Assembly (NCBI RefSeq): GCF_014205215.1
Contig: NZ_JACHNC010000001.1
Location: 3,911,001 to 3,975,000, forward strand
DNA: 64,000 nt
From: Actinoplanes lobatus
GTDB taxonomy: Bacteria > Actinomycetota > Actinomycetes > Mycobacteriales > Micromonosporaceae
Direction: 5' to 3'
The notes under the pieces were generated by a model, which saw nothing but the letters and a program-made list of their open reading frames with translations, did not search any database and had not been told where the DNA came from. This document shows positions 1 through 64,000 of the stretch, piece by piece. Made by a program: the position numbers and the translations under genes. Each line of letters starts with the position of its first letter. Position 1 is the stretch's first letter.

Positions 1-618
1 ATGGCGAAGAGTGTGGTCGTCCTCGACTACGGCTCGGGGAACCTGCGGTCGGCGGAGCGGGCGGTCGCCCGTACCGGGGTGGACGTGACGGTCACCAGCG
101 ATCTGGCGGCGGCCGCCGAGGCGGACGGTCTCGTGGTGCCCGGCGTGGGGGCGTACGCGGCCTGCATGGCCGGGATCGAGGCGCTGAACGCCGGACCGGT
201 GATCGCCGAGCGGGTGGCGGCCGGAAAGCCGGTGCTGGGCATCTGCGTCGGCATGCAGATCCTCTTCGAGTCCGGGGTGGAGCACGGCGTCGAGACCAAG
301 GGGCTGGGCCTGCTGCCCGGTTCGGTCACGAAGCTGTCCGCGCGGCGGATCCCGCACATGGGCTGGAACACGGTCGACGTCGCCGAGGGCTCGCGGCTGC
401 TGGACGACCTTCCGCCGGGGGCACGGTTCTACTTCGTCCATTCGTACGCGGCTCAGGATCTTGATCTTCTGGGTCACGCCCGGGTGACCACCGCGTCGCA
501 CGACCTGCCGTTCGCGGCCGTGGTGGAGGCGGGCGCGCTCAGCGCCGCCCAGTTCCACCCGGAGAAGTCGGCCGACTCCGGCTACCTGCTGCTGAGCAAC
601 TGGGTCGCGACGCTTTGA
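1..618 (+). CDS. hisH: Imidazole glycerol phosphate synthase, glutaminase subunit HisH
   Basis: Class I glutamine amidotransferase that hydrolyses glutamine and passes ammonia to HisF in histidine biosynthesis. The 205-residue protein has the usual family length. The nucleophile is Cys82 in GICVGMQ, and His186 and Glu188 lie in the C-terminal QFHPEKS motif, so the catalytic triad is complete. The oxyanion region PGVGAY is present near residue 47. The ATG is the first base of the window, so upstream context (normally hisB) is not visible. The gene overlaps the next by four bases and is followed closely by priA; the partner hisF lies about 2.9 kb downstream, beyond an inserted LysR/EamA pair. 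Confidence 0.97.
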
Positions 619-932
619 GCAAGGAACGCGCCCGGCGCCGGGCCGAGCGGCTCGCCGTCCAGGAACGGGAGAAGGCGGTCCGCGCCCGGCGCGTGGCCCG
701 CCGGGGCCGGCGCCGCGCCTTCCTGCGCTCCCTGAAACCACGGTTCGGCCGGGACGGGCGGCTCTACCACCGCAGCCGCCGGCAGCGGATCGGCATCGTG
801 GTCGTCACGCTGCTGGCCGTCGCCGCCGTCTGGACGCTCATCCCGGACCTGCCACTTCGCATCATCCTCACCGCCATGCTCGTTCTCGCCGTGCCGGCCC
901 TCGTCGTCGTGGTGTTCGGCCGCCGGGCTTAG
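615..932 (+). CDS. Small two-helix membrane protein in the his cluster, function unknown
   Basis: A 105-residue protein starting at TTG, which overlaps the hisH stop (TTGA). The first 55 residues are strongly basic (Arg/Lys-rich). Two hydrophobic segments follow, around residues 57-75 ([15 protein letters not shown]) and 80-100 ([18 protein letters not shown]), so it is probably an inner-membrane protein with a cytoplasmic basic tail. Translational coupling to hisH and the 17-nt gap to priA place it in the his operon. Small membrane proteins at this position are known in other actinobacteria, but I know of no assigned function. It has no recognised catalytic motif. Confidence 0.75.
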
Positions 933-949
933 CTTCGATCAGGAGAAAC

Positions 950-1669
950 ATGACCCTCCAACTGCTGCCCGCCGTCGATGTCGCCGACGGCCAGGCCGTC
1001 CGCCTGGTGCAGGGCGCCGCCGGCTCGGAGACCGCCTACGGTGACCCGCTGGAGGCCGCGCTGGCCTGGCAGAACGACGGCGCCGAGTGGATCCACCTGG
1101 TCGACCTGGACGCGGCGTTCGGCCGTGGCTCCAACGCCGACCTGCTCGCCGACGTGGTGCGGCGGCTCGACGTGAAGGTGGAGCTGTCCGGCGGCATCCG
1201 CGACGACGAGTCGCTGACCCGGGCGCTGGCCACCGGCGCCCAGCGGGTCAACATCGGCACCGCCGCGCTGGAGGACCCGGAGTGGTGCGACCGGATCTGC
1301 GGCGAGTACGGCGACCGCGTGGCGATCGGCCTGGACGTGCGCGGGCGGACCCTGTCGGCGCGCGGCTGGACCCGTGACGGCGGCGACCTGTACGAGGTGC
1401 TGGCCCGGCTGGACAAGGCGGGCGCGTCCCGGTACGTCGTCACCGACATCACCAAGGACGGCACCATGCGCGGCCCGAACCTGGACCTGCTGCGCGAGGT
1501 GTGCGCCGCCACCGACAAGCCGGTCATCGCCAGTGGTGGCGTCTCCACCCTGGACGACCTGCGGGCCCTGGCCACCCTGGAGCCGGTCGGGGTGGAGGGG
1601 GTCATCGCGGGCAAGGCGCTCTATGCGGGCGCGTTCACCGTACGAGAAGCTCTTGCCGTTCTCGGTTGA
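950..1669 (+). CDS. priA: Phosphoribosyl isomerase A, PriA (HisA/TrpF bifunctional)
   Basis: A (beta-alpha)8 barrel isomerase of 239 residues. In actinobacteria the single PriA enzyme isomerises both ProFAR (histidine pathway) and phosphoribosyl anthranilate (tryptophan pathway). Seen here are catalytic Asp10 in LLPAVDV, Arg18, Trp140 in RGW and Asp170 in TKDGT, corresponding to the residues used by the mycobacterial enzyme. The C-terminal phosphate site SGGVST is also present. The window carries trpE, trpC, trpB and trpA but no trpF, which fits the dual role. The start ATG follows AGGAGAAAC. The 3' end overlaps the convergent LysR gene by 35 nt. Confidence 0.95.
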
Positions 1670-2543
1670 TCTTCCAAGCCTCACGTAGTGCCTGTTCGGC
1701 GGCCCGGATGGCGGGCCGGGCCGCTGAGGAGTCCCGCCAGGCGAGGACCACCCGGCGAGTAGGTGTCGGATTTATTCGGACAATTCGGACGCCATCCGGC
1801 AGAAAAGAGCGTGCCAGCCGCGGGATGAGGCCCACCCCCAACCCGGCGGCGATCAGCGTCAACTGCGTCTCGAACTCCCCGACCTGGAAGTCCGGAACCA
1901 CTCCGGGCAGGCTTCGGATCAGGTACTCATAGCAGACGTCACCCGCGCGCACCCCGATCCACCGCTCGTCGCGGGCGTCCTCCAGGGTCGCGGTGCCCTG
2001 CAGAAAATGATCATGTGGCACGACCAGGTCGGCGTGATCCTCCCCGAGCGTGATCTTCGAGACCCCGTCCGGGTAGCGCAGCGCCACCTCCGGCCAGTCG
2101 TCCAGCACCGCGAGATCGACATGGCCGCGGCGTAACAGGTCGAGACCCTCGTGCGGATTCACCTCGATCAGCCCGGTGGTCAACTGCGGATGTTCGGTGG
2201 CCAGACGGCGCAGGGCGTGCGGCATCAGCGCCCGGCAGGCGGTCGCGAAGGCCGTCATGGTGAGCCGCCCGGTGACCGTGTCCCGGTGTGCGGCGAGCGC
2301 TGTCTCCGCCTCGTCCAGGCTGGTCAGCACCCGCTCGGCGTGATCGGCGAGGACCCGCCCGGCCTCGGTGAGCCGCAGCCGCCGCCCGTCCTTCTCGACC
2401 AGCGTGGCACCGGTCTCCCGCTCCAGCTTGGCGAGCTGCTGGGAGACCGCCGACGGGGTGCAGTGCAGCGCCTGGCCGGCGGCGAGAACCGTGCCGTAGC
2501 TGGCCACCGCGTGCAGTGCCCGGAGTCTCCCCACGTCAATCAT
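1635..2543 (-). CDS. LysR-family transcriptional regulator
   Basis: A 302-residue LysR regulator. The N-terminal winged HTH spans about residues 1-60 ([28 protein letters not shown]). The C-terminal periplasmic-binding-like effector domain runs from about residue 90. It is divergent from an EamA exporter, and the 73-bp gap holds a perfect palindrome over its own start codon, so it most likely controls both itself and the exporter. The effector is unknown, but regulators of this arrangement often respond to amino acids or small metabolites. Its 3' end overlaps priA antisense by 35 nt. Together with the exporter it looks like an insertion into the his cluster. Confidence 0.9.
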
Positions 2544-2570
2544 GTAGCGATGCTACATCGACGGTGTAGC
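2542..2570. promoter_or_regulatory. Probable LysR operator in the LysR/EamA divergent promoter
   Basis: ATGTAGCGATGCTACAT (2542-2558) is a perfect 7+3+7 palindrome with the T-N11-A form expected of LysR sites. A further half-site TGTAGC lies at 2565-2570. The palindrome overlaps the regulator's ATG (2541-2543), which suggests that bound LysR blocks its own start while facing the exporter. Confidence 0.65.
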
Positions 2571-2616
2571 TTATTTTGCTGGTGCTTAACGTTCCGGCCG
2601 GGCGAGGCTGGGCCCC

Positions 2617-3501
2617 ATGAGACCGCGTGACCTCGCCCTCGCCGTCGCCGTGGCGGCCGTCTGGGGATTCAACTTCGTCGCCATCGACGCCGGGCTGGAG
2701 CACTTCCCGCCGCTGCTCTTCTCCGCCCTGCGGTTCGGCCTGGCCGCCTTCCCGGCGCTGCTGCTGGTCGGCCGCCCGCAGGTGCCGTGGCGCTGGCTCG
2801 TCACGGTCGCCCTGGTCCTCGGCGTGGTCAAGTTCAGCCTGCTCTTCATCGGGATGCACGCCGGGATGCCGGCCGGCCTCAGCTCGCTGGTCCTGCAGAG
2901 CCAGGCGATCTTCACGATGCTCTTCGCCACGCTGTTCCTGCGTGAGCGCCCGCGCCCGGTGCAACTGGCCGGGCTGGCGGTGGCGATCGCCGGAGTCGCC
3001 GTGGTGGCCACCCGGATGACCGCGAACCTGCCCGCCTTCCTCCTGGTCATCGGCGCGGCCGCGGCCTGGGGGGTGTCCAACGTCGCCACCCGCAAAGCGT
3101 CGCCGCCGGACACGCTGCGCTTCATGGTCTGGGTGAGCGCCCTGGCCACCGGCCCGCTGATCATCCTCACCCTGCTGGTCGACGGCCCGGCCGCCGACCT
3201 GGCCGCGCTGCGTGCCGTCGACACCGAGGCGGTGCTGGCCGTGCTCTACATCGCACTGATCTCCACCCTCGGCGGGTTCGCCGGCTGGGGCTACCTGATG
3301 CGGCGGTACGGCGCCTCGACCGTGGCCCCGTTCTCGATGCTCGTCCCGTTCTTCGGCATCGCCTCGGCCACCCTGTTCCTCGGCGAGCGGATCCACGGCG
3401 CCGACGTCGCCGGCGGCGCGCTGGTGGTCAGCGGCGTGCTTTTGGGACTGGTCAGGTCCCGCCCGGCCCGGAAACCGGAGCTGGCTAGGGTGGGAGCATG
3501 A
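2617..3501 (+). CDS. EamA/DMT-family transporter
   Basis: A 294-residue integral membrane protein with about ten hydrophobic helices arranged as two EamA repeats. The first repeat begins [15 protein letters not shown] and the second [14 protein letters not shown], which is the family's duplicated WG-x-N signature. Family members export amino acids or metabolites (for example cysteine and O-acetylserine pathway compounds). The substrate here cannot be read from sequence. It is expressed divergently from LysR and its TGA overlaps the hisF ATG (ATGA), so translation of hisF is probably coupled to it. That coupling is unusual for a transporter inserted in a biosynthetic operon. Confidence 0.9.
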
Positions 3502-4259
3502 CGGTCGCGGTGCGTGTGATCCCCTGCCTGGACGTGGACGCCGGCCGGGTGGTGAAGGGTGTCAACTTCGTCGACCTGCGCGACGCCGGCGACCCGGTCG
3601 AGCTGGCCGCCGCCTACGACGCGGCCGGCGCCGACGAGCTGACCTTCCTCGACGTGACCGCCTCCTCCGACGACCGGGGCACCATGCTCGACGTGGTCCG
3701 GCGCACCGCCGAGACGGTCTTCATCCCGCTCACCGTGGGCGGCGGCGTCCGCACCCCGGAGAATGTGGACGTGCTGCTGCGCGCCGGCGCCGACAAGGTC
3801 GGGGTGAACACGGCGGCCATCGCCCGTCCCGCGCTCATCTCCGAGATCGCCGAGCGGTTCGGCAACCAGGTGCTGGTGCTGTCGCTGGACGTGCGGCGTT
3901 CCGGCGAGCAGCCGAGCGGCTGGGAGGTCACCACGCACGGCGGCCGCCGCAGCGCCGGGCTCGACGCGATCGAGTGGGCCGCGCGGGTGGCCGAGCTGGG
4001 CGCCGGGGAGATCCTGCTCAACTCGATGGACGCCGACGGCACCAAGGCCGGTTTCGATCTCGGCCTGATCCGGGCGGTGCGGGCGGTCGTCGACATCCCG
4101 GTGATCGCCAGCGGCGGTGCGGGCGCGGTCGAGCACTTCCCGCCGGCCGTCGAGGCGGGGGCGGACGCGGTGCTCGCGGCCAGCGTCTTCCACTTCGGCG
4201 AGCTCACCATCGGCGAGGTCAAGGACAGCCTGCGGGCGGCCGGAAACCCGGTCCGCTAG
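3498..4259 (+). CDS. hisF: Imidazole glycerol phosphate synthase, cyclase subunit HisF
   Basis: The barrel subunit that joins PRFAR and ammonia from HisH to give IGP and AICAR. The 253 residues match the family length. Acid/base Asp12 (IPCLDVD) and Asp131 (SLDVRR) are present, as are the phosphate-binding GGGVR near 81-85 and ASGGAG near residue 203. It overlaps the upstream EamA gene by 4 nt rather than following priA directly, so the his operon is interrupted here. Confidence 0.97.
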
Positions 4260-4269
4260 CCGTTAGCGG
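4253..4269. terminator. Short hairpin over convergent stop codons
   Basis: CCGCTA and TAGCGG form a 6-bp stem with a 5-nt loop that contains both the hisF TAG and the convergent gene's TAA. It is weak and lacks a U tract, but its position makes it a possible bidirectional end. Confidence 0.3.
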
Positions 4270-4691
4270 CCGTCGGCCAGCCGGAGACTGTATTCCCGTA
4301 CGGCGGCGTTGTAGGCCCGCTCGTCCAGCGTCCACTCGCTCCAGCCGGGCCGGGCCGCCCGGTTGAGCTGCGCCTGCAACGTCATCACGGCCGATGACAG
4401 GCCGCTGAACGGCCGGGTCCGCCAGAGCTGCTCACCGGCCGGGGCGATCTCGAACACGTCGTCGTCCACGATGATCAGCCCGGCACCGGCCAGGCGGCGG
4501 ATCGACTCCTCGAGTTCCTCGCGGGTGGGCACGCTGTGGTGCAGGAAATCCGCCGAGGCGAGCAGATCGGCCAGCGTCGCCCCGGTCACCGGCAGCGCCG
4601 CGTGCAGTGCCCGGTCACGCTCCAGGCGCTCGGCGATGACCGCGGAGACGAAGATCCAAGCGTCGTTCCAGTTCCAGTCACCGGCCCCCAT
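4263..4691 (-). CDS. Hypothetical protein, winged-helix-like
   Basis: A 142-residue protein starting at MGAGDWNWNDAW; an upstream in-frame start at 4748 would overlap the yczE-like gene further and is less likely. The middle (residues 40-90) reads like a small winged helix: helices around LADLLASADFL and REELEESIRRLAGAGLI followed by a beta hairpin (IIVDDDVFEIAPAG). The arrangement resembles regulators that sense subunit state, but no family is recognised with certainty. Its start overlaps the 3' end of the yczE-like gene by 14 nt, so the two are probably co-transcribed. Confidence 0.65.
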   Translation of the reverse strand: MGAGDWNWNDAWIFVSAVIAERLERDRALHAALPVTGATLADLLASADFLHHSVPTREELEESIRRLAGAGLIIVDDDVFEIAPAGEQLWRTRPFSGLSSAVMTLQAQLNRAARPGWSEWTLDERAYNAAVREYSLRLADGR

Positions 4692-5340
4692 GCCGCAATG
4701 ATGCCGTGCCGTCGGCGTACCCGGAAGCGAATGTGTCCGGAAGATCACTGCCGGCCGGTTGCGGGACGGTCAGCAACGGCAGGAACAGGTGCACCAGCGG
4801 ACCGATCGCCAGCGCGTACGCGATAGTGCCCACCCCGACTGTCCCACCCAGCAGGAATCCGGCGCCCAGCACGGTCAGTTCGATGCCGGTACGGATCACC
4901 CGCAGCGACACCCGCGGGAGCCGCCCGGCCAGCCCGGTCATCAGCCCGTCGCGCGGCCCCGGCCCCATCCGGCTGCCGATGTAGAGGCCGGTCGCGAACC
5001 CGTTCACCAGGATCCCGCCGACCAGATAGCCGACCCGGCCCGGCATCGTGGCGGCGGACGGCAGCAGCGCGAGGGCCGCGTCCGCCGCGAAGCCGACCAC
5101 GATGAGATTGGCCACCGTGCCGAACCCGGGACGCTGCCGCAACGGGATCCACAGCAGCAGCACCGGGATGCCGGTCAGCAGCACCACCCAGCCGAAGCTG
5201 ATCCCGGTGACCTCGGAGACGCCCTGGTGGAAGACGTCCCACGGGTTGAGGCCGAGACCCGACTCGATCATGAGGGCCATGCTGGCGCCGTAGAGGACGA
5301 GACCGGCGAACAGTTGGGGGACACGGCGCAGCAGGCTCAT
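4678..5340 (-). CDS. YczE/YitT-type integral membrane protein
   Basis: About 220 residues with five or six hydrophobic helices. Family marks are the N-terminal LFAGLVLYGASMALMI, the G-L-G-L-N-P-W-D-V motif near residue 32 and the RMGPGPRDGL motif in the middle, typical of YczE/YyaS proteins. The molecular role is not established. ATG 5340 was chosen over GTG 5349 because purine-rich GAAGAG lies at a usable distance. It is divergent from a MocR regulator with paired boxes between them, the arrangement known for yczR/yczE pairs in other bacteria. Confidence 0.85.
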   Translation of the reverse strand: MSLLRRVPQLFAGLVLYGASMALMIESGLGLNPWDVFHQGVSEVTGISFGWVVLLTGIPVLLLWIPLRQRPGFGTVANLIVVGFAADAALALLPSAATMPGRVGYLVGGILVNGFATGLYIGSRMGPGPRDGLMTGLAGRLPRVSLRVIRTGIELTVLGAGFLLGGTVGVGTIAYALAIGPLVHLFLPLLTVPQPAGSDLPDTFASGYADGTASLRHGGR

Positions 5341-5355
5341 GACAGCCACTCTTCA

Positions 5356-5385
5356 TGCCAATCGGCCGGTGCTAAAGTGCCAATT
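5356..5385. promoter_or_regulatory. Paired direct-repeat boxes for the MocR regulator
   Basis: Two direct copies of TGCCAAT begin at 5356 and 5378, i.e. 22 bp apart (two helical turns), between yczE and the divergent MocR gene. MocR regulators bind direct repeats spaced in this way, so both genes are probably controlled from here. Confidence 0.65.
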
Positions 5386-5399
5386 CATCGGAGGTGGCT

Positions 5400-6854
5400 A
5401 TGACGACGTCGGTACGTGGAGACCAATTGGCCCGCCTGCTCGGCCGGTGGCACGCATTGCCGGGCCGTCGCCGCAGCCCTGACTACGCCGCCCTGGCCGC
5501 CGCCGTCCGCGGGCTGCTGTCCGACGGCCGGCTCGCGCTGGGCGTCCGGCTGCCGGCCGAACGGGAGCTCGCCGAGGCGCTCGCGGTCAGCCGGACCACC
5601 GTGTCCGCGGCGTACCGGAACCTCCGCGAGACCGGCCACCTCACCAGCCGGCGCGGCGCCGGAAGCTGGACCACCCTGCCGCACGGGCACCGGGTGGCCA
5701 CCTCCGGCCTGTGGACGCCCGACGACGACCTCGACATGATCGACCTCGGGGTGGCGGCCTCCGCGGCGCCGGTCGAGCTGGTGCCGGCCGCCCGTGCCGC
5801 CGCCGACGACCTGCCCCGCTACCTCGGCAGCGCCGGCTACCACCCGACCGGGCTGCCCGAGCTGCGGGCCGCCGTCGCCGAGGCCTACTCGGTCCGCGGC
5901 GTGCCCACCTCGGCCGAGCAGATCCTCGTCACCAGCGGCACCCAGCAGGCCCTCGACCTGGTGCTGCGCCTGTCCGTGCCGGTCGGGGCGCCGGTCCTCG
6001 TGGAGACGCCCACCTATCCGAACGCGCTGGCCGCCCTCGCCGCCCGCCGCGCCCGGATCAGCACCCACGGCCTCGACGCCGAAGCCGGGTGGGACGGCGA
6101 GATGCTGCTCGGCGCGCTGCGCCAGACCCGGCCGCGGATGACCTACGTGATCCCCGAGTTCCACAACCCCACCGGCCACCTGATGCCGGCCTCGCTGCGC
6201 GAACGCCTCGTCGCCACGGCACACGCGACCGGCACCGAACTCGTCGTCGACGAGTCGTTCGTGGACCTTCCGCTCGACGGGGCGCAGATGCCGCCGCCGG
6301 TCGCCGTCTTCGACCGGCACTCCAGGGTCACCTCGATCGGCGGCATGAGCAAGGCATATTGGGGTGGCCTGCGGATCGGCTGGGTGCGAGCGTCCGCGCC
6401 GGTCGTGCAACGGCTGGCCGCCATCCGGGTCGGCGTCGACATGGCCAGTCCCGTTCTCGAACAGCTCGTCGCGGTCCACCTGCTCCGCCTCTCCGCGGAG
6501 ATCGTCACGGCCCGCCGGGCCCAGCTGCGGTTCCGCCGCGACGCCCTGGTCGCCGAACTCCGCGTCCGCCTCCCCGAATGGCGTTTCGTCACCCCGGCCG
6601 GCGGCGTCACCCTCTGGGCCGAACTCGACGGCCCCATCTCCAGCGCCCTCTCCCGCGCCGCCGAGGACGTCGGCGTGCGCCTGGCGCCCGGCCCCCGCTT
6701 CGGCCTCGACGGCACCCTCGAACGCTTCCTGCGCCTGCCCTTCACCCTCCCGGCCGACGACCTGGTCGAGGCCGTCCGCCGCATCGCCTCGGTCCGCCAC
6801 GACCTCGACCACGCCACCGCGCCGTCCTGGCGCACCCCCGCCGTCATCGCCTGA
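5400..6854 (+). CDS. MocR-type (GntR/aminotransferase) transcriptional regulator, YczR-like
   Basis: A 484-residue fusion of a GntR winged HTH (residues 28-90; LPAERELAEALAVSRTTVSAAY) to a fold-type I aminotransferase domain. The PLP-binding lysine is Lys318 in GGMSKAYWGG, and PEFHNPTG near 250 and the VDESFVDL aspartate stretch line the cofactor pocket. MocR proteins use PLP as a sensor rather than for metabolism. ATG 5400 follows GGAGG by five bases; an in-frame GTG at 5394 lies inside that ribosome site and is disfavoured. Divergence from a yczE-like gene points to the YczR branch of the family. Confidence 0.9.
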   Translation: MTTSVRGDQLARLLGRWHALPGRRRSPDYAALAAAVRGLLSDGRLALGVRLPAERELAEALAVSRTTVSAAYRNLRETGHLTSRRGAGSWTTLPHGHRVATSGLWTPDDDLDMIDLGVAASAAPVELVPAARAAADDLPRYLGSAGYHPTGLPELRAAVAEAYSVRGVPTSAEQILVTSGTQQALDLVLRLSVPVGAPVLVETPTYPNALAALAARRARISTHGLDAEAGWDGEMLLGALRQTRPRMTYVIPEFHNPTGHLMPASLRERLVATAHATGTELVVDESFVDLPLDGAQMPPPVAVFDRHSRVTSIGGMSKAYWGGLRIGWVRASAPVVQRLAAIRVGVDMASPVLEQLVAVHLLRLSAEIVTARRAQLRFRRDALVAELRVRLPEWRFVTPAGGVTLWAELDGPISSALSRAAEDVGVRLAPGPRFGLDGTLERFLRLPFTLPADDLVEAVRRIASVRHDLDHATAPSWRTPAVIA

Positions 6855-7195
6855 CCCCGCTCTCCGGCACCCGTCACGCTCGGGCGGGCGTTTCGCTCTC
6901 CGGCGGTTCCTTGCGCTTGGTTGGGCGGCTCGTTCTCCGCGGCCCCTTGCGCCTTTTTCACACCCGTTTTCGGTACGGCGTGCGCCGCCCCGCCGAATCC
7001 TGGCCGTCCCGCCGGCGCCACGCGAGCATCTGCCGTCCCCCGGCCTGTGCCGCGCCCGCCGGGCTTAGCCCGGTGGTCCCGCCCCACGCGATCACCTGCA
7101 ACGCAGACCCATGGCGCGCCCGCCGGCTGATCGGTGGTCCGGCCGGTTCTGAGTGCTGTCCCGGGCCCTCCGAAACAGTTCTGGGAGCCGGCCGG
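6855..7195. other. Intergenic 341 bp, no gene recognised
   Basis: Convergent gap between the MocR and PPOX genes. It contains the hairpin CCGGGCTTAGCCCGG (7059-7073), a likely transcription end. Two CCGGCCGG palindromes (7139 and 7188) flank the last 50 bp. Open frames across it have no family resemblance. Confidence 0.5.
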
Positions 7196-7639
7196 TCAGA
7201 TCAGCCAGGCGCCGTCGCGCATCAGGGTGCGGCCGCGGATCTCGTTGACCTCGCGCCAGGCCTGGACGCGGTCCGGGCGCAGGATCAGGAAGACGTACGA
7301 CGGGCCGGCCGTGCGCGGATCCCAATCGTTCTGGCCGGCGTAGGCCTCGCCGATCCCGGGCGCCTCGGAGACCGGAAGCCAGCGGTCCAGCACCGTGTCG
7401 ATCATGATGACGTCGCGGGTGGGGCCGAGCCCGACGCGCGCCCTGCCGGTGGCGATCAGGCTGCGGGCGGTCGGCGACTCCCGGTCCGTGGCCAGGATGA
7501 TCCGGTTCTCGTGCCAGGCGAGGGTGAGCGGCACGAGGTACGGCCCGTCGGTCGCCACCCAGGCATCGACCACCGGGGCCGCGAGACGTGCGAGGGTGTC
7601 GGCCTTGCGCTGGGCTCGTGTTCTCACGACATCGCTCAT
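7196..7639 (-). CDS. Pyridoxamine 5'-phosphate oxidase-like flavin/F420 split-barrel protein
   Basis: A 147-residue PPOX-fold protein. The strand pattern DGPYLVPLTLAWHENRIILAT followed by SPTARSLIATGRARVGLGP is the cofactor-binding portion of the FMN/F420 split barrel. The later WREVNEIRGRTLMRDG closes the domain. The start ATG at 7639 (MSDVVRT) removes an implausible 15-residue upstream extension. Substrate and cofactor (FMN or F420) cannot be told apart from sequence alone. A long palindromic element lies between it and the upstream fadD gene, so the two are probably separate transcripts. Confidence 0.75.
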   Translation of the reverse strand: MSDVVRTRAQRKADTLARLAAPVVDAWVATDGPYLVPLTLAWHENRIILATDRESPTARSLIATGRARVGLGPTRDVIMIDTVLDRWLPVSEAPGIGEAYAGQNDWDPRTAGPSYVFLILRPDRVQAWREVNEIRGRTLMRDGAWLI

Positions 7640-7789
7640 GGCCGCCAGCCTAGGACGCACTAACAATCTTGCCGACTGTCTCAACCGAGTGAACAGCCCT
7701 CACGAAACGCCGGAAGATCACCATGGCGCCTCACCCACCCACCCACAGAACGCCCACCCGACACCTACGGCGGTGCACTCGCCATACCC

Positions 7790-7889
7790 GCAAAACGCCG
7801 CCGGTGTCGAGGCAAGCGATTTGCCGACGCAGCGGGGTGTGCTGCGGCGGGAAATCGCCTGCCTCGACACCGGTTACAAGGCGTTTTGC
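7790..7889. repeat. 100-bp palindromic element
   Basis: Outer arms GCAAAACGCC (7790-7799) and GGCGTTTTGC (7880-7889) are exact inverted repeats. Inside them CCGGTGTCGAGGC-AGCGATTT pairs with AAATCGCCTGCCTCGACACCGG with few mismatches, and CGCAGC/GCTGCG close the centre. The whole folds as one long imperfect hairpin just after the fadD stop. It could be a small non-autonomous mobile palindrome or a strong terminator. Confidence 0.7.
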
Positions 7890-7920
7890 CGCGGAGCGAA
7901 GCGGAGCAATCAGGCCTAGC

Positions 7921-9744
7921 TCAGATCTGGGCGAGGGATCCCGCGTACATCTTGTCGATCTCGTCGGAGAAGTTGGCCTCGACGCTGCGGCGCTTGATCT
8001 TCATGGACGGGGTGACCTCGCCCGCCTCGATGCTCAGGTCGCGCGGGAGGAGGGCGAACTTCTTGATCGTCTCCCAGCGGTTCAGCTTGCCGTTGAGCTC
8101 CTGGATGTAGCCCTCGACCAGGGCGATCGTCTCCGGCGCGGCGACGATCTCGGCGTAGGTCTTGCCGGCCAGCGGGCCGGACGCCGCCCACGCGGTGATG
8201 GCTTCCTCGTCGAGGGCGATCAGCATGGTGACGAAGTTGCGGTTCTGGCCGATGACGACCGCCTGCGAGGTGTACGGGCAGACCGCCTTGAACGAGCCCT
8301 CGATCGCGGACGGGGCGATGAACTTGCCGCCCGACGTCTTGACCAGGTCCTTCTTCCGGTCAGTGATCTTGAGGTAGCCGTCGGCGTCGATCTCGCCGAT
8401 GTCGCCGGTGCGCAGGAAGCCGTCCTCGGTGAACGCTTCGGCGGTGGCCTCCGGCAGGTTGTGGTAGCCGCGCATCACCGGGGCGCCGCGCATCAGCACC
8501 TCGCCGTCGGTGTCGATGCGGACCTCGAGGTCACCGAGCGGCTGGCCGACCGAACCGATCTTGAGCTTGCCGCGGCGGTTCACGAAGTTGGCGGCGCAGG
8601 CCTCGGTCATGCCGTAGCCCTCGAGGATCTGGAGGTTGGCCGCCGCGAAGAACTCGGAGATGTCGCGGCTGAGCGCGGCCGAACCGCTGACCAGGACCTT
8701 GATGTTGCCGCCGAGCTTGGCCTGGAGCTTGGAGAAGACCAGCTTCTCGGCGATCGAGTACTGGAACGCGAGGCTCGCCGGGACCGGCTTGCCGGCCTGC
8801 TGGAGGGCCACCCGCTTCTTGCCGGTGGCGACCGCCCAGCTGAAGATCTTCGGCTTCAGGCCGCTGCCGGAGAGGCCGCTCGTGACGGTCTTGTTGTAGA
8901 CCTTCTCGTAGATGCGCGGCGGGGCGCACATCAGGGTCGGCTTGATCACCGCGAGCAGGTCGATCAGCCGGTCCACGCGGCCGTCGACGTAGGTCGGGAC
9001 GCCGACGTGCAGGATGCCGCAGAGCAGCGTCTTGCCGAACGCGTGCGACATCGGCAGCCACAGGTAGTGCAGGTCGGTCGGGGCGAACAGGCCGAGGTTC
9101 TCCTGCGCGACGCCCTCCCACGTCCAGCCGCGGTGCAGCAGCTCGACGCCCTTGGGGCGGCCGGTGGTGCCGGAGGTGTAGATCAGCGTGGCCAGGGTGT
9201 CCGGGCCGAGCTGGGCGACCACGTCGTCGATGAGGCTGGGCTCGCGGGTCAGCGCCTCGGCGCCGAGCTGCTCCAGGTCGGCGAGGGTGATCTGCGGCGG
9301 GGTGGCGCCGGCGTCGGCCGGGCCGTCGATCAGCACCACCTTGGTGATGGCGGTCTCCGTGCCGGAGATCTTCAGGGCCTGCTTCGCGTTCTCCGCGATC
9401 AGGACCTTCGACCCCGAGTCGGAGACGATGAACGCGGTGTCCTCCGGCTCGGTGGTCGGGTAGACCGTGGTGGCGGCCGCGCCGGCCACGTTGATGCCCA
9501 GGTCGGCGAGGATCCACTCGAGCCGGGTGTTGGACAGGATCGCGACCCGGTCCTCCAGGCCGACGCCGAGCTCACGCAGGCCGGCGCCGATCGCCTTGAC
9601 CCGCTCGCCCACCTGCCGCCAGGTCAACCAGTCGGCGCCGGTGTCCGTCGCGTTCGGGCCGGCCAGGGCCTGCGCGTCGGGGGTCTTGGCCACGCGCTGG
9701 AAGAGCATGTCCGGGATCGACCGGTAGGGAACCTCGAGAGCCAT
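7921..9744 (-). CDS. Long-chain fatty-acid-CoA ligase (FadD15-like)
   Basis: A 607-residue AMP-forming acyl-CoA synthetase that activates fatty acids for lipid synthesis or oxidation. The ATP-binding P-loop YTSGTTGRPKG lies at residues 189-199. The adenylate motif ILEGYGMTEA, the hinge TGDIGEIDADGYLKITDRKKDLVKTSGGK and the C-terminal lysine region (PSMKIKRR) are complete. The ends match the long-chain (FadD15) group rather than short-chain or fatty-acyl-AMP ligases. A GGTAAC-N6-GTTACC palindrome lies about 30 bp upstream of the start. Confidence 0.93.
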   Translation of the reverse strand: MALEVPYRSIPDMLFQRVAKTPDAQALAGPNATDTGADWLTWRQVGERVKAIGAGLRELGVGLEDRVAILSNTRLEWILADLGINVAGAAATTVYPTTEPEDTAFIVSDSGSKVLIAENAKQALKISGTETAITKVVLIDGPADAGATPPQITLADLEQLGAEALTREPSLIDDVVAQLGPDTLATLIYTSGTTGRPKGVELLHRGWTWEGVAQENLGLFAPTDLHYLWLPMSHAFGKTLLCGILHVGVPTYVDGRVDRLIDLLAVIKPTLMCAPPRIYEKVYNKTVTSGLSGSGLKPKIFSWAVATGKKRVALQQAGKPVPASLAFQYSIAEKLVFSKLQAKLGGNIKVLVSGSAALSRDISEFFAAANLQILEGYGMTEACAANFVNRRGKLKIGSVGQPLGDLEVRIDTDGEVLMRGAPVMRGYHNLPEATAEAFTEDGFLRTGDIGEIDADGYLKITDRKKDLVKTSGGKFIAPSAIEGSFKAVCPYTSQAVVIGQNRNFVTMLIALDEEAITAWAASGPLAGKTYAEIVAAPETIALVEGYIQELNGKLNRWETIKKFALLPRDLSIEAGEVTPSMKIKRRSVEANFSDEIDKMYAGSLAQI

Positions 9745-9775
9745 CGGGCGCCGCCTTCAACCTGAACGGGGGGTA

Positions 9776-9793
9776 GGTAACGTGAGTGTTACC
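9776..9793. promoter_or_regulatory. Palindromic operator upstream of fadD
   Basis: GGTAAC-GTGAGT-GTTACC is a perfect 6+6+6 inverted repeat 32 bp upstream of the fadD ATG, a form typical of TetR-family fatty-acid regulators. The regulator is not in this window. Confidence 0.55.
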
Positions 9794-9906
9794 GCACAGT
9801 AATGGGCGCACGGCATCACGGGAAGAGTCTGTATCAATCGCCCCCATCCTAGTCAGCGGACGGGCCGGGTCCAGAGACCCGCACATCTCGCATTAGGTTT
9901 GCCGCC

Positions 9907-10776
9907 ATGACATTCCTGGTGATCGGCGGCACCGGCATCGACACCGTGGTGCCCGTGGCGGACCTGCCCGTGCTCGGCGCGGACTCGGCCCGGCCGCAGG
10001 GACCCATCCTCGATCACGTCTCACACACCGGGACATGCGTGGCGCTCGCGCTGCGCGCGCTCGGTGAGCGGGTCTCGGTGATCGACACGGTCGGTGACGA
10101 CGAGCCGGGCGGCCGGGTCCGGGCTGCCTTCGCGGAATGGGGCATCGGTCTGCGTGCCGCGCCCGCCCCGGCCGGCACCCGCCGGGCGGTGAACCTGATG
10201 AGCCCGGACGGCCGGCGGCTGTCGCTCTACGACGGGCGCGACGTTCCCGGATACCGCCTGCCGGTGGAGTACTACCGGCCGCTGCCGGCGGACGTCCGGC
10301 ACGTCCACGTGACGATCATGGACTATGCCCGGCACCTGCTGCCCGACCTGCGTGCGGCCGGTGTGTCGATCTCCACCGACCTGCACGACTGGGACGGCGA
10401 GAACCCGCACCACCTGGAGTTCGCGCTCGGCGCCGACATCGTCTTCGTGAGCGGGGTGCAACTCGCCTCCGGCGCCGCCGAGCGGATCCTGAAAGAGGGC
10501 GTGGCCACCAGGGTCGTGGTCACCAACGGCGGCAAGGGCGCAGACCTGTACACCCGGGACGGCGTGACGCACCGGGACGCGGTCGACCCGGGCGCGCCGA
10601 TCGTGGACACCAACGGCGCCGGTGACGCGTTCGCGGCGGCGTTCCTCTCCGCCTGGCTGTCCGGCGCCGGCGACGACGCCTGCATGGACCGGGCGGTCAT
10701 CGCCGGGGCGTACGCGTGCACCGCCCCGGTCGGCCCCGGCTCGTTCATCGACCGGGAGACCCTGACGACTCGCTGA
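9907..10776 (+). CDS. PfkB-family sugar/nucleoside kinase
   Basis: A 289-residue ribokinase-like protein. The N-terminal GGTGIDTVVPV strand and HTGTCVALALRALGERV correspond to the PfkB sugar-binding motif. DTNGAGDAFAAAFLSAW near residue 240 is PfkB signature 2, with the catalytic Asp and GAGD anion hole. VTNGGKGADL precedes it. The physiological sugar is not readable. The gene stands alone on its strand and its 3' end overlaps the convergent APC permease by 32 nt. Confidence 0.87.
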   Translation: MTFLVIGGTGIDTVVPVADLPVLGADSARPQGPILDHVSHTGTCVALALRALGERVSVIDTVGDDEPGGRVRAAFAEWGIGLRAAPAPAGTRRAVNLMSPDGRRLSLYDGRDVPGYRLPVEYYRPLPADVRHVHVTIMDYARHLLPDLRAAGVSISTDLHDWDGENPHHLEFALGADIVFVSGVQLASGAAERILKEGVATRVVVTNGGKGADLYTRDGVTHRDAVDPGAPIVDTNGAGDAFAAAFLSAWLSGAGDDACMDRAVIAGAYACTAPVGPGSFIDRETLTTR

Positions 10777-12004
10777 TCGGGGAGGGCCTGGCCCTCCTGC
10801 GCCCGCTGACCGCCTGATAGAGCAGCGCGCCGCCGGCGATCACCAGGCTGAGCAGGGCCGGCCACCCGTTGAGCCAGAGCAGGCCCACCACCGCCACGAA
10901 CGCGATCCCGGCCACCACCCGGGACCCGGCGGCCGGCAGCAGGCGCAGCGCCGCCGCCGTGCCGATCACGTAGACCAGCGTGAAGCAGCCGGTCACCAGC
11001 AGGGCGGCGGTGTGCAGATCGAGCGGCAGCAGGACGGCCACGATGCTGCCCAGCAGGATGACGGTCAGCGACCGGCGCTGGGTGCCGAACACCCGGGCCG
11101 GCAGGGCGCCCTCGGCCGCCAGCGCCGCGCCGAGACGGCTCGCCCCGGCGAAGTACGCGTTGACCGCCCCGAGGGTGAGCACCACCGCCACGATCGCGGT
11201 GACGATCCGGACCGGGCCGCCCAGGCCGATCGCGAGCAGGTCGGCCAGCGGCGCCCGGCTGCCGGCCAGCGCCGGGCCCAGGGCCAGCACACTGACCGTG
11301 GCGACGGCCAGGTAGAGGACACCGACCACGGCGACCGCGATCAGGGTGGCCCGGGGGACGTCGCGGCGCGGGTTCCGGTACTCCCCGGAGAGCGAGGACA
11401 GCGCCTCCCAGCCGGCGAAACCCCAGACGAGCAGGGCCGCTGCGGCGCCGATCCCGGTCCAGCCGTGCGGGGTGAACGGGGTCAGGTTGTCCATCCGGGC
11501 ATGCGGCAGGGCGGCCACCACCGTCACCACCAGCAGGGTGGCCAGGGAGATCGACAGGGTCAGCTGGATCCGGCCGGAGACGCGCAGGCCGAACCAGTTC
11601 ATCGTGTACGCCGTACCGACGATCGCCAGGAAGGTGGCCAGTTCGGTGAGCCGGCCACCGCCGAGGACGTCGGCGACGTACCCGCCGGTGAAACCGACCG
11701 CGACCGGCGCGCCCAGCGGGACCGCGAAGTAGAAGCACCAGCCGACCGCCGCCGCCACCCGCGGGCCGAACGCCATCTGCGCGTAGGTGGACACCCCGCC
11801 GCCGTCCGGATAGCGGGCGCCGAGCGCGGCGAAGGTCCAGGCCAGCGGCGCGGACAGGACGATCAGGGCGAGCCAGGCGACCAGTGAGGCCGGGCCGGCG
11901 GCCTCGGCGGCGAGGGCGGGCAGCGAGATGAGCCCGGTGCCCAGGACGGCGCCGACGGACAGCGCGGCGCCCTGGGCGACCGACAGGTTGGTGCGTTCGG
12001 ACAT
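10745..12004 (-). CDS. APC-family amino-acid permease
   Basis: A 419-residue permease with 11-12 predicted membrane helices. The first helix (LSVGAVLGTGLISLPALAAEA) carries the G-x-G-x3-LP signature of the APC superfamily. The conserved GFAGWEALSSLSGEYRNP loop after helix 6 is characteristic of the amino-acid/polyamine group. ATG 12004 (MSERTNLS) starts right before the first helix; longer in-frame ORFs upstream are not plausible. Substrate unknown. The 3' end overlaps the PfkB gene. Confidence 0.88.
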   Translation of the reverse strand: MSERTNLSVAQGAALSVGAVLGTGLISLPALAAEAAGPASLVAWLALIVLSAPLAWTFAALGARYPDGGGVSTYAQMAFGPRVAAAVGWCFYFAVPLGAPVAVGFTGGYVADVLGGGRLTELATFLAIVGTAYTMNWFGLRVSGRIQLTLSISLATLLVVTVVAALPHARMDNLTPFTPHGWTGIGAAAALLVWGFAGWEALSSLSGEYRNPRRDVPRATLIAVAVVGVLYLAVATVSVLALGPALAGSRAPLADLLAIGLGGPVRIVTAIVAVVLTLGAVNAYFAGASRLGAALAAEGALPARVFGTQRRSLTVILLGSIVAVLLPLDLHTAALLVTGCFTLVYVIGTAAALRLLPAAGSRVVAGIAFVAVVGLLWLNGWPALLSLVIAGGALLYQAVSGRRRARPSPISESSGSPGR

Positions 12005-12059
12005 GGGTTCGAATCTAGGGCCGGACCGGCCTGTCGATCGAGCCAATTCCCGATCGTTC

Positions 12060-12686
12060 TCAGATGCCCAGGCGAGCCGTGCGGAGGCGCTCCACCACCT
12101 CGGGCGGACCGTCGACGGCGACCCGGGCGGCCCGCTGCCGGCCGAAGAAGAACACCGCCAACTCGCCGACGTCGCCGGCGACCCGGACCTGCGGGTCGTC
12201 GCTGTCGCGGACCGCCGGGAACCCGGCCGGCTCGATCGCGGCGGTGACACCGAGGCGGCGCAGCCCGGTCCTGGCGATCAGCCGGACGTTGCGCCAGAGG
12301 GCGGCCTCCAGCTCCCGGTCCAGGGTGCGGGGCTCCCACGTACCGTCGCCGCGCCGGACGTCCTCGTGGTGGATGAACATCTCCATGGTGTTGGCCAGCG
12401 GATCGACGAGCGGGTTGCTCACCGGGCTCCACACCGGCGGGGTGCGCAGCTGGGCGATCAACTCCGGGTACGGCAGAGCGGCGCGGGCCAGGCGCACCCG
12501 CTCCCCGTACCCGGCCAGCGGGCGGATCAGCAGCCCGGCCGCGGAGTCCGGCCGGCGCTCCCGGACCACGATGTGCGCGGCCAGGTCCCGGGTGGTCCAG
12601 CCGGTGCAGAGCGTCGGCGCGTCCGGTCCCTCGCTCGACAGCAGGTCGGCCAGCGCTTCCCGCTCGGCGCGGGCGTAGTTGGTCAT
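12060..12686 (-). CDS. TIGR03085-family metal-binding (MDMPI/DinB-like) protein
   Basis: A 208-residue protein that begins MTNYARAEREALADLLSSEGPDAPTL. The segment CTGWTTRDLAAHIVVRERRPD is the conserved helix of the mycothiol-dependent maleylpyruvate isomerase N-terminal fold, contributing one His ligand. MEMFIHHEDVRRGDG near residue 100 supplies the second His cluster, and a C-terminal beta domain follows. The family is named TIGR03085. The reaction is unknown, with thiol-dependent chemistry suspected from relatives. The start was set at 12686, dropping a 64-residue upstream ORF extension. Confidence 0.82.
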   Translation of the reverse strand: MTNYARAEREALADLLSSEGPDAPTLCTGWTTRDLAAHIVVRERRPDSAAGLLIRPLAGYGERVRLARAALPYPELIAQLRTPPVWSPVSNPLVDPLANTMEMFIHHEDVRRGDGTWEPRTLDRELEAALWRNVRLIARTGLRRLGVTAAIEPAGFPAVRDSDDPQVRVAGDVGELAVFFFGRQRAARVAVDGPPEVVERLRTARLGI

Positions 12687-12712
12687 GGTCCGATGGTAGG
12701 CCTCGATGTAAT

Positions 12713-12722
12713 TGTGGCCACA
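12713..12722. promoter_or_regulatory. Palindrome in a divergent promoter region
   Basis: TGTGGCCACA, flanked by TGTAAT on the left and TGTAA on the right, lies between the TIGR03085 gene and the ABC exporter. It could be an operator for either. No regulator can be assigned. Confidence 0.3.
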
Positions 12723-12802
12723 CTGTAAACAGCCGGTGTGGGCGGCAGGATGGACGGGTAAGGCCGGTGGCCCCGGCGAACACTTACCAGTCAGGTAGGA
12801 CA

Positions 12803-14566
12803 TTGAGCAGCGGTACCGGCAACGACGTGCTGGGACGGGGACTGCGGGTGCTCGGGAAGGCGATCCGGGCGGAGCCACGGCTTTTCGTCGTCAGCTCGCT
12901 CGGCAGCAGCCTCTTCGGACTTCTCATCGTCGCCAACTCGTACGTCGTCGGGTTTCTGATCGGCCATGTCGTGGCGCCCGCCTTCGCGGCACACCGGGTG
13001 GACACCGCGGGCCTCGCGCTGGCCGTCGTGGCCCTGCTCGCGATCAGCGGGCTGCGGGTGGCGAGCATCTTCGCCCGCCGGCTCGGGGCCGGGTTCATGC
13101 AGTTCCGGCTCCAGGCGCGGTACCGGCGGGCGGTGACCCGCCGCTATCTGTCGCTGCCGCCGGAGTGGCATCAGCGGCACGCCACCGGTTCGCTGCTGTC
13201 CAACGCCAGTTCCGACGTCGAGGCGGCGTTCGCGCCGATCGCGCCGCTGCCGTTCGCGGTCGGCACGATCGTGATGCTCGCCGTCGCGATGATCGCGCTG
13301 TTCGTCACCGACTGGGTGCTGGCCATGGTCGGTGTCGCGCTGTTCCCGGCGCTGTTCGCGCTGAACTTCTTCTACTCGCGGCGGATGTCGCCGCGGCAGA
13401 TCCACGCCCAGCGGATGCGGGCCAAGGTCGCCACCGTGGCACACGAGAGCTTCGACGGCGCCCTGGTGGTCAAGACGATGGGCCGGGAGGCCGACGAGTC
13501 GCGCCGGTTCGCCGTCTTCGTCACCGAGCTGCGCGACGCCCTGGTCGCGGTCGGCCGGCTGCGCGGCGTCTTCGACCCGCTGATGGAGAGCCTGCCCAGC
13601 GTCGGCACCCTGGCCGTGCTGGTGCTGGGCACCTGGCGGCTGCAGAACGGCGCGGTCACCGTGTCCGAGGTGATCAGCGTGGCCTTCCTGTTCACGGTGC
13701 TGGCGTTCCCGGTGCGCGCGATCGGGTGGGTGATCGGCGAGCTGCCGCGCAGCGTGGCCGGATGGGACCGGGTCCAGGCGGTGCTGTCGGCGGAGGGCGA
13801 TCTCCGGTACGGCGAGGGCGAACTGCCCGGCGACGGCCCGGCCGAGCTGCGGTTCGACCGGGTCGGCTACCGGTACGCCGACGGGCCGCCGGTGCTGTCC
13901 GAGGTGAGCTTCGCCGTACCGGCGGGCCGGACGGTGGCCCTGGTCGGCGCGACCGGCTCCGGCAAGTCGACGATCGCCGCGCTGGCGCTGCGCCTGGTCG
14001 ACCCGGAGTCCGGCAGCGTGTCCCTCGACCGGGTGAAACTGCCCGACCTGTCAGCGGCCGCGCTGGCCGGGGCGGGCGCGCTGGTGCCGCAGATCCCGTT
14101 CGTGTTCGACGACACGATCCGCGGCAACGTGTCTCTGGACCGGCCCGGCATCGGCGACGACGAGGTGTGGGCGGCGCTGCGGCTGGCCCAGGCCGAGGGG
14201 TTCACCGGCGGGCTGCCGGAGCGGCTGGACACCGCCGTCGGCGAGCGCGGCACCTCGCTGTCCGGCGGGCAGCGGCAGCGGCTCACCCTGGCCCGGGCCC
14301 TGGCCGGGCGGCCCCGCCTGCTGGTGCTCGACGACGCCACCAGTGCGGTCGACCCGCGGGTGGAGGCGGCCATCCTCGGCGCGCTCCGTGCGGCAGGGAC
14401 ATCGCTGCTGGTGGTGGCGTACCGGCGGGCCAGCATCGCGCTCGCCGACGAGGTGGTCTACCTGCATCAGGGCCGGGTCGTGGCGACCGGCACGCACCAG
14501 GAGCTGATGGCCACCCAGGAGGGGTACCGGGAACTGGTCACGGCGTACGAGAAGGCGGACAAGTGA
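12803..14566 (+). CDS. ABC exporter half-transporter with degenerate ATPase site
   Basis: A 587-residue exporter with an N-terminal six-helix membrane domain (about residues 20-320) and a C-terminal nucleotide-binding domain. Walker A is GATGSGKST and the signature LSGGQRQR is canonical. However, Walker B ends LVLDDAT with Asp in place of the catalytic Glu, and the switch His is replaced by Tyr (LLVVAYRR). It therefore supplies the inactive composite site of a heterodimer with the next gene. TTG 12803 is chosen as start because AGGTAGGA lies just upstream; GTG 12767 is the alternative. It overlaps its partner by 4 nt. Confidence 0.9.
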   Translation: MSSGTGNDVLGRGLRVLGKAIRAEPRLFVVSSLGSSLFGLLIVANSYVVGFLIGHVVAPAFAAHRVDTAGLALAVVALLAISGLRVASIFARRLGAGFMQFRLQARYRRAVTRRYLSLPPEWHQRHATGSLLSNASSDVEAAFAPIAPLPFAVGTIVMLAVAMIALFVTDWVLAMVGVALFPALFALNFFYSRRMSPRQIHAQRMRAKVATVAHESFDGALVVKTMGREADESRRFAVFVTELRDALVAVGRLRGVFDPLMESLPSVGTLAVLVLGTWRLQNGAVTVSEVISVAFLFTVLAFPVRAIGWVIGELPRSVAGWDRVQAVLSAEGDLRYGEGELPGDGPAELRFDRVGYRYADGPPVLSEVSFAVPAGRTVALVGATGSGKSTIAALALRLVDPESGSVSLDRVKLPDLSAAALAGAGALVPQIPFVFDDTIRGNVSLDRPGIGDDEVWAALRLAQAEGFTGGLPERLDTAVGERGTSLSGGQRQRLTLARALAGRPRLLVLDDATSAVDPRVEAAILGALRAAGTSLLVVAYRRASIALADEVVYLHQGRVVATGTHQELMATQEGYRELVTAYEKADK

Positions 14567-16335
14567 GCGAGCTCGCGAGCGAGGTCGGAACCCTGGGCAC
14601 CCTGCGGAGGGGGCTGGCGCTGTCGCCGGAGCTGCGGACCGGGCTGGCCGGCACGATCGCGCTGGCGGTGCTCCAGATGGCCGGCCGGGTGTCGGTGCCG
14701 GTCGCCGTGCAGCAGTGCATCGACCACGGCATCAACGGCCCGTCCGGCCCGGACACCCGGCTGGTGCTGGGCTACGTGACGATCACCCTGATGGTGCTGG
14801 CCGTGTCGACGTTCTGCGGCTTCCTGATGACCCGGCGGCTGTTCACGGTCAGCGAGACGGCGCTGGGCGGGCTGCGGTCGCGGACGTTCCGCCACATCCA
14901 CGACCTGTCGATGCTGCACCAGCAGTCCGAGCGGCGCGGTTCGATGGTCTCCCGGGTCACCGGCGACGTGGACCAGATCTCGGTGTTCCTCCAGACCGGC
15001 GGTGTGCAGCTGATGCTCGCCAGCGGTCAGCTGGTCGTCTCCTCGGTGGTGATGTTCGCGTACTCGTGGCAGCTCACCCTCGTGGTGCTGCTCGCCTTCG
15101 GCCCGGCCGTCGCGGTGATCCGGCTGTTCCAGAAGCGGCTGGCGTCGGTCTACCGGACGGTCCGCGAGCGCAGCGGCGTGCTGCTCGGCACCGTCGCGGA
15201 GAGCGTCGTGGGCGCCACGGTGATCCGCTCGTTCGGGGTGGCCGGGCGGACCGAGAAGCGCATCGACACCGCCGTCGACGATCTGCGGACCGCCCAGCAG
15301 CGGGCCATGCGCACCAGCGTCACCAGCTTCTCCAGCGGGGAGATCGGCGCCGGCCTGGCCCTGTCCGGGGTGGTCGTGGTCGGCACCCTGCTCGGGCTGG
15401 ACGGCGACATGACGGTGGGCCGGCTCACCGCGTTCCTGTTCCTGGTGACGCTCTTCATCCAGCCCGTGCAGATCGCCACCGAGCAACTCAACGAGGCGCA
15501 GAACGCGGTGGCCGGCTGGCGGCGCATCCTGGACGTGCTGGACGCCGACCCGGATGTGGCCGACCCCGACGACGAGGGCGTGGAACTGCCCGCCGGCCCG
15601 CTGTCGGTGCGCTTCCGGGACGTGTCGTTCCGCTATCCGGGCGGCCCGATCGTGCTCTCCGGCGTGGACCTGGAACTCGGGGCGCGCCGCAAGTACGCGG
15701 TGGTCGGCGAGACCGGCAGCGGAAAGACCACCTTCGCCAAGCTGCTCACCCGGCTGATGGACCCGGCCGAGGGCACGGTCCTGCTCTCCGGGGTGCCGCT
15801 GACCGCGGTGCGGTTCTCGTCACTGCGGTCACGGGTGGTGATGGTGCCCCAGGACGGATTCCTGTTCGACGCGACGGTCGCCGAGAACATCCGGTTCGCC
15901 GAGCCCGCGCTCACCGACGGCGAGCTGCGGGAGGCCTTCACGGAACTGGGGCTGGGGGACTGGCTCGCCGGCCTGCCGGCCGGGCTCGACACCCCGGTGG
16001 GGGAGCGCGGGGAGGCGCTCAGCGTCGGGGAGCGTCAGCTCGTCGCGCTGGTCCGGGCGTACGTCGCGGACCCCGACCTGCTGGTGCTGGACGAGGCGAC
16101 CAGTGCCGTCGACCCGGCCACCGAGGTTCGCCTGCAGCACGCGCTCGACCTGGTGACCCGGGGCCGGACCACGGTCGCCATCGCGCATCGCCTGTCGACG
16201 GCCCAGGCCGCCGACGAGGTCATCGTGGTGGATGCGGGCCGCGTCGTTCAACGCGGCCCGCACTCCGTCCTCCTCACCGAGGAGGATTCGATCTACGCCA
16301 AGCTCTACGCCAGCTGGTTGGAACAAACACGCTGA
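14563..16335 (+). CDS. ABC exporter half-transporter with canonical ATPase residues
   Basis: A 590-residue partner of the preceding protein, with the same membrane-plus-NBD layout. Walker A GETGSGKTT, Walker B LLVLDEAT (catalytic Glu present) and H-loop AIAHRLST are canonical, while its signature LSVGERQ departs from LSGGQ. Paired with the neighbour's LSGGQ this gives one working and one degenerate site, as in BmrCD/TM287-288 type heterodimers. The substrate could be a drug, lipid or peptide. The GTG start lies inside a TGAGCGAGCTCGCGAGCGAG repeat that recurs at 21648. A strong hairpin follows the gene. Confidence 0.92.
   Translation: MSELASEVGTLGTLRRGLALSPELRTGLAGTIALAVLQMAGRVSVPVAVQQCIDHGINGPSGPDTRLVLGYVTITLMVLAVSTFCGFLMTRRLFTVSETALGGLRSRTFRHIHDLSMLHQQSERRGSMVSRVTGDVDQISVFLQTGGVQLMLASGQLVVSSVVMFAYSWQLTLVVLLAFGPAVAVIRLFQKRLASVYRTVRERSGVLLGTVAESVVGATVIRSFGVAGRTEKRIDTAVDDLRTAQQRAMRTSVTSFSSGEIGAGLALSGVVVVGTLLGLDGDMTVGRLTAFLFLVTLFIQPVQIATEQLNEAQNAVAGWRRILDVLDADPDVADPDDEGVELPAGPLSVRFRDVSFRYPGGPIVLSGVDLELGARRKYAVVGETGSGKTTFAKLLTRLMDPAEGTVLLSGVPLTAVRFSSLRSRVVMVPQDGFLFDATVAENIRFAEPALTDGELREAFTELGLGDWLAGLPAGLDTPVGERGEALSVGERQLVALVRAYVADPDLLVLDEATSAVDPATEVRLQHALDLVTRGRTTVAIAHRLSTAQAADEVIVVDAGRVVQRGPHSVLLTEEDSIYAKLYASWLEQTR
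14564..14583 (+). repeat. TGAGCGAGCTCGCGAGCGAG element, copy 1
   Basis: Twenty bases spanning the first gene's stop and the second ABC gene's start. 18 of 20 match the copy at 21648-21667. Here the element is translated as the N-terminus MSELASE. Confidence 0.6.
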
Positions 16336-16374
16336 CCGGCTTTCATGGTGCGCCGGTGAGATGAGCGCGTCGCC

Positions 16375-16406
16375 CGCCGCGGCTGCACGGTTGCGCAGCC
16401 GCGGCG
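16375..16406. terminator. Hairpin between convergent ABC exporter and rpsD
   Basis: CGCCGCGGCTGC (16375-16386) and GCAGCCGCGGCG (16395-16406) form a perfect 12-bp stem with an 8-nt loop, placed to terminate both converging transcripts. Confidence 0.7.
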
Positions 16407-16446
16407 AGGAACCCGCCATTTCAGCGATTCAAGAGCCTGGTGCTAC

Positions 16447-17055
16447 CTATCGGGCGTAGTACTCGACGACGAGCTGCTCGTCGCAGAGAACCGGAACCTC
16501 GGAGCGCTGCGGGGCACGGACCACCGTGGTGCGCAGCTCCTCGAGAACGGTCGACAGGTACGGCGCGGTCGGGCCGTCGATGTGCGTGCCGGTCGCCGCG
16601 ATCTGGAACGGCGGCTTGGCGCGGCTGGTCTCCTTGACCTCGATGACCTGACCCGGCTTGAGCTTGTAGCCGGGACGGTCCACCTTCTTGCCGTCCACGG
16701 TGAAGTGACCGTGCACGACGAGCTGGCGGGCCTGGTAGATGGTCCGGGTGAAACCGGCGCGGAACACCGTGGCGTCCAGCCGGCGCTCGAGCAGCGTGAC
16801 CATCGTCTCGCCGGTCTTGCCCTCGGCCTTGTGGGCGGCGTCGTACGCGGCCCGCATCTGGACCTCGCTGATGTTGTACTGGTGGCGCAGGCGCTGCTTC
16901 TCCAGCAGACGGACCTGGTAGTCCGAGCTCTTACGCCGGCCACGGCCGTGCACGCCCGGCGGGAACGGGCGCCGCTCGAAGTACTTGACGCACTTACGCG
17001 TCAGAGGGATGCCGAGAGCTCGGGAGAGCTTGGCTTTGGGTCGAGAGTTGTTCAA
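16447..17055 (-). CDS. rpsD: 30S ribosomal protein S4 (stand-alone type)
   Basis: A 202-residue S4, a primary 16S rRNA binder and translational fidelity protein. It carries the S4 RNA-binding domain around residues 94-160 (LERRLDATVFRAGFTRTIYQARQLVVHGHF) and the invariant C-terminus CDEQLVVEYYAR. The N-terminus NNSRPKAKLSRALGIPL resembles the solitary S4 of Streptomyces rather than copies linked to rpsM-rpsK-rpoA, and it lacks the N-terminal zinc-binding cysteine cluster. TTG 17055 is preceded by AGGAGA. Two iron-box-like sites lie just upstream, shared with the divergent DUF2470 gene. Confidence 0.93.
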   Translation of the reverse strand: MNNSRPKAKLSRALGIPLTRKCVKYFERRPFPPGVHGRGRRKSSDYQVRLLEKQRLRHQYNISEVQMRAAYDAAHKAEGKTGETMVTLLERRLDATVFRAGFTRTIYQARQLVVHGHFTVDGKKVDRPGYKLKPGQVIEVKETSRAKPPFQIAATGTHIDGPTAPYLSTVLEELRTTVVRAPQRSEVPVLCDEQLVVEYYAR

Positions 17056-17069
17056 CTGCGATCTCCTGT

Positions 17070-17108
17070 TACGGTAAGCCTTGCCTAACTTAGGTAAGCC
17101 TAACCGGT
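17070..17108. promoter_or_regulatory. Two iron-box-like (IdeR/DmdR) sites
   Basis: TTAGGTAAGCCTAACCGGT (17090-17108, plus strand) matches 14 of 19 positions of the IdeR/DmdR consensus TTAGGTTAGGCTAACCTAA. On the minus strand, 17088-17070 reads TTAGGCAAGGCTTACCGTA (13 of 19). They lie 20 bp apart, between rpsD and the HugZ-like gene. Confidence 0.7.
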
Positions 17109-17125
17109 GCCCGGAGGTGCTCGTC

Positions 17126-17860
17126 ATGCAACCCAGTCCCGCCGAGATCGCGCGCACGCTCGCCGCCGGCCACCTGCCCGCCGTCGCCCACATCGCCTGC
17201 CGTCCCGGCCCGACTCCGGTCCGGCACGTCACCGATGCACAGGGACGCGTGCTTCTGCTAGTGCCTAGCGAGGGTACCCTCGCCGGCGCTCTACGCCCAC
17301 AGGAGGGCAACGACGACACCGCCCTCGTACTGGACATCCGGGACGTCCCGCCGATGGCCTCCTCGCCCTCGCTGGGCCGGGTCTGGGTCTCCGGCTGGGC
17401 CGCCGAACTGTCCGGTGACGACGCCCGCGCCGCCGCCCTGGACTACGCCGACACCGACGCCTGCGGCGACCTGCTGGACATCGGCGAGGGTCAGCGCCTC
17501 TACCGGATGGAGGTCGCGGAGGTCCGTCACGAGCGCAACGACAAGCTCGTCGAGATCGACCCGGACGACTACGCCGAGGCCACCCCGGACCCGCTGCGGA
17601 CCGTCGAGTTCGACCTGATCGCCGATCTGGCCGATCACCACATGGCCGAGATGAGCGACTACGTACGCCGTCAGCTGGGTAAGGCCGCCCGTCCGGGCGA
17701 CGAGCCCAAGGTCGTACGGATGGACCGTTACGGCTTCCTGGTCCGGATGGGCGGGCGCAGCGCCCGCCTCGCCTTCCCCCGCCCGGTCACCGACCGGCAC
17801 GACCTGGCACACCTGCTGCACCCGGTCCTCTGCCGCCGCTGCTGCGACAGCGCGGCCTGA
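17126..17860 (+). CDS. HugZ/DUF2470-type heme- or flavin-binding protein
   Basis: A 244-residue protein. The N-terminal two thirds follow the PPOX split-barrel pattern. The C-terminal third is DUF2470 (FDLIADLADHHMAEMSDYVRRQLG, then KVVRMDRYGFLVRMG and ARLAFPRPVTDRHDLAHLL), the module found in heme-utilisation HugZ proteins. ATG 17126 follows GGAGGTGCTCGTC. Paired iron boxes in its promoter support a role in heme or iron metabolism. The C-terminus ends CRRCC, a possible metal site. Catalytic heme degradation is not shown by sequence. Confidence 0.8.
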   Translation: MQPSPAEIARTLAAGHLPAVAHIACRPGPTPVRHVTDAQGRVLLLVPSEGTLAGALRPQEGNDDTALVLDIRDVPPMASSPSLGRVWVSGWAAELSGDDARAAALDYADTDACGDLLDIGEGQRLYRMEVAEVRHERNDKLVEIDPDDYAEATPDPLRTVEFDLIADLADHHMAEMSDYVRRQLGKAARPGDEPKVVRMDRYGFLVRMGGRSARLAFPRPVTDRHDLAHLLHPVLCRRCCDSAA

Positions 17861-17877
17861 GGACCCCCTGATCGGGC

Positions 17878-17924
17878 GGGCTCCCGCGGCCCAACCTTCT
17901 GCCGCCGTCAGGCCGCGGGAGCCC
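17878..17924. terminator. Strong bidirectional hairpin
   Basis: GGGCTCCCGCGGCC (17878-17891) pairs perfectly with GGCCGCGGGAGCCC (17911-17924) over 14 bp, after the DUF2470 gene and facing a convergent gene. Confidence 0.75.
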
Positions 17925-17931
17925 GTCCTCT

Positions 17932-17963
17932 GCCCTGCCACCCGGTGCCGCGGGTGGCAGGGC
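17932..17963. terminator. Second hairpin of the convergent end
   Basis: GCCCTGCCACCC (17932-17943) and GGGTGGCAGGGC (17952-17963) form a perfect 12-bp stem with an 8-nt loop, probably serving the minus-strand gene that ends at 17987. Confidence 0.7.
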
Positions 17964-17986
17964 TCACTACTCTTCCCCGATTCCCG

Positions 17987-19600
17987 TCACAGGGACAGGA
18001 TCCGGTCCAGGAATTCCCGGTAGCCGCGCATCGCCATCCGCATGCTCTCGGTGTCCGGCGTACCGGTGCCGCGCAGCGGGTCCAGCTCGTCGCGCTCGGC
18101 GAGCAGCACCTCGGTCAGTTCGTTGACCGCGTCGGTGAGCAGGTCGTGCGCCCGGGTCAGGGCCCGCTCCGGGTCGTCGACGAACTCGGCCTTCACCTCG
18201 TGCCACGCCGCCCGGAAGTGCCGGGCCGCGTCCTCGTCCCAGACGGTCCGGCCGATCACCGGCTGCGGCTCCTCGGCGGCCGGTTCCGCGGCCGGCTCCT
18301 CCTCCTCGCGGGCCCGGCGGCCCGGGCGGCGCAACGGTTCGATGTCCTCCAGGCTGGCCGAGCGGCGCGCCGACGGGATCTGCTCCTCGACGACCGTCTC
18401 CTCCCGGGCGCGCAGGCCCGGGATGCTCACCGTGAGGCCGCCCAGGGCGTCACCGCCGCCGAACGACGGGAACTCCGGCGGGGCGGGCGCGGCCGGGGTG
18501 ACCGAGGCCACACCGTACGCCTCCGGCGGCCGGCCCAGGCTGTAGCCGGACGAGGCGAAGCCGTAGCCGCCGTCGGTGGCCGGCGGCAGGTCCGGGTAGC
18601 CGGAGAGGTCCTCCGCCGGCGGCCGGGTGGCCGGGATCTGCACCTGCGCCGGTGACACCGGGGCGGGCACCGCCGGATCGGCCGGCTCGGCGCTCTGGCC
18701 CTCCGGGCCGCCCGGCTGGCCGGAGACCGGATGCAGAGTGCCGGCCGGGTGGTCCGGGGTGAAGTCGGCGACCGTGTACGGGTTCGGCGCGTAGGCCGGC
18801 GACACCGGGGCGCCGGAGACCGGCCCGCCCGAGATCGGCGTGACCGGCTGCGTGCCGGGAACGCTGGCCCAGCCGGCGGCGGGCCGCTGCGGCTCCGCCG
18901 GGACCTGGCCCGGCGACTCCTCGGCCGCCTCGGCTGCCGCGTCCGCGACCGCGTCGGCGGCCTGCGCGTAGCCGGGCGCCCCTGCCCGTCCGTTCATGTC
19001 CTCACGTCCGTTCTCGTCGCTGGGTTCCGCCACCTCGGCGGCGTCCTGATCGGCGTCGGCGTCCGCCGTCGCCTCGCCGGCCGGCTCCTGGCCGCCCGGG
19101 GAGGCCTCGGGCTCCTCGTCGCCGTCCTCCGCCGCCACCGTCGCGGGATCATCGCCGTCCCGGCCGCCGAAGAGGAATCGCCCGGCACGCCCGCCGAGGC
19201 CGAAGCCCCCGACGCCCTCGGGTTCGGAGGACTTTACGTCCTGCGGCGGCTCCGGCTCCTCGTCCGGAGGCGCTGAGTGATCAGGATCGCCGTGCCTTTC
19301 CCGGGCCGGTGGAGCGGGCGTCGGACGGCCGCCGGTGGACCCGCTCCGGGCGGCCGCCCGGTTCAGTCCGAACGGGTCTGCCGGGCCGCCCGCCGAGGCG
19401 ATCGGCGCCAGTGGCGGGATGGGACGGCTGCGGAAGGTGCCCAGCTTCGACCCGGTGAGCAGATCGGCCGGAGTCTCCAGAGGCTCGGGCGCGAGGGGCG
19501 GCTCCGGGGCCACCGGATCGTCCGTATCCGGACGGACCTGCCAGAACCGTGCGAGGCCGGGCGAGGGCCGCGTGTTGTCTTGGCTGGACGTCGGCTCCAT
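17987..19600 (-). CDS. Large low-complexity protein with conserved helical C-terminus
   Basis: A 537-residue protein. Residues 1-440 are disordered in appearance: Pro/Glu/Ala/Gly-rich, acidic stretches (GDEEPEASPGG, ADADADQDAAEV) and repeated PVSG/PVSP turns. The last 85 residues are ordered and helical (VWDEDAARHFRAAWHEVKAEF through RMAMRGYREFLDRILSL), a domain found at the C-terminus of many actinobacterial proteins of unknown function. There is no signal peptide or membrane helix. It is divergent from hisI. The function is not known; a cytoplasmic scaffold or stress-linked role is only a guess. Confidence 0.75.
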   Translation of the reverse strand: MEPTSSQDNTRPSPGLARFWQVRPDTDDPVAPEPPLAPEPLETPADLLTGSKLGTFRSRPIPPLAPIASAGGPADPFGLNRAAARSGSTGGRPTPAPPARERHGDPDHSAPPDEEPEPPQDVKSSEPEGVGGFGLGGRAGRFLFGGRDGDDPATVAAEDGDEEPEASPGGQEPAGEATADADADQDAAEVAEPSDENGREDMNGRAGAPGYAQAADAVADAAAEAAEESPGQVPAEPQRPAAGWASVPGTQPVTPISGGPVSGAPVSPAYAPNPYTVADFTPDHPAGTLHPVSGQPGGPEGQSAEPADPAVPAPVSPAQVQIPATRPPAEDLSGYPDLPPATDGGYGFASSGYSLGRPPEAYGVASVTPAAPAPPEFPSFGGGDALGGLTVSIPGLRAREETVVEEQIPSARRSASLEDIEPLRRPGRRAREEEEPAAEPAAEEPQPVIGRTVWDEDAARHFRAAWHEVKAEFVDDPERALTRAHDLLTDAVNELTEVLLAERDELDPLRGTGTPDTESMRMAMRGYREFLDRILSL

Positions 19601-19788
19601 TGGGGTTCACCACTCCCGTCGCGAGGCGGCGCCCGCCGGGATTGCCGTAATGCCGCTGTGGTGGAGCAGGGCGGGCGCTCCCGGCGACGGTACCGCCCCG
19701 GATCGTCCCGCACATCCCCGGTTACCGGATCGTGGGCCCTGGAGCGGGTCGTTACGGCTTGCGGGGACGATGGGGGAGAATCCAGTCC

Positions 19789-20145
19789 GTGCCCGAAGCT
19801 GAGACCATCCTCGACCCGGCGATCGCCGCCCGCCTCAAGCGCACGCCCGACGGTCTCGTCGCGGCGATCGTGCAGGAGCACGGCACCGGCGACGTGCTCA
19901 TGCTCGCCTGGATGGACGACGAGGCGCTTCACCGCACGCTGACCACCGGCCGTGCCACCTACTGGTCGCGCAGCCGTGGGGAGTACTGGGTGAAGGGCGC
20001 CACCTCCGGCCACCACCAGCACGTCAAGCGGGTCTCGCTGGACTGCGACGGCGACGCGCTGCTGGTCACCGTGGTGCAGACCGGCGCCGCCTGCCACACC
20101 GGCACCCACACCTGCTTCACCGACGACCTGTTGGAGGCACAGTGA
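19789..20145 (+). CDS. hisI: Phosphoribosyl-AMP cyclohydrolase HisI
   Basis: Opens the adenine ring of PR-AMP in the third histidine step. The 118-residue protein has the metal motifs LDCDGDALL and the C-terminal CHTGTHTCF, in which the cysteines bind zinc and the aspartates magnesium. [19 protein letters not shown] is the substrate-binding segment. GTG 19789 follows GGGGGAG by about ten bases. It is separated from the other his genes and instead overlaps trpE by 4 nt (GTGA), so one histidine step is translationally linked to tryptophan synthesis. Confidence 0.95.
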
Positions 20146-21650
20146 CCAGCGGAGTGACCGTCCCCGACGAGGCGACCTTCGTCGGCACGAGTCGCCGGGT
20201 CGTCCCGGTCACCCGCAAGCTGCTGGCCGACGGCGAGACCCCGGTGGGCGTCTACCGCAAGCTGGCCGGCGGCCCGGGCACCTTCCTGCTCGAGTCGGCG
20301 GAGCAGGGCCTGGCCTGGTCCCGCTACTCGTTCGTCGGAGTGCGCAGCGCGGCCACCCTGGTCGAGCGGTTCGGGCAGGCGGAGTGGCTCGGTTCTCCTC
20401 CGGACGGCGTACCCCTGGGGGGTGATCCGGTCGTGGCCCTGCGCGAGACGGTGGCCGCGCTGACCGGTGGCCCGGCCGCCGACGAGGCCCTGCCGCCGCT
20501 GACCGGGGGCATGGTCGGCTACCTCGGCTACGACTTGGTCCGCCGGTTCGAGCGGCTGCCGTCCACCGCGGCCGACGACCTGCGGCTGCCCGAGCTCGGC
20601 ATGATGCTGGCCACCGACCTGGTGGTGCTGGACCACCACGAGGGCTCGGCGCTGCTGGTGGCCAACGCGGTGCTGCCGGAGGACGCCGACGACGCTTCCC
20701 GGCGGGCGGCCTACCACCAGGCGGTCGGCCGGCTGGACGCGATGACCACCGCGCTGTCGCGGCCCACGCCGCCGATGGTGTCGACGGTCGAGCGCCGCCC
20801 GGCCGGGGAGCCGGTCAGCCGCACCCTGCCGGGGGAGTACCAGAAGGCGGTCGAGGAGGCCAAGGAGGCGATCCGGGCCGGCGAGTGCTTCCAGATCGTG
20901 GTGGCGCAGCGGTTCGAGCGGCCCACCGACGCCGACCCGCTGGACGTCTACCGGGTGCTGCGGGCCACCAACCCGAGCCCGTACATGTACCTGCTGCGCT
21001 TCGACGACTTCGACATCGTCGGCTCGTCGCCGGAGGCGCATCTCAAGGTCAGCGCCAACCGGACCGCGCTGCTGCACCCGATCGCCGGCACCCGCTGGCG
21101 CGGCGCCACCCCGGAGCAGGACGCCGCGCTCGCCGCCGAGCTGCTGGCCGACCCGAAGGAGCGGTCCGAGCACGTGATGCTGGTCGACCTGGGCCGCAAC
21201 GACCTGGGACGGGTCTGCGAGCCGGGCAGCGTCGAGGTGCCGGAGTTCGCCCGGATCGAGCGGTACAGCCACGTCATGCACATCGTGTCGACCGTGGTCG
21301 GGCGGCTGCGCGAGGACCGGTCGGCGTTCGACGCGCTGGCCGCCACGTTCCCGGCCGGCACCCTGTCCGGGGCGCCGAAGGTCCGGGCCATGGAGATCAT
21401 CGAGAGCCTGGAGCCGACCCGGCGCGGTCTCTACGGGGGGACGGTCGGCTACTTCGGCTTCGCCGGGGACATGGACATGGCCATCGCCATCCGGACCGCG
21501 CTGATCAAGGACGGGGTGGCGTACGTGGGCGCCGGCGCCGGCATCGTGGCCGACTCCGACCCGGCCGCCGAGGAGCAGGAGACCCGCAACAAGGCCGCCG
21601 CCGTGCTGGCCGCCATAGCCTCGGCCGAAACCCTGCGCGCCGCCCGATGA
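20142..21650 (+). CDS. trpE: Anthranilate synthase component I
   Basis: Converts chorismate to anthranilate with ammonia from TrpG, which is not in this window. The 502-residue protein has the full chorismate-binding domain: [44 protein letters not shown] and [20 protein letters not shown] with [12 protein letters not shown]. The N-terminal LLESAEQG region is the usual place for tryptophan feedback (LLES motif). It overlaps hisI at GTGA. A spacer of about 70 bp with a repeated TGAGCGAGCTTGCGAGCGA element separates it from the Trp membrane protein gene. Confidence 0.95.
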
Positions 21651-21669
21651 GCGAGCTTGCGAGCGAATC
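21648..21669 (+). repeat. TGAGCGAGCTTGCGAGCGAATC element, copy 2
   Basis: Begins on the trpE stop codon and is followed by CCGGAGCGCAGCGGAGGCGCC before the next ATG. Its first 20 bases match 18 of 20 bases of the element at 14564. Such short direct-repeat motifs recur at gene borders in this group. Confidence 0.55.
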
Positions 21670-21723
21670 AGTCAGCTCGGTGCGGCTCTCGTCGCGGCGC
21701 CGGAGCGCAGCGGAGGCGCCGCG

Positions 21724-22266
21724 ATGACCCGGAAAGGTCCGCTGGTCGCGGTTTTGTCCTGCCTGGCCGGGGCCGGTCTGGCGCTCTACGCGGCCACCCG
21801 GGTGTGGGCGGTCCAGGTGGAGCAGCGGCCGGGCCTGTCCGATCTGCGGACCGAGCAGACCGGCGCCGACGTGGAGCCCTGGCTGATCGGCCTGGCCGTG
21901 GCGGCGCTCGCCGGGACGGGCGCGCTGCTGGCCACCCGCGGGGTGGCCCGGCGGCTGCTCGGTGTGCTGCTGATCGGTGCGGCGGCGGGGATCGCGGCGG
22001 GCGCTGTGCTGGCCCGGGTCACGCTGGACCCCGGCGCCGCCGGGACGGCCGGCTCGATCTGGCCGGTGCTGTGCGTGCTGGGCGGCGCGGCCGTCGGGGT
22101 GGGCGGCCTGCTGGCGGCCCGTCACGGCCATCTCTGGCCGGCCATGTCCGCCCGGTACGAGCGCACCGCACCCACCGCCGCGGAGCCGGTGGACGGAACC
22201 CGGGAACTGTGGGACGCCCTCGATCGGGGGGACGATCCGACCGCGCGCGGCCCGGATCACCCGTAA
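21724..22266 (+). CDS. Tryptophan-operon-associated membrane protein (TIGR02234 type)
   Basis: A 180-residue protein with four hydrophobic helices: LVAVLSCLAGAGLALYAA, WLIGLAVAALAGTGALLA, LLGVLLIGAAAGIAAGAVLA and IWPVLCVLGGAAVGVGGLLAA. The loop after helix 1 (TRVWAVQVEQRPGLSDLRTEQTGADVEPW) and its place between trpE and trpC identify the actinobacterial Trp-biosynthesis-associated membrane family. Its molecular role is not established. The start ATG follows GGAGGCGCCGCG. Confidence 0.88.
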   Translation: MTRKGPLVAVLSCLAGAGLALYAATRVWAVQVEQRPGLSDLRTEQTGADVEPWLIGLAVAALAGTGALLATRGVARRLLGVLLIGAAAGIAAGAVLARVTLDPGAAGTAGSIWPVLCVLGGAAVGVGGLLAARHGHLWPAMSARYERTAPTAAEPVDGTRELWDALDRGDDPTARGPDHP

Positions 22267-22282
22267 GAGTTAAAGAGTCAGG

Positions 22283-22549
22283 TCAGACGGCCAGTGAACG
22301 GGCCCGGCGGGGCCGGGACGCCGGACGGGTGGCGATCATGGCGGCGACCGCGCGGGCGGTCTCCGCGCGGGCCGCGGCCCGGGCCCGGTCGGCCTGGATG
22401 GCGTCCCACGCGTTGTCGCGCGCGGTCCGCACGTTGTCCGATCCGACGACGGCGCGCTGCACCCCGGTGGCGACCTCGGCCGCGACGGACACCAGGACCC
22501 GTGAGACGGCGGCGAAATTCATCGGCTGGTTCAGCATGTCGGTGGCCAT
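22283..22549 (-). CDS. Small hypothetical helical protein
   Basis: An 88-residue protein starting MATDMLNQPMNFAAVSRVL. GGAG lies eight bases before the ATG. It is almost entirely predicted helix, rich in Ala and Arg (QADRARAAARAETARAVAAMI), and ends in a basic tail. It is convergent with the Trp membrane protein gene. No family is recognised, and a coding role rests on the ribosome site and codon pattern. Confidence 0.5.
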   Translation of the reverse strand: MATDMLNQPMNFAAVSRVLVSVAAEVATGVQRAVVGSDNVRTARDNAWDAIQADRARAAARAETARAVAAMIATRPASRPRRARSLAV

Positions 22550-22874
22550 GGGTCGACTCCGCATCAATCGTCCGGCTGGCTGACGGCGTCCTGACGGCGC
22601 CGGGACAAGTCTGCCCGAGTCACATGATGGCCGAGTCCTATTTCCGCACGGTGACACCCGTGTCAACGTGGAGTGGCATCGGCCGAATGGAGGAGGTGTC
22701 CCAGTACAGCGGGGCGCGAGCGGCGTCACCATGTGAGGGATGAGACATCGGCGACGGGCAGCCTGGCATTATGCCGCAGTCCATTCCGTGAGGCGCGCCA
22801 TACCCCCACGAGGCCGTCACCCCCCGTCACCTCCTAGCATCAGGCCGAAGACACCCGGAGAGGGGAGTCATTAG
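22550..22874. other. Intergenic 325 bp upstream of trpC
   Basis: Contains an ACACCCGTGT palindrome (22653-22662) and a purine-rich leader GGAGAGGGGAG before trpC. No leader peptide with adjacent Trp codons was found, so classical attenuation is not supported. Confidence 0.5.
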
Positions 22875-23741
22875 GTGACATCCGATCAGGCGGAAGCGGG
22901 CAGTGGCGGACCCGCGCGCGGAGCGGCTTCGCAGAACGTGCTCGAGGAGATCCTCGCCGGCGTCCGTGAGGACGTAGCGGCGCGGCAGGCGGCGATGCCC
23001 CTGGAGAAGGTGCGTGAGCTCGCGGCGGCGGCGCCGCCCGCGATCGACGCGTACGCGGCGTTGCGCAAGCCCGGAGTGGCGGTGATCGCCGAGGTGAAGC
23101 GGGCGTCGCCGTCCAAGGGCGCGCTCGCCGACATCCCCGACCCGGCCGAGCTGGCCGGGGAGTACGCGGCCGGCGGTGCCCGCTGCATCAGCGTCCTCAC
23201 CGAGGGCCGCTGGTTCGGCGGCTCGCTCGACGACCTCGCCGCGGTCCGTGCCGCGGTGCGGATCCCGGTCCTGCGCAAGGACTTCGTGGTCTCCAGCTAC
23301 CAGGTGCACGAGGCCCGCGCGCACGGCGCCGACCTGGTCCTGCTGATCGTCGCCGCACTGGAGCAGAACGTTCTGGTCGGCCTCCTCGAGCGCATCGAGT
23401 CGCTGGGCATGACGGCCCTCGTCGAGGTGCACAACGAGGAGGAGGCGGATCGGGCTCTGGAGGCGAACGCGAAGGTCATCGGCGTCAACGCCCGGGACCT
23501 GCGCACCCTTCAGGTGGACCGGTCGGTGTTCGAGCGCATCGCGCCCGGCCTGCCGCAAAACGTCGTGAAGATCGCCGAGTCCGGTGTGCGCGGCCCGCAC
23601 GACCTGATCCGGTACGCGTCGGCCGGCGCCGACGCCGTGCTGGTCGGTGAGGGCCTGGTGACCCAGAAGTCGCCGCGCGACGCGGTGGCCGAGCTGGTCA
23701 ACGCCGGCAACCACCCGGCGACCCCGAGGCCCGTGCGATGA
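22875..23741 (+). CDS. trpC: Indole-3-glycerol phosphate synthase
   Basis: Closes the indole ring from CdRP. The 288-residue TIM-barrel protein carries the catalytic set [12 protein letters not shown] (Glu73, Lys75, Lys81), the general acid lysine in [19 protein letters not shown] and AESGV at the phosphate site. The first 20 residues are a non-conserved extension, so a start slightly further in is possible. The GTG at 22875 follows GGAGAGGGGAG. It overlaps trpB by 4 nt, beginning the tight trpCBA unit. No trpF follows it. Confidence 0.95.
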
Positions 23742-24979
23742 GCGCGGGGACGTTGCCGGACCTGGCCGGGCACTTCGGCCGGTTCGGCGGACGGTTCGTG
23801 CCCGAAGCGCTGATCAAGGCGCTGGACGAGCTCGACGCGGCGTACCGGTCGGCGAAGCAGGACCCGGAGTTCCAGGCCCGCTTCCAGGACCTGCTGCTCA
23901 ACTACGCGGCCGTCCCGTCGCTGCTGTACCGGGCGTCCCGGCTGTCCGAGGCGCTGGGCGCGGAGATCCTGCTGAAGCGGGAGGACCTGAACCACACCGG
24001 CGCCCACAAGGTGCGCAACGTGCTGGGCCAGGCGCTGCTCGCCAAGCGGATGGGCAAGCCCCGGGTGATCGCCGAGACCGGCGCCGGCCAGCACGGCGTG
24101 GCCAGCGCGACCGCGGCCGCCCTGCTGGACCTGGAGTGCGTCGTCTACATGGGCGAGATGGACACCCAGCGGCAGGCGCTGAACGTGGCCCGGATGCGGA
24201 TGCTGGGCGCCACCGTGGTCCCGGTGACCAACGGCTCCCGCACCCTGAAGGACGCGCTCAACGAGGCGCTGCGCGACTGGGTCTCCACCGTCGATACCAC
24301 CCACTACCTGCTCGGGACCGCGGCCGGGCCGCACCCGTTCCCGGAGCTGGTGCGCGACTTCGTGGGCGGCATCGGCGTCGAGGCCCGGGCCCAGTGCCTG
24401 GAGCAGCTCGGCCGGCTGCCGGACGCGGTGGCCGCGTGCGTGGGCGGCGGGTCGAACGCGATCGGCATCTTCCACGCCTTCGTGCCCGACGAGGGCGTCC
24501 GGCTGTACGGCTTCGAGGCCGGCGGCGACGGCATGGAGACCGGCCGGCACGCGGCGTCGATCACCGGCGGGTCGGTCGGCGTGCTGCACGGCAACCGCAC
24601 CTACCTGCTCCAGGACGACGACGGCCAGACCATCGAGTCGCACTCGATCTCGGCGGGCCTGGACTACCCGGGTGTCGGCCCGGAGCACGCCTGGCTGCAC
24701 GACACCGGCCGGGCGACCTACGAGCCGGTCACCGACGCCGAGGCGATGGCGGCGTTCCAGCTGCTCTGCCGTACCGAGGGGATCATCCCGGCGATCGAGA
24801 GCTCGCACGCCCTGGCCGGCGCCGCGAAGATCGCCCCGCGGCTGCGCGAGGAGCTCGGCCGGACCCCGACGATCGTGGTGAACCTGTCCGGTCGCGGCGA
24901 CAAGGACGTGCACACCGCCGGCGCCTACTTCGGCCTGCTGGACCAGGTGGAGACGGTCGTACCGGGGGAGAACACGTGA
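23738..24979 (+). CDS. trpB: Tryptophan synthase beta chain
   Basis: PLP enzyme that condenses indole with serine. The 413-residue protein has the PLP lysine Lys91 in [10 protein letters not shown], the catalytic glutamate in AETGAGQHG, the cofactor phosphate loop CVGGGSNA and the terminal NLSGRGDKD motif. It overlaps both trpC (ATGA) and trpA (GTGA), consistent with coupled synthesis of the alpha2beta2 complex. Confidence 0.97.
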
Positions 24980-25770
24980 GTATCGCGCAGACGTTCGCGA
25001 AGGCGAAGGCGGAGAACCGGTCGGTGCTGGTCGGCTGCATGCCGGCCGGGTTCCCGACGGTCGAGCACAGCATCGAGCAGATGATCGCGATGCACGAGGC
25101 CGGCTGCGACGTGATCGAGGTCGAGCTGCCGTACTCGGACCCGGTGATGGACGGCCCGGTCATCCAGAAGGCCAGCGACATCGCGCTCGCCAACGGCGTC
25201 CGCACCCGGGACACCCTGAAGATCATCGAGGCGGTGGCGTCCGCGGGCGCCACGGTCGTGCTGATGACCTACTGGAACCCGGTCGAGAAGTACGGTGTCG
25301 ACGCGTTCGCCCGGGACCTGGCCGCGGCCGGGGCCACCGGGATGATCACGCCGGACCTGATCCCGGACGAGGCGGCCGAGTGGATCGCCGCGTCCGACGC
25401 CCACCGGATCGACCGGACGTTCCTGGTGGCGCCGTCGTCGACGGACGAGCGGCTCGCGATGACCCTGGAGAACTGCCGGGGCTTCGTCTACGCCACCGCG
25501 CTGATGGGCGTCACCGGCGCCCGCAAGGCGGTGTCCTCGCAGGCGCCCGAGCTGGTCGCCCGGATCCGGTCGGCCGACCCGGAGATGCCGATCGGTGTCG
25601 GCCTCGGTGTCGGCAACGGCAAACAGGCCGCCGAGGTGGCCGCCTTCGCCGACGGTGTGATCGTCGGCAGCGCCCTGATCCGGTGCGTGCTGGAGGCGCC
25701 CGACCGGGCCGCCGGTCTGCGCGATCTGCGTGCCCTGAGCGCCGAACTGGCCGAGGGCGTACGCAGCTGA
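24976..25770 (+). CDS. trpA: Tryptophan synthase alpha chain
   Basis: Cleaves indole-3-glycerol phosphate and channels indole to TrpB. In the 264-residue barrel, Glu48 and Asp59 of [15 protein letters not shown] correspond to the catalytic Glu49/Asp60 of the E. coli enzyme. GVTGARK and GVGLGVGN are the flexible loop and phosphate site. GTG 24976 overlaps the trpB stop. A strong terminator follows at once, ending the trpCBA unit. Confidence 0.97.
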
Positions 25771-25781
25771 GAAAGCACACA

Positions 25782-25807
25782 GGGCACCGGCAAATTGGCC
25801 GGTGCCC
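25782..25807 (+). terminator. Terminator of trpCBA
   Basis: GGGCACCGGC (25782-25791) and GCCGGTGCCC (25798-25807) form a perfect 10-bp stem with loop AAATTG, directly after trpA. Confidence 0.8.
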
Positions 25808-25835
25808 TGGGCATCACAGAAGTGCCGAACGGCGG

Positions 25836-25841
25836 TAGCGT
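25836..25841 (+). promoter_or_regulatory. -10 element of leaderless lgt promoter
   Basis: TAGCGT ends 8 nt before the GTG of lgt and no Shine-Dalgarno is present, so transcription probably starts at or next to the start codon. Confidence 0.5.
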
Positions 25842-25849
25842 GTGCACCC

Positions 25850-26920
25850 GTGAACATCGCCGCCATCCCCAGTCCCACCGAGTCGGTGTGGCACCTTCTC
25901 GGGTTCCCGATCCGGGCGTACGCGCTCTGCATCATCGCCGGCATGGTCGTCGCGACCCTGCTGATGGAGCAGCGGCTGCGCCACCGGGGTGTGGCGCCGT
26001 GGACCTCGCTGGACATGGTGGTCTGGGCGGTGCCGTTCGGCATCATCGGCGCCCGGATCTACCACCTGATCACCTCCCCGCAGGAGTACTTCGGGGCCGG
26101 CGGTGACCCGATCCGGGCTCTCTACATCTGGGAGGGCGGTCTCGGCATCTGGGGCGCGGTCGCCGGTGGCGCGGTGGGCGCCTGGATCGCGTCGCGCCAG
26201 ATCGGCCTGCCGCTGAGCGTGTTCGCCGACGCCCTCGCGCCCGCGCTGCCGGTGGCGCAGGCGATCGGCCGGTTCGGCAACTGGTTCAACAACGAGCTGT
26301 ACGGGAAGGTCACCACCCTGCCGTGGGGCCTCGAGGTGCACGAGATGGACTCGGCGAACCCGGGCCACGCCACGGTGATCGACGGCGAGGCGGTGACCAA
26401 GCCGGACCTCTACCACCCGACGTTCGCGTACGAGGTGATCTGGAATCTCGGTGTCGCCGCCCTGGTCTGGCTGCTGGACCGGAAGTTCAAGTTCGGCCGT
26501 GGCCGGGCCTTCGCGCTGTACGTGATGGCCTACACCGTCGGCCGCCTGTGGATCGAGATGCTGCGCGTCGACGAGGCGAACACCTTCTTCGGCATCCGTC
26601 TCAACGTGTTCGTCTCGGTCGCCGTCTTCGTGGGCGCGCTGATCTACTTCCTCGTGGTGAAGGGCCCCCGCGAGTACGTGGTGCCGATCGACGCCCCGGA
26701 GACCGCCCTCGAGCCGTCCGACGCGCCGGAGAGCGACGTCTCGCAGGTCGACGTGTCCGGTGGCGAGAAGGATGCCGCCCGCAAGATGCCGATCGCCTAC
26801 CAGGTGGTCAGCCGCGAGCGGTTCGACGAGTACCAGCGCACCGGCATCCTGCCGCCCGCGGAGAAGAACGACACGGTGTCGGCGACGGTCAGCGACGCCT
26901 CTTCTTCCGACGAGAGCTGA
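25850..26920 (+). CDS. lgt: Prolipoprotein diacylglyceryl transferase
   Basis: Membrane enzyme that transfers diacylglycerol from phosphatidylglycerol to the lipobox cysteine of prelipoproteins. The 356-residue protein has seven predicted helices with the family motifs IWEGGLGIWGAVAGG and IGRFGNWFNNELYG (conserved Arg and Asn), and RLWIEMLRVDEAN near the C-terminal helix. An acidic extension of about 85 residues after the last helix (from about VVKGPREYVVP) is common in actinobacterial Lgt. At least three lipoproteins in this window would be substrates. It starts with GTG, apparently leaderless. Confidence 0.95.
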   Translation: MNIAAIPSPTESVWHLLGFPIRAYALCIIAGMVVATLLMEQRLRHRGVAPWTSLDMVVWAVPFGIIGARIYHLITSPQEYFGAGGDPIRALYIWEGGLGIWGAVAGGAVGAWIASRQIGLPLSVFADALAPALPVAQAIGRFGNWFNNELYGKVTTLPWGLEVHEMDSANPGHATVIDGEAVTKPDLYHPTFAYEVIWNLGVAALVWLLDRKFKFGRGRAFALYVMAYTVGRLWIEMLRVDEANTFFGIRLNVFVSVAVFVGALIYFLVVKGPREYVVPIDAPETALEPSDAPESDVSQVDVSGGEKDAARKMPIAYQVVSRERFDEYQRTGILPPAEKNDTVSATVSDASSSDES

Positions 26921-26925
26921 CCCTC

Positions 26926-28113
26926 ATGCGTACGGCCGTGGTGGTGGGCGCCGGGATGGCCGGCCTGGCCGCCGCGGGCGCGCTGTCGAGGTCCGGCTGG
27001 CGGGTGACCGTGCTGGAACGCGCGGAGCGGGTGGCCGCGCCGCCGGCCGCGGTGGTGCTCTGGCCCACCGGCCTGCGGGCCCTGGAGGCGCTGGATCCGG
27101 ACGGCGGCTGGACGGCGATCGCGTCGCCGCTGCCGGACGGTGGCGTGCGCCGCCCGGACGGGCAGTGGCTGGTGGCGCCCCGGTCCCGGCCCGGCGCCGG
27201 CCCGGCCCCGGCGGCCGTGCACCTGGAGGATCTGTTCGACGCGCTGGTCGCGGGTCTCGGGAACGCCGAGATCCGCACCGGTTTCGAGGTGACCTCGGTC
27301 CGGGTGGGCCCGCGGCAGCGGCCCGTGGTCGGCGACGGCCGCACCATGTTCGAGGCGGACCTGCTGGTCGGTGCGGACGGCATCGACAGCCGGGTCCGTG
27401 CCGCGGTGGCGCCCGAGGCGGTGGCCGTCGGTTCCGGGTTCGCCGCCTGGCAGGCGGTCATCCCCGGGTTCCGGGTGCCGCGGCTGGAGGGTGGCCGCGG
27501 CCTCGGCGGGGAGACGCTCGGCGCCGGCTACCGGTTCGTGGCGATCCCGCTCGGTGACCGGGCCGCCGGCCGGGGCGGTGTCTACTGGGTGGCGACGGCC
27601 GCCGGCGCGGCGCGTCCCGAGTCGCCGGCCACCCAGCTGGACCTGTTGCGCCGCTGGTTCGCCGGCTGGCACGAGCCGGTCGGCGCGCTGCTGGACGCGA
27701 CCCGGCCGGAGGATCTGGTTCCGCAGGGTGTCCGGGAGTTGCGGCCGTTGCCGCGCGCCTACGGTTTCGCCGCGGGTTCCGGTGGGGTGGTGCTGATCGG
27801 TGACGCCGCCCACGCCATGCCGCACCATCTGGGTCAGGGCGCGTGCCTGGCGTTCGAGGACGTGGCGACGTTGCGCTCGCTGACCGCCGTGGCCGGGCCG
27901 GGCGAGGAGCTGATCGCGGCCGTCGAGAAGTACAGCCGGGTGCGCCACCCGCGGACCACCACGGTGGTCCGGCAGAACCGGCGGATGTCCGCGGTGGTTC
28001 AGGCCCGCGGCCGGCTCGCGTTACGCGCCCGTGACGCCGCGCTCAATCACATGCGCCCGCGAATGCTGGGCCGCCATCTGGATCCGGTCGCCGATTGGAC
28101 CCCACCGGACTGA
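26926..28113 (+). CDS. FAD-dependent monooxygenase (PHBH/UbiH type)
   Basis: A 395-residue flavoprotein of the para-hydroxybenzoate hydroxylase fold. It shows the Rossmann motif VVVGAGMAGLAAAGAL at the N-terminus, the DG motif LVGADGIDSRVRAAV near residue 145 and the FAD ribityl motif VVLIGDAAHAMPHHLGQGACLAFED near residue 285. The substrate is unknown, probably an aromatic or polyketide-like ring. It begins six bases after lgt, so it may share its transcript, but no functional link is evident. Confidence 0.88.
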   Translation: MRTAVVVGAGMAGLAAAGALSRSGWRVTVLERAERVAAPPAAVVLWPTGLRALEALDPDGGWTAIASPLPDGGVRRPDGQWLVAPRSRPGAGPAPAAVHLEDLFDALVAGLGNAEIRTGFEVTSVRVGPRQRPVVGDGRTMFEADLLVGADGIDSRVRAAVAPEAVAVGSGFAAWQAVIPGFRVPRLEGGRGLGGETLGAGYRFVAIPLGDRAAGRGGVYWVATAAGAARPESPATQLDLLRRWFAGWHEPVGALLDATRPEDLVPQGVRELRPLPRAYGFAAGSGGVVLIGDAAHAMPHHLGQGACLAFEDVATLRSLTAVAGPGEELIAAVEKYSRVRHPRTTTVVRQNRRMSAVVQARGRLALRARDAALNHMRPRMLGRHLDPVADWTPPD

Positions 28114-28453
28114 GGGATTTCTCTCCCTTTCCGCGCCCCATTCTTTTCCAACCCCTATTCCGTACGCGTGTGAGCGTTAACAAACGCATTCCCGTCCGTT
28201 CTGTGGCGCACCGCGACCCTCTGCCGGGTCCCGGCCGTGACGCGCCCGCCGGGGCGAAGCGGTGGTTTCGGCCGCAAGTTCAGATTGCAGGACGCGGAAG
28301 GATGGAAGATCTCACATTTCCTGTGACCTGTTGGAAACAGTCGTTTCCCTGGGCCGGGAGCGGCCGGGAGGCTCCGGCCGGTAAGGGTTGATCATGTGGT
28401 AGACACTTACCGCGTACCAGATGTTGGGAAGTGTGAGGGAATCGCGCTGACCG
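28114..28453. other. Intergenic 340 bp with two small hairpins
   Basis: No gene recognised. Two adjacent hairpins, TCACA-TTTCC-TGTGA (28312-28326) and GGAAAC-AGTC-GTTTCC (28333-28348), may end the FAD gene's transcript or belong to a small RNA. An imperfect GGTAAG/CTTACC pair spans 28380-28411. Confidence 0.4.
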
Positions 28454-29326
28454 TCAGAGAGGCGCGGCGGCCGGTTCGGCGACGCAGGCCGTGCCCACCC
28501 GCCGGAAACCGACCCGGGTGTAGAGCCGCGCCACGTCGTCGTCGCCCGCGGAGAGGAACACCAGGGGCGTCCCGCCGGCCAGCAACCGCCCGGCGAGCAG
28601 GGCTGTGAGCTGGGAGGCGTAGCCGCGGCGCCGCGCCGACGGCAGGGTCGCCACCCCGACGATCTCGGCGGCGTCCCCGCGGCGCTGGCTGGTCGCGGTC
28701 GCCACGATGCCCTCCTCCGGCGTCTCGGCCACGACCGTCACGAAGTCGCCGGTGGCGGCCAGCTCCCGGGCGTGCCGCACCGCCTCCGCGGTGGGCGGCT
28801 CGGCGGCGTCCCGTTCGGCCGGGCCGGCACCCTCGATGAGCAGCACGTTCTCCGCCGACTCCAGGGGTGACTGATAGGCCGGGGCGGCGAAGCCGAGCCG
28901 GGCCACCGCCCGGGAGGCGCCCAGGTCGGCGGCGAACGTGGGCGCGGCGGGATCGAGCAGCCGGGTGGTGGCGCCGCGCAGCGGCAGGTCCGGCGCCAGG
29001 GCCGCCGGGTCGAGCACCAGCAGCGGCGCGAGCAGCACGTCGAGCCCGGCCGAGCGGGCCACCGCGAGCAGGTCGGGCGTGGTCTCGTGAACCCATTCGA
29101 AGGTCTCCGGCAACCCCAGCTCACGCTGGCGGCGCCGGACCGCGGTGAGGTCAGCTGCGGAAGGGGTGTGCGAACCCCGGGCCGGGCGGGCATAGTAGGG
29201 CCAGCCCTCACCGTCGCGGACGAAGAGAACCAGCGTGCCGATCTCCTCGACCCGCGCCCAGGGGCGGGGCAAAGCGTCGTAGAACCGCTCGAGTCGGTCG
29301 AAGAGGCCGGAATCCACTGGCGCCAT
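28454..29326 (-). CDS. GNAT-family N-acetyltransferase
   Basis: A 290-residue protein whose C-terminal half holds a GNAT domain. Motif A, VGVATLPSARRRGYASQL, has the R-x2-G-x-A acetyl-CoA pyrophosphate loop, and FLSAGDDDVARLYTRVGFRRVG is motif B. The N-terminal half (residues 1-130, FDRLERFYDALPRPWARVEE, WPYYARPARG) is a second, degenerate GNAT-like region often seen in actinobacterial double-GNAT proteins. The acceptor substrate is unknown. The gene stands alone on the minus strand, divergent from gltB. Confidence 0.82.
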   Translation of the reverse strand: MAPVDSGLFDRLERFYDALPRPWARVEEIGTLVLFVRDGEGWPYYARPARGSHTPSAADLTAVRRRQRELGLPETFEWVHETTPDLLAVARSAGLDVLLAPLLVLDPAALAPDLPLRGATTRLLDPAAPTFAADLGASRAVARLGFAAPAYQSPLESAENVLLIEGAGPAERDAAEPPTAEAVRHARELAATGDFVTVVAETPEEGIVATATSQRRGDAAEIVGVATLPSARRRGYASQLTALLAGRLLAGGTPLVFLSAGDDDVARLYTRVGFRRVGTACVAEPAAAPL

Positions 29327-29519
29327 CGCGCGAGACTACCGGTCGATGCACCTGCTGTGCTATTCAGTTCGTCCGCCGATCGGTGCGCAGGATCGGTACG
29401 AGGTGTGATCAATCCGCATCTGGCGGAGATCAGAGGCTCTTAACGTAGACTCAAGAGACTTTGCAGGGCCGACGTCGTCCCGACCTCAGATGGAAACACC
29501 AGTGACGACAGGAGGCCCG

Positions 29520-35538
<6,019 letters not shown>

Positions 35539-35551
35539 TCACGAACCGCCG

Positions 35552-35587
35552 AAAAGGCCCGTCACCGACACCGGTGACGGGCCTTTT
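35552..35587 (+). terminator. Terminator of gltBD
   Basis: AAAAGGCCCGTCACCG (35552-35567) pairs perfectly over 16 bp with CGGTGACGGGCCTTTT (35572-35587) around a 4-nt loop, ending in TTTT. Confidence 0.9.
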
Positions 35588-36009
35588 CGCTGCCCCCGGC
35601 CAAAACGCCCGTTAATGCCACGCCCGGCGGCCCCCGCCAAACGGCCGTTAATGCCCGGTCAGGCTGCCAAAGCAATGGCGTACATCGATCTGAGAATAAT
35701 TTTCAGACCGCCCGGCGCCGCCCGGAGCGCCCCGAACCGGCGCCGAAACCCGGTTGACATCGACGATCATGACTGCCGTCAAGGTCGTCTTACCAGCCCA
35801 CGGTACGCGCGCGGCGTACCCTCCAAAGGGGTTGTGGCATGTGCCGACGACCACCCGAAGCCGACCGCTAGGCTGAACCGGCGGTCGCTGAAGCCCGCGG
35901 ACGACGCAGCGCACCCGCCCACAGCGGGTTGACCTCGCCGTCGACACCCGCAGTTCATGCCGATGACGGGGGTCGGCCGCCGGGCCGCCCCGAAAGAAGG
36001 ATTAGCCTG
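35588..36009. other. Intergenic upstream of pyk
   Basis: Two direct copies of CCGTTAATGCC occur at about 35609 and 35645. CTGAGAATAATTTTCAG (35690-35706), unusually AT-rich here, is an inverted repeat suitable as an operator. TTGACA at 35755 could be a -35 hexamer but no good partner is seen. No gene recognised. Confidence 0.4.
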
Positions 36010-37446
36010 ATGGCCGTGACACGCCGCGCAAAGATCGTCTGCACGATGGGCCCCGCCACCAAGTCACCCGAGCGCATGCTCGGCCTGGTGGAAGCGGGCA
36101 TGAACGTGGCCCGGATGAACTTCAGCCACGACACCCGGGAGAACCACCGGGAGATGTACGAGCTGGTCCGCGCCGCCGCCGAGCAGGCCGATCGCCCGGT
36201 CGCCATCCTCGCCGACCTCCAGGGCCCCAAGATCCGCCTCGGCAAGTTCGCCGACGGCCCGCACCGCTGGGAGACCGGCGACCGCGTCGTCATCACCAGC
36301 GACGAGATCCTCGGCACCAAAGAGCGCGTCAGCTGCACCTACAAGAAGCTCCCGCACGAGGTCAAGGTCGGCGACCGCCTCCTCATCGACGACGGCAAGG
36401 TCGCCATCGAGGTCACCGGCGTCGACGTCGAGGACATCCACTGCCTCGTCACCGAAGGCGGCCCGGTCAGCAACAACAAGGGCGTCAGCCTCCCCAACGT
36501 CGCCGTCAGCGTCCCCGCCCTCAGCGACAAGGACGAAGCTGACCTCCGCTTCGCCCTCGGCCTCGGCGTCGACCTCGTCGCCCTCTCCTTCGTCCGCGCG
36601 CCCGAGGACATCAACCTCGTCCACAAGATCATGGACGAGGAGGGCCGCCGCGTCCCCGTCATCGCCAAGGTCGAGAAGCCCGAGGCCGTCGACCACCTCG
36701 AAGCCATCGTCCTCGCCTTCGACGGCGTCATGGTCGCCCGCGGCGACCTCGGCGTCGAGCTTCCCCTCGACCAGGTCCCCCTGGTCCAGAAGCGCGCCGT
36801 CCAGCTCTGCCGCGAGAACGCCAAGCCGGTCATCGTCGCCACCCAGATGCTCGACTCCATGATCGAGAACTCCCGGCCCACCCGCGCCGAGGCCTCCGAC
36901 GTCGCCAACGCCGTCCTCGACGGCACCGACGCCGTCATGCTCTCCGGCGAGACCTCGGTCGGCAAATACCCGGTCCTCACCGTCAGCACCATGGCGAAGA
37001 TCGTCACCACCACCGAAGCCGGCGGCATGGGCGTCCCGCGTCTCCAGCACGACCCGCGCACCCACGGCGGCGCCCTCACCGTCGCCGCCAGCCAGATCGC
37101 CCGCAACATCGGCGCCAAGGCCCTCGTCGCCTTCTCCCAGACCGGCGACACCGTCAAGCGCCTCGCCCGCCTGCATTGCGACCTGCCGCTCTACGCCTTC
37201 ACCCCGGTCCCCGAGGTCCGCAACACCCTCGCCCTCAGCTGGGGCGTCGAAACCTTCCTCACCGACTTCGTCGAGCACACCGACGACATGTTCCGGCAGG
37301 TCGACGCCAAGATGCTCAGCATGGGCCTGGCCAAGCCCGGCGACTACGTCGTCGTCGTGGCCGGCTCCCCGCCCAACGCACCCGGCTCCACCAACACCCT
37401 CCGTGTCCACCAGATCGGCTCGCTCGTCGACGCCGCCAAGGTGTGA
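36010..37446 (+). CDS. pyk: Pyruvate kinase
   Basis: Converts PEP and ADP to pyruvate and ATP. The 478-residue protein has the N-domain RRAKIVCTMGPATKS, the substrate loop MNVARMNFSHD, the ADLQGPKIRLG stretch, catalytic lysine motif VIAKVEKPEAVDHL and MVARGDLGVELP. The C-terminal allosteric domain (ALTVAASQIARNIGAKALVAFSQTG) is complete. ATG 36010 follows AGAAGGA. It overlaps the thioesterase gene downstream by four bases. Confidence 0.97.
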   Translation: MAVTRRAKIVCTMGPATKSPERMLGLVEAGMNVARMNFSHDTRENHREMYELVRAAAEQADRPVAILADLQGPKIRLGKFADGPHRWETGDRVVITSDEILGTKERVSCTYKKLPHEVKVGDRLLIDDGKVAIEVTGVDVEDIHCLVTEGGPVSNNKGVSLPNVAVSVPALSDKDEADLRFALGLGVDLVALSFVRAPEDINLVHKIMDEEGRRVPVIAKVEKPEAVDHLEAIVLAFDGVMVARGDLGVELPLDQVPLVQKRAVQLCRENAKPVIVATQMLDSMIENSRPTRAEASDVANAVLDGTDAVMLSGETSVGKYPVLTVSTMAKIVTTTEAGGMGVPRLQHDPRTHGGALTVAASQIARNIGAKALVAFSQTGDTVKRLARLHCDLPLYAFTPVPEVRNTLALSWGVETFLTDFVEHTDDMFRQVDAKMLSMGLAKPGDYVVVVAGSPPNAPGSTNTLRVHQIGSLVDAAKV

Positions 37447-38318
37447 CATTGATCCAGGGACAGGCCGCCGTCGACCAGCTCATCGAGCTCCTCGACCTCA
37501 AGCGGGTCGACGCGGCCACCTTCCAGGGCGAAAGCCCGCAAACCGGAGCCCAGCGCGTGTTCGGCGGCCAAGTCGCCGGACAGGCGCTGGTCGCCGCCGG
37601 CCGCACCGTCGACCCCACCCGGCACGTCCACAGCCTCCACGGCTACTTCGTCCGCGCCGGCGACCCCACCGAACCCATCACCTTCCACGTCGAGAACATC
37701 CGCGACGGCCGCAGCTTCTCCGTCCGGCGCTCGACCGCCAAACAACACGGCAAAACCATCTTCTTCATGTCCGCCTCCTTCCAGATCCCCGAAGAAGGTC
37801 TCGACCACCACACGCCCGCACCCGACGACGTCCCCGCACCCGAAGACGTCCCCACCATCCTGCACTGGGCCGAGAAATACCCCGAGCGGATGGCCATGTT
37901 CAAGAACTCACCACGCTCCGTCGACGTCCGCTACGTCGGCGTCCCCGGCTGGGTCCCACCCGGCGACCGCGGCATCCAACCCCAGCAACGCGTCTGGATG
38001 CGCCTCGACGGCAAACTCCCCGACGACCCGCTCATCCACGCCTGCGCCCTCACCTACGCCAGCGACATGAGCCTGCTCGACGCCGTGCTGTCCACCCACG
38101 GCGAGGTCTGGGGCCCCGGCGGCGTCATCGGCGCCAGCCTCGACCACGCCCTCTGGTTCCACCGGCCCTTCCGCGCCGACGAATGGTTCCTCTACGACAG
38201 CAGCAGCCCCAACGCCAGCGGCGCACGCGGCCTCGCCAACGGCCGCATGTTCACCCGCGACGGACAGCACATCGCCAGCGCCGTCCAAGAAGGCCTCCTC
38301 CGCCGCATCGGCGGATAA
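37443..38318 (+). CDS. tesB: Acyl-CoA thioesterase II (TesB type)
   Basis: A 291-residue double-hotdog thioesterase that hydrolyses medium- and long-chain acyl-CoA. The FGGQVAGQALVAAGRTV region and HSLHGYFVRAGDP mark the first hotdog. The second carries YASDMSLLDAVLSTH with the catalytic Asp, then SLDHALWFHRPFRADEWFLYDSSSP. GTG 37443 overlaps the pyk TGA (GTGA). The pyk-tesB pair is conserved in actinobacteria. A palindromic repeat array follows. Confidence 0.93.
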   Translation: MTLIQGQAAVDQLIELLDLKRVDAATFQGESPQTGAQRVFGGQVAGQALVAAGRTVDPTRHVHSLHGYFVRAGDPTEPITFHVENIRDGRSFSVRRSTAKQHGKTIFFMSASFQIPEEGLDHHTPAPDDVPAPEDVPTILHWAEKYPERMAMFKNSPRSVDVRYVGVPGWVPPGDRGIQPQQRVWMRLDGKLPDDPLIHACALTYASDMSLLDAVLSTHGEVWGPGGVIGASLDHALWFHRPFRADEWFLYDSSSPNASGARGLANGRMFTRDGQHIASAVQEGLLRRIGG

Positions 38319-38357
38319 GCCCCCTTCCACCTCGCGCCCACCTCGCCCACAGCTGGC

Positions 38358-38571
38358 GATCTTGGACGTTTTCCCACCGGATTCGGTGACAAGACGTCCA
38401 AGATCCGGCCACCCTGGTGGCCCGGGCACCCACATCCGGCGACCTTGGACGATCAACCACCGAATCTGGTGGGCAAACGTCCAAGATCCGGCCACCCTGG
38501 TGGCCCGGGCACCCACATCCGGCGACCTTGGACGATCAACCACCGAATCCGGCGGGCAAACGTCCAAGATC
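38358..38571. repeat. Array of three palindromes in an 83-bp tandem repeat
   Basis: Palindrome 1 (38358-38405) has perfect 12-bp arms GATCTTGGACGT/ACGTCCAAGATC. Palindromes 2 (38444-38485) and 3 (38527-38568) have arms CTTGGACG/CGTCCAAG around CCACCGAAT...GGTGG or GGCGG. The intervening CCGGCCACCCTGGTGGCCCG spacer occurs twice, giving a period of 83 bp. The array lies between the converging tesB and DUF308 genes and may act as repeated terminators or REP-like elements. Confidence 0.8.
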
Positions 38572-38707
38572 CGCGTGAGGAGACCGCGACGCGCGTCACC
38601 GTGCGGGCCACATCCCCGGGCGCCTGCGGCGCGGGCCTGTTTCGCGGCGCACCAACGGCGCCTCGCCGGGACGGCTCGTCCATCCCGACGCAACCGGGGA
38701 ACAAGCC

Positions 38708-39541
38708 CTACCGCGCCTCCGGCGCCAACTCCACACCCTCCGGCACCGCGGCAGCCCGCGAACCCGTGACCCCCGCCTCCGCCAAGAACGCATCAAGATC
38801 AGCGGTCGTCCGCACCGCACGGTCCGGGAAACCCCCATCCGACCGCCCGCCGGCCACCCCCGCCGCCACCGTCGAACCACCCGGCCGTGCCCGATGCCGC
38901 GCCCGCCACCGCGGAGCATCCTCCACATCCGACACACCCGCCGCGTAACCCTCCAGCCCGGCGGAACTCTCCGGCGGCAACCTCAGCACATCCCGCCGCG
39001 GCCCGGCCATCTCACGCAACCGCAACGCCGTCACCAGCTCCGCCACCGCACGCAACACACCCAGCGCACCCAGCACCACCATCACCAGACGCGCCGTCCG
39101 CGAGAACGGGCTCGCCGCGAAGAACCCCAGCCCCGTCTGCAGCACACCCACCAGCACCAGCAGGCTCCACACCCGATCCGAACCCCGGGCCATGACCCCC
39201 ACCGCGATGTCCACCACGCCGCGGACCATCAGAAACCAGCCCACCAGCGCCGCCGCCGCCACGAACGACCAGAACGGCAGCGTCATCAAAAGGCCGGCCG
39301 TCACCGTGAACACCGCGGCCAGACCCGCGTTCAACCACCACGTCCGCGTCCCCGCCAGCGCCCGGGCCACCTCACACAGCGCACCGAACAGCACCACCGG
39401 ACCCGCCACCGCCGCCACGCTCGAAGGCTCCAGCCGCAACATCGTCCAGCCGATCGCCAGCCACACCGCGCCCGCGACCATCAGCAAACGCCACATGCTT
39501 TCGCGCTCGACGGTCAAAGGCGAAGAACCGGACGACAACAT
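38708..39541 (-). CDS. DUF308 (HdeD-like) membrane protein
   Basis: A 277-residue protein with six hydrophobic helices in the first 180 residues, including WRLLMVAGAVWLAIGWTML, WSFVAAAALVGWFLMVRGV and WSLLVLVGVLQTGLGFFAA. The WFLMVRGVVDIAVG pattern is the DUF308 repeat. The last 100 residues are soluble, with a charged Arg/Gly-rich linker and ending TADLDAFLAEAGV. Members are linked to acid stress in enterics but have no proven activity here. ATG 39541 follows GGGAGG; ATG 39571 is possible. Confidence 0.75.
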   Translation of the reverse strand: MLSSGSSPLTVERESMWRLLMVAGAVWLAIGWTMLRLEPSSVAAVAGPVVLFGALCEVARALAGTRTWWLNAGLAAVFTVTAGLLMTLPFWSFVAAAALVGWFLMVRGVVDIAVGVMARGSDRVWSLLVLVGVLQTGLGFFAASPFSRTARLVMVVLGALGVLRAVAELVTALRLREMAGPRRDVLRLPPESSAGLEGYAAGVSDVEDAPRWRARHRARPGGSTVAAGVAGGRSDGGFPDRAVRTTADLDAFLAEAGVTGSRAAAVPEGVELAPEAR

Positions 39542-39655
39542 GAGGCCTCCCGCTGAAGCTGTCCCTGCCATGACAGCATCCGGCGCATGCCGCGACCCGG
39601 CGTTCGCAAGATCCGACCAAGATCAAAACCATCTGATGGTACGGCGTAAGCGACG

Positions 39656-40402
39656 TCACCACTTCGGCCCGACGACCTCGTCCAGCCGCGCCACAGCGCT
39701 CCGCCGGGCCACCGGGAGAGCGTTGCGCGGCGCCATCCGCCAGTCGATTCCGAGCCGGTCGAGTGCCTTCTGGCAGATCCGCATGATGTCCACGGATTCA
39801 TTAACGAAGTTGTAACGTGGGTAGCTGTACGGCCTTCCCTGGGTGATTACGCGGTTGATGAACCGGCTGCCATCGGAATGAAAAAGCCCGCGAACGAGGC
39901 GCCCCGGATATTCGTCGACGAATTCCTGCTGCCAATCGGTGAGGGTGATCTCCCGCCGGTGTTCGGCTCCCGGGCCGTGTTGCGGGAGAAGACAGGGCCA
40001 GTGCGTCCAATGTGCGCGAACGCCGATGTACCCCGGATTCTCCTGATAGCCGGCGGTGCGTGCGCCGCAAACCGTCATGGCGTGGGTCACTTCATGGATT
40101 AATCCGAGATACCGGTTGTCGCACGTGACCGTCAGCAGCGGGACGCGCTGTGCCGTCAGGAGGTGGCCGTCTCCCAGGTACTGGCCCAGGAGGTAGCAAT
40201 ACGACGCGACGTCGCCCGGTCTCCGCGGTGGGTAAGCGCATCGCCGGCAACGCCGATCGATCTCTGGCGTGCGCGCGTGTTTGCCCTACAGTCGGCACGC
40301 GACTGTATTGCGGGACAGTCGCAGCTTGCGATGAATCTCCGAAAAAGGAATTCCGGCGGCATGCATCTCGAGCGCGGCGGTTCGCAGGTGAGGGGAATGC
40401 AT
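39656..40402 (-). pseudogene. HTH/LAGLIDADG-like protein gene with in-frame amber codon
   Basis: ATG 40402 follows GGAGGGG and opens a frame reading LEMHAAGIPFSEIHRKLRLS, then NTVACRL, then TAG at 40288-40286 (codon 39). The same frame then continues without a stop for 209 codons: a C-R-R-C pair, first LAGLIDADG-like motif YLLGQYLGDG (40195-40166), WPCLLPQHGPG, second motif LVRGLFHSDG (39898-39869), and ends DEVVGPKW. This matches a recurrent actinobacterial family with an N-terminal HTH, zinc-ribbon-like Cys pair and homing-endonuclease fold. No start codon lies between the TAG and the first motif, so without readthrough only a fragment from GTG 40090 could be made. It may be a recent pseudogene or a readthrough gene. 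Confidence 0.75.
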
Positions 40403-40438
40403 TCCGTGCCCCTCCGCGACGGATGGCTCGGTTATTTG

Positions 40439-40511
40439 TGTCCGCGGTGGGATTCGAACCCACACTTGATGCTGTTTGAGAGCATTGCCTCTGCCGTTGG
40501 GCTACGCGGAC
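40439..40511 (-). tRNA. tRNA with Leu(CAA) anticodon but short variable loop
   Basis: The 73-nt cloverleaf has a perfect 7-bp acceptor stem GTCCGCG/CGCGGAC, a D stem GCC/GGC, an anticodon stem ATGCT/AGCAT around CTCAAAC (anticodon CAA, nt 34-36, 40478-40476), a T arm GTGGG-TTCGAAT-CCCAC, discriminator A73 and no encoded CCA. The variable loop is only five bases (CAAGT), whereas bacterial leucine tRNAs are class II with a long variable arm. The anticodon reads UUG. It lies divergent from the pdtaR-like gene, and the amber-interrupted gene begins 36 nt past its 3' end. Confidence 0.88.
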
Positions 40512-40587
40512 GAGCATCATCAGGCGGGCGCAAGTTTGGTCACGCCAACCCGAGCACTCGACAGCCTACCCACTAGGCTTAGGGCGG

Positions 40588-40611
40588 CGACACCCAGATA
40601 CCCGGGTGTCG
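40588..40611 (+). other. Hairpin in the pdtaR-like gene leader
   Basis: CGACACCC and GGGTGTCG form a perfect 8-bp stem with an 8-nt loop 31 nt before the start codon, downstream of a possible -10 TAGGCT (40573-40578). Confidence 0.4.
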
Positions 40612-40642
40612 TGACATCGACGTTCTGGGGGTAGGGGTTTCC

Positions 40643-41257
40643 GTGGCCGACACGCAGGCTGGTGCCGAGCGCAAGCGGGTGCTCATCGCCGAGGACGAGG
40701 CCCTCATCCGTCTGGACCTCGCCGAGATGCTCGTCGAAGAGGGCTATGACGTGGTCGGCGAGGCGGGTGACGGTGAGACGGCCGTGCGCCTGGCCGAGGA
40801 CCTGAAGCCGGATCTGGTGATCCTCGACATCAAGATGCCGATCATGGACGGTCTGGCGGCGGCGGAGCGGATCGCCGGTGGGCGGATCGCGCCGGTGGTG
40901 ATTCTGACGGCGTTCAGTCAGCGTGATCTGGTGGAGCGGGCGCGGGCGGCGGGTGCGATGGCGTACCTGGTGAAGCCGTTCCAGAAGTCGGATCTGGTGC
41001 CGGCGATCGAGATCGCGTTGTCACGGTATTCGGAGATCTCGGCGTTGGAGTCGGAGGTCGCGGGGCTGACGGAGCGTCTGGAGACGCGGAAGTCGGTGGA
41101 GCGGGCCAAGGGCGAGCTGATGACGAAGTATTCGATGACGGAGCCGCAGGCGTTCAAGTGGATTCAGCGGACGGCGATGGATCATCGGATGACGATGCGT
41201 GAGGTGGCTGACCGGATTCTGGCCGAGCAGCAGGCGGAGGCTGATCCGCCGAGATGA
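40643..41257 (+). CDS. pdtaR: ANTAR-domain response regulator (PdtaR-like)
   Basis: A 204-residue antiterminator. The receiver domain (residues 10-125) has phosphoacceptor Asp62 in LVILDIKMPIMDG, acidic pair Glu17/Asp18 and Lys in YLVKPF. The C-terminal ANTAR RNA-binding domain (about 135-197) reads LETRKSVERAKGELMTKYSMTEPQAFKWIQRTA with conserved Ala and aromatic residues. On phosphorylation by a PdtaS-type kinase, not found here, it would bind paired RNA hairpins and prevent termination. GTG 40643 follows GGGGGTAGGGG. It overlaps the next lipoprotein gene by 4 nt. Confidence 0.93.
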   Translation: MADTQAGAERKRVLIAEDEALIRLDLAEMLVEEGYDVVGEAGDGETAVRLAEDLKPDLVILDIKMPIMDGLAAAERIAGGRIAPVVILTAFSQRDLVERARAAGAMAYLVKPFQKSDLVPAIEIALSRYSEISALESEVAGLTERLETRKSVERAKGELMTKYSMTEPQAFKWIQRTAMDHRMTMREVADRILAEQQAEADPPR

Positions 41258-42405
41258 GACGTGTGGGCAGGCTGCTGGCGGGGGTGGTGGTGTCGCTTCT
41301 ACTGGTGGGCTGTTCGGCGGTTGCTGTTCCGGAGCCGTCTCCTGTGCCGTTCGGCTGGCAGGAGGCGGCTCTGCCGTCTTCCGGGGGTGTGCCGGTGGTG
41401 CGGGAGGCGGTGTGGTGCGGGGACGGTTGGTTCGTGGTGGGTGCGGTGCGGGATGCGGCGGGGGAGACGCGTCCGGCGGTGTGGTCGAGTGTCGACGGCC
41501 GGTCGTGGTCGGTGGTTCCGGTGGCGCCGCGTAGTTATTACGGCGAGCGCAGTGTGCTGGTGATGGCGGCGTGCCGGGCGGGTCGTCTGGCGGCGGTGGG
41601 CTGGAAGCGTGGGGGCGCGCATGCGTATCCGCGTACGGCGTCGTGGTTGCGGGCGGCGGACGGGGTGTTGCGGGAATTGCCGGCGCCGTTCGAGTTGTAC
41701 GGCGGTCCACAGGCGATGAATGTGTCGCGGTTGGACGCGGGTGACGGTGGTTTCCTGATTTCGGGGAATCGGATGTCGGGTGCGGCGGTGTGGTGGTCGG
41801 GTGATGCGTCGCGGTTCGAGTTGCGTGAGCGTGTTGCCGGGTTGGCGTCGGACGGGTCGGGGGAGACGTGGGCGTTCGACGGGGTGGGGGTGGGTTCGGG
41901 CTGGTTGGTGGTGGGTGGTTGTCTGCCGGCGGGCCGGATCGATCGGGATGTGTGCGGTTGGCGGTCGGCGGATGGGGTGTCGTGGGAGCGCCTGATCGCT
42001 GAAGGTGATTCCTTGGAATACGAGGAGTTGCATAGAGTGGCGCTGGTCGATGGTGTGCCGTTGGCGGTGGGGTTCCGGGGTCCGGTGTTCGGGGTGTGGC
42101 GGCTGGAGCCGGGCCGGTGGCGGCCGGTGGGTTCGTTCGGTTCGTGGCGGCCGAGTGCCTGGTCAGGGGTTCACTCGGTGGTGGTTGCCGGTTCTCGATT
42201 GGTGGTCTCGGCGGGTGACGGTGCCGGGTACGCCCTGTGGGTGTCATCCGACGGTGGCGTCTCGTGGGCGCGGGTGGAGCCGCCGGTGGCGGTGGGCGCG
42301 CGGCCGGAGGTGGCTTTGTCGGTTGCGGCAGGCGGTGGCCGTTTGGTGTTGGTCGCTGATGACGGTGTCACCGGCCGTGTTCACACCGCTGACATCGGAG
42401 CGTAA
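41254..42405 (+). CDS. Secreted lipoprotein with Asp-box (BNR-like) repeats
   Basis: A 383-residue protein. The signal peptide RLLAGVVVSLLLVGC puts the lipobox cysteine at residue 20. The mature part contains three Asp-box-like turns, SSVDGRSWSVV, RSADGVSWERL and SSDGGVSWARVE, spaced as in beta-propeller sialidase or photosystem-stability-type folds, so it is probably a propeller without an evident catalytic site. The ATG overlaps the ANTAR regulator's stop. G/T-ending codons are more frequent than in neighbours. Function unknown. Confidence 0.8.
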   Translation: MRRVGRLLAGVVVSLLLVGCSAVAVPEPSPVPFGWQEAALPSSGGVPVVREAVWCGDGWFVVGAVRDAAGETRPAVWSSVDGRSWSVVPVAPRSYYGERSVLVMAACRAGRLAAVGWKRGGAHAYPRTASWLRAADGVLRELPAPFELYGGPQAMNVSRLDAGDGGFLISGNRMSGAAVWWSGDASRFELRERVAGLASDGSGETWAFDGVGVGSGWLVVGGCLPAGRIDRDVCGWRSADGVSWERLIAEGDSLEYEELHRVALVDGVPLAVGFRGPVFGVWRLEPGRWRPVGSFGSWRPSAWSGVHSVVVAGSRLVVSAGDGAGYALWVSSDGGVSWARVEPPVAVGARPEVALSVAAGGGRLVLVADDGVTGRVHTADIGA

Positions 42406-42424
42406 CGGTATTCGTTGTTGAGAT

Positions 42425-42438
42425 GGCCGGTACCGGCC
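42425..42438. other. Perfect 14-bp palindrome downstream of lipoprotein gene
   Basis: GGCCGGTACCGGCC could form a small hairpin or operator in the 246-bp gap ahead of the liv operon. No family of site is recognised. Confidence 0.3.
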
Positions 42439-42651
42439 CTGATCGGTCGGACTTTTGAGCAGCTCTCTGTAACGGTTTGGCATGTAGAGCCGCTACGTCT
42501 TCTTAAGGAATTCTCAGCCCGCTACGCTGCGCCATCACGAGCAGTGCGCAGGGTCCAGCGGTTTCGGGTGTCGGGGGCGGTGACGCGAAAGCGTGTTGTC
42601 GGCTCGGCTCGGTGACGGCTTTCCCTGCACCGGGATGAAAGGTCATAAGCC

Positions 42652-43809
42652 TTGAGGCGTAACTATGTACGGGCCCTGGGTGCGGTCGGCCTCGCCACCG
42701 CGATGCTGGCTGCGGCCGGTTGTCAGGACTCCGGCGGGTCCGGATCCACTGACGCGTCCGGGTCGTCCTGCGGCAAGATTGCGATCTTCGGTGCTTTCAC
42801 CGGTCCGAACGCGGGTCTGGTGCTGCCGTCGCTGAACGGCGCGAAGTTGGCCGTGGAGCAGCACAACGCGGCCAACCCCGACTGCCAGGTGACCCTGCAG
42901 GAGTTCGACACGCAGGGCAACGCCGACCAGGCGACGCCGATCGCGAACCAGGTGGCGCAGGACCAGTCGTTCACCTCGGTGATCGGTGGTCACTTCTCCG
43001 GTGAGTCGAAGGCGACCATGCCGATCTACGAGGCCGCCGGTCTCGTGATGGTGAGCCCGTCGGCGACCGCCGCGGAGCTGACCAAGGCGGGTAACAAGTC
43101 GTTCCACCGCGTGGTGGGTAACGACTCGACCCAGGCGGCCGCCGCGGTCACCTACATCAAGAACACTCTGAAGTCGCAGAAGGTCTTCCTGATCGACGAT
43201 GGCCAGACCTACGGTGTGGGCATCATCGGCGAGGTGAAGACCGGTCTGGGTTCGCTGGTCGCCAACTCCGACAAGGTGCAGACGGACCAGCAGAACTTCG
43301 ACGCGACCATTTCGAAGATCAAGTCGTCGGGCGCGGACCTGATCGCGTACGGCGGTTACACGAACGAGGCGGCTCCGCTGCTCAAGCAGGCCCGTGCGGC
43401 CGGCGTGACGGCGAAGTTCCTGGGCTTCGACGGTCTGTACGACCCCGGTTTCCCGTCGGGTGCCGGTGAGGCCGCGGTCGGCGCGATCGTGACCTGCCCG
43501 TGTCTGCCGGCCGCTGAGGCGGGTGGCACCTTCTCGGCCGACTTCCAGAAGAAGTACGGCGAGGCTCCGGGTTCGTACGGTGCTGAGGGCTACGACGGCG
43601 CGACGATCCTGCTCGAGGGTTACAAGGCGGGCAAGAAGACCCGTGCCGACCTGCTCGCGTGGGTGGACGCGTACGACAAGCAGGGCGTCTCGAAGTACCT
43701 GAAGTTCGACGAGACCGGCGACGTGGACAAGTCCAAGGTCGTCATCTGGTCGTACGAGATCAAGGCCGGCGGCGCGTTCGAGCCGCTGTCGGAGATCAAG
43801 CTCAGCTGA
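42652..43809 (+). CDS. livJ: Branched-chain amino-acid ABC transporter, substrate-binding lipoprotein
   Basis: A 385-residue periplasmic-binding-type protein anchored as a lipoprotein (LATAMLAAAGC, Cys24, then a Gly/Ser linker). The mature domain begins GKIAIFGAFTGPNAGL and contains VIGGHFSGESKATMPIYEAAGLVMVSPSAT, the ligand-binding hinge of LivJ/LivK proteins. It begins with TTG after GAAAGGT. A hairpin between it and livH probably lowers expression of the downstream permease and ATPase genes relative to the binding protein. The exact ligand (Leu/Ile/Val or a related compound) is inferred from family. Confidence 0.92.
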   Translation: MRRNYVRALGAVGLATAMLAAAGCQDSGGSGSTDASGSSCGKIAIFGAFTGPNAGLVLPSLNGAKLAVEQHNAANPDCQVTLQEFDTQGNADQATPIANQVAQDQSFTSVIGGHFSGESKATMPIYEAAGLVMVSPSATAAELTKAGNKSFHRVVGNDSTQAAAAVTYIKNTLKSQKVFLIDDGQTYGVGIIGEVKTGLGSLVANSDKVQTDQQNFDATISKIKSSGADLIAYGGYTNEAAPLLKQARAAGVTAKFLGFDGLYDPGFPSGAGEAAVGAIVTCPCLPAAEAGGTFSADFQKKYGEAPGSYGAEGYDGATILLEGYKAGKKTRADLLAWVDAYDKQGVSKYLKFDETGDVDKSKVVIWSYEIKAGGAFEPLSEIKLS

Positions 43810-43820
43810 GTCCAGCTCTG

Positions 43821-43851
43821 ACGCGGCCGGAGGCTTTGCCTCCGGCCGTGT
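43821..43851 (+). terminator. Intra-operon hairpin after livJ
   Basis: CGGCCGGAGGC (43824-43834) and GCCTCCGGCCG (43838-43848) pair around TTT, with outer pairs extending the stem to 14. It is placed to attenuate transcription or protect the livJ 3' end. Confidence 0.7.
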
Positions 43852-43870
43852 CTGGTGCAAAGGGGTTTAT

Positions 43871-44812
43871 GTGAACTTCGATGAACTCTTCGGGCACCTG
43901 GGCCAGCACACGGTGGACGGCTTGTCCAAGGGCGCTATCTACGCTCTTGTCGCGCTGGGCTACACCCTGGTCTACGGCGTCTTGAAGCTGATCAACTTCG
44001 CCCACTCGGAAGTCTTCATGGTGGGTACTTTCGCGGTCCTGGGGACCTGGACCGCGCTCGGGGCCACAAGCAACCCGAGTGTCGGAATGATGATCCTGTT
44101 CCTGTTGGCCGGTCTGGTGGCCGGTGCGGTCGCGTCGGGCGCCACCGCGGTGGGCGTGGAGTTGATCGCCTACCGGCGGTTGCGGCGGATGAACGCGCCG
44201 CCGCTGATCTTCCTGATCACGGCGATCGGCCTGTCGCTGGTGCTGTCCGAGGCGTTCGGCCTGTGGCAGGGCCGGTTGATCAAGGGCATGCCGACGATCG
44301 TGGAGCGGGAGGTCCTGTTCACGATCGGGAACACCGAGATCACGAACACGCAGTTGCTGACGATCGTGTCGGCGCTGGTGATGATGGTTCTCCTGGACGT
44401 GTTCATCAACCGCACCCGGTACGGGCGTGGCGTGCGTGCGGTTGCGCAGAACCCGGACACGGCGGCGCTGATGGGCGTCAACAAGGACCGGGTGATCCTG
44501 CTGATCTTCCTGCTCGGTGGTCTTCTGGCGGGGGCCGCCGCGCTGCTCTACAACGTCCGGTACGGCAACACCCGGTTCAACGTGGGCTTCCTGCTCGGTC
44601 TGAAGGCGTTCACGGCGGCGGTTCTCGGCGGTATCGGTAACCTGCGCGGCGCACTGCTCGGTGGTCTGCTGCTGGGTGTCGTCGAGGTGTACGCGGCCAC
44701 GCTGACCCAGTCGAACTGGGAGGACGTGGCGGCGTTCGTGGTGCTGGTCGTGGTGCTGCTGTTCCGTCCGACCGGCCTGCTCGGCGAGTCGTTGGGGAGG
44801 GCCCGCGCATGA
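43871..44812 (+). CDS. livH: Branched-chain amino-acid ABC permease LivH
   Basis: A 313-residue inner-membrane permease with eight or so helices. GAIYALVALGYTLVYGVLKLINFAHSEVFMVG is the N-terminal LivH signature, VRAVAQNPDTAALMGVNKDRV is the cytoplasmic EAA-type loop, and LGGIGNLRGALLGGLLLGVVE lies near the C-terminus. GTG 43871 follows AAAGGGG. It overlaps livM by 4 nt. Confidence 0.95.
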   Translation: MNFDELFGHLGQHTVDGLSKGAIYALVALGYTLVYGVLKLINFAHSEVFMVGTFAVLGTWTALGATSNPSVGMMILFLLAGLVAGAVASGATAVGVELIAYRRLRRMNAPPLIFLITAIGLSLVLSEAFGLWQGRLIKGMPTIVEREVLFTIGNTEITNTQLLTIVSALVMMVLLDVFINRTRYGRGVRAVAQNPDTAALMGVNKDRVILLIFLLGGLLAGAAALLYNVRYGNTRFNVGFLLGLKAFTAAVLGGIGNLRGALLGGLLLGVVEVYAATLTQSNWEDVAAFVVLVVVLLFRPTGLLGESLGRARA

Positions 44813-45954
44813 CGACCGAAACGAAGACCAACAAGTACGGCATCGGTGGCGCGCGGGCGAAGTTCGGCGACCGGTGGGCTGCTCTGCCGAAGTGGCAGCG
44901 GTCGCTGGCGTTCGTCGCGTTCGTGATCTTCCTGTACTACCTGCCCTACCTGGGCATCCCGGGTCTGACGTGGCTGCGGACCGACTACATCGCGAACGGC
45001 AACAACTGGGCGGGTGTGCTGTTCACCTGTGCGGTGTACGTACTGATCGCGATCGGTCTGAACGTGGTGATCGGTCTGGCCGGCCTGCTCGACCTGGGCT
45101 ATGTCGGCTTCTTCGCGGTCGGCGCGTACAGCGTGGCGCTGTTCGGGTCGACGCAGTCGCCGATCGTGAAGTCGTTGCAGGCCCAGTTCGGCCTGTCGGA
45201 GGAGTGGGCGGTCGCCTGGGCGGTCTGCATCCCGATCGCGCTGTGTCTGGCGATGATCTCGGGTGTGCTGCTGGGCGGCCCGACGCTGCGGCTGCGCGGC
45301 GACTATCTGGCGATCGTGACGCTGGGCTTCGGCGAGATCATCCGGATCGTGGTCCGTAACGTCGAGTGGTCCGGTGGTCCGGCCGGTATCGCCGCGATCC
45401 CGGGTCCGCAGGGCAAGCCGTCGGCGGACAACAACATCTTCGGTCTGATCGACGCGAAGCCGTGGTACTGGCTGGCGCTGACCACCGTGCTGCTGATCGT
45501 GTTCCTGGTGCGCCGGCTGGAGAACAGCCGGGTGGGCCGGGCGTGGCTGGCCGTCCGTGAGGACGAGGACGCGGCCGCGGTGATGGGCGTGTACCCGTTC
45601 AAGTTCAAGCTGTGGGCGTTCGCCATCGGCGCCGCCCTGGGCGCCCTGTCCGGGTTGCTGTACGCCAGCCGGAACGGGTTCATCGAGCCGAACATGTTCA
45701 ACGCGCAGCTGTCGATCCTGTTCGTGGCGATGGTCGTGGTCGGTGGTTCGGGCAACATGGCAGGTGTGGCGCTGGGCGCCGTGCTGCTGGCGTACCTGCC
45801 GGAGCGGTTCCGGGAGTTCTCGGAGTGGCGGTTCTTGGTCTTCGGCCTGGCGCTGGTGATCGTGATGCTGCTGCGGCCGCAGGGCCTGATCCCGAGCCGG
45901 CGGCGGTCGCGCGAGTTGAAGGATCGTCAGGAGGAGGTGGCCGTAGGTGTCTGA
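44809..45954 (+). CDS. livM: Branched-chain amino-acid ABC permease LivM
   Basis: The 381-residue second permease. An N-terminal hydrophilic 30 residues are followed by helices. LNVVIGLAGLLDLGYVGFFAVGAYS is the LivM signature, LRLRGDYLAIVTLGFGEIIRIVVRN and AVREDEDAAAVMGV mark the ATPase-contact loop, and VVVGGSGNMAGVALGAVLL is near the end. It overlaps livH and livG and forms the heterodimeric pore with LivH. Confidence 0.95.
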   Translation: MTTETKTNKYGIGGARAKFGDRWAALPKWQRSLAFVAFVIFLYYLPYLGIPGLTWLRTDYIANGNNWAGVLFTCAVYVLIAIGLNVVIGLAGLLDLGYVGFFAVGAYSVALFGSTQSPIVKSLQAQFGLSEEWAVAWAVCIPIALCLAMISGVLLGGPTLRLRGDYLAIVTLGFGEIIRIVVRNVEWSGGPAGIAAIPGPQGKPSADNNIFGLIDAKPWYWLALTTVLLIVFLVRRLENSRVGRAWLAVREDEDAAAVMGVYPFKFKLWAFAIGAALGALSGLLYASRNGFIEPNMFNAQLSILFVAMVVVGGSGNMAGVALGAVLLAYLPERFREFSEWRFLVFGLALVIVMLLRPQGLIPSRRRSRELKDRQEEVAVGV

Positions 45955-46840
45955 GAACACCGAGGTGCTGCTCGACGTCGACCACGTGACGCTGCGATTC
46001 GGCGGTGTGGTGGCGCTCAACGACGTGAGCTTCAGTATCAACAAGGGTGAGATCCTCGGCCTGATCGGCCCGAACGGCGCCGGCAAGACGACCTGCTTCA
46101 ACGTGATGACGGGCGTCTACAAGCCGACCGAGGGCAAGGTCGCGTTCGACGGCCAGACGATCACCGGCAAGCGGCCGCACGCGATCAACCGGATGGGCAT
46201 CGCCCGGACGTTCCAGAACATCCGGCTCTTCCCGGAGATGACGGCGCTCGAGAACGTCATGGTGGGCGCCGACTCGCAGCACGTCACCAGTGTTCCGGGT
46301 GCGCTGTTCCGGCTGTACCGGGTGCGCCCGAAGGAGGAGGAGCTGCCTCAGGTCACCTCCTCCAACGGCATTGTGCGGGCGTGGCAGGAGATCCGTCGTA
46401 CGTCGGCGAAGATCTTCGGCATCTCGCGGCACACGCTGGAGGAGCGGGCCGGCGAGCGCAAGGCGCTGGATCTGCTGAAGTTCGTCGGGATCACCGGCCG
46501 GGCCAACGACCTGGCGCGGAACCTGCCGTACGGTGACCAGCGGCGCCTGGAGATCGCGCGGGCTCTGGCCACCGAGCCGAAGCTGCTCTGCCTGGACGAG
46601 CCGGCCGCCGGCTTCAACCCGGCGGAGAAGGAAGACCTGATGAACCTGATCAGGCGGATCCGGGATCTGGGCTACACGGTCCTGCTGATCGAGCACGACA
46701 TGCGCCTGGTGATGGGTGTGACCGACCGGATCGTGGTGCTGGAGTTCGGCAAGAAGATCGCCGAGGGCACGCCGGCCGAGGTCCGGGAGAACCCGAAGGT
46801 GATCGCCGCGTACCTGGGGGAGACCGCAGATGCTTCTTGA
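45947..46840 (+). CDS. livG: Branched-chain amino-acid ABC ATPase LivG
   Basis: The 297-residue ATPase has Walker [10 protein letters not shown], a Q-loop at RTFQNIRLF, a signature region [16 protein letters not shown] and Walker [14 protein letters not shown] with H-loop LLIEHDM. Relative to enteric LivG an insertion of about 40 residues follows [10 protein letters not shown] ([15 protein letters not shown] to RRTSAKIFG), a usual actinobacterial feature. It overlaps livM by 8 nt and livF by 11 nt. Confidence 0.94.
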
Positions 46841-47540
46841 GCTCGACGACATCACTCTGCGGTACGGGCGGATCGAGGCGCTGCACGGCCTGAGCATCCA
46901 CGTCGAAGAGGGCGAGATCGTGGCCCTGATCGGCGCGAACGGCGCCGGCAAGACGACCACGATGCGGGCCATCTCGGGGCTGAACCCGCTGGCGTCCGGC
47001 AAGATCCGGTTCGCCGGCAAGGACATCACCACGATGCGTGCCGACCTGCGGGTGCCGCTGGGCATCTGCCAGTCGCCCGAGGGCCGTGGCGTGTTCCCCG
47101 GCATGACGGTGCTGGAGAACCTGGACATGGGCGCCTACACCCGCAAGGACCGGGCCGGTGTCGCAGCCGACCTGAAGCGGGTGTTCGAGCTGTTCCCCCG
47201 CCTGGAGGAGCGGCAGAAGCAGATCAGCGGCACGATGTCCGGCGGTGAGCAGCAGATGCTCGCGGTCGGGCGGGCGCTGATGGCCCGGCCGAAGCTGCTG
47301 CTGCTGGACGAGCCGTCGATGGGCCTCGCCCCGATGATCATCCAGCAGATCTTCGACATCATCGTGGAGATCAACCAGCAGGGCACCACGGTGCTGCTGG
47401 TGGAGCAGAACGCGCAGCAGGCGCTGGCCCGCGCCCACCGCGGGTACGTGCTGGAGACCGGCCGGATCGTCAAGGAGGGCACCGGCCAGGACCTCCTGCA
47501 CGACCCGGCGGTCAAGGAGGCGTACCTCGGCGTCGCCTGA
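46830..47540 (+). CDS. livF: Branched-chain amino-acid ABC ATPase LivF
   Basis: The 236-residue partner ATPase. Walker A is [13 protein letters not shown], the signature [16 protein letters not shown], Walker [14 protein letters not shown], and the H-loop position holds VEQN as is normal for LivF (Gln/Asn in place of His). It completes the livJHMGF operon, which ends at a strong hairpin. Confidence 0.95.
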
Positions 47541-47550
47541 CAAAGCCGAG

Positions 47551-47589
47551 CCGCGGGGCGGTCACCCACACCGGGTGGCCGCCCCGCGG
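47551..47589 (+). terminator. Terminator of the liv operon
   Basis: CCGCGGGGCGG-TCACCC (47551-47567) pairs with GGGTGG-CCGCCCCGCGG (47573-47589) over 17 positions with one G-T pair. It lies just upstream of the polA promoter. Confidence 0.85.
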
Positions 47590-47602
47590 TGCGCCCGGAA
47601 AC

Positions 47603-47625
47603 TTGTCGGACCCGGCGACTAGAGT
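47603..47625 (+). promoter_or_regulatory. PafBC/RecA-NDp-type damage promoter of polA
   Basis: TTGTCG (47603-47608), 11 nt, TAGAGT (47620-47625), then GTG after 8 nt. The short 11-nt spacing fits the RecA-independent DNA-damage motif TTGTCR-GTG-N8-TANNNT bound by PafBC in mycobacteria. The same layout precedes uvrB. Confidence 0.7.
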
Positions 47626-47633
47626 TCTGGGAC

Positions 47634-50327
47634 GTGAGCGACGACGCCCAGACCCCCCGACTGCTGCTGCTCGACGGCCACTCGCTGGCCTACCGGGCCT
47701 TCTTCGCGCTGCCCGTGGAGAATTTCAGCACCCACACCGGTCAGCCGACCAACGCCGTGTTCGGTTTCACGTCGATGCTCATCAACATGCTGCGCGACGA
47801 GAAGCCGACCCATATCGTGGTCGCCTTCGATGTCTCCCGCATCTCCTTCCGCACCGAGAAGTATGCGGAGTACAAGGCCGGCCGCTCCGAGACGCCGAAG
47901 CCGTTCCTGGGTCAGGTCAGCCTGATCAAGGAGGTGCTGGAGGCGCTGCGCATCCCGGTCGTGGAGAAACCCGGCTACGAGGCCGACGACGTCATCGGCA
48001 CCCTGGCCACTCAGGGCCGCGCCGCCGGCATGGAAGTGGTCATCTCCACCGGTGACCGGGACGCCTTCCAGCTCGCCGGCGACCACGTCACCATCCTCTA
48101 CCCGGTGCGCGGCGTCTCCGACGTGTGGCGGATGACGCCGGAGGCCATCGAGGCGAAGTACTTCGTGCCCCCCTCGCGCTACCGCGACAAGGCCGCCCTG
48201 GTCGGCGAGGCCAGCGACAACCTGACCGGCGTGCCCGGCGTCGGCGACAAGACCGCCGCCAAGTGGATCAAGGAGTACGGCGGGCTCGACGGCATCGTGG
48301 CGAACGTCGACAAGATCAAGGGAAAGGTCGGCGACAACCTGCGCGCCCACCTCGCCGACGTGCTGCGCAACTACGACCTCAACGCCCTGGTCTGCGATCT
48401 GGAGCTGCCGCTGGCCCCGGCCGACGTGCGCTGGGAGGGCTGGGACCGCGAGGCGGTGCACCAGGTCTTCGACGCCCTCGAGTTCCGGGTGCTGCGTGAG
48501 CGGTTGTATTCGTACCTGGAGGCCGTCGAGCCGGAGGCCGAGGCCGGGTTCGACCTCGACGCGTCCGTGCTGAGCTCCGGCGGCGTCGCCGCGTGGCTGC
48601 GTGAGCACGCCGGCACCGCCCCGGTCGGCGTCGCCGTCACCGGCGCGTTCGGCCGCGGCGCGGGCCGGCTCACCGGCGTGGCCGTCGCCACCGCGGGCGG
48701 GCCCGCCGCCTGGTTCGACCCGGCCACCCTCGACGAGGACGACGAACGCGCCGTCGCCGCCTGGCTGGCCGAGCCGTCCCGGCCCAAGGTCATCCACGAC
48801 GCGAAACCGGCGCTGCTCGCCTTCCACGCCCACGGCTGGCAGCTCGCCGGCGTCACCACCGACACCGCCCTCGCCGCCTACCTGGCCAAACCCGACCAGC
48901 GGGCGTACGACCTGAACGACCTCGCCCTGCGCTACCTCAAGCGGGAGCTGCGCGTCGAGGAGCCACCGGACGGTCAGCTCGCCCTCTCCTTCGAGACCAC
49001 CGACGACAACTCCGCCGAGCAGGCCGTGATGCTGCGCGCCCGGGCCACCCTCGACCTGGCCGAGGTCCTGACCGCCGAGCTGTCCCGCGACGGCGGCGAG
49101 TCGGTCCGGCTGCTCGCCGACGTCGAACAGCCCCTGTCGGTCGTCCTCGCCGAGATGGAGCGGCGCGGCATCGCCGCCGACACCGACTACCTGTCCGAGC
49201 TGGAGTCGCACTTCGCCGCCGAGGTGAAGGCCGCCCAGCAGGCCGCCCACGAGGTCGTCGGCCGCGAGTTCAACCTCGGCTCACCCAAGCAGCTCCAGGA
49301 GATCCTCTTCGTCGAACGCAACCTGCCGAAGACGAAGAAGATCAAGTCGGGGTACACGACCGACGCCGACGCGCTCACCAACCTGTTCGAGCAGACCGGC
49401 GACCCCCTGCTGGCCCACCTGCTGCGCCACCGCGACGTCGCCAAGCTCAAGTCGACCGTCGACGGCCTGCTCAAGTCGGTCTCCGACGACGGCCGCATCC
49501 ACACCACCTTCAACCAGACCGTCGCCGCCACCGGCCGGCTCTCGTCGACCGACCCCAACCTGCAGAACATCCCGATCCGCACCGAGGAGGGCCGGCGCAT
49601 CCGCCGCGCCTTCGTCGTCGGCCCCGGCTTCGACCAGCTGATGACCGCCGACTACAGCCAGATCGAAATGCGGATCATGGCGCACCTGTCCGGCGACGAC
49701 GCGCTGATCGCCGCGTTCAACTCCGGCGCCGACTTCCACGCCGCCACCGCCTCGTCGGTCTTCCACGTCGGCCTCGACGCGGTCACCCCCGACCAGCGGC
49801 GCAAGATCAAAGCAATGAACTACGGCCTGGCGTACGGGTTGAGCGCCTTCGGCCTCTCCAATCAGCTGAGCATCTCCACCGAGGAGGCGCGCACCCTGAT
49901 GACGGAGTACTTCGAACGGTTCGGCGGCGTCCGCGACTACCTCCAGGCCGTCGTCCAGCGCGCCGGGAAGGACGGCTACACCGCCACCATCCTCGGCCGC
50001 CGGCGCTACCTGCCCGACCTGAGCAGCGACAACCGCCAACGCCGCGAAATGGCCGAGCGCATGGCCCTCAACGCCCCCATCCAGGGTTCCGCCGCCGACA
50101 TCATCAAGATCGCGATGCTGCGCGTCGACGAGGCCCTCAAGGACAGCGGCCTCACCTCCCGCATGCTCCTGCAGGTCCACGACGAACTGGTCTTCGAGGT
50201 CGCCCCCGGCGAACGCGAACCCCTCGAGGAACTCGCCCGCCGCGAGATGGGCGCCGCCTACCCCCTGTCCGTGCCTCTGGAGGTCTCCATCGGCGCGGGC
50301 CGCGACTGGAACGGCGCCGACCACTGA
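47634..50327 (+). CDS. polA: DNA polymerase I
   Basis: The 897-residue repair polymerase. The N-terminal 5'-3' exonuclease begins LLLLDGHSLAYRAFFA and includes KPGYEADDVIGTLA and GEASDNLTGVPGVG. The middle proofreading-like domain (about 310-470) lacks the catalytic D-x-E carboxylates, so it is probably inactive, as in other actinobacterial Pol I. The polymerase has motif A ADYSQIEMR near 672, motif B RRKIKAMNYGLAYG near 721 and motif C VHDELVFEV near 848. GTG 47634 appears leaderless behind a damage-type promoter. Confidence 0.97.
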   Translation: MSDDAQTPRLLLLDGHSLAYRAFFALPVENFSTHTGQPTNAVFGFTSMLINMLRDEKPTHIVVAFDVSRISFRTEKYAEYKAGRSETPKPFLGQVSLIKEVLEALRIPVVEKPGYEADDVIGTLATQGRAAGMEVVISTGDRDAFQLAGDHVTILYPVRGVSDVWRMTPEAIEAKYFVPPSRYRDKAALVGEASDNLTGVPGVGDKTAAKWIKEYGGLDGIVANVDKIKGKVGDNLRAHLADVLRNYDLNALVCDLELPLAPADVRWEGWDREAVHQVFDALEFRVLRERLYSYLEAVEPEAEAGFDLDASVLSSGGVAAWLREHAGTAPVGVAVTGAFGRGAGRLTGVAVATAGGPAAWFDPATLDEDDERAVAAWLAEPSRPKVIHDAKPALLAFHAHGWQLAGVTTDTALAAYLAKPDQRAYDLNDLALRYLKRELRVEEPPDGQLALSFETTDDNSAEQAVMLRARATLDLAEVLTAELSRDGGESVRLLADVEQPLSVVLAEMERRGIAADTDYLSELESHFAAEVKAAQQAAHEVVGREFNLGSPKQLQEILFVERNLPKTKKIKSGYTTDADALTNLFEQTGDPLLAHLLRHRDVAKLKSTVDGLLKSVSDDGRIHTTFNQTVAATGRLSSTDPNLQNIPIRTEEGRRIRRAFVVGPGFDQLMTADYSQIEMRIMAHLSGDDALIAAFNSGADFHAATASSVFHVGLDAVTPDQRRKIKAMNYGLAYGLSAFGLSNQLSISTEEARTLMTEYFERFGGVRDYLQAVVQRAGKDGYTATILGRRRYLPDLSSDNRQRREMAERMALNAPIQGSAADIIKIAMLRVDEALKDSGLTSRMLLQVHDELVFEVAPGEREPLEELARREMGAAYPLSVPLEVSIGAGRDWNGADH

Positions 50328-50403
50328 CCCACCCCGGCCCGGCCTCCCGCCGGGCCGGCCCTGTTTCGCGAGGGCCGGGCCTCCCGCCGGGCCGGCCCTG
50401 TTT

Positions 50404-50479
50404 CCCGCAGGCCGGGCTTCCCGCAGGCCGGGCTTCCCGCAGGCCGGGCTTCCCGCAGGCCGGGCTTCCCGCAAGCCGG
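50404..50479 (+). repeat. 16-bp tandem repeat
   Basis: CCCGCAGGCCGGGCTT occurs at 50404, 50420, 50436 and 50452, then a diverged partial copy. It is preceded by two longer GCCGGGCCGGCCCTGTTTC copies (from about 50350). It lies after polA and may vary in copy number. Confidence 0.85.
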
Positions 50480-50604
50480 CAAACGCTTGGATCCGGGCGG
50501 GTGTGTCACGGACTGGTGAGCGGTGGTGCCCGGGTGGGTGACCGGAGTACCCGTCCGGGTGGCATCCGGGCCGCTGGTTTGCCCCGTTCTGGCACCCTGG
50601 TCCG

Positions 50605-50991
50605 ATGCCGATCCGATCGATGCCGATGGAGGCCGGCACCGGCCTCGGCGCTGACCTCGCACCGATCGGCCCGGCGCTCGGGGGTGGAGCGCTGGACGAG
50701 GATCAGGCCGGGCACCTCGCCGGGCCGTTCAAGGCGCTGGGTGACCCGGTCCGGCTGCGCCTCATGTCGATGATCGCCTCGGCCGCGGACGGGGAGATCT
50801 GCGTCTGCGACCTCAGCGCCGAGTTCCCGCTCACCGGCCCCACCATCTCGCACCATCTGCGGATCCTCCGGGAGGCCGGCCTGGTCGACTGCTCCCGCCG
50901 AGGCACCTGGGTCTACTACCGGCCCGTCCCCGCCGCACTCACCCGCCTGGCCGGCGTCCTGGATGCCCGCCACACGACCGTCTGCCCTTGA
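50605..50991 (+). CDS. ArsR-family metal-sensing repressor
   Basis: A 128-residue winged-helix repressor. ALGDPVRLRLMSMIA starts the HTH, EICVCDLSAEF carries the paired cysteines of the arsenic/antimony alpha-3 site, and GPTISHHLRILREAGLVDCSRRGTWVYYR is the recognition helix and wing. A last cysteine lies at residue 127. The first 30 residues are not conserved, so start codons at 50620 or 50626 are also possible. No arsenic resistance gene is adjacent, so the regulon is elsewhere or remains to be found. Confidence 0.85.
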   Translation: MPIRSMPMEAGTGLGADLAPIGPALGGGALDEDQAGHLAGPFKALGDPVRLRLMSMIASAADGEICVCDLSAEFPLTGPTISHHLRILREAGLVDCSRRGTWVYYRPVPAALTRLAGVLDARHTTVCP

Positions 50992-51035
50992 CCGGTGGCC
51001 ACTCGCCCGCGCCACCGCCGGCCTTTGGCGGGCGG

Positions 51036-51365
51036 TCACTTCTTGAGCGGGTCGTGGCCCCAGTTCATCAGTGAGCGCCGCCACCGGCTGTCGGCCACGT
51101 CACCGTCGGGGCGCTGGGCCGTGTGCCGATGGACGTAGCCGACGACCCTGCGCATGTGTTGCTCGTCGGCCTCGGTCAGCTCGGTCCTCTTCTTGCCGAG
51201 GATTCCGATGATCTTCCGGCCGGAGTGGTGCCCGACCGGCTCGGCGCCCGGCGACGACCGCTGGCCGACCGTTTTCGATTCCTCGGTTCCGAGCCATTTC
51301 TTCAGCTCGCCGGCGGTCATGTTCACCGCATCACGGAATTCGGCGTACACGTCGGTGTCAGCCAT
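51036..51365 (-). CDS. DUF3140 protein
   Basis: A 109-residue protein. It begins MADTDVYAEFRDAVNMTAGELKKWL, has TEESKTVGQ and SGRKIIGILGKKRTELTEADEQHMRRVVGYVHRH, and ends RWRRSLMNWGHDPLK; this pattern is the DUF3140 family, usually annotated as a DNA-binding-like protein of unknown role. Its start overlaps the DUF2945 gene by 8 nt and the two commonly occur together, suggesting a shared task. Confidence 0.8.
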   Translation of the reverse strand: MADTDVYAEFRDAVNMTAGELKKWLGTEESKTVGQRSSPGAEPVGHHSGRKIIGILGKKRTELTEADEQHMRRVVGYVHRHTAQRPDGDVADSRWRRSLMNWGHDPLKK

Positions 51366-51576
51366 GACGTAACGCCCCCGGCTTGTGCACCGCCTCACGC
51401 CCGGTCTTGTCGCTGCGCACCCTGTACTGCGGCTCCTCGGCCGACGCTGCCACGGTCCGGCCGGCGGTCCCGGTCCGCTTGGTGATCCTCTGCTGAACGG
51501 TGCCGTGGACATCCTCTCCATGGCTGCGCCAGATCACCGGCTCACCCTTCGCAAGGCTCTTCTCCACTTTCCCCAT
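51358..51576 (-). CDS. DUF2945 (hypervirulence-associated Tudor-like) protein
   Basis: A 72-residue protein: VEKSLAKGEPVIWRSHGEDV opens a small SH3/Tudor-like barrel, and EEPQYRVRSDKTGREAVHKPGAL is the strongly conserved C-terminal signature. ATG 51576 was chosen because the family starts just before KGEPVIW; the longer ORF upstream is not conserved. It is paired with DUF3140 in one transcript. The binding partner is unknown. Confidence 0.8.
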   Translation of the reverse strand: MGKVEKSLAKGEPVIWRSHGEDVHGTVQQRITKRTGTAGRTVAASAEEPQYRVRSDKTGREAVHKPGALRHG

Positions 51577-51788
51577 GTCTGCCGGATACCCCGGGCCCAC
51601 CCGCGAAAACGAGAGCGTGCGGCGTCCCATCGCGCTGTTCTCCGCGGCCGGCCCGGAGTCGTCCGGGGTCGTGAGGCAGTACCGGGAGGTGGCGGGGAAG
51701 ACCGGGCCGGGGCCGTGAGGCCGGGTTGGGAGGCGGCTGGGGCTGTGCGGCTGCGCTGCGGGCCGCTCGGGGGCCCGGGAGCGTGGGG

Positions 51789-52589
51789 TCAGAGTTTCGG
51801 CAGGTCGCAGACGAAGATCGCGGTCCCGGGGAACAGCCGTCCGCGCAGCGGGCTCCACTGGCCCCACTCCTGCTCGTGGCCCGCCGGCCACTCCGGCTCG
51901 ATCAGGTCGCGCAGCACGAACCCGGCCGCCACCAGCTCACGCACCCGGTCGCCCAGGGTGCGGTGCTGCTCCAGGTAGGTGACCGTCCCGTCGTCGTCGC
52001 GCTCGACGTAGGGGGAGCGGTCGAAGTACGAGTTCCGGGCGACCAGCCCGTCCTCGCCGGGCTCGTCCCAGAAGATCCACCGCATCGGGTGCGTGACCGA
52101 GAACACCCAGCTGCCGCCCGGCCGCAGCACCCGCGCCACTTCGCGCATGGCCGCGCCCGAGTCGGCCACGAACGGGATGGCCCCGAACGCCGTGCACACG
52201 ATGTCGAACGAGTCCGCGGCGAACGGCAGCGCCATCGCGTCGGCCTGGACGAGCGGCACGCCTACCCCGCTGCGGTCCGCGGCCTCGCGCGCGTGCCGCA
52301 GCATGCCCCCGGAGAGATCCATGGCGACCGGGCGGGCGCCTTCGCGGCGCAGCCACCGGCTGGCTGCCGCGGCGCCGGCGCCGAGTTCCAGGATCTTTTT
52401 CCCCGGTACGTCGCCGAGCAGCCGCGCGTCGGCCTCGCGCAGCCGCTCGGGGCACCAGACGAAGTCCACGTCGCCGAGGAAGGCGCCGTGTTCGTCCTGG
52501 TAGTCATCGGCGTCGAGGTCCCACCAGGTCCGGTTGCCGCGGCGCGTCTCGGCTTCGGTGGGAGTCTCGTTCGAGTGGTGCGAGGTCAC
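51789..52589 (-). CDS. Class I SAM-dependent methyltransferase
   Basis: A 266-residue methyltransferase. The SAM motif I is ILELGAGAAAASRWL near residue 65, motif II is around VAMDLSGGMLRHA, and DIVCTAFGAIPFV and EVARVLRPGGSWVFSVTHP are the later motifs. The N-terminal TWWDLDADDYQDEHGAFLGDVDFVWCPE is characteristic of an actinobacterial subgroup with unknown acceptor. GTG 52589 lies 6 nt downstream of TACCGT (minus strand), suggesting leaderless transcription; a 66-residue upstream ORF extension is discarded. Confidence 0.85.
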   Translation of the reverse strand: MTSHHSNETPTEAETRRGNRTWWDLDADDYQDEHGAFLGDVDFVWCPERLREADARLLGDVPGKKILELGAGAAAASRWLRREGARPVAMDLSGGMLRHAREAADRSGVGVPLVQADAMALPFAADSFDIVCTAFGAIPFVADSGAAMREVARVLRPGGSWVFSVTHPMRWIFWDEPGEDGLVARNSYFDRSPYVERDDDGTVTYLEQHRTLGDRVRELVAAGFVLRDLIEPEWPAGHEQEWGQWSPLRGRLFPGTAIFVCDLPKL

Positions 52590-52690
52590 CCGGCAACGGT
52601 ACGGCAGGCGTGTCAGCCGTACCGATTCAGCCCATAAAGGGCATGCTGACGGGTTCCGGCCCAACAATGTGCCGCGCTCCTCAGGAGGGC

Positions 52691-52913
52691 TTGCAACCTG
52701 TGGTAATGCGCACGGTAAGCTAGTCGATGCGCTCGCGGATCGTGTGCCTCGGCAGGGAGCAGGCTCCGTGGTCGCCGGTCTCGGCATGATCGACTGTAAT
52801 GATCAGACTGCTTCAACGGTTGGGTCGTCTCGCTCGTTCGTGCCGCTTCCGGCGACAGTTCCGTGGAGCGCGGGAGACACCACCAATCCATTCCGTTCGG
52901 AGCAACTGTCCAC
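52691..52913 (+). promoter_or_regulatory. rpsA promoter and long leader
   Basis: TTGCAA (52691-52696) and TAAGCT (52716-52721) could be -35/-10 elements (19-bp spacing), giving a leader of about 185 nt. The leader includes a TGATC/GATCA inverted repeat near 52788-52806. CGGAG lies before the rpsA ATG. Confidence 0.4.
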
Positions 52914-54413
52914 ATGACGAGCAGCATCGAGGCCACCTCGAGCGCCAACCGGGTCACCGTCGACGATCTCGGATCCGAGGAAGCATTCCTCGCGGCCATC
53001 GACGAGACCATCAAGTACTTCAACGACGGCGACATTGTCGAAGGCACCGTCGTCAAGGTCGATCGGGACGAGGTCCTGCTCGACATCGGCTACAAGACCG
53101 AGGGTGTCATCCCCTCGCGCGAGTTGTCGATCAAGCACGACGTGGACCCCGCGGAAGTGGTGTCGGTTGGTGACCACATCGAAGCCCTCGTCCTCACCAA
53201 GGAGGACAAGGAGGGTCGTCTGATCCTCTCGAAGAAGCGTGCGCAGTACGAGCGCGCGTGGGGCACCATCGAGAAGATCAAGGAAGACGACGGCGTCGTC
53301 CGCGGCTCCGTCATCGAGGTCGTCAAGGGTGGTCTCATCCTCGACATCGGCCTCCGCGGCTTCCTCCCGGCCTCCCTGGTCGAGATGCGCCGTGTCCGCG
53401 ACCTCCAGCCGTACGTCGGCCGCGAGCTCGAGGCGAAGATCATCGAGCTGGACAAGAACCGCAACAACGTGGTTCTGTCCCGCCGCGCCTGGCTCGAGCA
53501 GACGCAGTCCGAGGTTCGTACCGAGTTCCTCAACAAGCTGCAGAAGGGCCAGGTCCGCAAGGGCGTCGTGTCCTCCATCGTCAACTTCGGCGCCTTCGTG
53601 GACCTGGGCGGCGTGGACGGCCTGGTGCACGTCTCCGAGCTCTCCTGGAAGCACATCGACCACCCGTCCGAGGTCGTCGAGGTCGGCCAGGAGGTCGAGG
53701 TCGAGGTTCTCGACGTCGACCTGGACCGCGAGCGCGTCTCCCTGTCGCTGAAGGCGACCCAGGAGGACCCGTGGCGTCAGTTCGCCCGGACCCACGCGAT
53801 CAACCAGATCGTCCCGGGTAAGGTCACCAAGCTCGTTCCGTTCGGCGCCTTCGTCCGCGTGGACGACGGCATCGAGGGCCTGGTGCACATCTCCGAGCTG
53901 GCCGAGCGTCACGTCGAGCTGCCCGAGCAGGTCGTTCAGGTCGGGTCGGATGTCCTGGTCAAGGTCATCGACATCGACCTGGAGCGCCGCCGGATCTCGC
54001 TGTCGCTCAAGCAGGCCAACGAGGGCTTCGTCGAGGGCGAGGAGCACTTCGACCCGACCCTCTACGGCATGGCTGCCACGTACGACAACGAGGGCAACTA
54101 CATCTACCCGGAGGGCTTCGACCCGGAGACGGGCGAGTGGCTCGAGGGCTTCGACAAGCAGCGCGAGACGTGGGAGAAGCAGTACGCCGACGCCCGCGAG
54201 CGCTGGGAGGCCCACACCAAGCAGGTGCAGGCGTCCCGCGACGCCGACGCCGAGGCCGCGCTCAACCCGGCTCCGGCCGGTGGCGTGACCACGTCGTCGT
54301 CCTCGACGAGCTCGTCGGCCCCGGCGCGCTCCGCCGAGGAGCCCGCGGGCACCCTGGCCACCGACGAGGCTCTCGCCGCTCTGCGCGAGAAGCTGGCCGG
54401 CGGCAAGAGCTGA
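52914..54413 (+). CDS. rpsA: 30S ribosomal protein S1
   Basis: A 499-residue S1 with four S1/OB repeats at about 35-105, 120-190, 208-275 and 293-360. Each shows the GxVxxxxxxGxFVDxGxxGLxHxSE pattern (for example VVSSIVNFGAFVDLGGVDG and VTKLVPFGAFVRVDDGIEG). Repeats 1 and 2 are the diverged ribosome-binding pair and repeats 3-4 bind mRNA. A charged coil and a Ser/Ala-rich tail follow (VTTSSSSTSSSAPARS). ATG 52914 is preferred over 52863. A strong terminator follows. Confidence 0.96.
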   Translation: MTSSIEATSSANRVTVDDLGSEEAFLAAIDETIKYFNDGDIVEGTVVKVDRDEVLLDIGYKTEGVIPSRELSIKHDVDPAEVVSVGDHIEALVLTKEDKEGRLILSKKRAQYERAWGTIEKIKEDDGVVRGSVIEVVKGGLILDIGLRGFLPASLVEMRRVRDLQPYVGRELEAKIIELDKNRNNVVLSRRAWLEQTQSEVRTEFLNKLQKGQVRKGVVSSIVNFGAFVDLGGVDGLVHVSELSWKHIDHPSEVVEVGQEVEVEVLDVDLDRERVSLSLKATQEDPWRQFARTHAINQIVPGKVTKLVPFGAFVRVDDGIEGLVHISELAERHVELPEQVVQVGSDVLVKVIDIDLERRRISLSLKQANEGFVEGEEHFDPTLYGMAATYDNEGNYIYPEGFDPETGEWLEGFDKQRETWEKQYADARERWEAHTKQVQASRDADAEAALNPAPAGGVTTSSSSTSSSAPARSAEEPAGTLATDEALAALREKLAGGKS

Positions 54414-54443
54414 AACTGACGCGAGTCAGCCAGTAGTACCCAG

Positions 54444-54477
54444 AAAGGCCGTCCCGACTCCGGTCGGGGCGGCCTTT
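54444..54477 (+). terminator. rpsA terminator
   Basis: AAAGGCCGTCCCGAC (54444-54458) and GTCGGGGCGGCCTTT (54463-54477) form a 15-bp stem with one G-T pair, ending in TTT. Confidence 0.85.
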
Positions 54478-54530
54478 CGCCGTTCGCGAACGCGGTCCGC
54501 CTCCCCGGCGCGGCGGCCGGTCCCATCGCC

Positions 54531-54536
54531 GATACT
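54531..54536 (+). promoter_or_regulatory. -10 element of coaE
   Basis: GATACT ends 7 nt before the coaE ATG with no ribosome-binding site between, indicating a leaderless start. Confidence 0.45.
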
Positions 54537-54543
54537 GGATCCC

Positions 54544-55707
54544 ATGCTGAGAGTCGGGCTCACGGGTGGTATCGGTGCGGGCAAGAGCGCGGTCGCCCGC
54601 CGGCTCGCCGAACGGGGTGCGGTGATCATCGACGCCGACCTGCTCTCCCGGGAGGTGGTCCAGCCCGGCACCGAGGGGCTGGCCGAGATCGTCGCCGCGT
54701 TCGGGCCCGGTGTGCTCACCCCCGACGGCGAGCTGGACCGCCCGGCCCTGGGCGCCGAGGTGTTCGGTGACGAGGAGGCCCGCCGCCGCCTGGAGCGGAT
54801 CATCCACCCCCGGGTGCGGCAGCGGACCGTCGAGATGACCCGTGCGGCCGGGGCCGATGCCGTGGTGGTCAACGACGTGCCGTTGCTGGCCGAGGTGGGG
54901 CTGGCTCCCACGTACCATCTGGTGATCGTCGTCACCGCGGACCGTGACGTGCGTCTCGAACGTCTCACCGGCCTGCGTGGCATGACCGAGGCGGAGGCCG
55001 CCGCCCGCATCGACGCGCAGACCGACGACGACCACCGCCGGGCCGTCGCCGACGTCGTCCTGGAGAACGACGCCGACCTGGACCGGCTGCACGCCCGGGT
55101 GGACCTGGTGTGGCGCGAGAGGCTGGTCGAGTTCGAGCGCAACCTGCGGCTGCGGCGCTCCGCCCCGAGGAACACCGGGCCGCGCATGGCGCCCTCGGAC
55201 CCGGAGTGGCCGCGTGCCGCCGCCCGGCTCGTCGCCCGGCTCCGGCACGGACTCGGTGACGGCGCCGGGATTCACCACATCGGATCGACCGCGGTGCCCG
55301 GGCTGCCCGCCCAGGACGTCATCGATCTGATGATCGGCGTACGCACCCTCGACGAGGCCGACGCGCTCGCCGGCACGCTCGCCGACCTGGGCTTCCCGGA
55401 GCGGCCCGGCGACTGGTCCGACCACGCCTACGGCATCGCCGGCAGCACCTGGCCGATGCGGATGCACGGCTGTGCCGACCCGGGCTACCGGGTCGACCTG
55501 CACGTCCGCGTCACCGGGTCACCCGGCTGGCGGTTCGCCCTGCTGACGCGTGACCACCTGCGGGCCGTTCCGGAGGCGCGCGACGCCTACGCCGCGGCGA
55601 AGCAGTCGCACGTGCGGGGGAGCCGGGACCGGCTCGAGCAGGAGGCCCGGGCGGCCGACGACTGGGCCGAGGCGACCGGCTGGCAGCCCGAAACCGGCAC
55701 CGACTGA
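54544..55707 (+). CDS. coaE: Dephospho-CoA kinase fused to a GrpB/UPF0157 domain
   Basis: A 387-residue two-domain protein. Residues 1-200 are dephospho-CoA kinase: P-loop GLTGGIGAGKSAVARRLAERGA, acceptor-site DADLLSREVV, NDVPLLAEVGL and the lid region RLTGLRGMTEAEAAARI. It phosphorylates dephospho-CoA in the last step of CoA synthesis. Residues 215-375 are a GrpB-like nucleotidyltransferase fold (IHHIGSTAVPGLPAQDVIDLMIGV, with the H-x-GSTAV-x-G-x3-KD-type motif). The same fusion is present in mycobacterial CoaE. Leaderless ATG. Confidence 0.95.
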   Translation: MLRVGLTGGIGAGKSAVARRLAERGAVIIDADLLSREVVQPGTEGLAEIVAAFGPGVLTPDGELDRPALGAEVFGDEEARRRLERIIHPRVRQRTVEMTRAAGADAVVVNDVPLLAEVGLAPTYHLVIVVTADRDVRLERLTGLRGMTEAEAAARIDAQTDDDHRRAVADVVLENDADLDRLHARVDLVWRERLVEFERNLRLRRSAPRNTGPRMAPSDPEWPRAAARLVARLRHGLGDGAGIHHIGSTAVPGLPAQDVIDLMIGVRTLDEADALAGTLADLGFPERPGDWSDHAYGIAGSTWPMRMHGCADPGYRVDLHVRVTGSPGWRFALLTRDHLRAVPEARDAYAAAKQSHVRGSRDRLEQEARAADDWAEATGWQPETGTD

Positions 55708-55952
55708 GGCCCCCGACACGAAGGGGCCCTCGCGGCGGCCGGGTCGTGCGGTGAACGACCCACCGTGGGTGCGCTCGCCAGGGCGTCCGGGGCGCATCGA
55801 CCACGGTGCGGCGCGGCGGGCCGTGTGGGGACCCGCGCGCTGCCGGCGGCCGCCGCGAGCGGCCTACCGGCCCAGCGTAGGCAGCGCCGGAAATCCGGAC
55901 AATGCCGTGCGGTGGGGGCGAATGTGCACCCTCAGCACGCCGCTTCGAGAAC

Positions 55953-55975
55953 TTGTCATACCCCCGACGTACGGT
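55953..55975 (+). promoter_or_regulatory. PafBC/RecA-NDp-type damage promoter of uvrB
   Basis: TTGTCA (55953-55958), 11 nt, TACGGT (55970-55975), then ATG after 7 nt. It shares spacing and core with the polA promoter and with the TTGTCR-GTG-N8-TANNNT motif, though GTG is replaced by TAC. Confidence 0.7.
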
Positions 55976-55982
55976 GATGGGC

Positions 55983-58100
55983 ATGGCGCTAGACATCCCG
56001 CGACTCGACGGCCGATTCGAGGTCGTCAGCGACTACCAGCCCGCCGGTGACCAGCCGGCCGCGATCGACGACCTGGAGCGGCGGGCCCGGCGCGGCGACC
56101 GGCACACCGTCCTGCTCGGCGCCACCGGCACCGGTAAGAGCGCGACCACGGCCTGGCTCATCGAGCGGCTCCAGCGACCGGCCCTGGTGCTGGCGCCCAA
56201 CAAGACGCTCTGCGCCCAGCTCGCCAAGGAGTTCCGCGAGCTGCTGCCGAACAACGCGGTGGAGTATTTCGTCAGCTACTACGACTACTACCAGCCCGAG
56301 GCGTACATCGCCCAGACCGACACCTACATCGAGAAGGACTCCTCGATCAACGAGGAGGTGGAGCGGCTGCGCCACTCCGCCACCCGGTCGCTGCTGACCC
56401 GGCGCGACACGATCGTGGTCGCGACGGTCAGCGCCATCTACGGCCTCGGCACCCCGCAGGAGTACGTCAACATGGCCGCCCGGGTCAAGGTCGGTGAGGA
56501 GATCGACCGCGACAAGCTGCTGCGCAAGCTGGTCGACATCCAGTACACCCGCAACGACATGGCCTTCCAGCGTGGCACGTTCCGGGTCCGGGGCGACACC
56601 CTGGAGATCATCCCGGCCTACGAGGAACTCGCCATCCGGATCGAGCTGTTCGGCGACGAGGTGGAGAAGCTCTACTACCTGCACCCGCTCACCGGCGACG
56701 TGATCCGCGAGGTCGACGAGCTGATCATCTTCCCGGCCACGCACTACGGCGCCGGCCCGGAGCGGATGGAGCGGGCGACCCGCGACATCGAGGCCGAGCT
56801 GGAGGAGCGGCTCGCCGAGTTCGAGCGGCAGGGCAAGCTGCTCGAGGCTCAGCGGCTGCGGATGCGGACCACCTACGACCTCGAGATGATGCGGCAGGTC
56901 GGGTTCTGCAACGGCATCGAGAACTACTCGATGCACATGGACGGCCGGACGTTCGGGGAGCCCGCCTACACCCTGCTGGACTACTTCCCCGACGACTTCG
57001 TCACCGTCATCGACGAGTCGCACGTGACGATCCCGCAGATCGGCGGGATGTACGAGGGCGACGCCTCGCGGAAACGGATCCTCATCGAGCACGGCTTCCG
57101 CCTGCCCAGCGCCGCCGACAACCGGCCCCTGCGGTTCGACGAGTTCCTCGAGCGCGTCGGCCAGATGGTGTTCCTCTCCGCCACCCCCGGCAACTGGGAG
57201 ATGCAGCAGGCCCAGGGCGAGTTCGTCGAGCAGGTGATCCGCCCCACCGGCCTGGTCGACCCGCACGTCGTGGTGAAACCCACCAAGGGCCAGATCGACG
57301 ACCTGATGCACGAGATCAAACTGCGGACCGAGAAGGACGAGCGGGTCCTGGTCACCACCCTCACCAAGAAGATGGCCGAGGACCTCACCGACTATCTCCT
57401 GGAGAACGGGATCCGCGTCCGGTACCTGCACTCCGAGGTGGACACGCTGCGCCGCGTCGAGCTGCTCAAGGAGCTGCGCAAGGGCGACTACGACGTGCTG
57501 GTCGGCATCAACCTGCTCCGTGAGGGCCTCGACCTGCCCGAGGTCTCGCTGGTCGCCATCCTCGACGCCGACAAGGAGGGGTTCCTGCGCAGCGGCCGGT
57601 CCCTGATCCAGACCATCGGCCGGGCCGCACGGAACGTCTCCGGCGAGGTCCACATGTATGCCGACAAGATCACGCCGTCGATGCGGGACGCCATCGACGA
57701 GACCGAGCGGCGCCGGGCCAAGCAGATCGCCCACAACGAGGCCAACGGGATCAAGCCGCAGGCGCTGCGGAAGAAGATCCACGACATCCTGGACGACATC
57801 TACCGCGAGGCCGAGGACACCGACGAGGCGGTCGGCGGGCCGATGGTCGGCGGCGCGGGCCGGCAGATGTCCCGGGGCAAGGCGCCCGTCCCGGAGACCC
57901 GGTCGAAAGGCAGGGCGGCGGCCGCTCCGGCGCGCGCGGGCATGGCCCGGGCCGAGCTGGCCCAGCTCATCCAGGACCTCAACGAGCAGATGCTGGGGGC
58001 GGCCCGGGAGTTGCAGTTCGAGCTGGCCGCCCGGATCCGCGACGAGATCCACGACCTGAAGAAGGAGCTGCGCGGCATGGACGCGGCGGGGGTGAAATAG
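55983..58100 (+). CDS. uvrB: UvrABC system protein B
   Basis: The 705-residue damage-verification helicase of nucleotide excision repair. Walker A is [15 protein letters not shown] near residue 45, the DNA-clamping beta-hairpin is [21 protein letters not shown], DExx box VIDESHVT, and later motifs are [37 protein letters not shown] and QTIGRAARN. The C-terminal UVR motif that contacts UvrC lies near 665-700 ([25 protein letters not shown]). ATG 55983 matches the family N-terminus and the leaderless promoter. Confidence 0.97.
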
Positions 58101-58182
58101 CCCTGATCCTGGTGGTCTCCGGCTGGTGGGCCCGCCCGAAGCGAGGCAGCGTGATCCACCCGACCGGCCTAGGCTGCTGTCC

Positions 58183-59430
58183 ATGACGGCTGTTCCCGAA
58201 GTGCCCGGTGTGATGCTGCCCGCTCCGGCCGGGCGATTCCGGGCGGTGGCGGAGGACGAGACGCCGGAGGCCGAGATCGCCGGGCTCGTCCGGCGCTGCT
58301 GGGCGGCCGACGGCGGGCTGCCGCTGGTGGTGGAGCCGTGGTTCCTGCGCGGGCGCTGGTTCGCTGCGGGGACGGTGCGGTTCGCCGTGCGGGCGGACGA
58401 CGGTGCTCTGATCGGGGCGGCCGCGGTCCGGCCCGCCGCGGACGGGCCGGTGATCACCGGCCTCGTCGACCCGGCGTTCCGGGGTCGCGGCATCGGCGGC
58501 CACCTGCTGGACACCGCCCTGGCCGCAGCGCGGGCCGAGACCCTGGCCGCAGCGCGGGCCGAGACCCTCGGCCCGCGGCCCCACACGGGCGCCGATGGTG
58601 CCCTCACACCCACGGAACCGGGCGCCGCGCCCGCCGCCCTCGGCGGTGGTGGTGGTCTTTCCGGCTCGGAGGGCGGTGACGGCTCTCTCGACTCGGCGAG
58701 CGGTGGTGGTCTTTCCGGCCCGGAGGGCGGTGAGGGTTCTCCTGACTCGGCGAGCGGTGGAGATCTTCCGGGACCGGAGGGCGGTGCTGGTGGACATGAC
58801 GTCACGGTGGAGAGTGAAGGGCTGACGGCCGGGGCCGGGGAGCTGTTCGTGGCCCGCGGGCTGCGGCGGTTCTTCGCCGAGGACGTGATGCGGATCGGGC
58901 TCGGGGCGGAGGCGGCGGGGCTCGGGGCGGAGGCGGCCGGGTCCGGGGCTGCGGAGGCCGCGGTGATCCGGTGGCCGGAGGGGACCGAGCTGGTCGAGTG
59001 GTCAGCCGGGACGGCCGGGCGATTCCACGCCGTGTATGCGGCGGCGTTCCGGGAGCGGCCCGGCTTTCCGGATCCGCCGGCCGCGGAGTGGATCGCGGAG
59101 AATGCGGAGGACGACGACTTCCGGCCCGCCTGGTCGCTGCTGGCCGTCCTGCCCGGTATCGGGGACGCCGGCTTCGTGACCGCGGCGGACGGCTGGATCG
59201 TGCAGGTCGGTGTCCTGCCTGTGGCCCGGGGAGTGGGTCTCGGCGGTGCGCTGGTCCGGGAGTCGCTGCGGCGGATGACCGGCGCGGGGGCGGGCGAGGC
59301 CTGGCTCTGCGTCAACGTCGACAACCCGGCCGCCGGGCTCTACCGCCGGCTCGGGTTCCAGGAGCACGGGCGCCGGGCCCGGTACCGGCGGCCCGGGCTC
59401 GACCCGGATCACGACTTCTTCACCGGCTGA
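58183..59430 (+). CDS. Double-GNAT acetyltransferase with a repeat-rich linker
   Basis: A 415-residue protein. The first GNAT half (residues 1-130) has motif A VDPAFRGRGIGGHLLDTAL. The second (about 280-415) has VGVLPVARGVGLGGALVRESL and WLCVNVDNPAAGLYRRLGFQEHG, so the layout resembles mycothiol-synthase-type tandem GNATs. Between them is a low-complexity linker with an 18-residue unit (GLSGSEGGDGSLDSASGG and two variants) present three times, preceded by an 8-residue duplication LAAARAET. A -10-like TAGGCT ends 7 nt before the ATG. The acceptor substrate is unknown. Confidence 0.83.
   Translation: MTAVPEVPGVMLPAPAGRFRAVAEDETPEAEIAGLVRRCWAADGGLPLVVEPWFLRGRWFAAGTVRFAVRADDGALIGAAAVRPAADGPVITGLVDPAFRGRGIGGHLLDTALAAARAETLAAARAETLGPRPHTGADGALTPTEPGAAPAALGGGGGLSGSEGGDGSLDSASGGGLSGPEGGEGSPDSASGGDLPGPEGGAGGHDVTVESEGLTAGAGELFVARGLRRFFAEDVMRIGLGAEAAGLGAEAAGSGAAEAAVIRWPEGTELVEWSAGTAGRFHAVYAAAFRERPGFPDPPAAEWIAENAEDDDFRPAWSLLAVLPGIGDAGFVTAADGWIVQVGVLPVARGVGLGGALVRESLRRMTGAGAGEAWLCVNVDNPAAGLYRRLGFQEHGRRARYRRPGLDPDHDFFTG
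58519..58566 (+). repeat. 24-bp duplication in GNAT gene
   Basis: Two exact adjacent copies of a 24-base unit (58519-58542 and 58543-58566) encode LAAARAET twice at the end of the first GNAT motif A helix. Confidence 0.85.
58654..58795 (+). repeat. 54-bp coding repeat in GNAT gene
   Basis: Three imperfect 54-base units beginning about 58654, 58708 and 58762 encode Gly/Ser/Glu-rich 18-residue repeats. All stay in frame. Confidence 0.85.
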
Positions 59431-59745
59431 CGCGACCACACCACGCACCGAACGGCACCCGGGCGTGCCGGCGATCAGTGGCGACCGCGAAGAACGTCGA
59501 TCAGTGTGACTTCGAGAACCATGTCGGCAAGCGTCCCAAACACACCGGATCGTCGGTGTACCAGTCTGTCGTAGCCGCTGGACTGCGAGGATTTCCGCAG
59601 GTCAGGGCGTAGTCTGAGGGGGCGGTCAGCGGCGGGGTCCGAGGACGCCAGAACAGCCTGGATGAGTGGTTTGGCCGCGAGCTGTGCCACTCCCTGTCCT
59701 CCCGGTGTGCCGATCGCGCCTCGGATGCGCAACAATGGCTGCTGT
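59431..59745. other. Intergenic 315 bp upstream of the manganese riboswitch
   Basis: No gene recognised. A 102-codon minus-strand frame here has no family resemblance and runs into the riboswitch. TAGTCT at 59610-59615 could be a -10 for the riboswitch-terC transcript. Confidence 0.4.
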
Positions 59746-59856
59746 GGGAGGGGAGTATTCCCCCGCTCCGGTCTCGTCAACACGGAACGCCTCTCGGGGC
59801 GGGCCCGGGGCCGGTGGTCACGGACCGTGCGTGGTTCGTGGCGGAAGAGACCTCCG
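59746..59856 (+). ncRNA. yybP-ykoY-type manganese riboswitch
   Basis: The 5' side GGGAGGGGAGTA, the internal CGTCAACA (59775-59782) and the 3' side AGAGACCTCC (59846-59855) reproduce the conserved L1, GUCAAC and closing AGACC elements of the yybP-ykoY class. P1 forms from GGAGG and CCTCC. It lies directly ahead of a TerC-family gene, the usual target of this Mn2+ sensor. GACCTCCG (59849-59856), the P1 3' strand, is also complementary to CGGAGGTC (59919-59926), the terC ribosome site, suggesting translational control. Confidence 0.78.
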
Positions 59857-59930
59857 ACAGTCGCACGTCGCTGTTCTCGCTCCGGTCAGGGGTGGGTGCA
59901 GCGACGACCCGTGTCTGCCGGAGGTCCTCG

Positions 59931-60932
59931 TTGAACGTTTCCGCCTGGGTCTGGGTCGCCACCCTGGTCGCCCTCGTCGCTGTGCTAGCCGTCGATCTGC
60001 TCATCATCGGCCGCCGGCCACACGAGCCCAGCATGAAGGAAGCGGGAGGCTGGGTCGCGTTCTACGTCGGCCTCGCCGTGCTCTTCGGCATCGGGCTCTG
60101 GCTGGCCGCGGGCGGGCAGGCGGCCGGTGAGTTCTACACCGGCTGGCTCACCGAGTATTCGCTGAGCGTCGACAACCTGTTCGTCTTCGTGATCATCATG
60201 GCCCGCTTCGCGGTCCCGCGGCACCTGCAACAGAAGGTGCTGCTGATCGGCATCGTGCTGGCGCTCGTCATGCGTGGCGCGTTCATCGCCGCCGGCGCCG
60301 CCCTGATCTCGCAGTTCTCCTGGGTCTTCTACATCTTCGGCGCCTTCCTCGTCTACACCGCGATCACGCTGGTCAAGGGCGGGGAGAACGACGAGGACGA
60401 CTTCAAGGAGAACATCCTGATCCGCTGGGCGAAGCGGGCGCTGCCGCTCTCCTCGTCCTTCGGCGACGGCCGGTTCAGCCTCGTCACCGAGGCCGGCAAG
60501 CGGCTGTTCACCCCGATGCTCATCGTGATGATCGCGATCGGCACCACCGACCTGATCTTCGCGCTCGACTCGATCCCGGCGATCTTCGGCATCACGAAGG
60601 AGCCGTACCTCGTCTTCACCGCGAACGTGTTCGCGCTGATGGGCCTGCGCCAGCTGTACTTCCTGCTCGGCGGCCTGCTCGAGCGTCTCGTCTACCTCAA
60701 CATCGGTCTCGCCGTGGTGCTCGCCTTCATCGGCGTGAAGCTGGTCCTCGAGGCCCTGCACACGAACAACCTGCCGTTCCTGCACGGCGGTCAGCCCTTC
60801 CACTGGGCTCCGGAGATCCCGATCTGGCTCTCCCTGCTGGTCATCCTCGGCACCCTGGCTGTCGCCACGGTCGCCAGCCTGGCCAAATCCTCCCGCGACC
60901 GGAAACGGGAACTGATCACCGCCGAGCGCTGA
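59931..60932 (+). CDS. TerC/Alx-family manganese exporter-like membrane protein
   Basis: A 333-residue membrane protein with about nine helices. EYSLSVDNLFVFVIIMARF and TTDLIFALDSIPAIFGITKEPYLVFTANVFA are the two acidic D-N/D-S motifs that define TerC/Alx proteins and probably bind the metal. RQLYFLLGGLLERLVYL follows. TTG 59931 after GGAGG-TCCTCG was chosen because the ATG-initiated longer frame would translate the riboswitch. Riboswitch control supports Mn2+ export, possibly during metallation of secreted enzymes. Confidence 0.92.
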   Translation: MNVSAWVWVATLVALVAVLAVDLLIIGRRPHEPSMKEAGGWVAFYVGLAVLFGIGLWLAAGGQAAGEFYTGWLTEYSLSVDNLFVFVIIMARFAVPRHLQQKVLLIGIVLALVMRGAFIAAGAALISQFSWVFYIFGAFLVYTAITLVKGGENDEDDFKENILIRWAKRALPLSSSFGDGRFSLVTEAGKRLFTPMLIVMIAIGTTDLIFALDSIPAIFGITKEPYLVFTANVFALMGLRQLYFLLGGLLERLVYLNIGLAVVLAFIGVKLVLEALHTNNLPFLHGGQPFHWAPEIPIWLSLLVILGTLAVATVASLAKSSRDRKRELITAER

Positions 60933-60949
60933 CGACCCGATCAACCCAC

Positions 60950-60984
60950 GCGAGGCCCGAGCGACCCTGTCGCCCGGGCCTCGC
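60950..60984 (+). terminator. terC terminator
   Basis: GCGAGGCCCGAGCGAC (60950-60965) and GTCGCCCGGGCCTCGC (60969-60984) pair with a single mismatch around CCT, followed by CCTTT. Confidence 0.8.
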
Positions 60985-61189
60985 CCTTTGCGCCTTGGCA
61001 GCCCGGATCACACGGAAGGCCCCGTGAGAGCGGCCGGGCCGGGGTCCGCACTCGGCAAGAGTGTGAGAAGGCGCGAGCGGTGGGGCGGTTCGGAGTGCGC
61101 GGGGGGAGTGCTCCGGGGGTACCCCGACGGGTTTTGAAGAGAGCGAGAGAAGCGCTCAGGGCGACGGTGATCCATCGCCACGCAAGGTC

Positions 61190-61255
61190 TTGGGCGGGGG
61201 ACGGCCCACGGAGGGACCAAGCCTGACCGCCCGGAGGGGGCCGTCCCCCGCCCAA
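61190..61255. repeat. Long 18-bp perfect inverted repeat
   Basis: TTGGGCGGGGGACGGCCC (61190-61207) pairs perfectly with GGGCCGTCCCCCGCCCAA (61238-61255) around a 30-nt loop. It lies between the terC and typA terminators in a 427-bp convergent gap that has no gene. Confidence 0.8.
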
Positions 61256-61315
61256 AACCGTCCCAGGGTGACGGAACCCCAGGAAGAGCGGCGGCGAAAG
61301 AAGGGGCGGCAAGGA

Positions 61316-61343
61316 AAGAGCCCGCCCCGAAGGGCGGGCTCTT
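61316..61343 (-). terminator. typA terminator
   Basis: AAGAGCCCGCCC (61316-61327) and GGGCGGGCTCTT (61332-61343) form a perfect 12-bp stem with a CGAA loop, 16 bp past the typA stop. Confidence 0.88.
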
Positions 61344-61359
61344 CACCGAAAGCGGGCGC

Positions 61360-63231
61360 TTACTGGTGCTTGCGGCGGGCCGCGGCGCGACCGCGGGCCG
61401 TCTGGTCGAGGACGACCTTGCGGATGCGGACCGCGGCCGGGGTGACCTCGACGCACTCGTCCTCGCGGCAGAACTCCAGGGACTGCTCCAGGGACAGCTT
61501 GCGCGGCGGGATCACCTTCTCGGTGTTGTCCGCGCTGGCCGCACGCATGTTGGTGAGTTTCTTCTCCTTGGTGATGTTGACGTCCATGTCGTCGTCACGG
61601 GAGTTCTCACCGACGATCATGCCTTCGTACACCTCGGTGGCGGGCTCGACGAAGAGCTGCCCGCGTTCCTGGATGTTGATCATCGCGAAGGCGGTGACAG
61701 CGCCGGCCCGGTCGGCCACGAGGGAGCCGTTCTGGCGGGTGCGCAGCTCGCCGAACCACGGCTCGTAGGCCTCGAACAGGTGGTGCATGATGCCGGTGCC
61801 GCGGGTCTCGGTGAGGAACTCGGTCCGGAAGCCGATCAGGCCACGGGCAGGGACGAGCCACTCCATGCGGAGCCAGCCGGTGCCGTGGTTGATCAGCTCC
61901 TCCATGCGGCCCTTGCGGGTGGAGAGCAGCTGGGTGATGGCGCCCATGTACTCGTCGGGGGCGTCGATGGTGAGGCGCTCGACCGGCTCGTGGACCTTGC
62001 CGTTGATGGTCTTGGTGACGACCTGCGGCTTGCCCACGGTGAGCTCGTAGTTCTCCCGGCGCATCTGCTCGACCAGGATGGCGAGGGCCAGCTCGCCACG
62101 GCCCTGGACCTCCCACGCGTCGGGACGGTCGGTCGGCAGGACGCGCAGCGACACGTTGCCGATGAGCTCCTTGTCGAGGCGGTCCTTGACCATGCGGGCG
62201 GTGACCTTGGCGCCCTTGACCTTGCCGACCATCGGCGACGTGTTGGTGCCGATGACCATCGAGATGGCCGGCTCGTCGACGGTGATCAGGGGGAGCGGGA
62301 TCGGGTTCTCCGCGTCGGCGAGGGTCTCACCGATCATGATCTCGGGGATGCCGGCGAGGGCGATGATGTCGCCGGGGCCGGCGCTCTCGGCGGGCTTGCG
62401 CTCCAGGCCCTCGGTGACGAGCAGCTCGGAGATGCGCACGTTGCTGATGGTGCCGTCGGTCTTGCACCAGGCGACGGTCTGGCCCTTGCGGATGGTGCCC
62501 TCGTGGACGCGGCAGAGCGCGAGACGGCCGAGGAACGGCGAGGCGTCGAGGTTGACGACGTGCGCCTGCAGCGGGGCGTCCTCATGGAACTTCGGCGCCG
62601 GGATGGTGTCGAGGATGGTGCTGAACAGCACGTCGAGGGAGTCGCTGTCCTCGGGGACGGTGCCGTCCTTGGGCTGGGTCAGCGAGGCGATGCCGTCGCG
62701 GGCGCAGGCGTAGACGATCGGGAACTCGATCTGGTGCTCGTCGGCGTCGAGGTCGAGGAAGAGCTCGTACGTCTCGTCGACGACCTCCTTGATCCGCGCG
62801 TCCGGCCGGTCCACCTTGTTGATGATCAGGATGATCGGCAGCTTGGCGGCCAGGGCCTTGCGCAGCACGAAGCGGGTCTGCGGCAGCGGGCCCTCGGAGG
62901 CGTCCACCAACAGGGCGACGCCGTCGACCATGGTCAGGCCGCGCTCGACCTCACCGCCGAAGTCGGCGTGGCCGGGGGTGTCGATGATGTTGATGGTGAC
63001 GGCTTCGCCCTCGGCGGGCTGGTAGCTGATCGCCGTGTTCTTGGCGAGAATGGTGATGCCCTTTTCCCGCTCCAGGTCCATGGAGTCCATGACGCGGTCG
63101 GCCATCTCGCCACGCGCGTGGGACTGGCTGCCCTGGCGCAGCATGGCGTCGACCAGGGTGGTTTTGCCATGGTCGACGTGAGCGATGATGGCGACGTTGC
63201 GTAGGTCGGTGCGGGTCTGCATGAGGTCCAT
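61360..63231 (-). CDS. typA: Ribosome-associated GTPase TypA/BipA
   Basis: A 623-residue translational GTPase for ribosome assembly and stress adaptation. G1 is [15 protein letters not shown], the switch is EREKGITI, G3 is [12 protein letters not shown] and G4 is NKVDRPDA. The TypA-specific C-terminal region includes [42 protein letters not shown] and the [25 protein letters not shown] motif. Translation may begin at 63231 (MDLMQTR) or 63222 (MQTRTDLRN); no clear ribosome site decides. A perfect terminator follows. Confidence 0.96.
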
Positions 63232-63372
63232 TGTTCCCGGCTCAGGTTGCCGATCGTGACACGGGGTCAAGACCCGAATCTTGTGGTCTTCTGTCCGTTT
63301 TTCAGTCTCCCGAGATCATCTGATCACTGTTAACGTCCTTCATCGATGTATCACGGGGGAAGGTCTGCATCG

Positions 63373-64000
63373 ATGAAAAAACGCATCAACCTGGTCGCGG
63401 CGGTCACGGCGCTGGTCGTGACGGCGGGCTGCGGACTGGCCGGTGCCAGCGAGAACGGGAACGATCCGGTGGGCGCACCGCCGGTGTCGGTGGCGCCCGC
63501 CACAACCGAGCCGGTGATCGAGGAGACGACGGCCGCGCCGGTGGAGACCACGACGAAGCCGAAGCCGACGAAGAAGGCCACCAAGTCGCCGACGGCCAGT
63601 GCGAGCCCGGTCCAGACGGACTGGAGTCAGGTTCCGGACTGTTTCAGCTACGAGGGCAAGAACATCTCCAAGGCCAAGGCCAAGGCGGCTCTCAAGAAGG
63701 CGTCCGGCCGGATCTACTGGCGCACCGAGGCGCCCCAGCTGAAGCTCAACTTCACCCTGGTCAAGGCGGTGTCCTGGCAGGAGAGCGGCTGGCAGAGCGC
63801 GATCAAGAACTGTGACGAGGGCTTCGGTCTCATGCAGGTGATGCCGGACACGCTGGACCATATGAACCAGCGGTTCGGCCTGGACTATGACGCGAACGGG
63901 AACTATCAGGACAACGCGTACGCCGGGGCGAACTACCTGGCCTGGCTGACCCGGTACTTCGGGGACAACTACTTCAAGGAGAGTTACGACCTGAGCCCCT
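63373..64000 (+). CDS. Lytic transglycosylase lipoprotein, 3' end beyond the window
   Basis: Open to the end of the window (209 codons seen). Signal peptide INLVAAVTALVVTAGC with lipobox Cys20, a Thr/Pro/Lys-rich linker (VETTTKPKPTKKATK) that may span the wall, then an SLT/transglycosylase domain. Its catalytic glutamate is Glu137 in AVSWQESGWQ, followed by GFGLMQVMPDT and NAYAGANYLAWL, the G-L-M-Q-V-M-P motif of the fold. It probably cleaves peptidoglycan. ATG 63373 is preceded by GGGGGAAGG. Confidence 0.85.
   Translation, partial: MKKRINLVAAVTALVVTAGCGLAGASENGNDPVGAPPVSVAPATTEPVIEETTAAPVETTTKPKPTKKATKSPTASASPVQTDWSQVPDCFSYEGKNISKAKAKAALKKASGRIYWRTEAPQLKLNFTLVKAVSWQESGWQSAIKNCDEGFGLMQVMPDTLDHMNQRFGLDYDANGNYQDNAYAGANYLAWLTRYFGDNYFKESYDLSP

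Follow-up and report, generated by a model that had tools for sequence, protein, structure and literature searches.

By the textbook, bacterial tRNA-Leu belongs to class II and carries a long extra arm. The window, by which we mean the whole stretch of 64,000 nucleotides analysed here (G000:C1:3911001-3975000 of the 10.4 Mb genome of Actinoplanes lobatus), contains a tRNA gene with the leucine anticodon CAA and the short variable loop of class I, which raises the question of what such a gene does and how it came to stand where it is. An earlier note on this DNA, which gave no strand for the gene, had considered that the tRNA may be charged unusually, act outside bulk translation, or be a regulatory tRNA-like RNA tied to the adjacent ANTAR gene. 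Our comparisons indicated that it is very probably an elongator tRNA-Leu that decodes UUG and would be charged by LeuRS, a member of a short-armed set standing in the place of a long-armed gene beside the response-regulator gene that we take to be pdtaR.

The gene lies on the minus strand at 40439..40511. ARAGORN reported tRNA-Leu(caa) at 40438-40511, and Rfam RF00005 matched 40511-40439 with 59.6 bits (gathering score 29, E 2.2e-10); this one tRNA was all that the Rfam search of the window returned. The gene is 73 nt long without CCA, with an acceptor stem of 7 bp and the discriminator A73, which is followed by CAAAT, and thus CCA is not encoded; the identical tRNA in G019 (locus L038) has an encoded CCA. 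The anticodon CAA at 40476..40478, placed by ARAGORN (position 34) and by the sequence, reads UUG, and the variable loop CAAGU at 40464..40468, delimited in the alignment and the parsed rows, has five bases, below the at least 10 nt of a class II variable arm. According to the alignment and the pair counts, the D arm (40487..40502) has a 3-bp stem (10-12 with 23-25), C13 and A22 unpaired, A14 A15, G18 G19, and A20a, which is the D-arm layout of the long-armed tRNA-Leu genes of A. lobatus.

Covariation gave the same structure. Among the stem cells of 17 distinct sequences of relatives, 99.1% are paired, and 44 cells are changed on both sides, compared with 11.3 ± 2.5 in column shuffles (0 of 500 shuffles were as high) and at most 7 in the control in which the structure was slid by 1-3 columns. 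Both-side changes were seen in 10 of the 20 pairs, and two of the three D-stem pairs covary. In the single-sequence minimum of ViennaRNA the acceptor, D and T arms were paired and the expected anticodon arm was not, so the cloverleaf rests on the covariation and the two tRNA programs. The cloverleaf is real; a chance cloverleaf was ruled out by the Rfam score, the covariation and a folding free energy z of -3.73. The architecture that the earlier note had read from the letters, class I with CAA, A73 and a five-base loop, is confirmed by ARAGORN, Rfam and covariation, and the conservation of the cloverleaf in relatives, on which that reading had been made to depend, was found in all 17 sequences at the pairing rate given above.

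All 79 Rfam tRNA matches of the A. lobatus genome were re-read with ARAGORN in their surrounding stretches. A normal tRNA-Leu(CAA) elsewhere, which the note had suggested looking for, was not found in this genome by Rfam, ARAGORN, a blastn query or a pattern; the pattern recovered exactly the five long-armed tRNA-Leu genes (CAG, UAA, UAG, GAG and GAG), with no CAA among the matches. UUG could also be read by tRNA-Leu(UAA), and the number of CAA genes alone is therefore no proof of essentiality. A further short-armed tRNA-Leu, with anticodon CAG, lies inside the tRNA array L030.

Several other tRNA-like loci were observed during this inventory. L027 (G000:C1:3557520-3557628, minus, 109 nt) is tRNA-like, with an encoded CCA and a 36-nt hairpin insert in the anticodon loop; plain ARAGORN was silent on it and, with introns allowed, called it tRNA-Leu(aag). 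It was rejected as a hidden CAA tRNA, being a different tRNA-like gene with a hairpin insert. The arrays L030 (G000:C1 4746.2-4747.1 kb), L032 (5683.1-5684.3 kb) and L034 (8888.2-8889.0 kb), with five, ten and seven divergent tRNAs, respectively, look like phage or mobile tRNA arrays. Five near-alike odd tRNA-like genes occur at L031, L035 and L037 (G000:C1 5.03 Mb, 9.04-9.05 Mb and 10.29 Mb), with GTAGCGCAGAGGT.GTCGCGCC in the 5' half and anticodons read as Ser, Ala, Cys or none. A Gly-Cys-Val tRNA cluster is duplicated with identical tRNAs 25 kb apart (L002 and L003, G000:C1 669 kb and 694 kb). Within the window, a tandem repeat of period 83 with 2.7 copies occupies 38346-38573, behind an acyl-CoA thioesterase gene.

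Whether a tRNA of this shape can be a leucine tRNA depends on where LeuRS looks. For E. coli, the available text of a review (PMC9976931) lists A73, A15-U48, G18G19 and A20a as mattering for leucylation, describes the sequence and folding of the arm as uncorrelated with leucylation, and reports variants without anticodon and variable arms that stay active; the premise that a bacterial LeuRS needs the long arm is contradicted there for this species. These determinants lie outside the variable arm, so the long arm would be dispensable, and the window tRNA retains all of them. All 119 chromosomal short-armed CAA genes that were parsed have A15, A20a, U48 and A73 (78 distinct; some rows repeat a genome, the bins L187 and L204 are included, and 12 short genes were unparsed), and all 119 have A46 G47 U48 in the variable loop. 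The parser demanded A14 and GG, whose invariance rests on alignment A1 (17/17). The same four bases were found in 6/6 chromosomal short genes with other anticodons, 19/19 array rows and 8/8 phage rows. As a control, A15-U48-A73 occurs in all six other tRNA-Leu genes of A. lobatus, and also in 7 of its 73 non-leucine tRNAs (Arg, two Ala, three Lys and Glu), which makes these determinants compatible with leucine and not specific for it.

This overlap, together with the class I fold, is what could speak for a tRNA that carries another amino acid, either because UUG was reassigned or through mischarging. The codon evidence points the other way. UUG codons of short-form genomes fall into leucine columns of the long forms in 85% of cases in pdtaR (40 codons) and 97.6% in LeuRS (6 codons), about as often as CUG does (90% and 95%, respectively), and reassignment of UUG is unsupported. 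The 3-bp D stem follows the leucine layout, and when the model R1 was scanned against the window and 36 of the 37 own loci of A. lobatus (L003 omitted), the nearest other tRNA was the short tRNA-Leu(CAG) with 70.2 bits, followed by tRNA-Lys as the best non-leucine tRNA with 58.5. We consider charging with an amino acid other than leucine highly improbable. The genome has one full-length bacterial LeuRS, which would charge the short tRNA through A73, A15-U48, G18G19 and A20a; charging by this enzyme and expression of the gene are what the sequences lead us to expect. Neither an unusual charging nor a role outside bulk translation, as the note had proposed, found support in the retained determinants and the codon columns.

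Recognition by LeuRS without a long arm, with A14 and A73 as determinants, is described for human mitochondrial tRNA-Leu(UUR) in the accessible part of PMC9976931. That tRNA is organellar and the anticodon branch of its transcript is partly unfolded, whereas the gene studied here is of a bacterial and phage kind with its own invariant core. A short variable loop is also shared with a tRNA-Leu(TAG) of a mycobacterial tRNA cluster, which, as far as the text of PMC6582537 at hand goes, is an extra copy beside a normal chromosomal gene; in A. lobatus the short gene is the only CAA gene found.

The second question is whether the tRNA has anything to do with its neighbour. The gene at 40643..41257 on the plus strand encodes a pdtaR-like response regulator, for which Pfam confirmed Response_reg and an ANTAR domain, as the note had read it, and synteny marks it as a conserved neighbour. 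The tRNA lies 132 nt away in divergent orientation, separated from it by the spacer 40512..40642. Divergence from pdtaR at 98-292 nt was observed in all 30 loci from L038 to L067, and among the 80 named short-form loci that were read (of at least 119 matching), 73 have pdtaR no more than 700 nt away, in divergent orientation in 64 cases and in the same direction in 9. The conservation of the locus beside the ANTAR regulator, which the note had expected, thus holds, and it is this constancy that would favour a regulatory or non-decoding tRNA-like RNA functionally tied to pdtaR. We regard such an RNA as very unlikely. A long-armed tRNA-Leu(CAA) stands at the same place in 10 other genomes, and the neighbourhood is therefore independent of the tRNA class. 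The orientation differs in the nine named loci and in L103, the Rfam search of the window reported just a tRNA, and the genome searches brought up no further CAA tRNA. The decoding architecture is conserved along with the leucine determinants, and because the anticodon loop, T loop and A73 are all kept, the loss of decoding or charging features that would mark a regulatory tRNA-like RNA was not seen. The gene is best read, from its sequence and its setting, as a working elongator tRNA-Leu and not a regulator, and while its fold class departs from the textbook, its function probably does not.

A further 21 genomes of the sample of relatives (16 negative for the combined pattern and 5 with the long form) were probed at pdtaR, of which 17 yielded the locus. 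One of these loci is at a contig end, and the other 16 all have a tRNA-Leu(CAA): 10 long, 5 short and 1 intermediate (L099). L091 is the same genome as L045, and in L103 the tRNA has the same direction as pdtaR. On a pdtaR tree of 46 loci (without L091 and L095, and with L099 uncounted), at least nine switches between short and long forms were required. Because pdtaR adjoins the tRNA and may share its history, a second tree was made from LeuRS, whose gene is about 80 kb from the tRNA in A. lobatus. For 30 of the 36 Actinoplanes genomes, this tree required at least five switches; it joined G026 (short) and its sister G002 (long) at 99/98. LeuRS thus does not follow the tRNA class.

The DNA around the switch was also compared. 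In an alignment of 14 Actinoplanes loci inspected by eye, the tRNA-proximal part of the spacer differs by class and the farther part is alike. Close to the tRNA, CCTT is found in 7/7 long-form loci, and a GCAT end in 6/7 of them and in 0/7 short-form loci, again by eye. Over the 140 nt before the tRNA, three pairs of short-form and long-form loci were 80, 73 and 50% identical, and their tRNAs were 52, 56 and 54% identical. No sigma-70-type promoter consensus was found in the spacer between the tRNA and pdtaR.

The two forms hardly ever occur together. Both were sought with one strict pattern for the CAA forms, and the count was made by hand after a spurious 67-nt match in G549 had been discarded. 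In the class sample of 158 genomes, 70 had only the short form, 38 only the long form, none both and 50 neither, where 16.8 genomes with both would be expected under independence (Fisher p 2e-12, a value that ignores relatedness). In the sample of 60 relatives, which includes A. lobatus, 40 had the short form, 5 the long form (one of these, G047, has both) and 16 neither (p 0.04). Short and long CAA genes exclude one another, the exceptions being G047 and G003, which has its long form at pdtaR but also a short CAA gene inside a tRNA array. Most of the 16 pattern-negative relatives carry a variant of one form or the other; the strict pattern missed these, so a variant second copy could escape it likewise.

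In the phylum, a long-arm-only pattern matched 222 of 396 genomes. The short form is widespread, and the named genomes that have it are from, among others, Mycobacterium, Mycolicibacterium, Amycolatopsis, Pseudonocardia, Nocardioides, Cellulomonas, Micromonospora, Salinispora, Actinomadura, Streptomyces sp. SAJ15 and Candidatus Planktophila. In the family f111 the short form alone was matched in 11/11 sampled genomes, ten of which are 1.2-1.4 Mb in size. Two of the seven named loci without pdtaR nearby look foreign or mobile: L187, from a Planctomycetaceae bin, whose locus has 33 further tRNAs, and L204, from a Treponema bin. Short-armed CAA genes were found on only four plasmid records, one of which is 11.9 Mb. 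ARAGORN, as run here, labels the short form tRNA-Leu without remark. In the open-licence literature searched, we found no account of short-armed tRNA-Leu as an actinobacterial chromosomal gene or as a common phage form. Short-looped tRNA-Leu is known from mitochondria and one mycobacterial tRNA cluster (PMC9976931 and PMC6582537, in the portions available), and what is new is the breadth and the swapping in place.

A short form could have arisen in place if the resident long gene had simply lost its variable arm, and the shared locus and anticodon are consistent with this. The window gene also resembles a canonical class II tRNA-Leu(CAA) in A73, A15-U48, the D-arm layout and, for 10 other genomes, the place beside pdtaR. 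It differs from it in the missing long arm and in C13, where the long forms of A. lobatus have G13. Over 40 ungapped aligned core positions, the Actinoplanes short form is only 65% identical to the Actinoplanes long form, compared with 84% to the named short forms and 77% to chromosomal short UAA and UAG genes, which supports replacement of the gene lineage within Actinoplanes, and the bases immediately preceding the tRNA also differ between the classes. A longer arm on a short-form body was found in L099 (88% core identity to the Actinoplanes short form) and in phage Faust (L141, 80%), so arms were lost or gained somewhere. For the Actinoplanes gene we judge loss of the arm in place to be rather unlikely and replacement to be the better reading. 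Identity of the Actinoplanes short form to phage short forms is 69%; compared with one another, phage short forms reach only 63%, and the identity of array short forms is 72% both to the Actinoplanes long form and to the named short forms, which leaves one common lineage of all short forms unproven.

The replacing genes may belong to a wider pool. A blastn search with the window tRNA matched 61 phage records. Nine phage loci were read, with hosts in Gordonia, Corynebacterium, Streptomyces, Lactobacillus, Prochlorococcus, Mycobacterium, Cronobacter and Pseudomonas, and eight of them have a short-armed tRNA-Leu (CAA, UAG, UAA or AAG), the ninth being the 81-nt form of Faust. Phage Wakanda also carries a long-armed tRNA-Leu(UAG). 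In IMG/VR, at least 120 stretches had the short CAA pattern, and ARAGORN called a short tRNA-Leu(CAA) in 79 of the 80 that were read; on these contigs, chosen for short CAA, the tRNA-Leu genes with other anticodons are short in 45 cases and long in 14. Outside arrays, bacterial short tRNA-Leu genes with UAA were found in G038, G042, G053 and G059 and with UAG in G024, G038, G048 and G053, and array members have GAG, CAG and, in G003, CAA. In our reading, the window gene belongs to a short-armed tRNA-Leu set that is also seen in phages and tRNA arrays and whose CAA member holds the chromosomal site next to pdtaR, standing in place of the long-armed gene in many actinobacteria. Common descent with the phage genes is something we infer, as are the direction and the vehicle of any transfer.

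One candidate vehicle lies directly downstream. About 36 nt after the tRNA, at 39656..40402 on the minus strand, there is an HTH and LAGLIDADG homing-endonuclease-like gene with an in-frame TAG at codon 39 (40288-40286); its frame contains both LAGLIDADG motifs. In the copy of G019, the nearest relative of the window copy, Pfam HTH_23 was over the cut-off and LAGLIDADG_3 below it (17.4 of 22.5 bits), and the aligned start codon is ATC. With the TAG in one and the ATC start in the other, both copies look decaying. The two motifs with their acidic residue are present in 20 of 22 rows, the first being unfilled in L041 and L174, and some relatives are publicly annotated as LAGLIDADG family homing endonuclease.

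The gene was found once each in 10 of the 24 same-genus genomes searched, in all ten directly behind tRNA-Leu(CAA), six behind short and four behind long forms. The distance from the tRNA is 33-42 nt in nine of them, and in the broken copy of G020 the match starts from residue 17, 83 nt on. Further copies or remnants behind the tRNA in G017, G024, G025, G026 and G033 bring the number to 15 of 30 Actinoplanes genomes. Among the 80 named short-form loci (of at least 119), eight have an endonuclease-like gene, which lies 33-131 nt away in seven of them and in L174 is matched only from residue 85 onwards. In G042 the copy is not behind a CAA gene but flanks a long-armed tRNA-Leu(UAG) at its 5' side. 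The family is large, with 4641 proteins, and its link with tRNA-Leu is that seen at the loci read here. No relatives were confirmed in viral contigs in a search that reaches close relatives only.

Like LAGLIDADG homing endonuclease genes, this gene has two motifs, is free-standing beside a conserved gene, and shows a patchy and decaying distribution. It differs from them in its N-terminal HTH and in that all copies found in the genus are behind tRNA-Leu(CAA), and homing is hypothetical here. For the 13 Actinoplanes genomes whose copies were usable, two changes of tRNA class were counted on the endonuclease tree against five on the LeuRS tree, which fits joint replacement of the tRNA and the endonuclease gene, and four of the five long-form copies form one 100/99 clade on the endonuclease tree, with G003 as the exception. 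A simple association of the endonuclease gene with the long form is not claimed (6/7 long versus 9/23 short genomes, Fisher p 0.08; phylogenetic pairs, median p 0.5), and since this co-occurrence is not significant, homing is no more than a hypothesis.

The broken endonuclease-like gene and the frequency of short tRNA-Leu in phages and arrays might also make the tRNA appear as a pseudogene or functionless debris of a mobile element. Compensatory changes in the stems, invariant determinants, the lack of another detected CAA gene and retention of the short form in very small genomes all argue otherwise, and in phage work the loss of the host's tRNA-Leu-CAA is described as complemented, according to the available text of PMC10865867. 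We hold it to be extremely improbable that the gene is debris; a working elongator tRNA-Leu remains the preferred reading.

The same source, as far as its text was available, offers a model for replacement by phages. Mycobacteriophages Omega and Gaia integrate at the host tRNA-Leu-CAA, and Gaia disrupts it without rebuilding and supplies its own copy; the host tRNAs disrupted in such lysogeny are called essential (PMC10865867). We found that the tRNA-Leu(CAA) of Gaia (L432:9121-9203) is long-armed and 83 nt long. In the Omegavirus Thibault, a 46-nt stretch beside the integrase gene is identical to the 3' part of mycobacterial short-armed genes and takes in the short loop, which suggests that the tRNA-Leu(CAA) of M. 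smegmatis would be short-armed. If so, a Gaia lysogen swaps a short for a long form. As in this tRNA-dependent lysogeny, where a phage tRNA of the same isotype takes over at the host locus, the Actinoplanes site appears to have received a tRNA of the resident's isotype; unlike there, neither an integrase nor a prophage was seen at the locus in the window, and the linked gene is endonuclease-like. In Corynebacterium phage StAB (L135), an annotated HNH endonuclease gene lies 47 nt behind a short tRNA-Leu(CAA), an arrangement that parallels the bacterial one of tRNA and endonuclease.

We tentatively suggest that the tRNA-Leu(CAA) locus is a hot spot, at which a LAGLIDADG gene behind the tRNA, or a tRNA-carrying phage, might repeatedly overwrite the resident tRNA along with itself, so that mobile DNA would set the class of the tRNA and leave the code unchanged. 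This reading is possible, and we would not yet put it above its alternatives. The rule that bacterial tRNA-Leu is class II is contradicted for many genera of a much-studied phylum. Sister species with different classes at one locus provide a natural experiment on the demands that LeuRS, EF-Tu and the modification enzymes make on the variable arm. If the swaps are driven by endonuclease genes or phages, a core tRNA would be replaceable without a change of the code.
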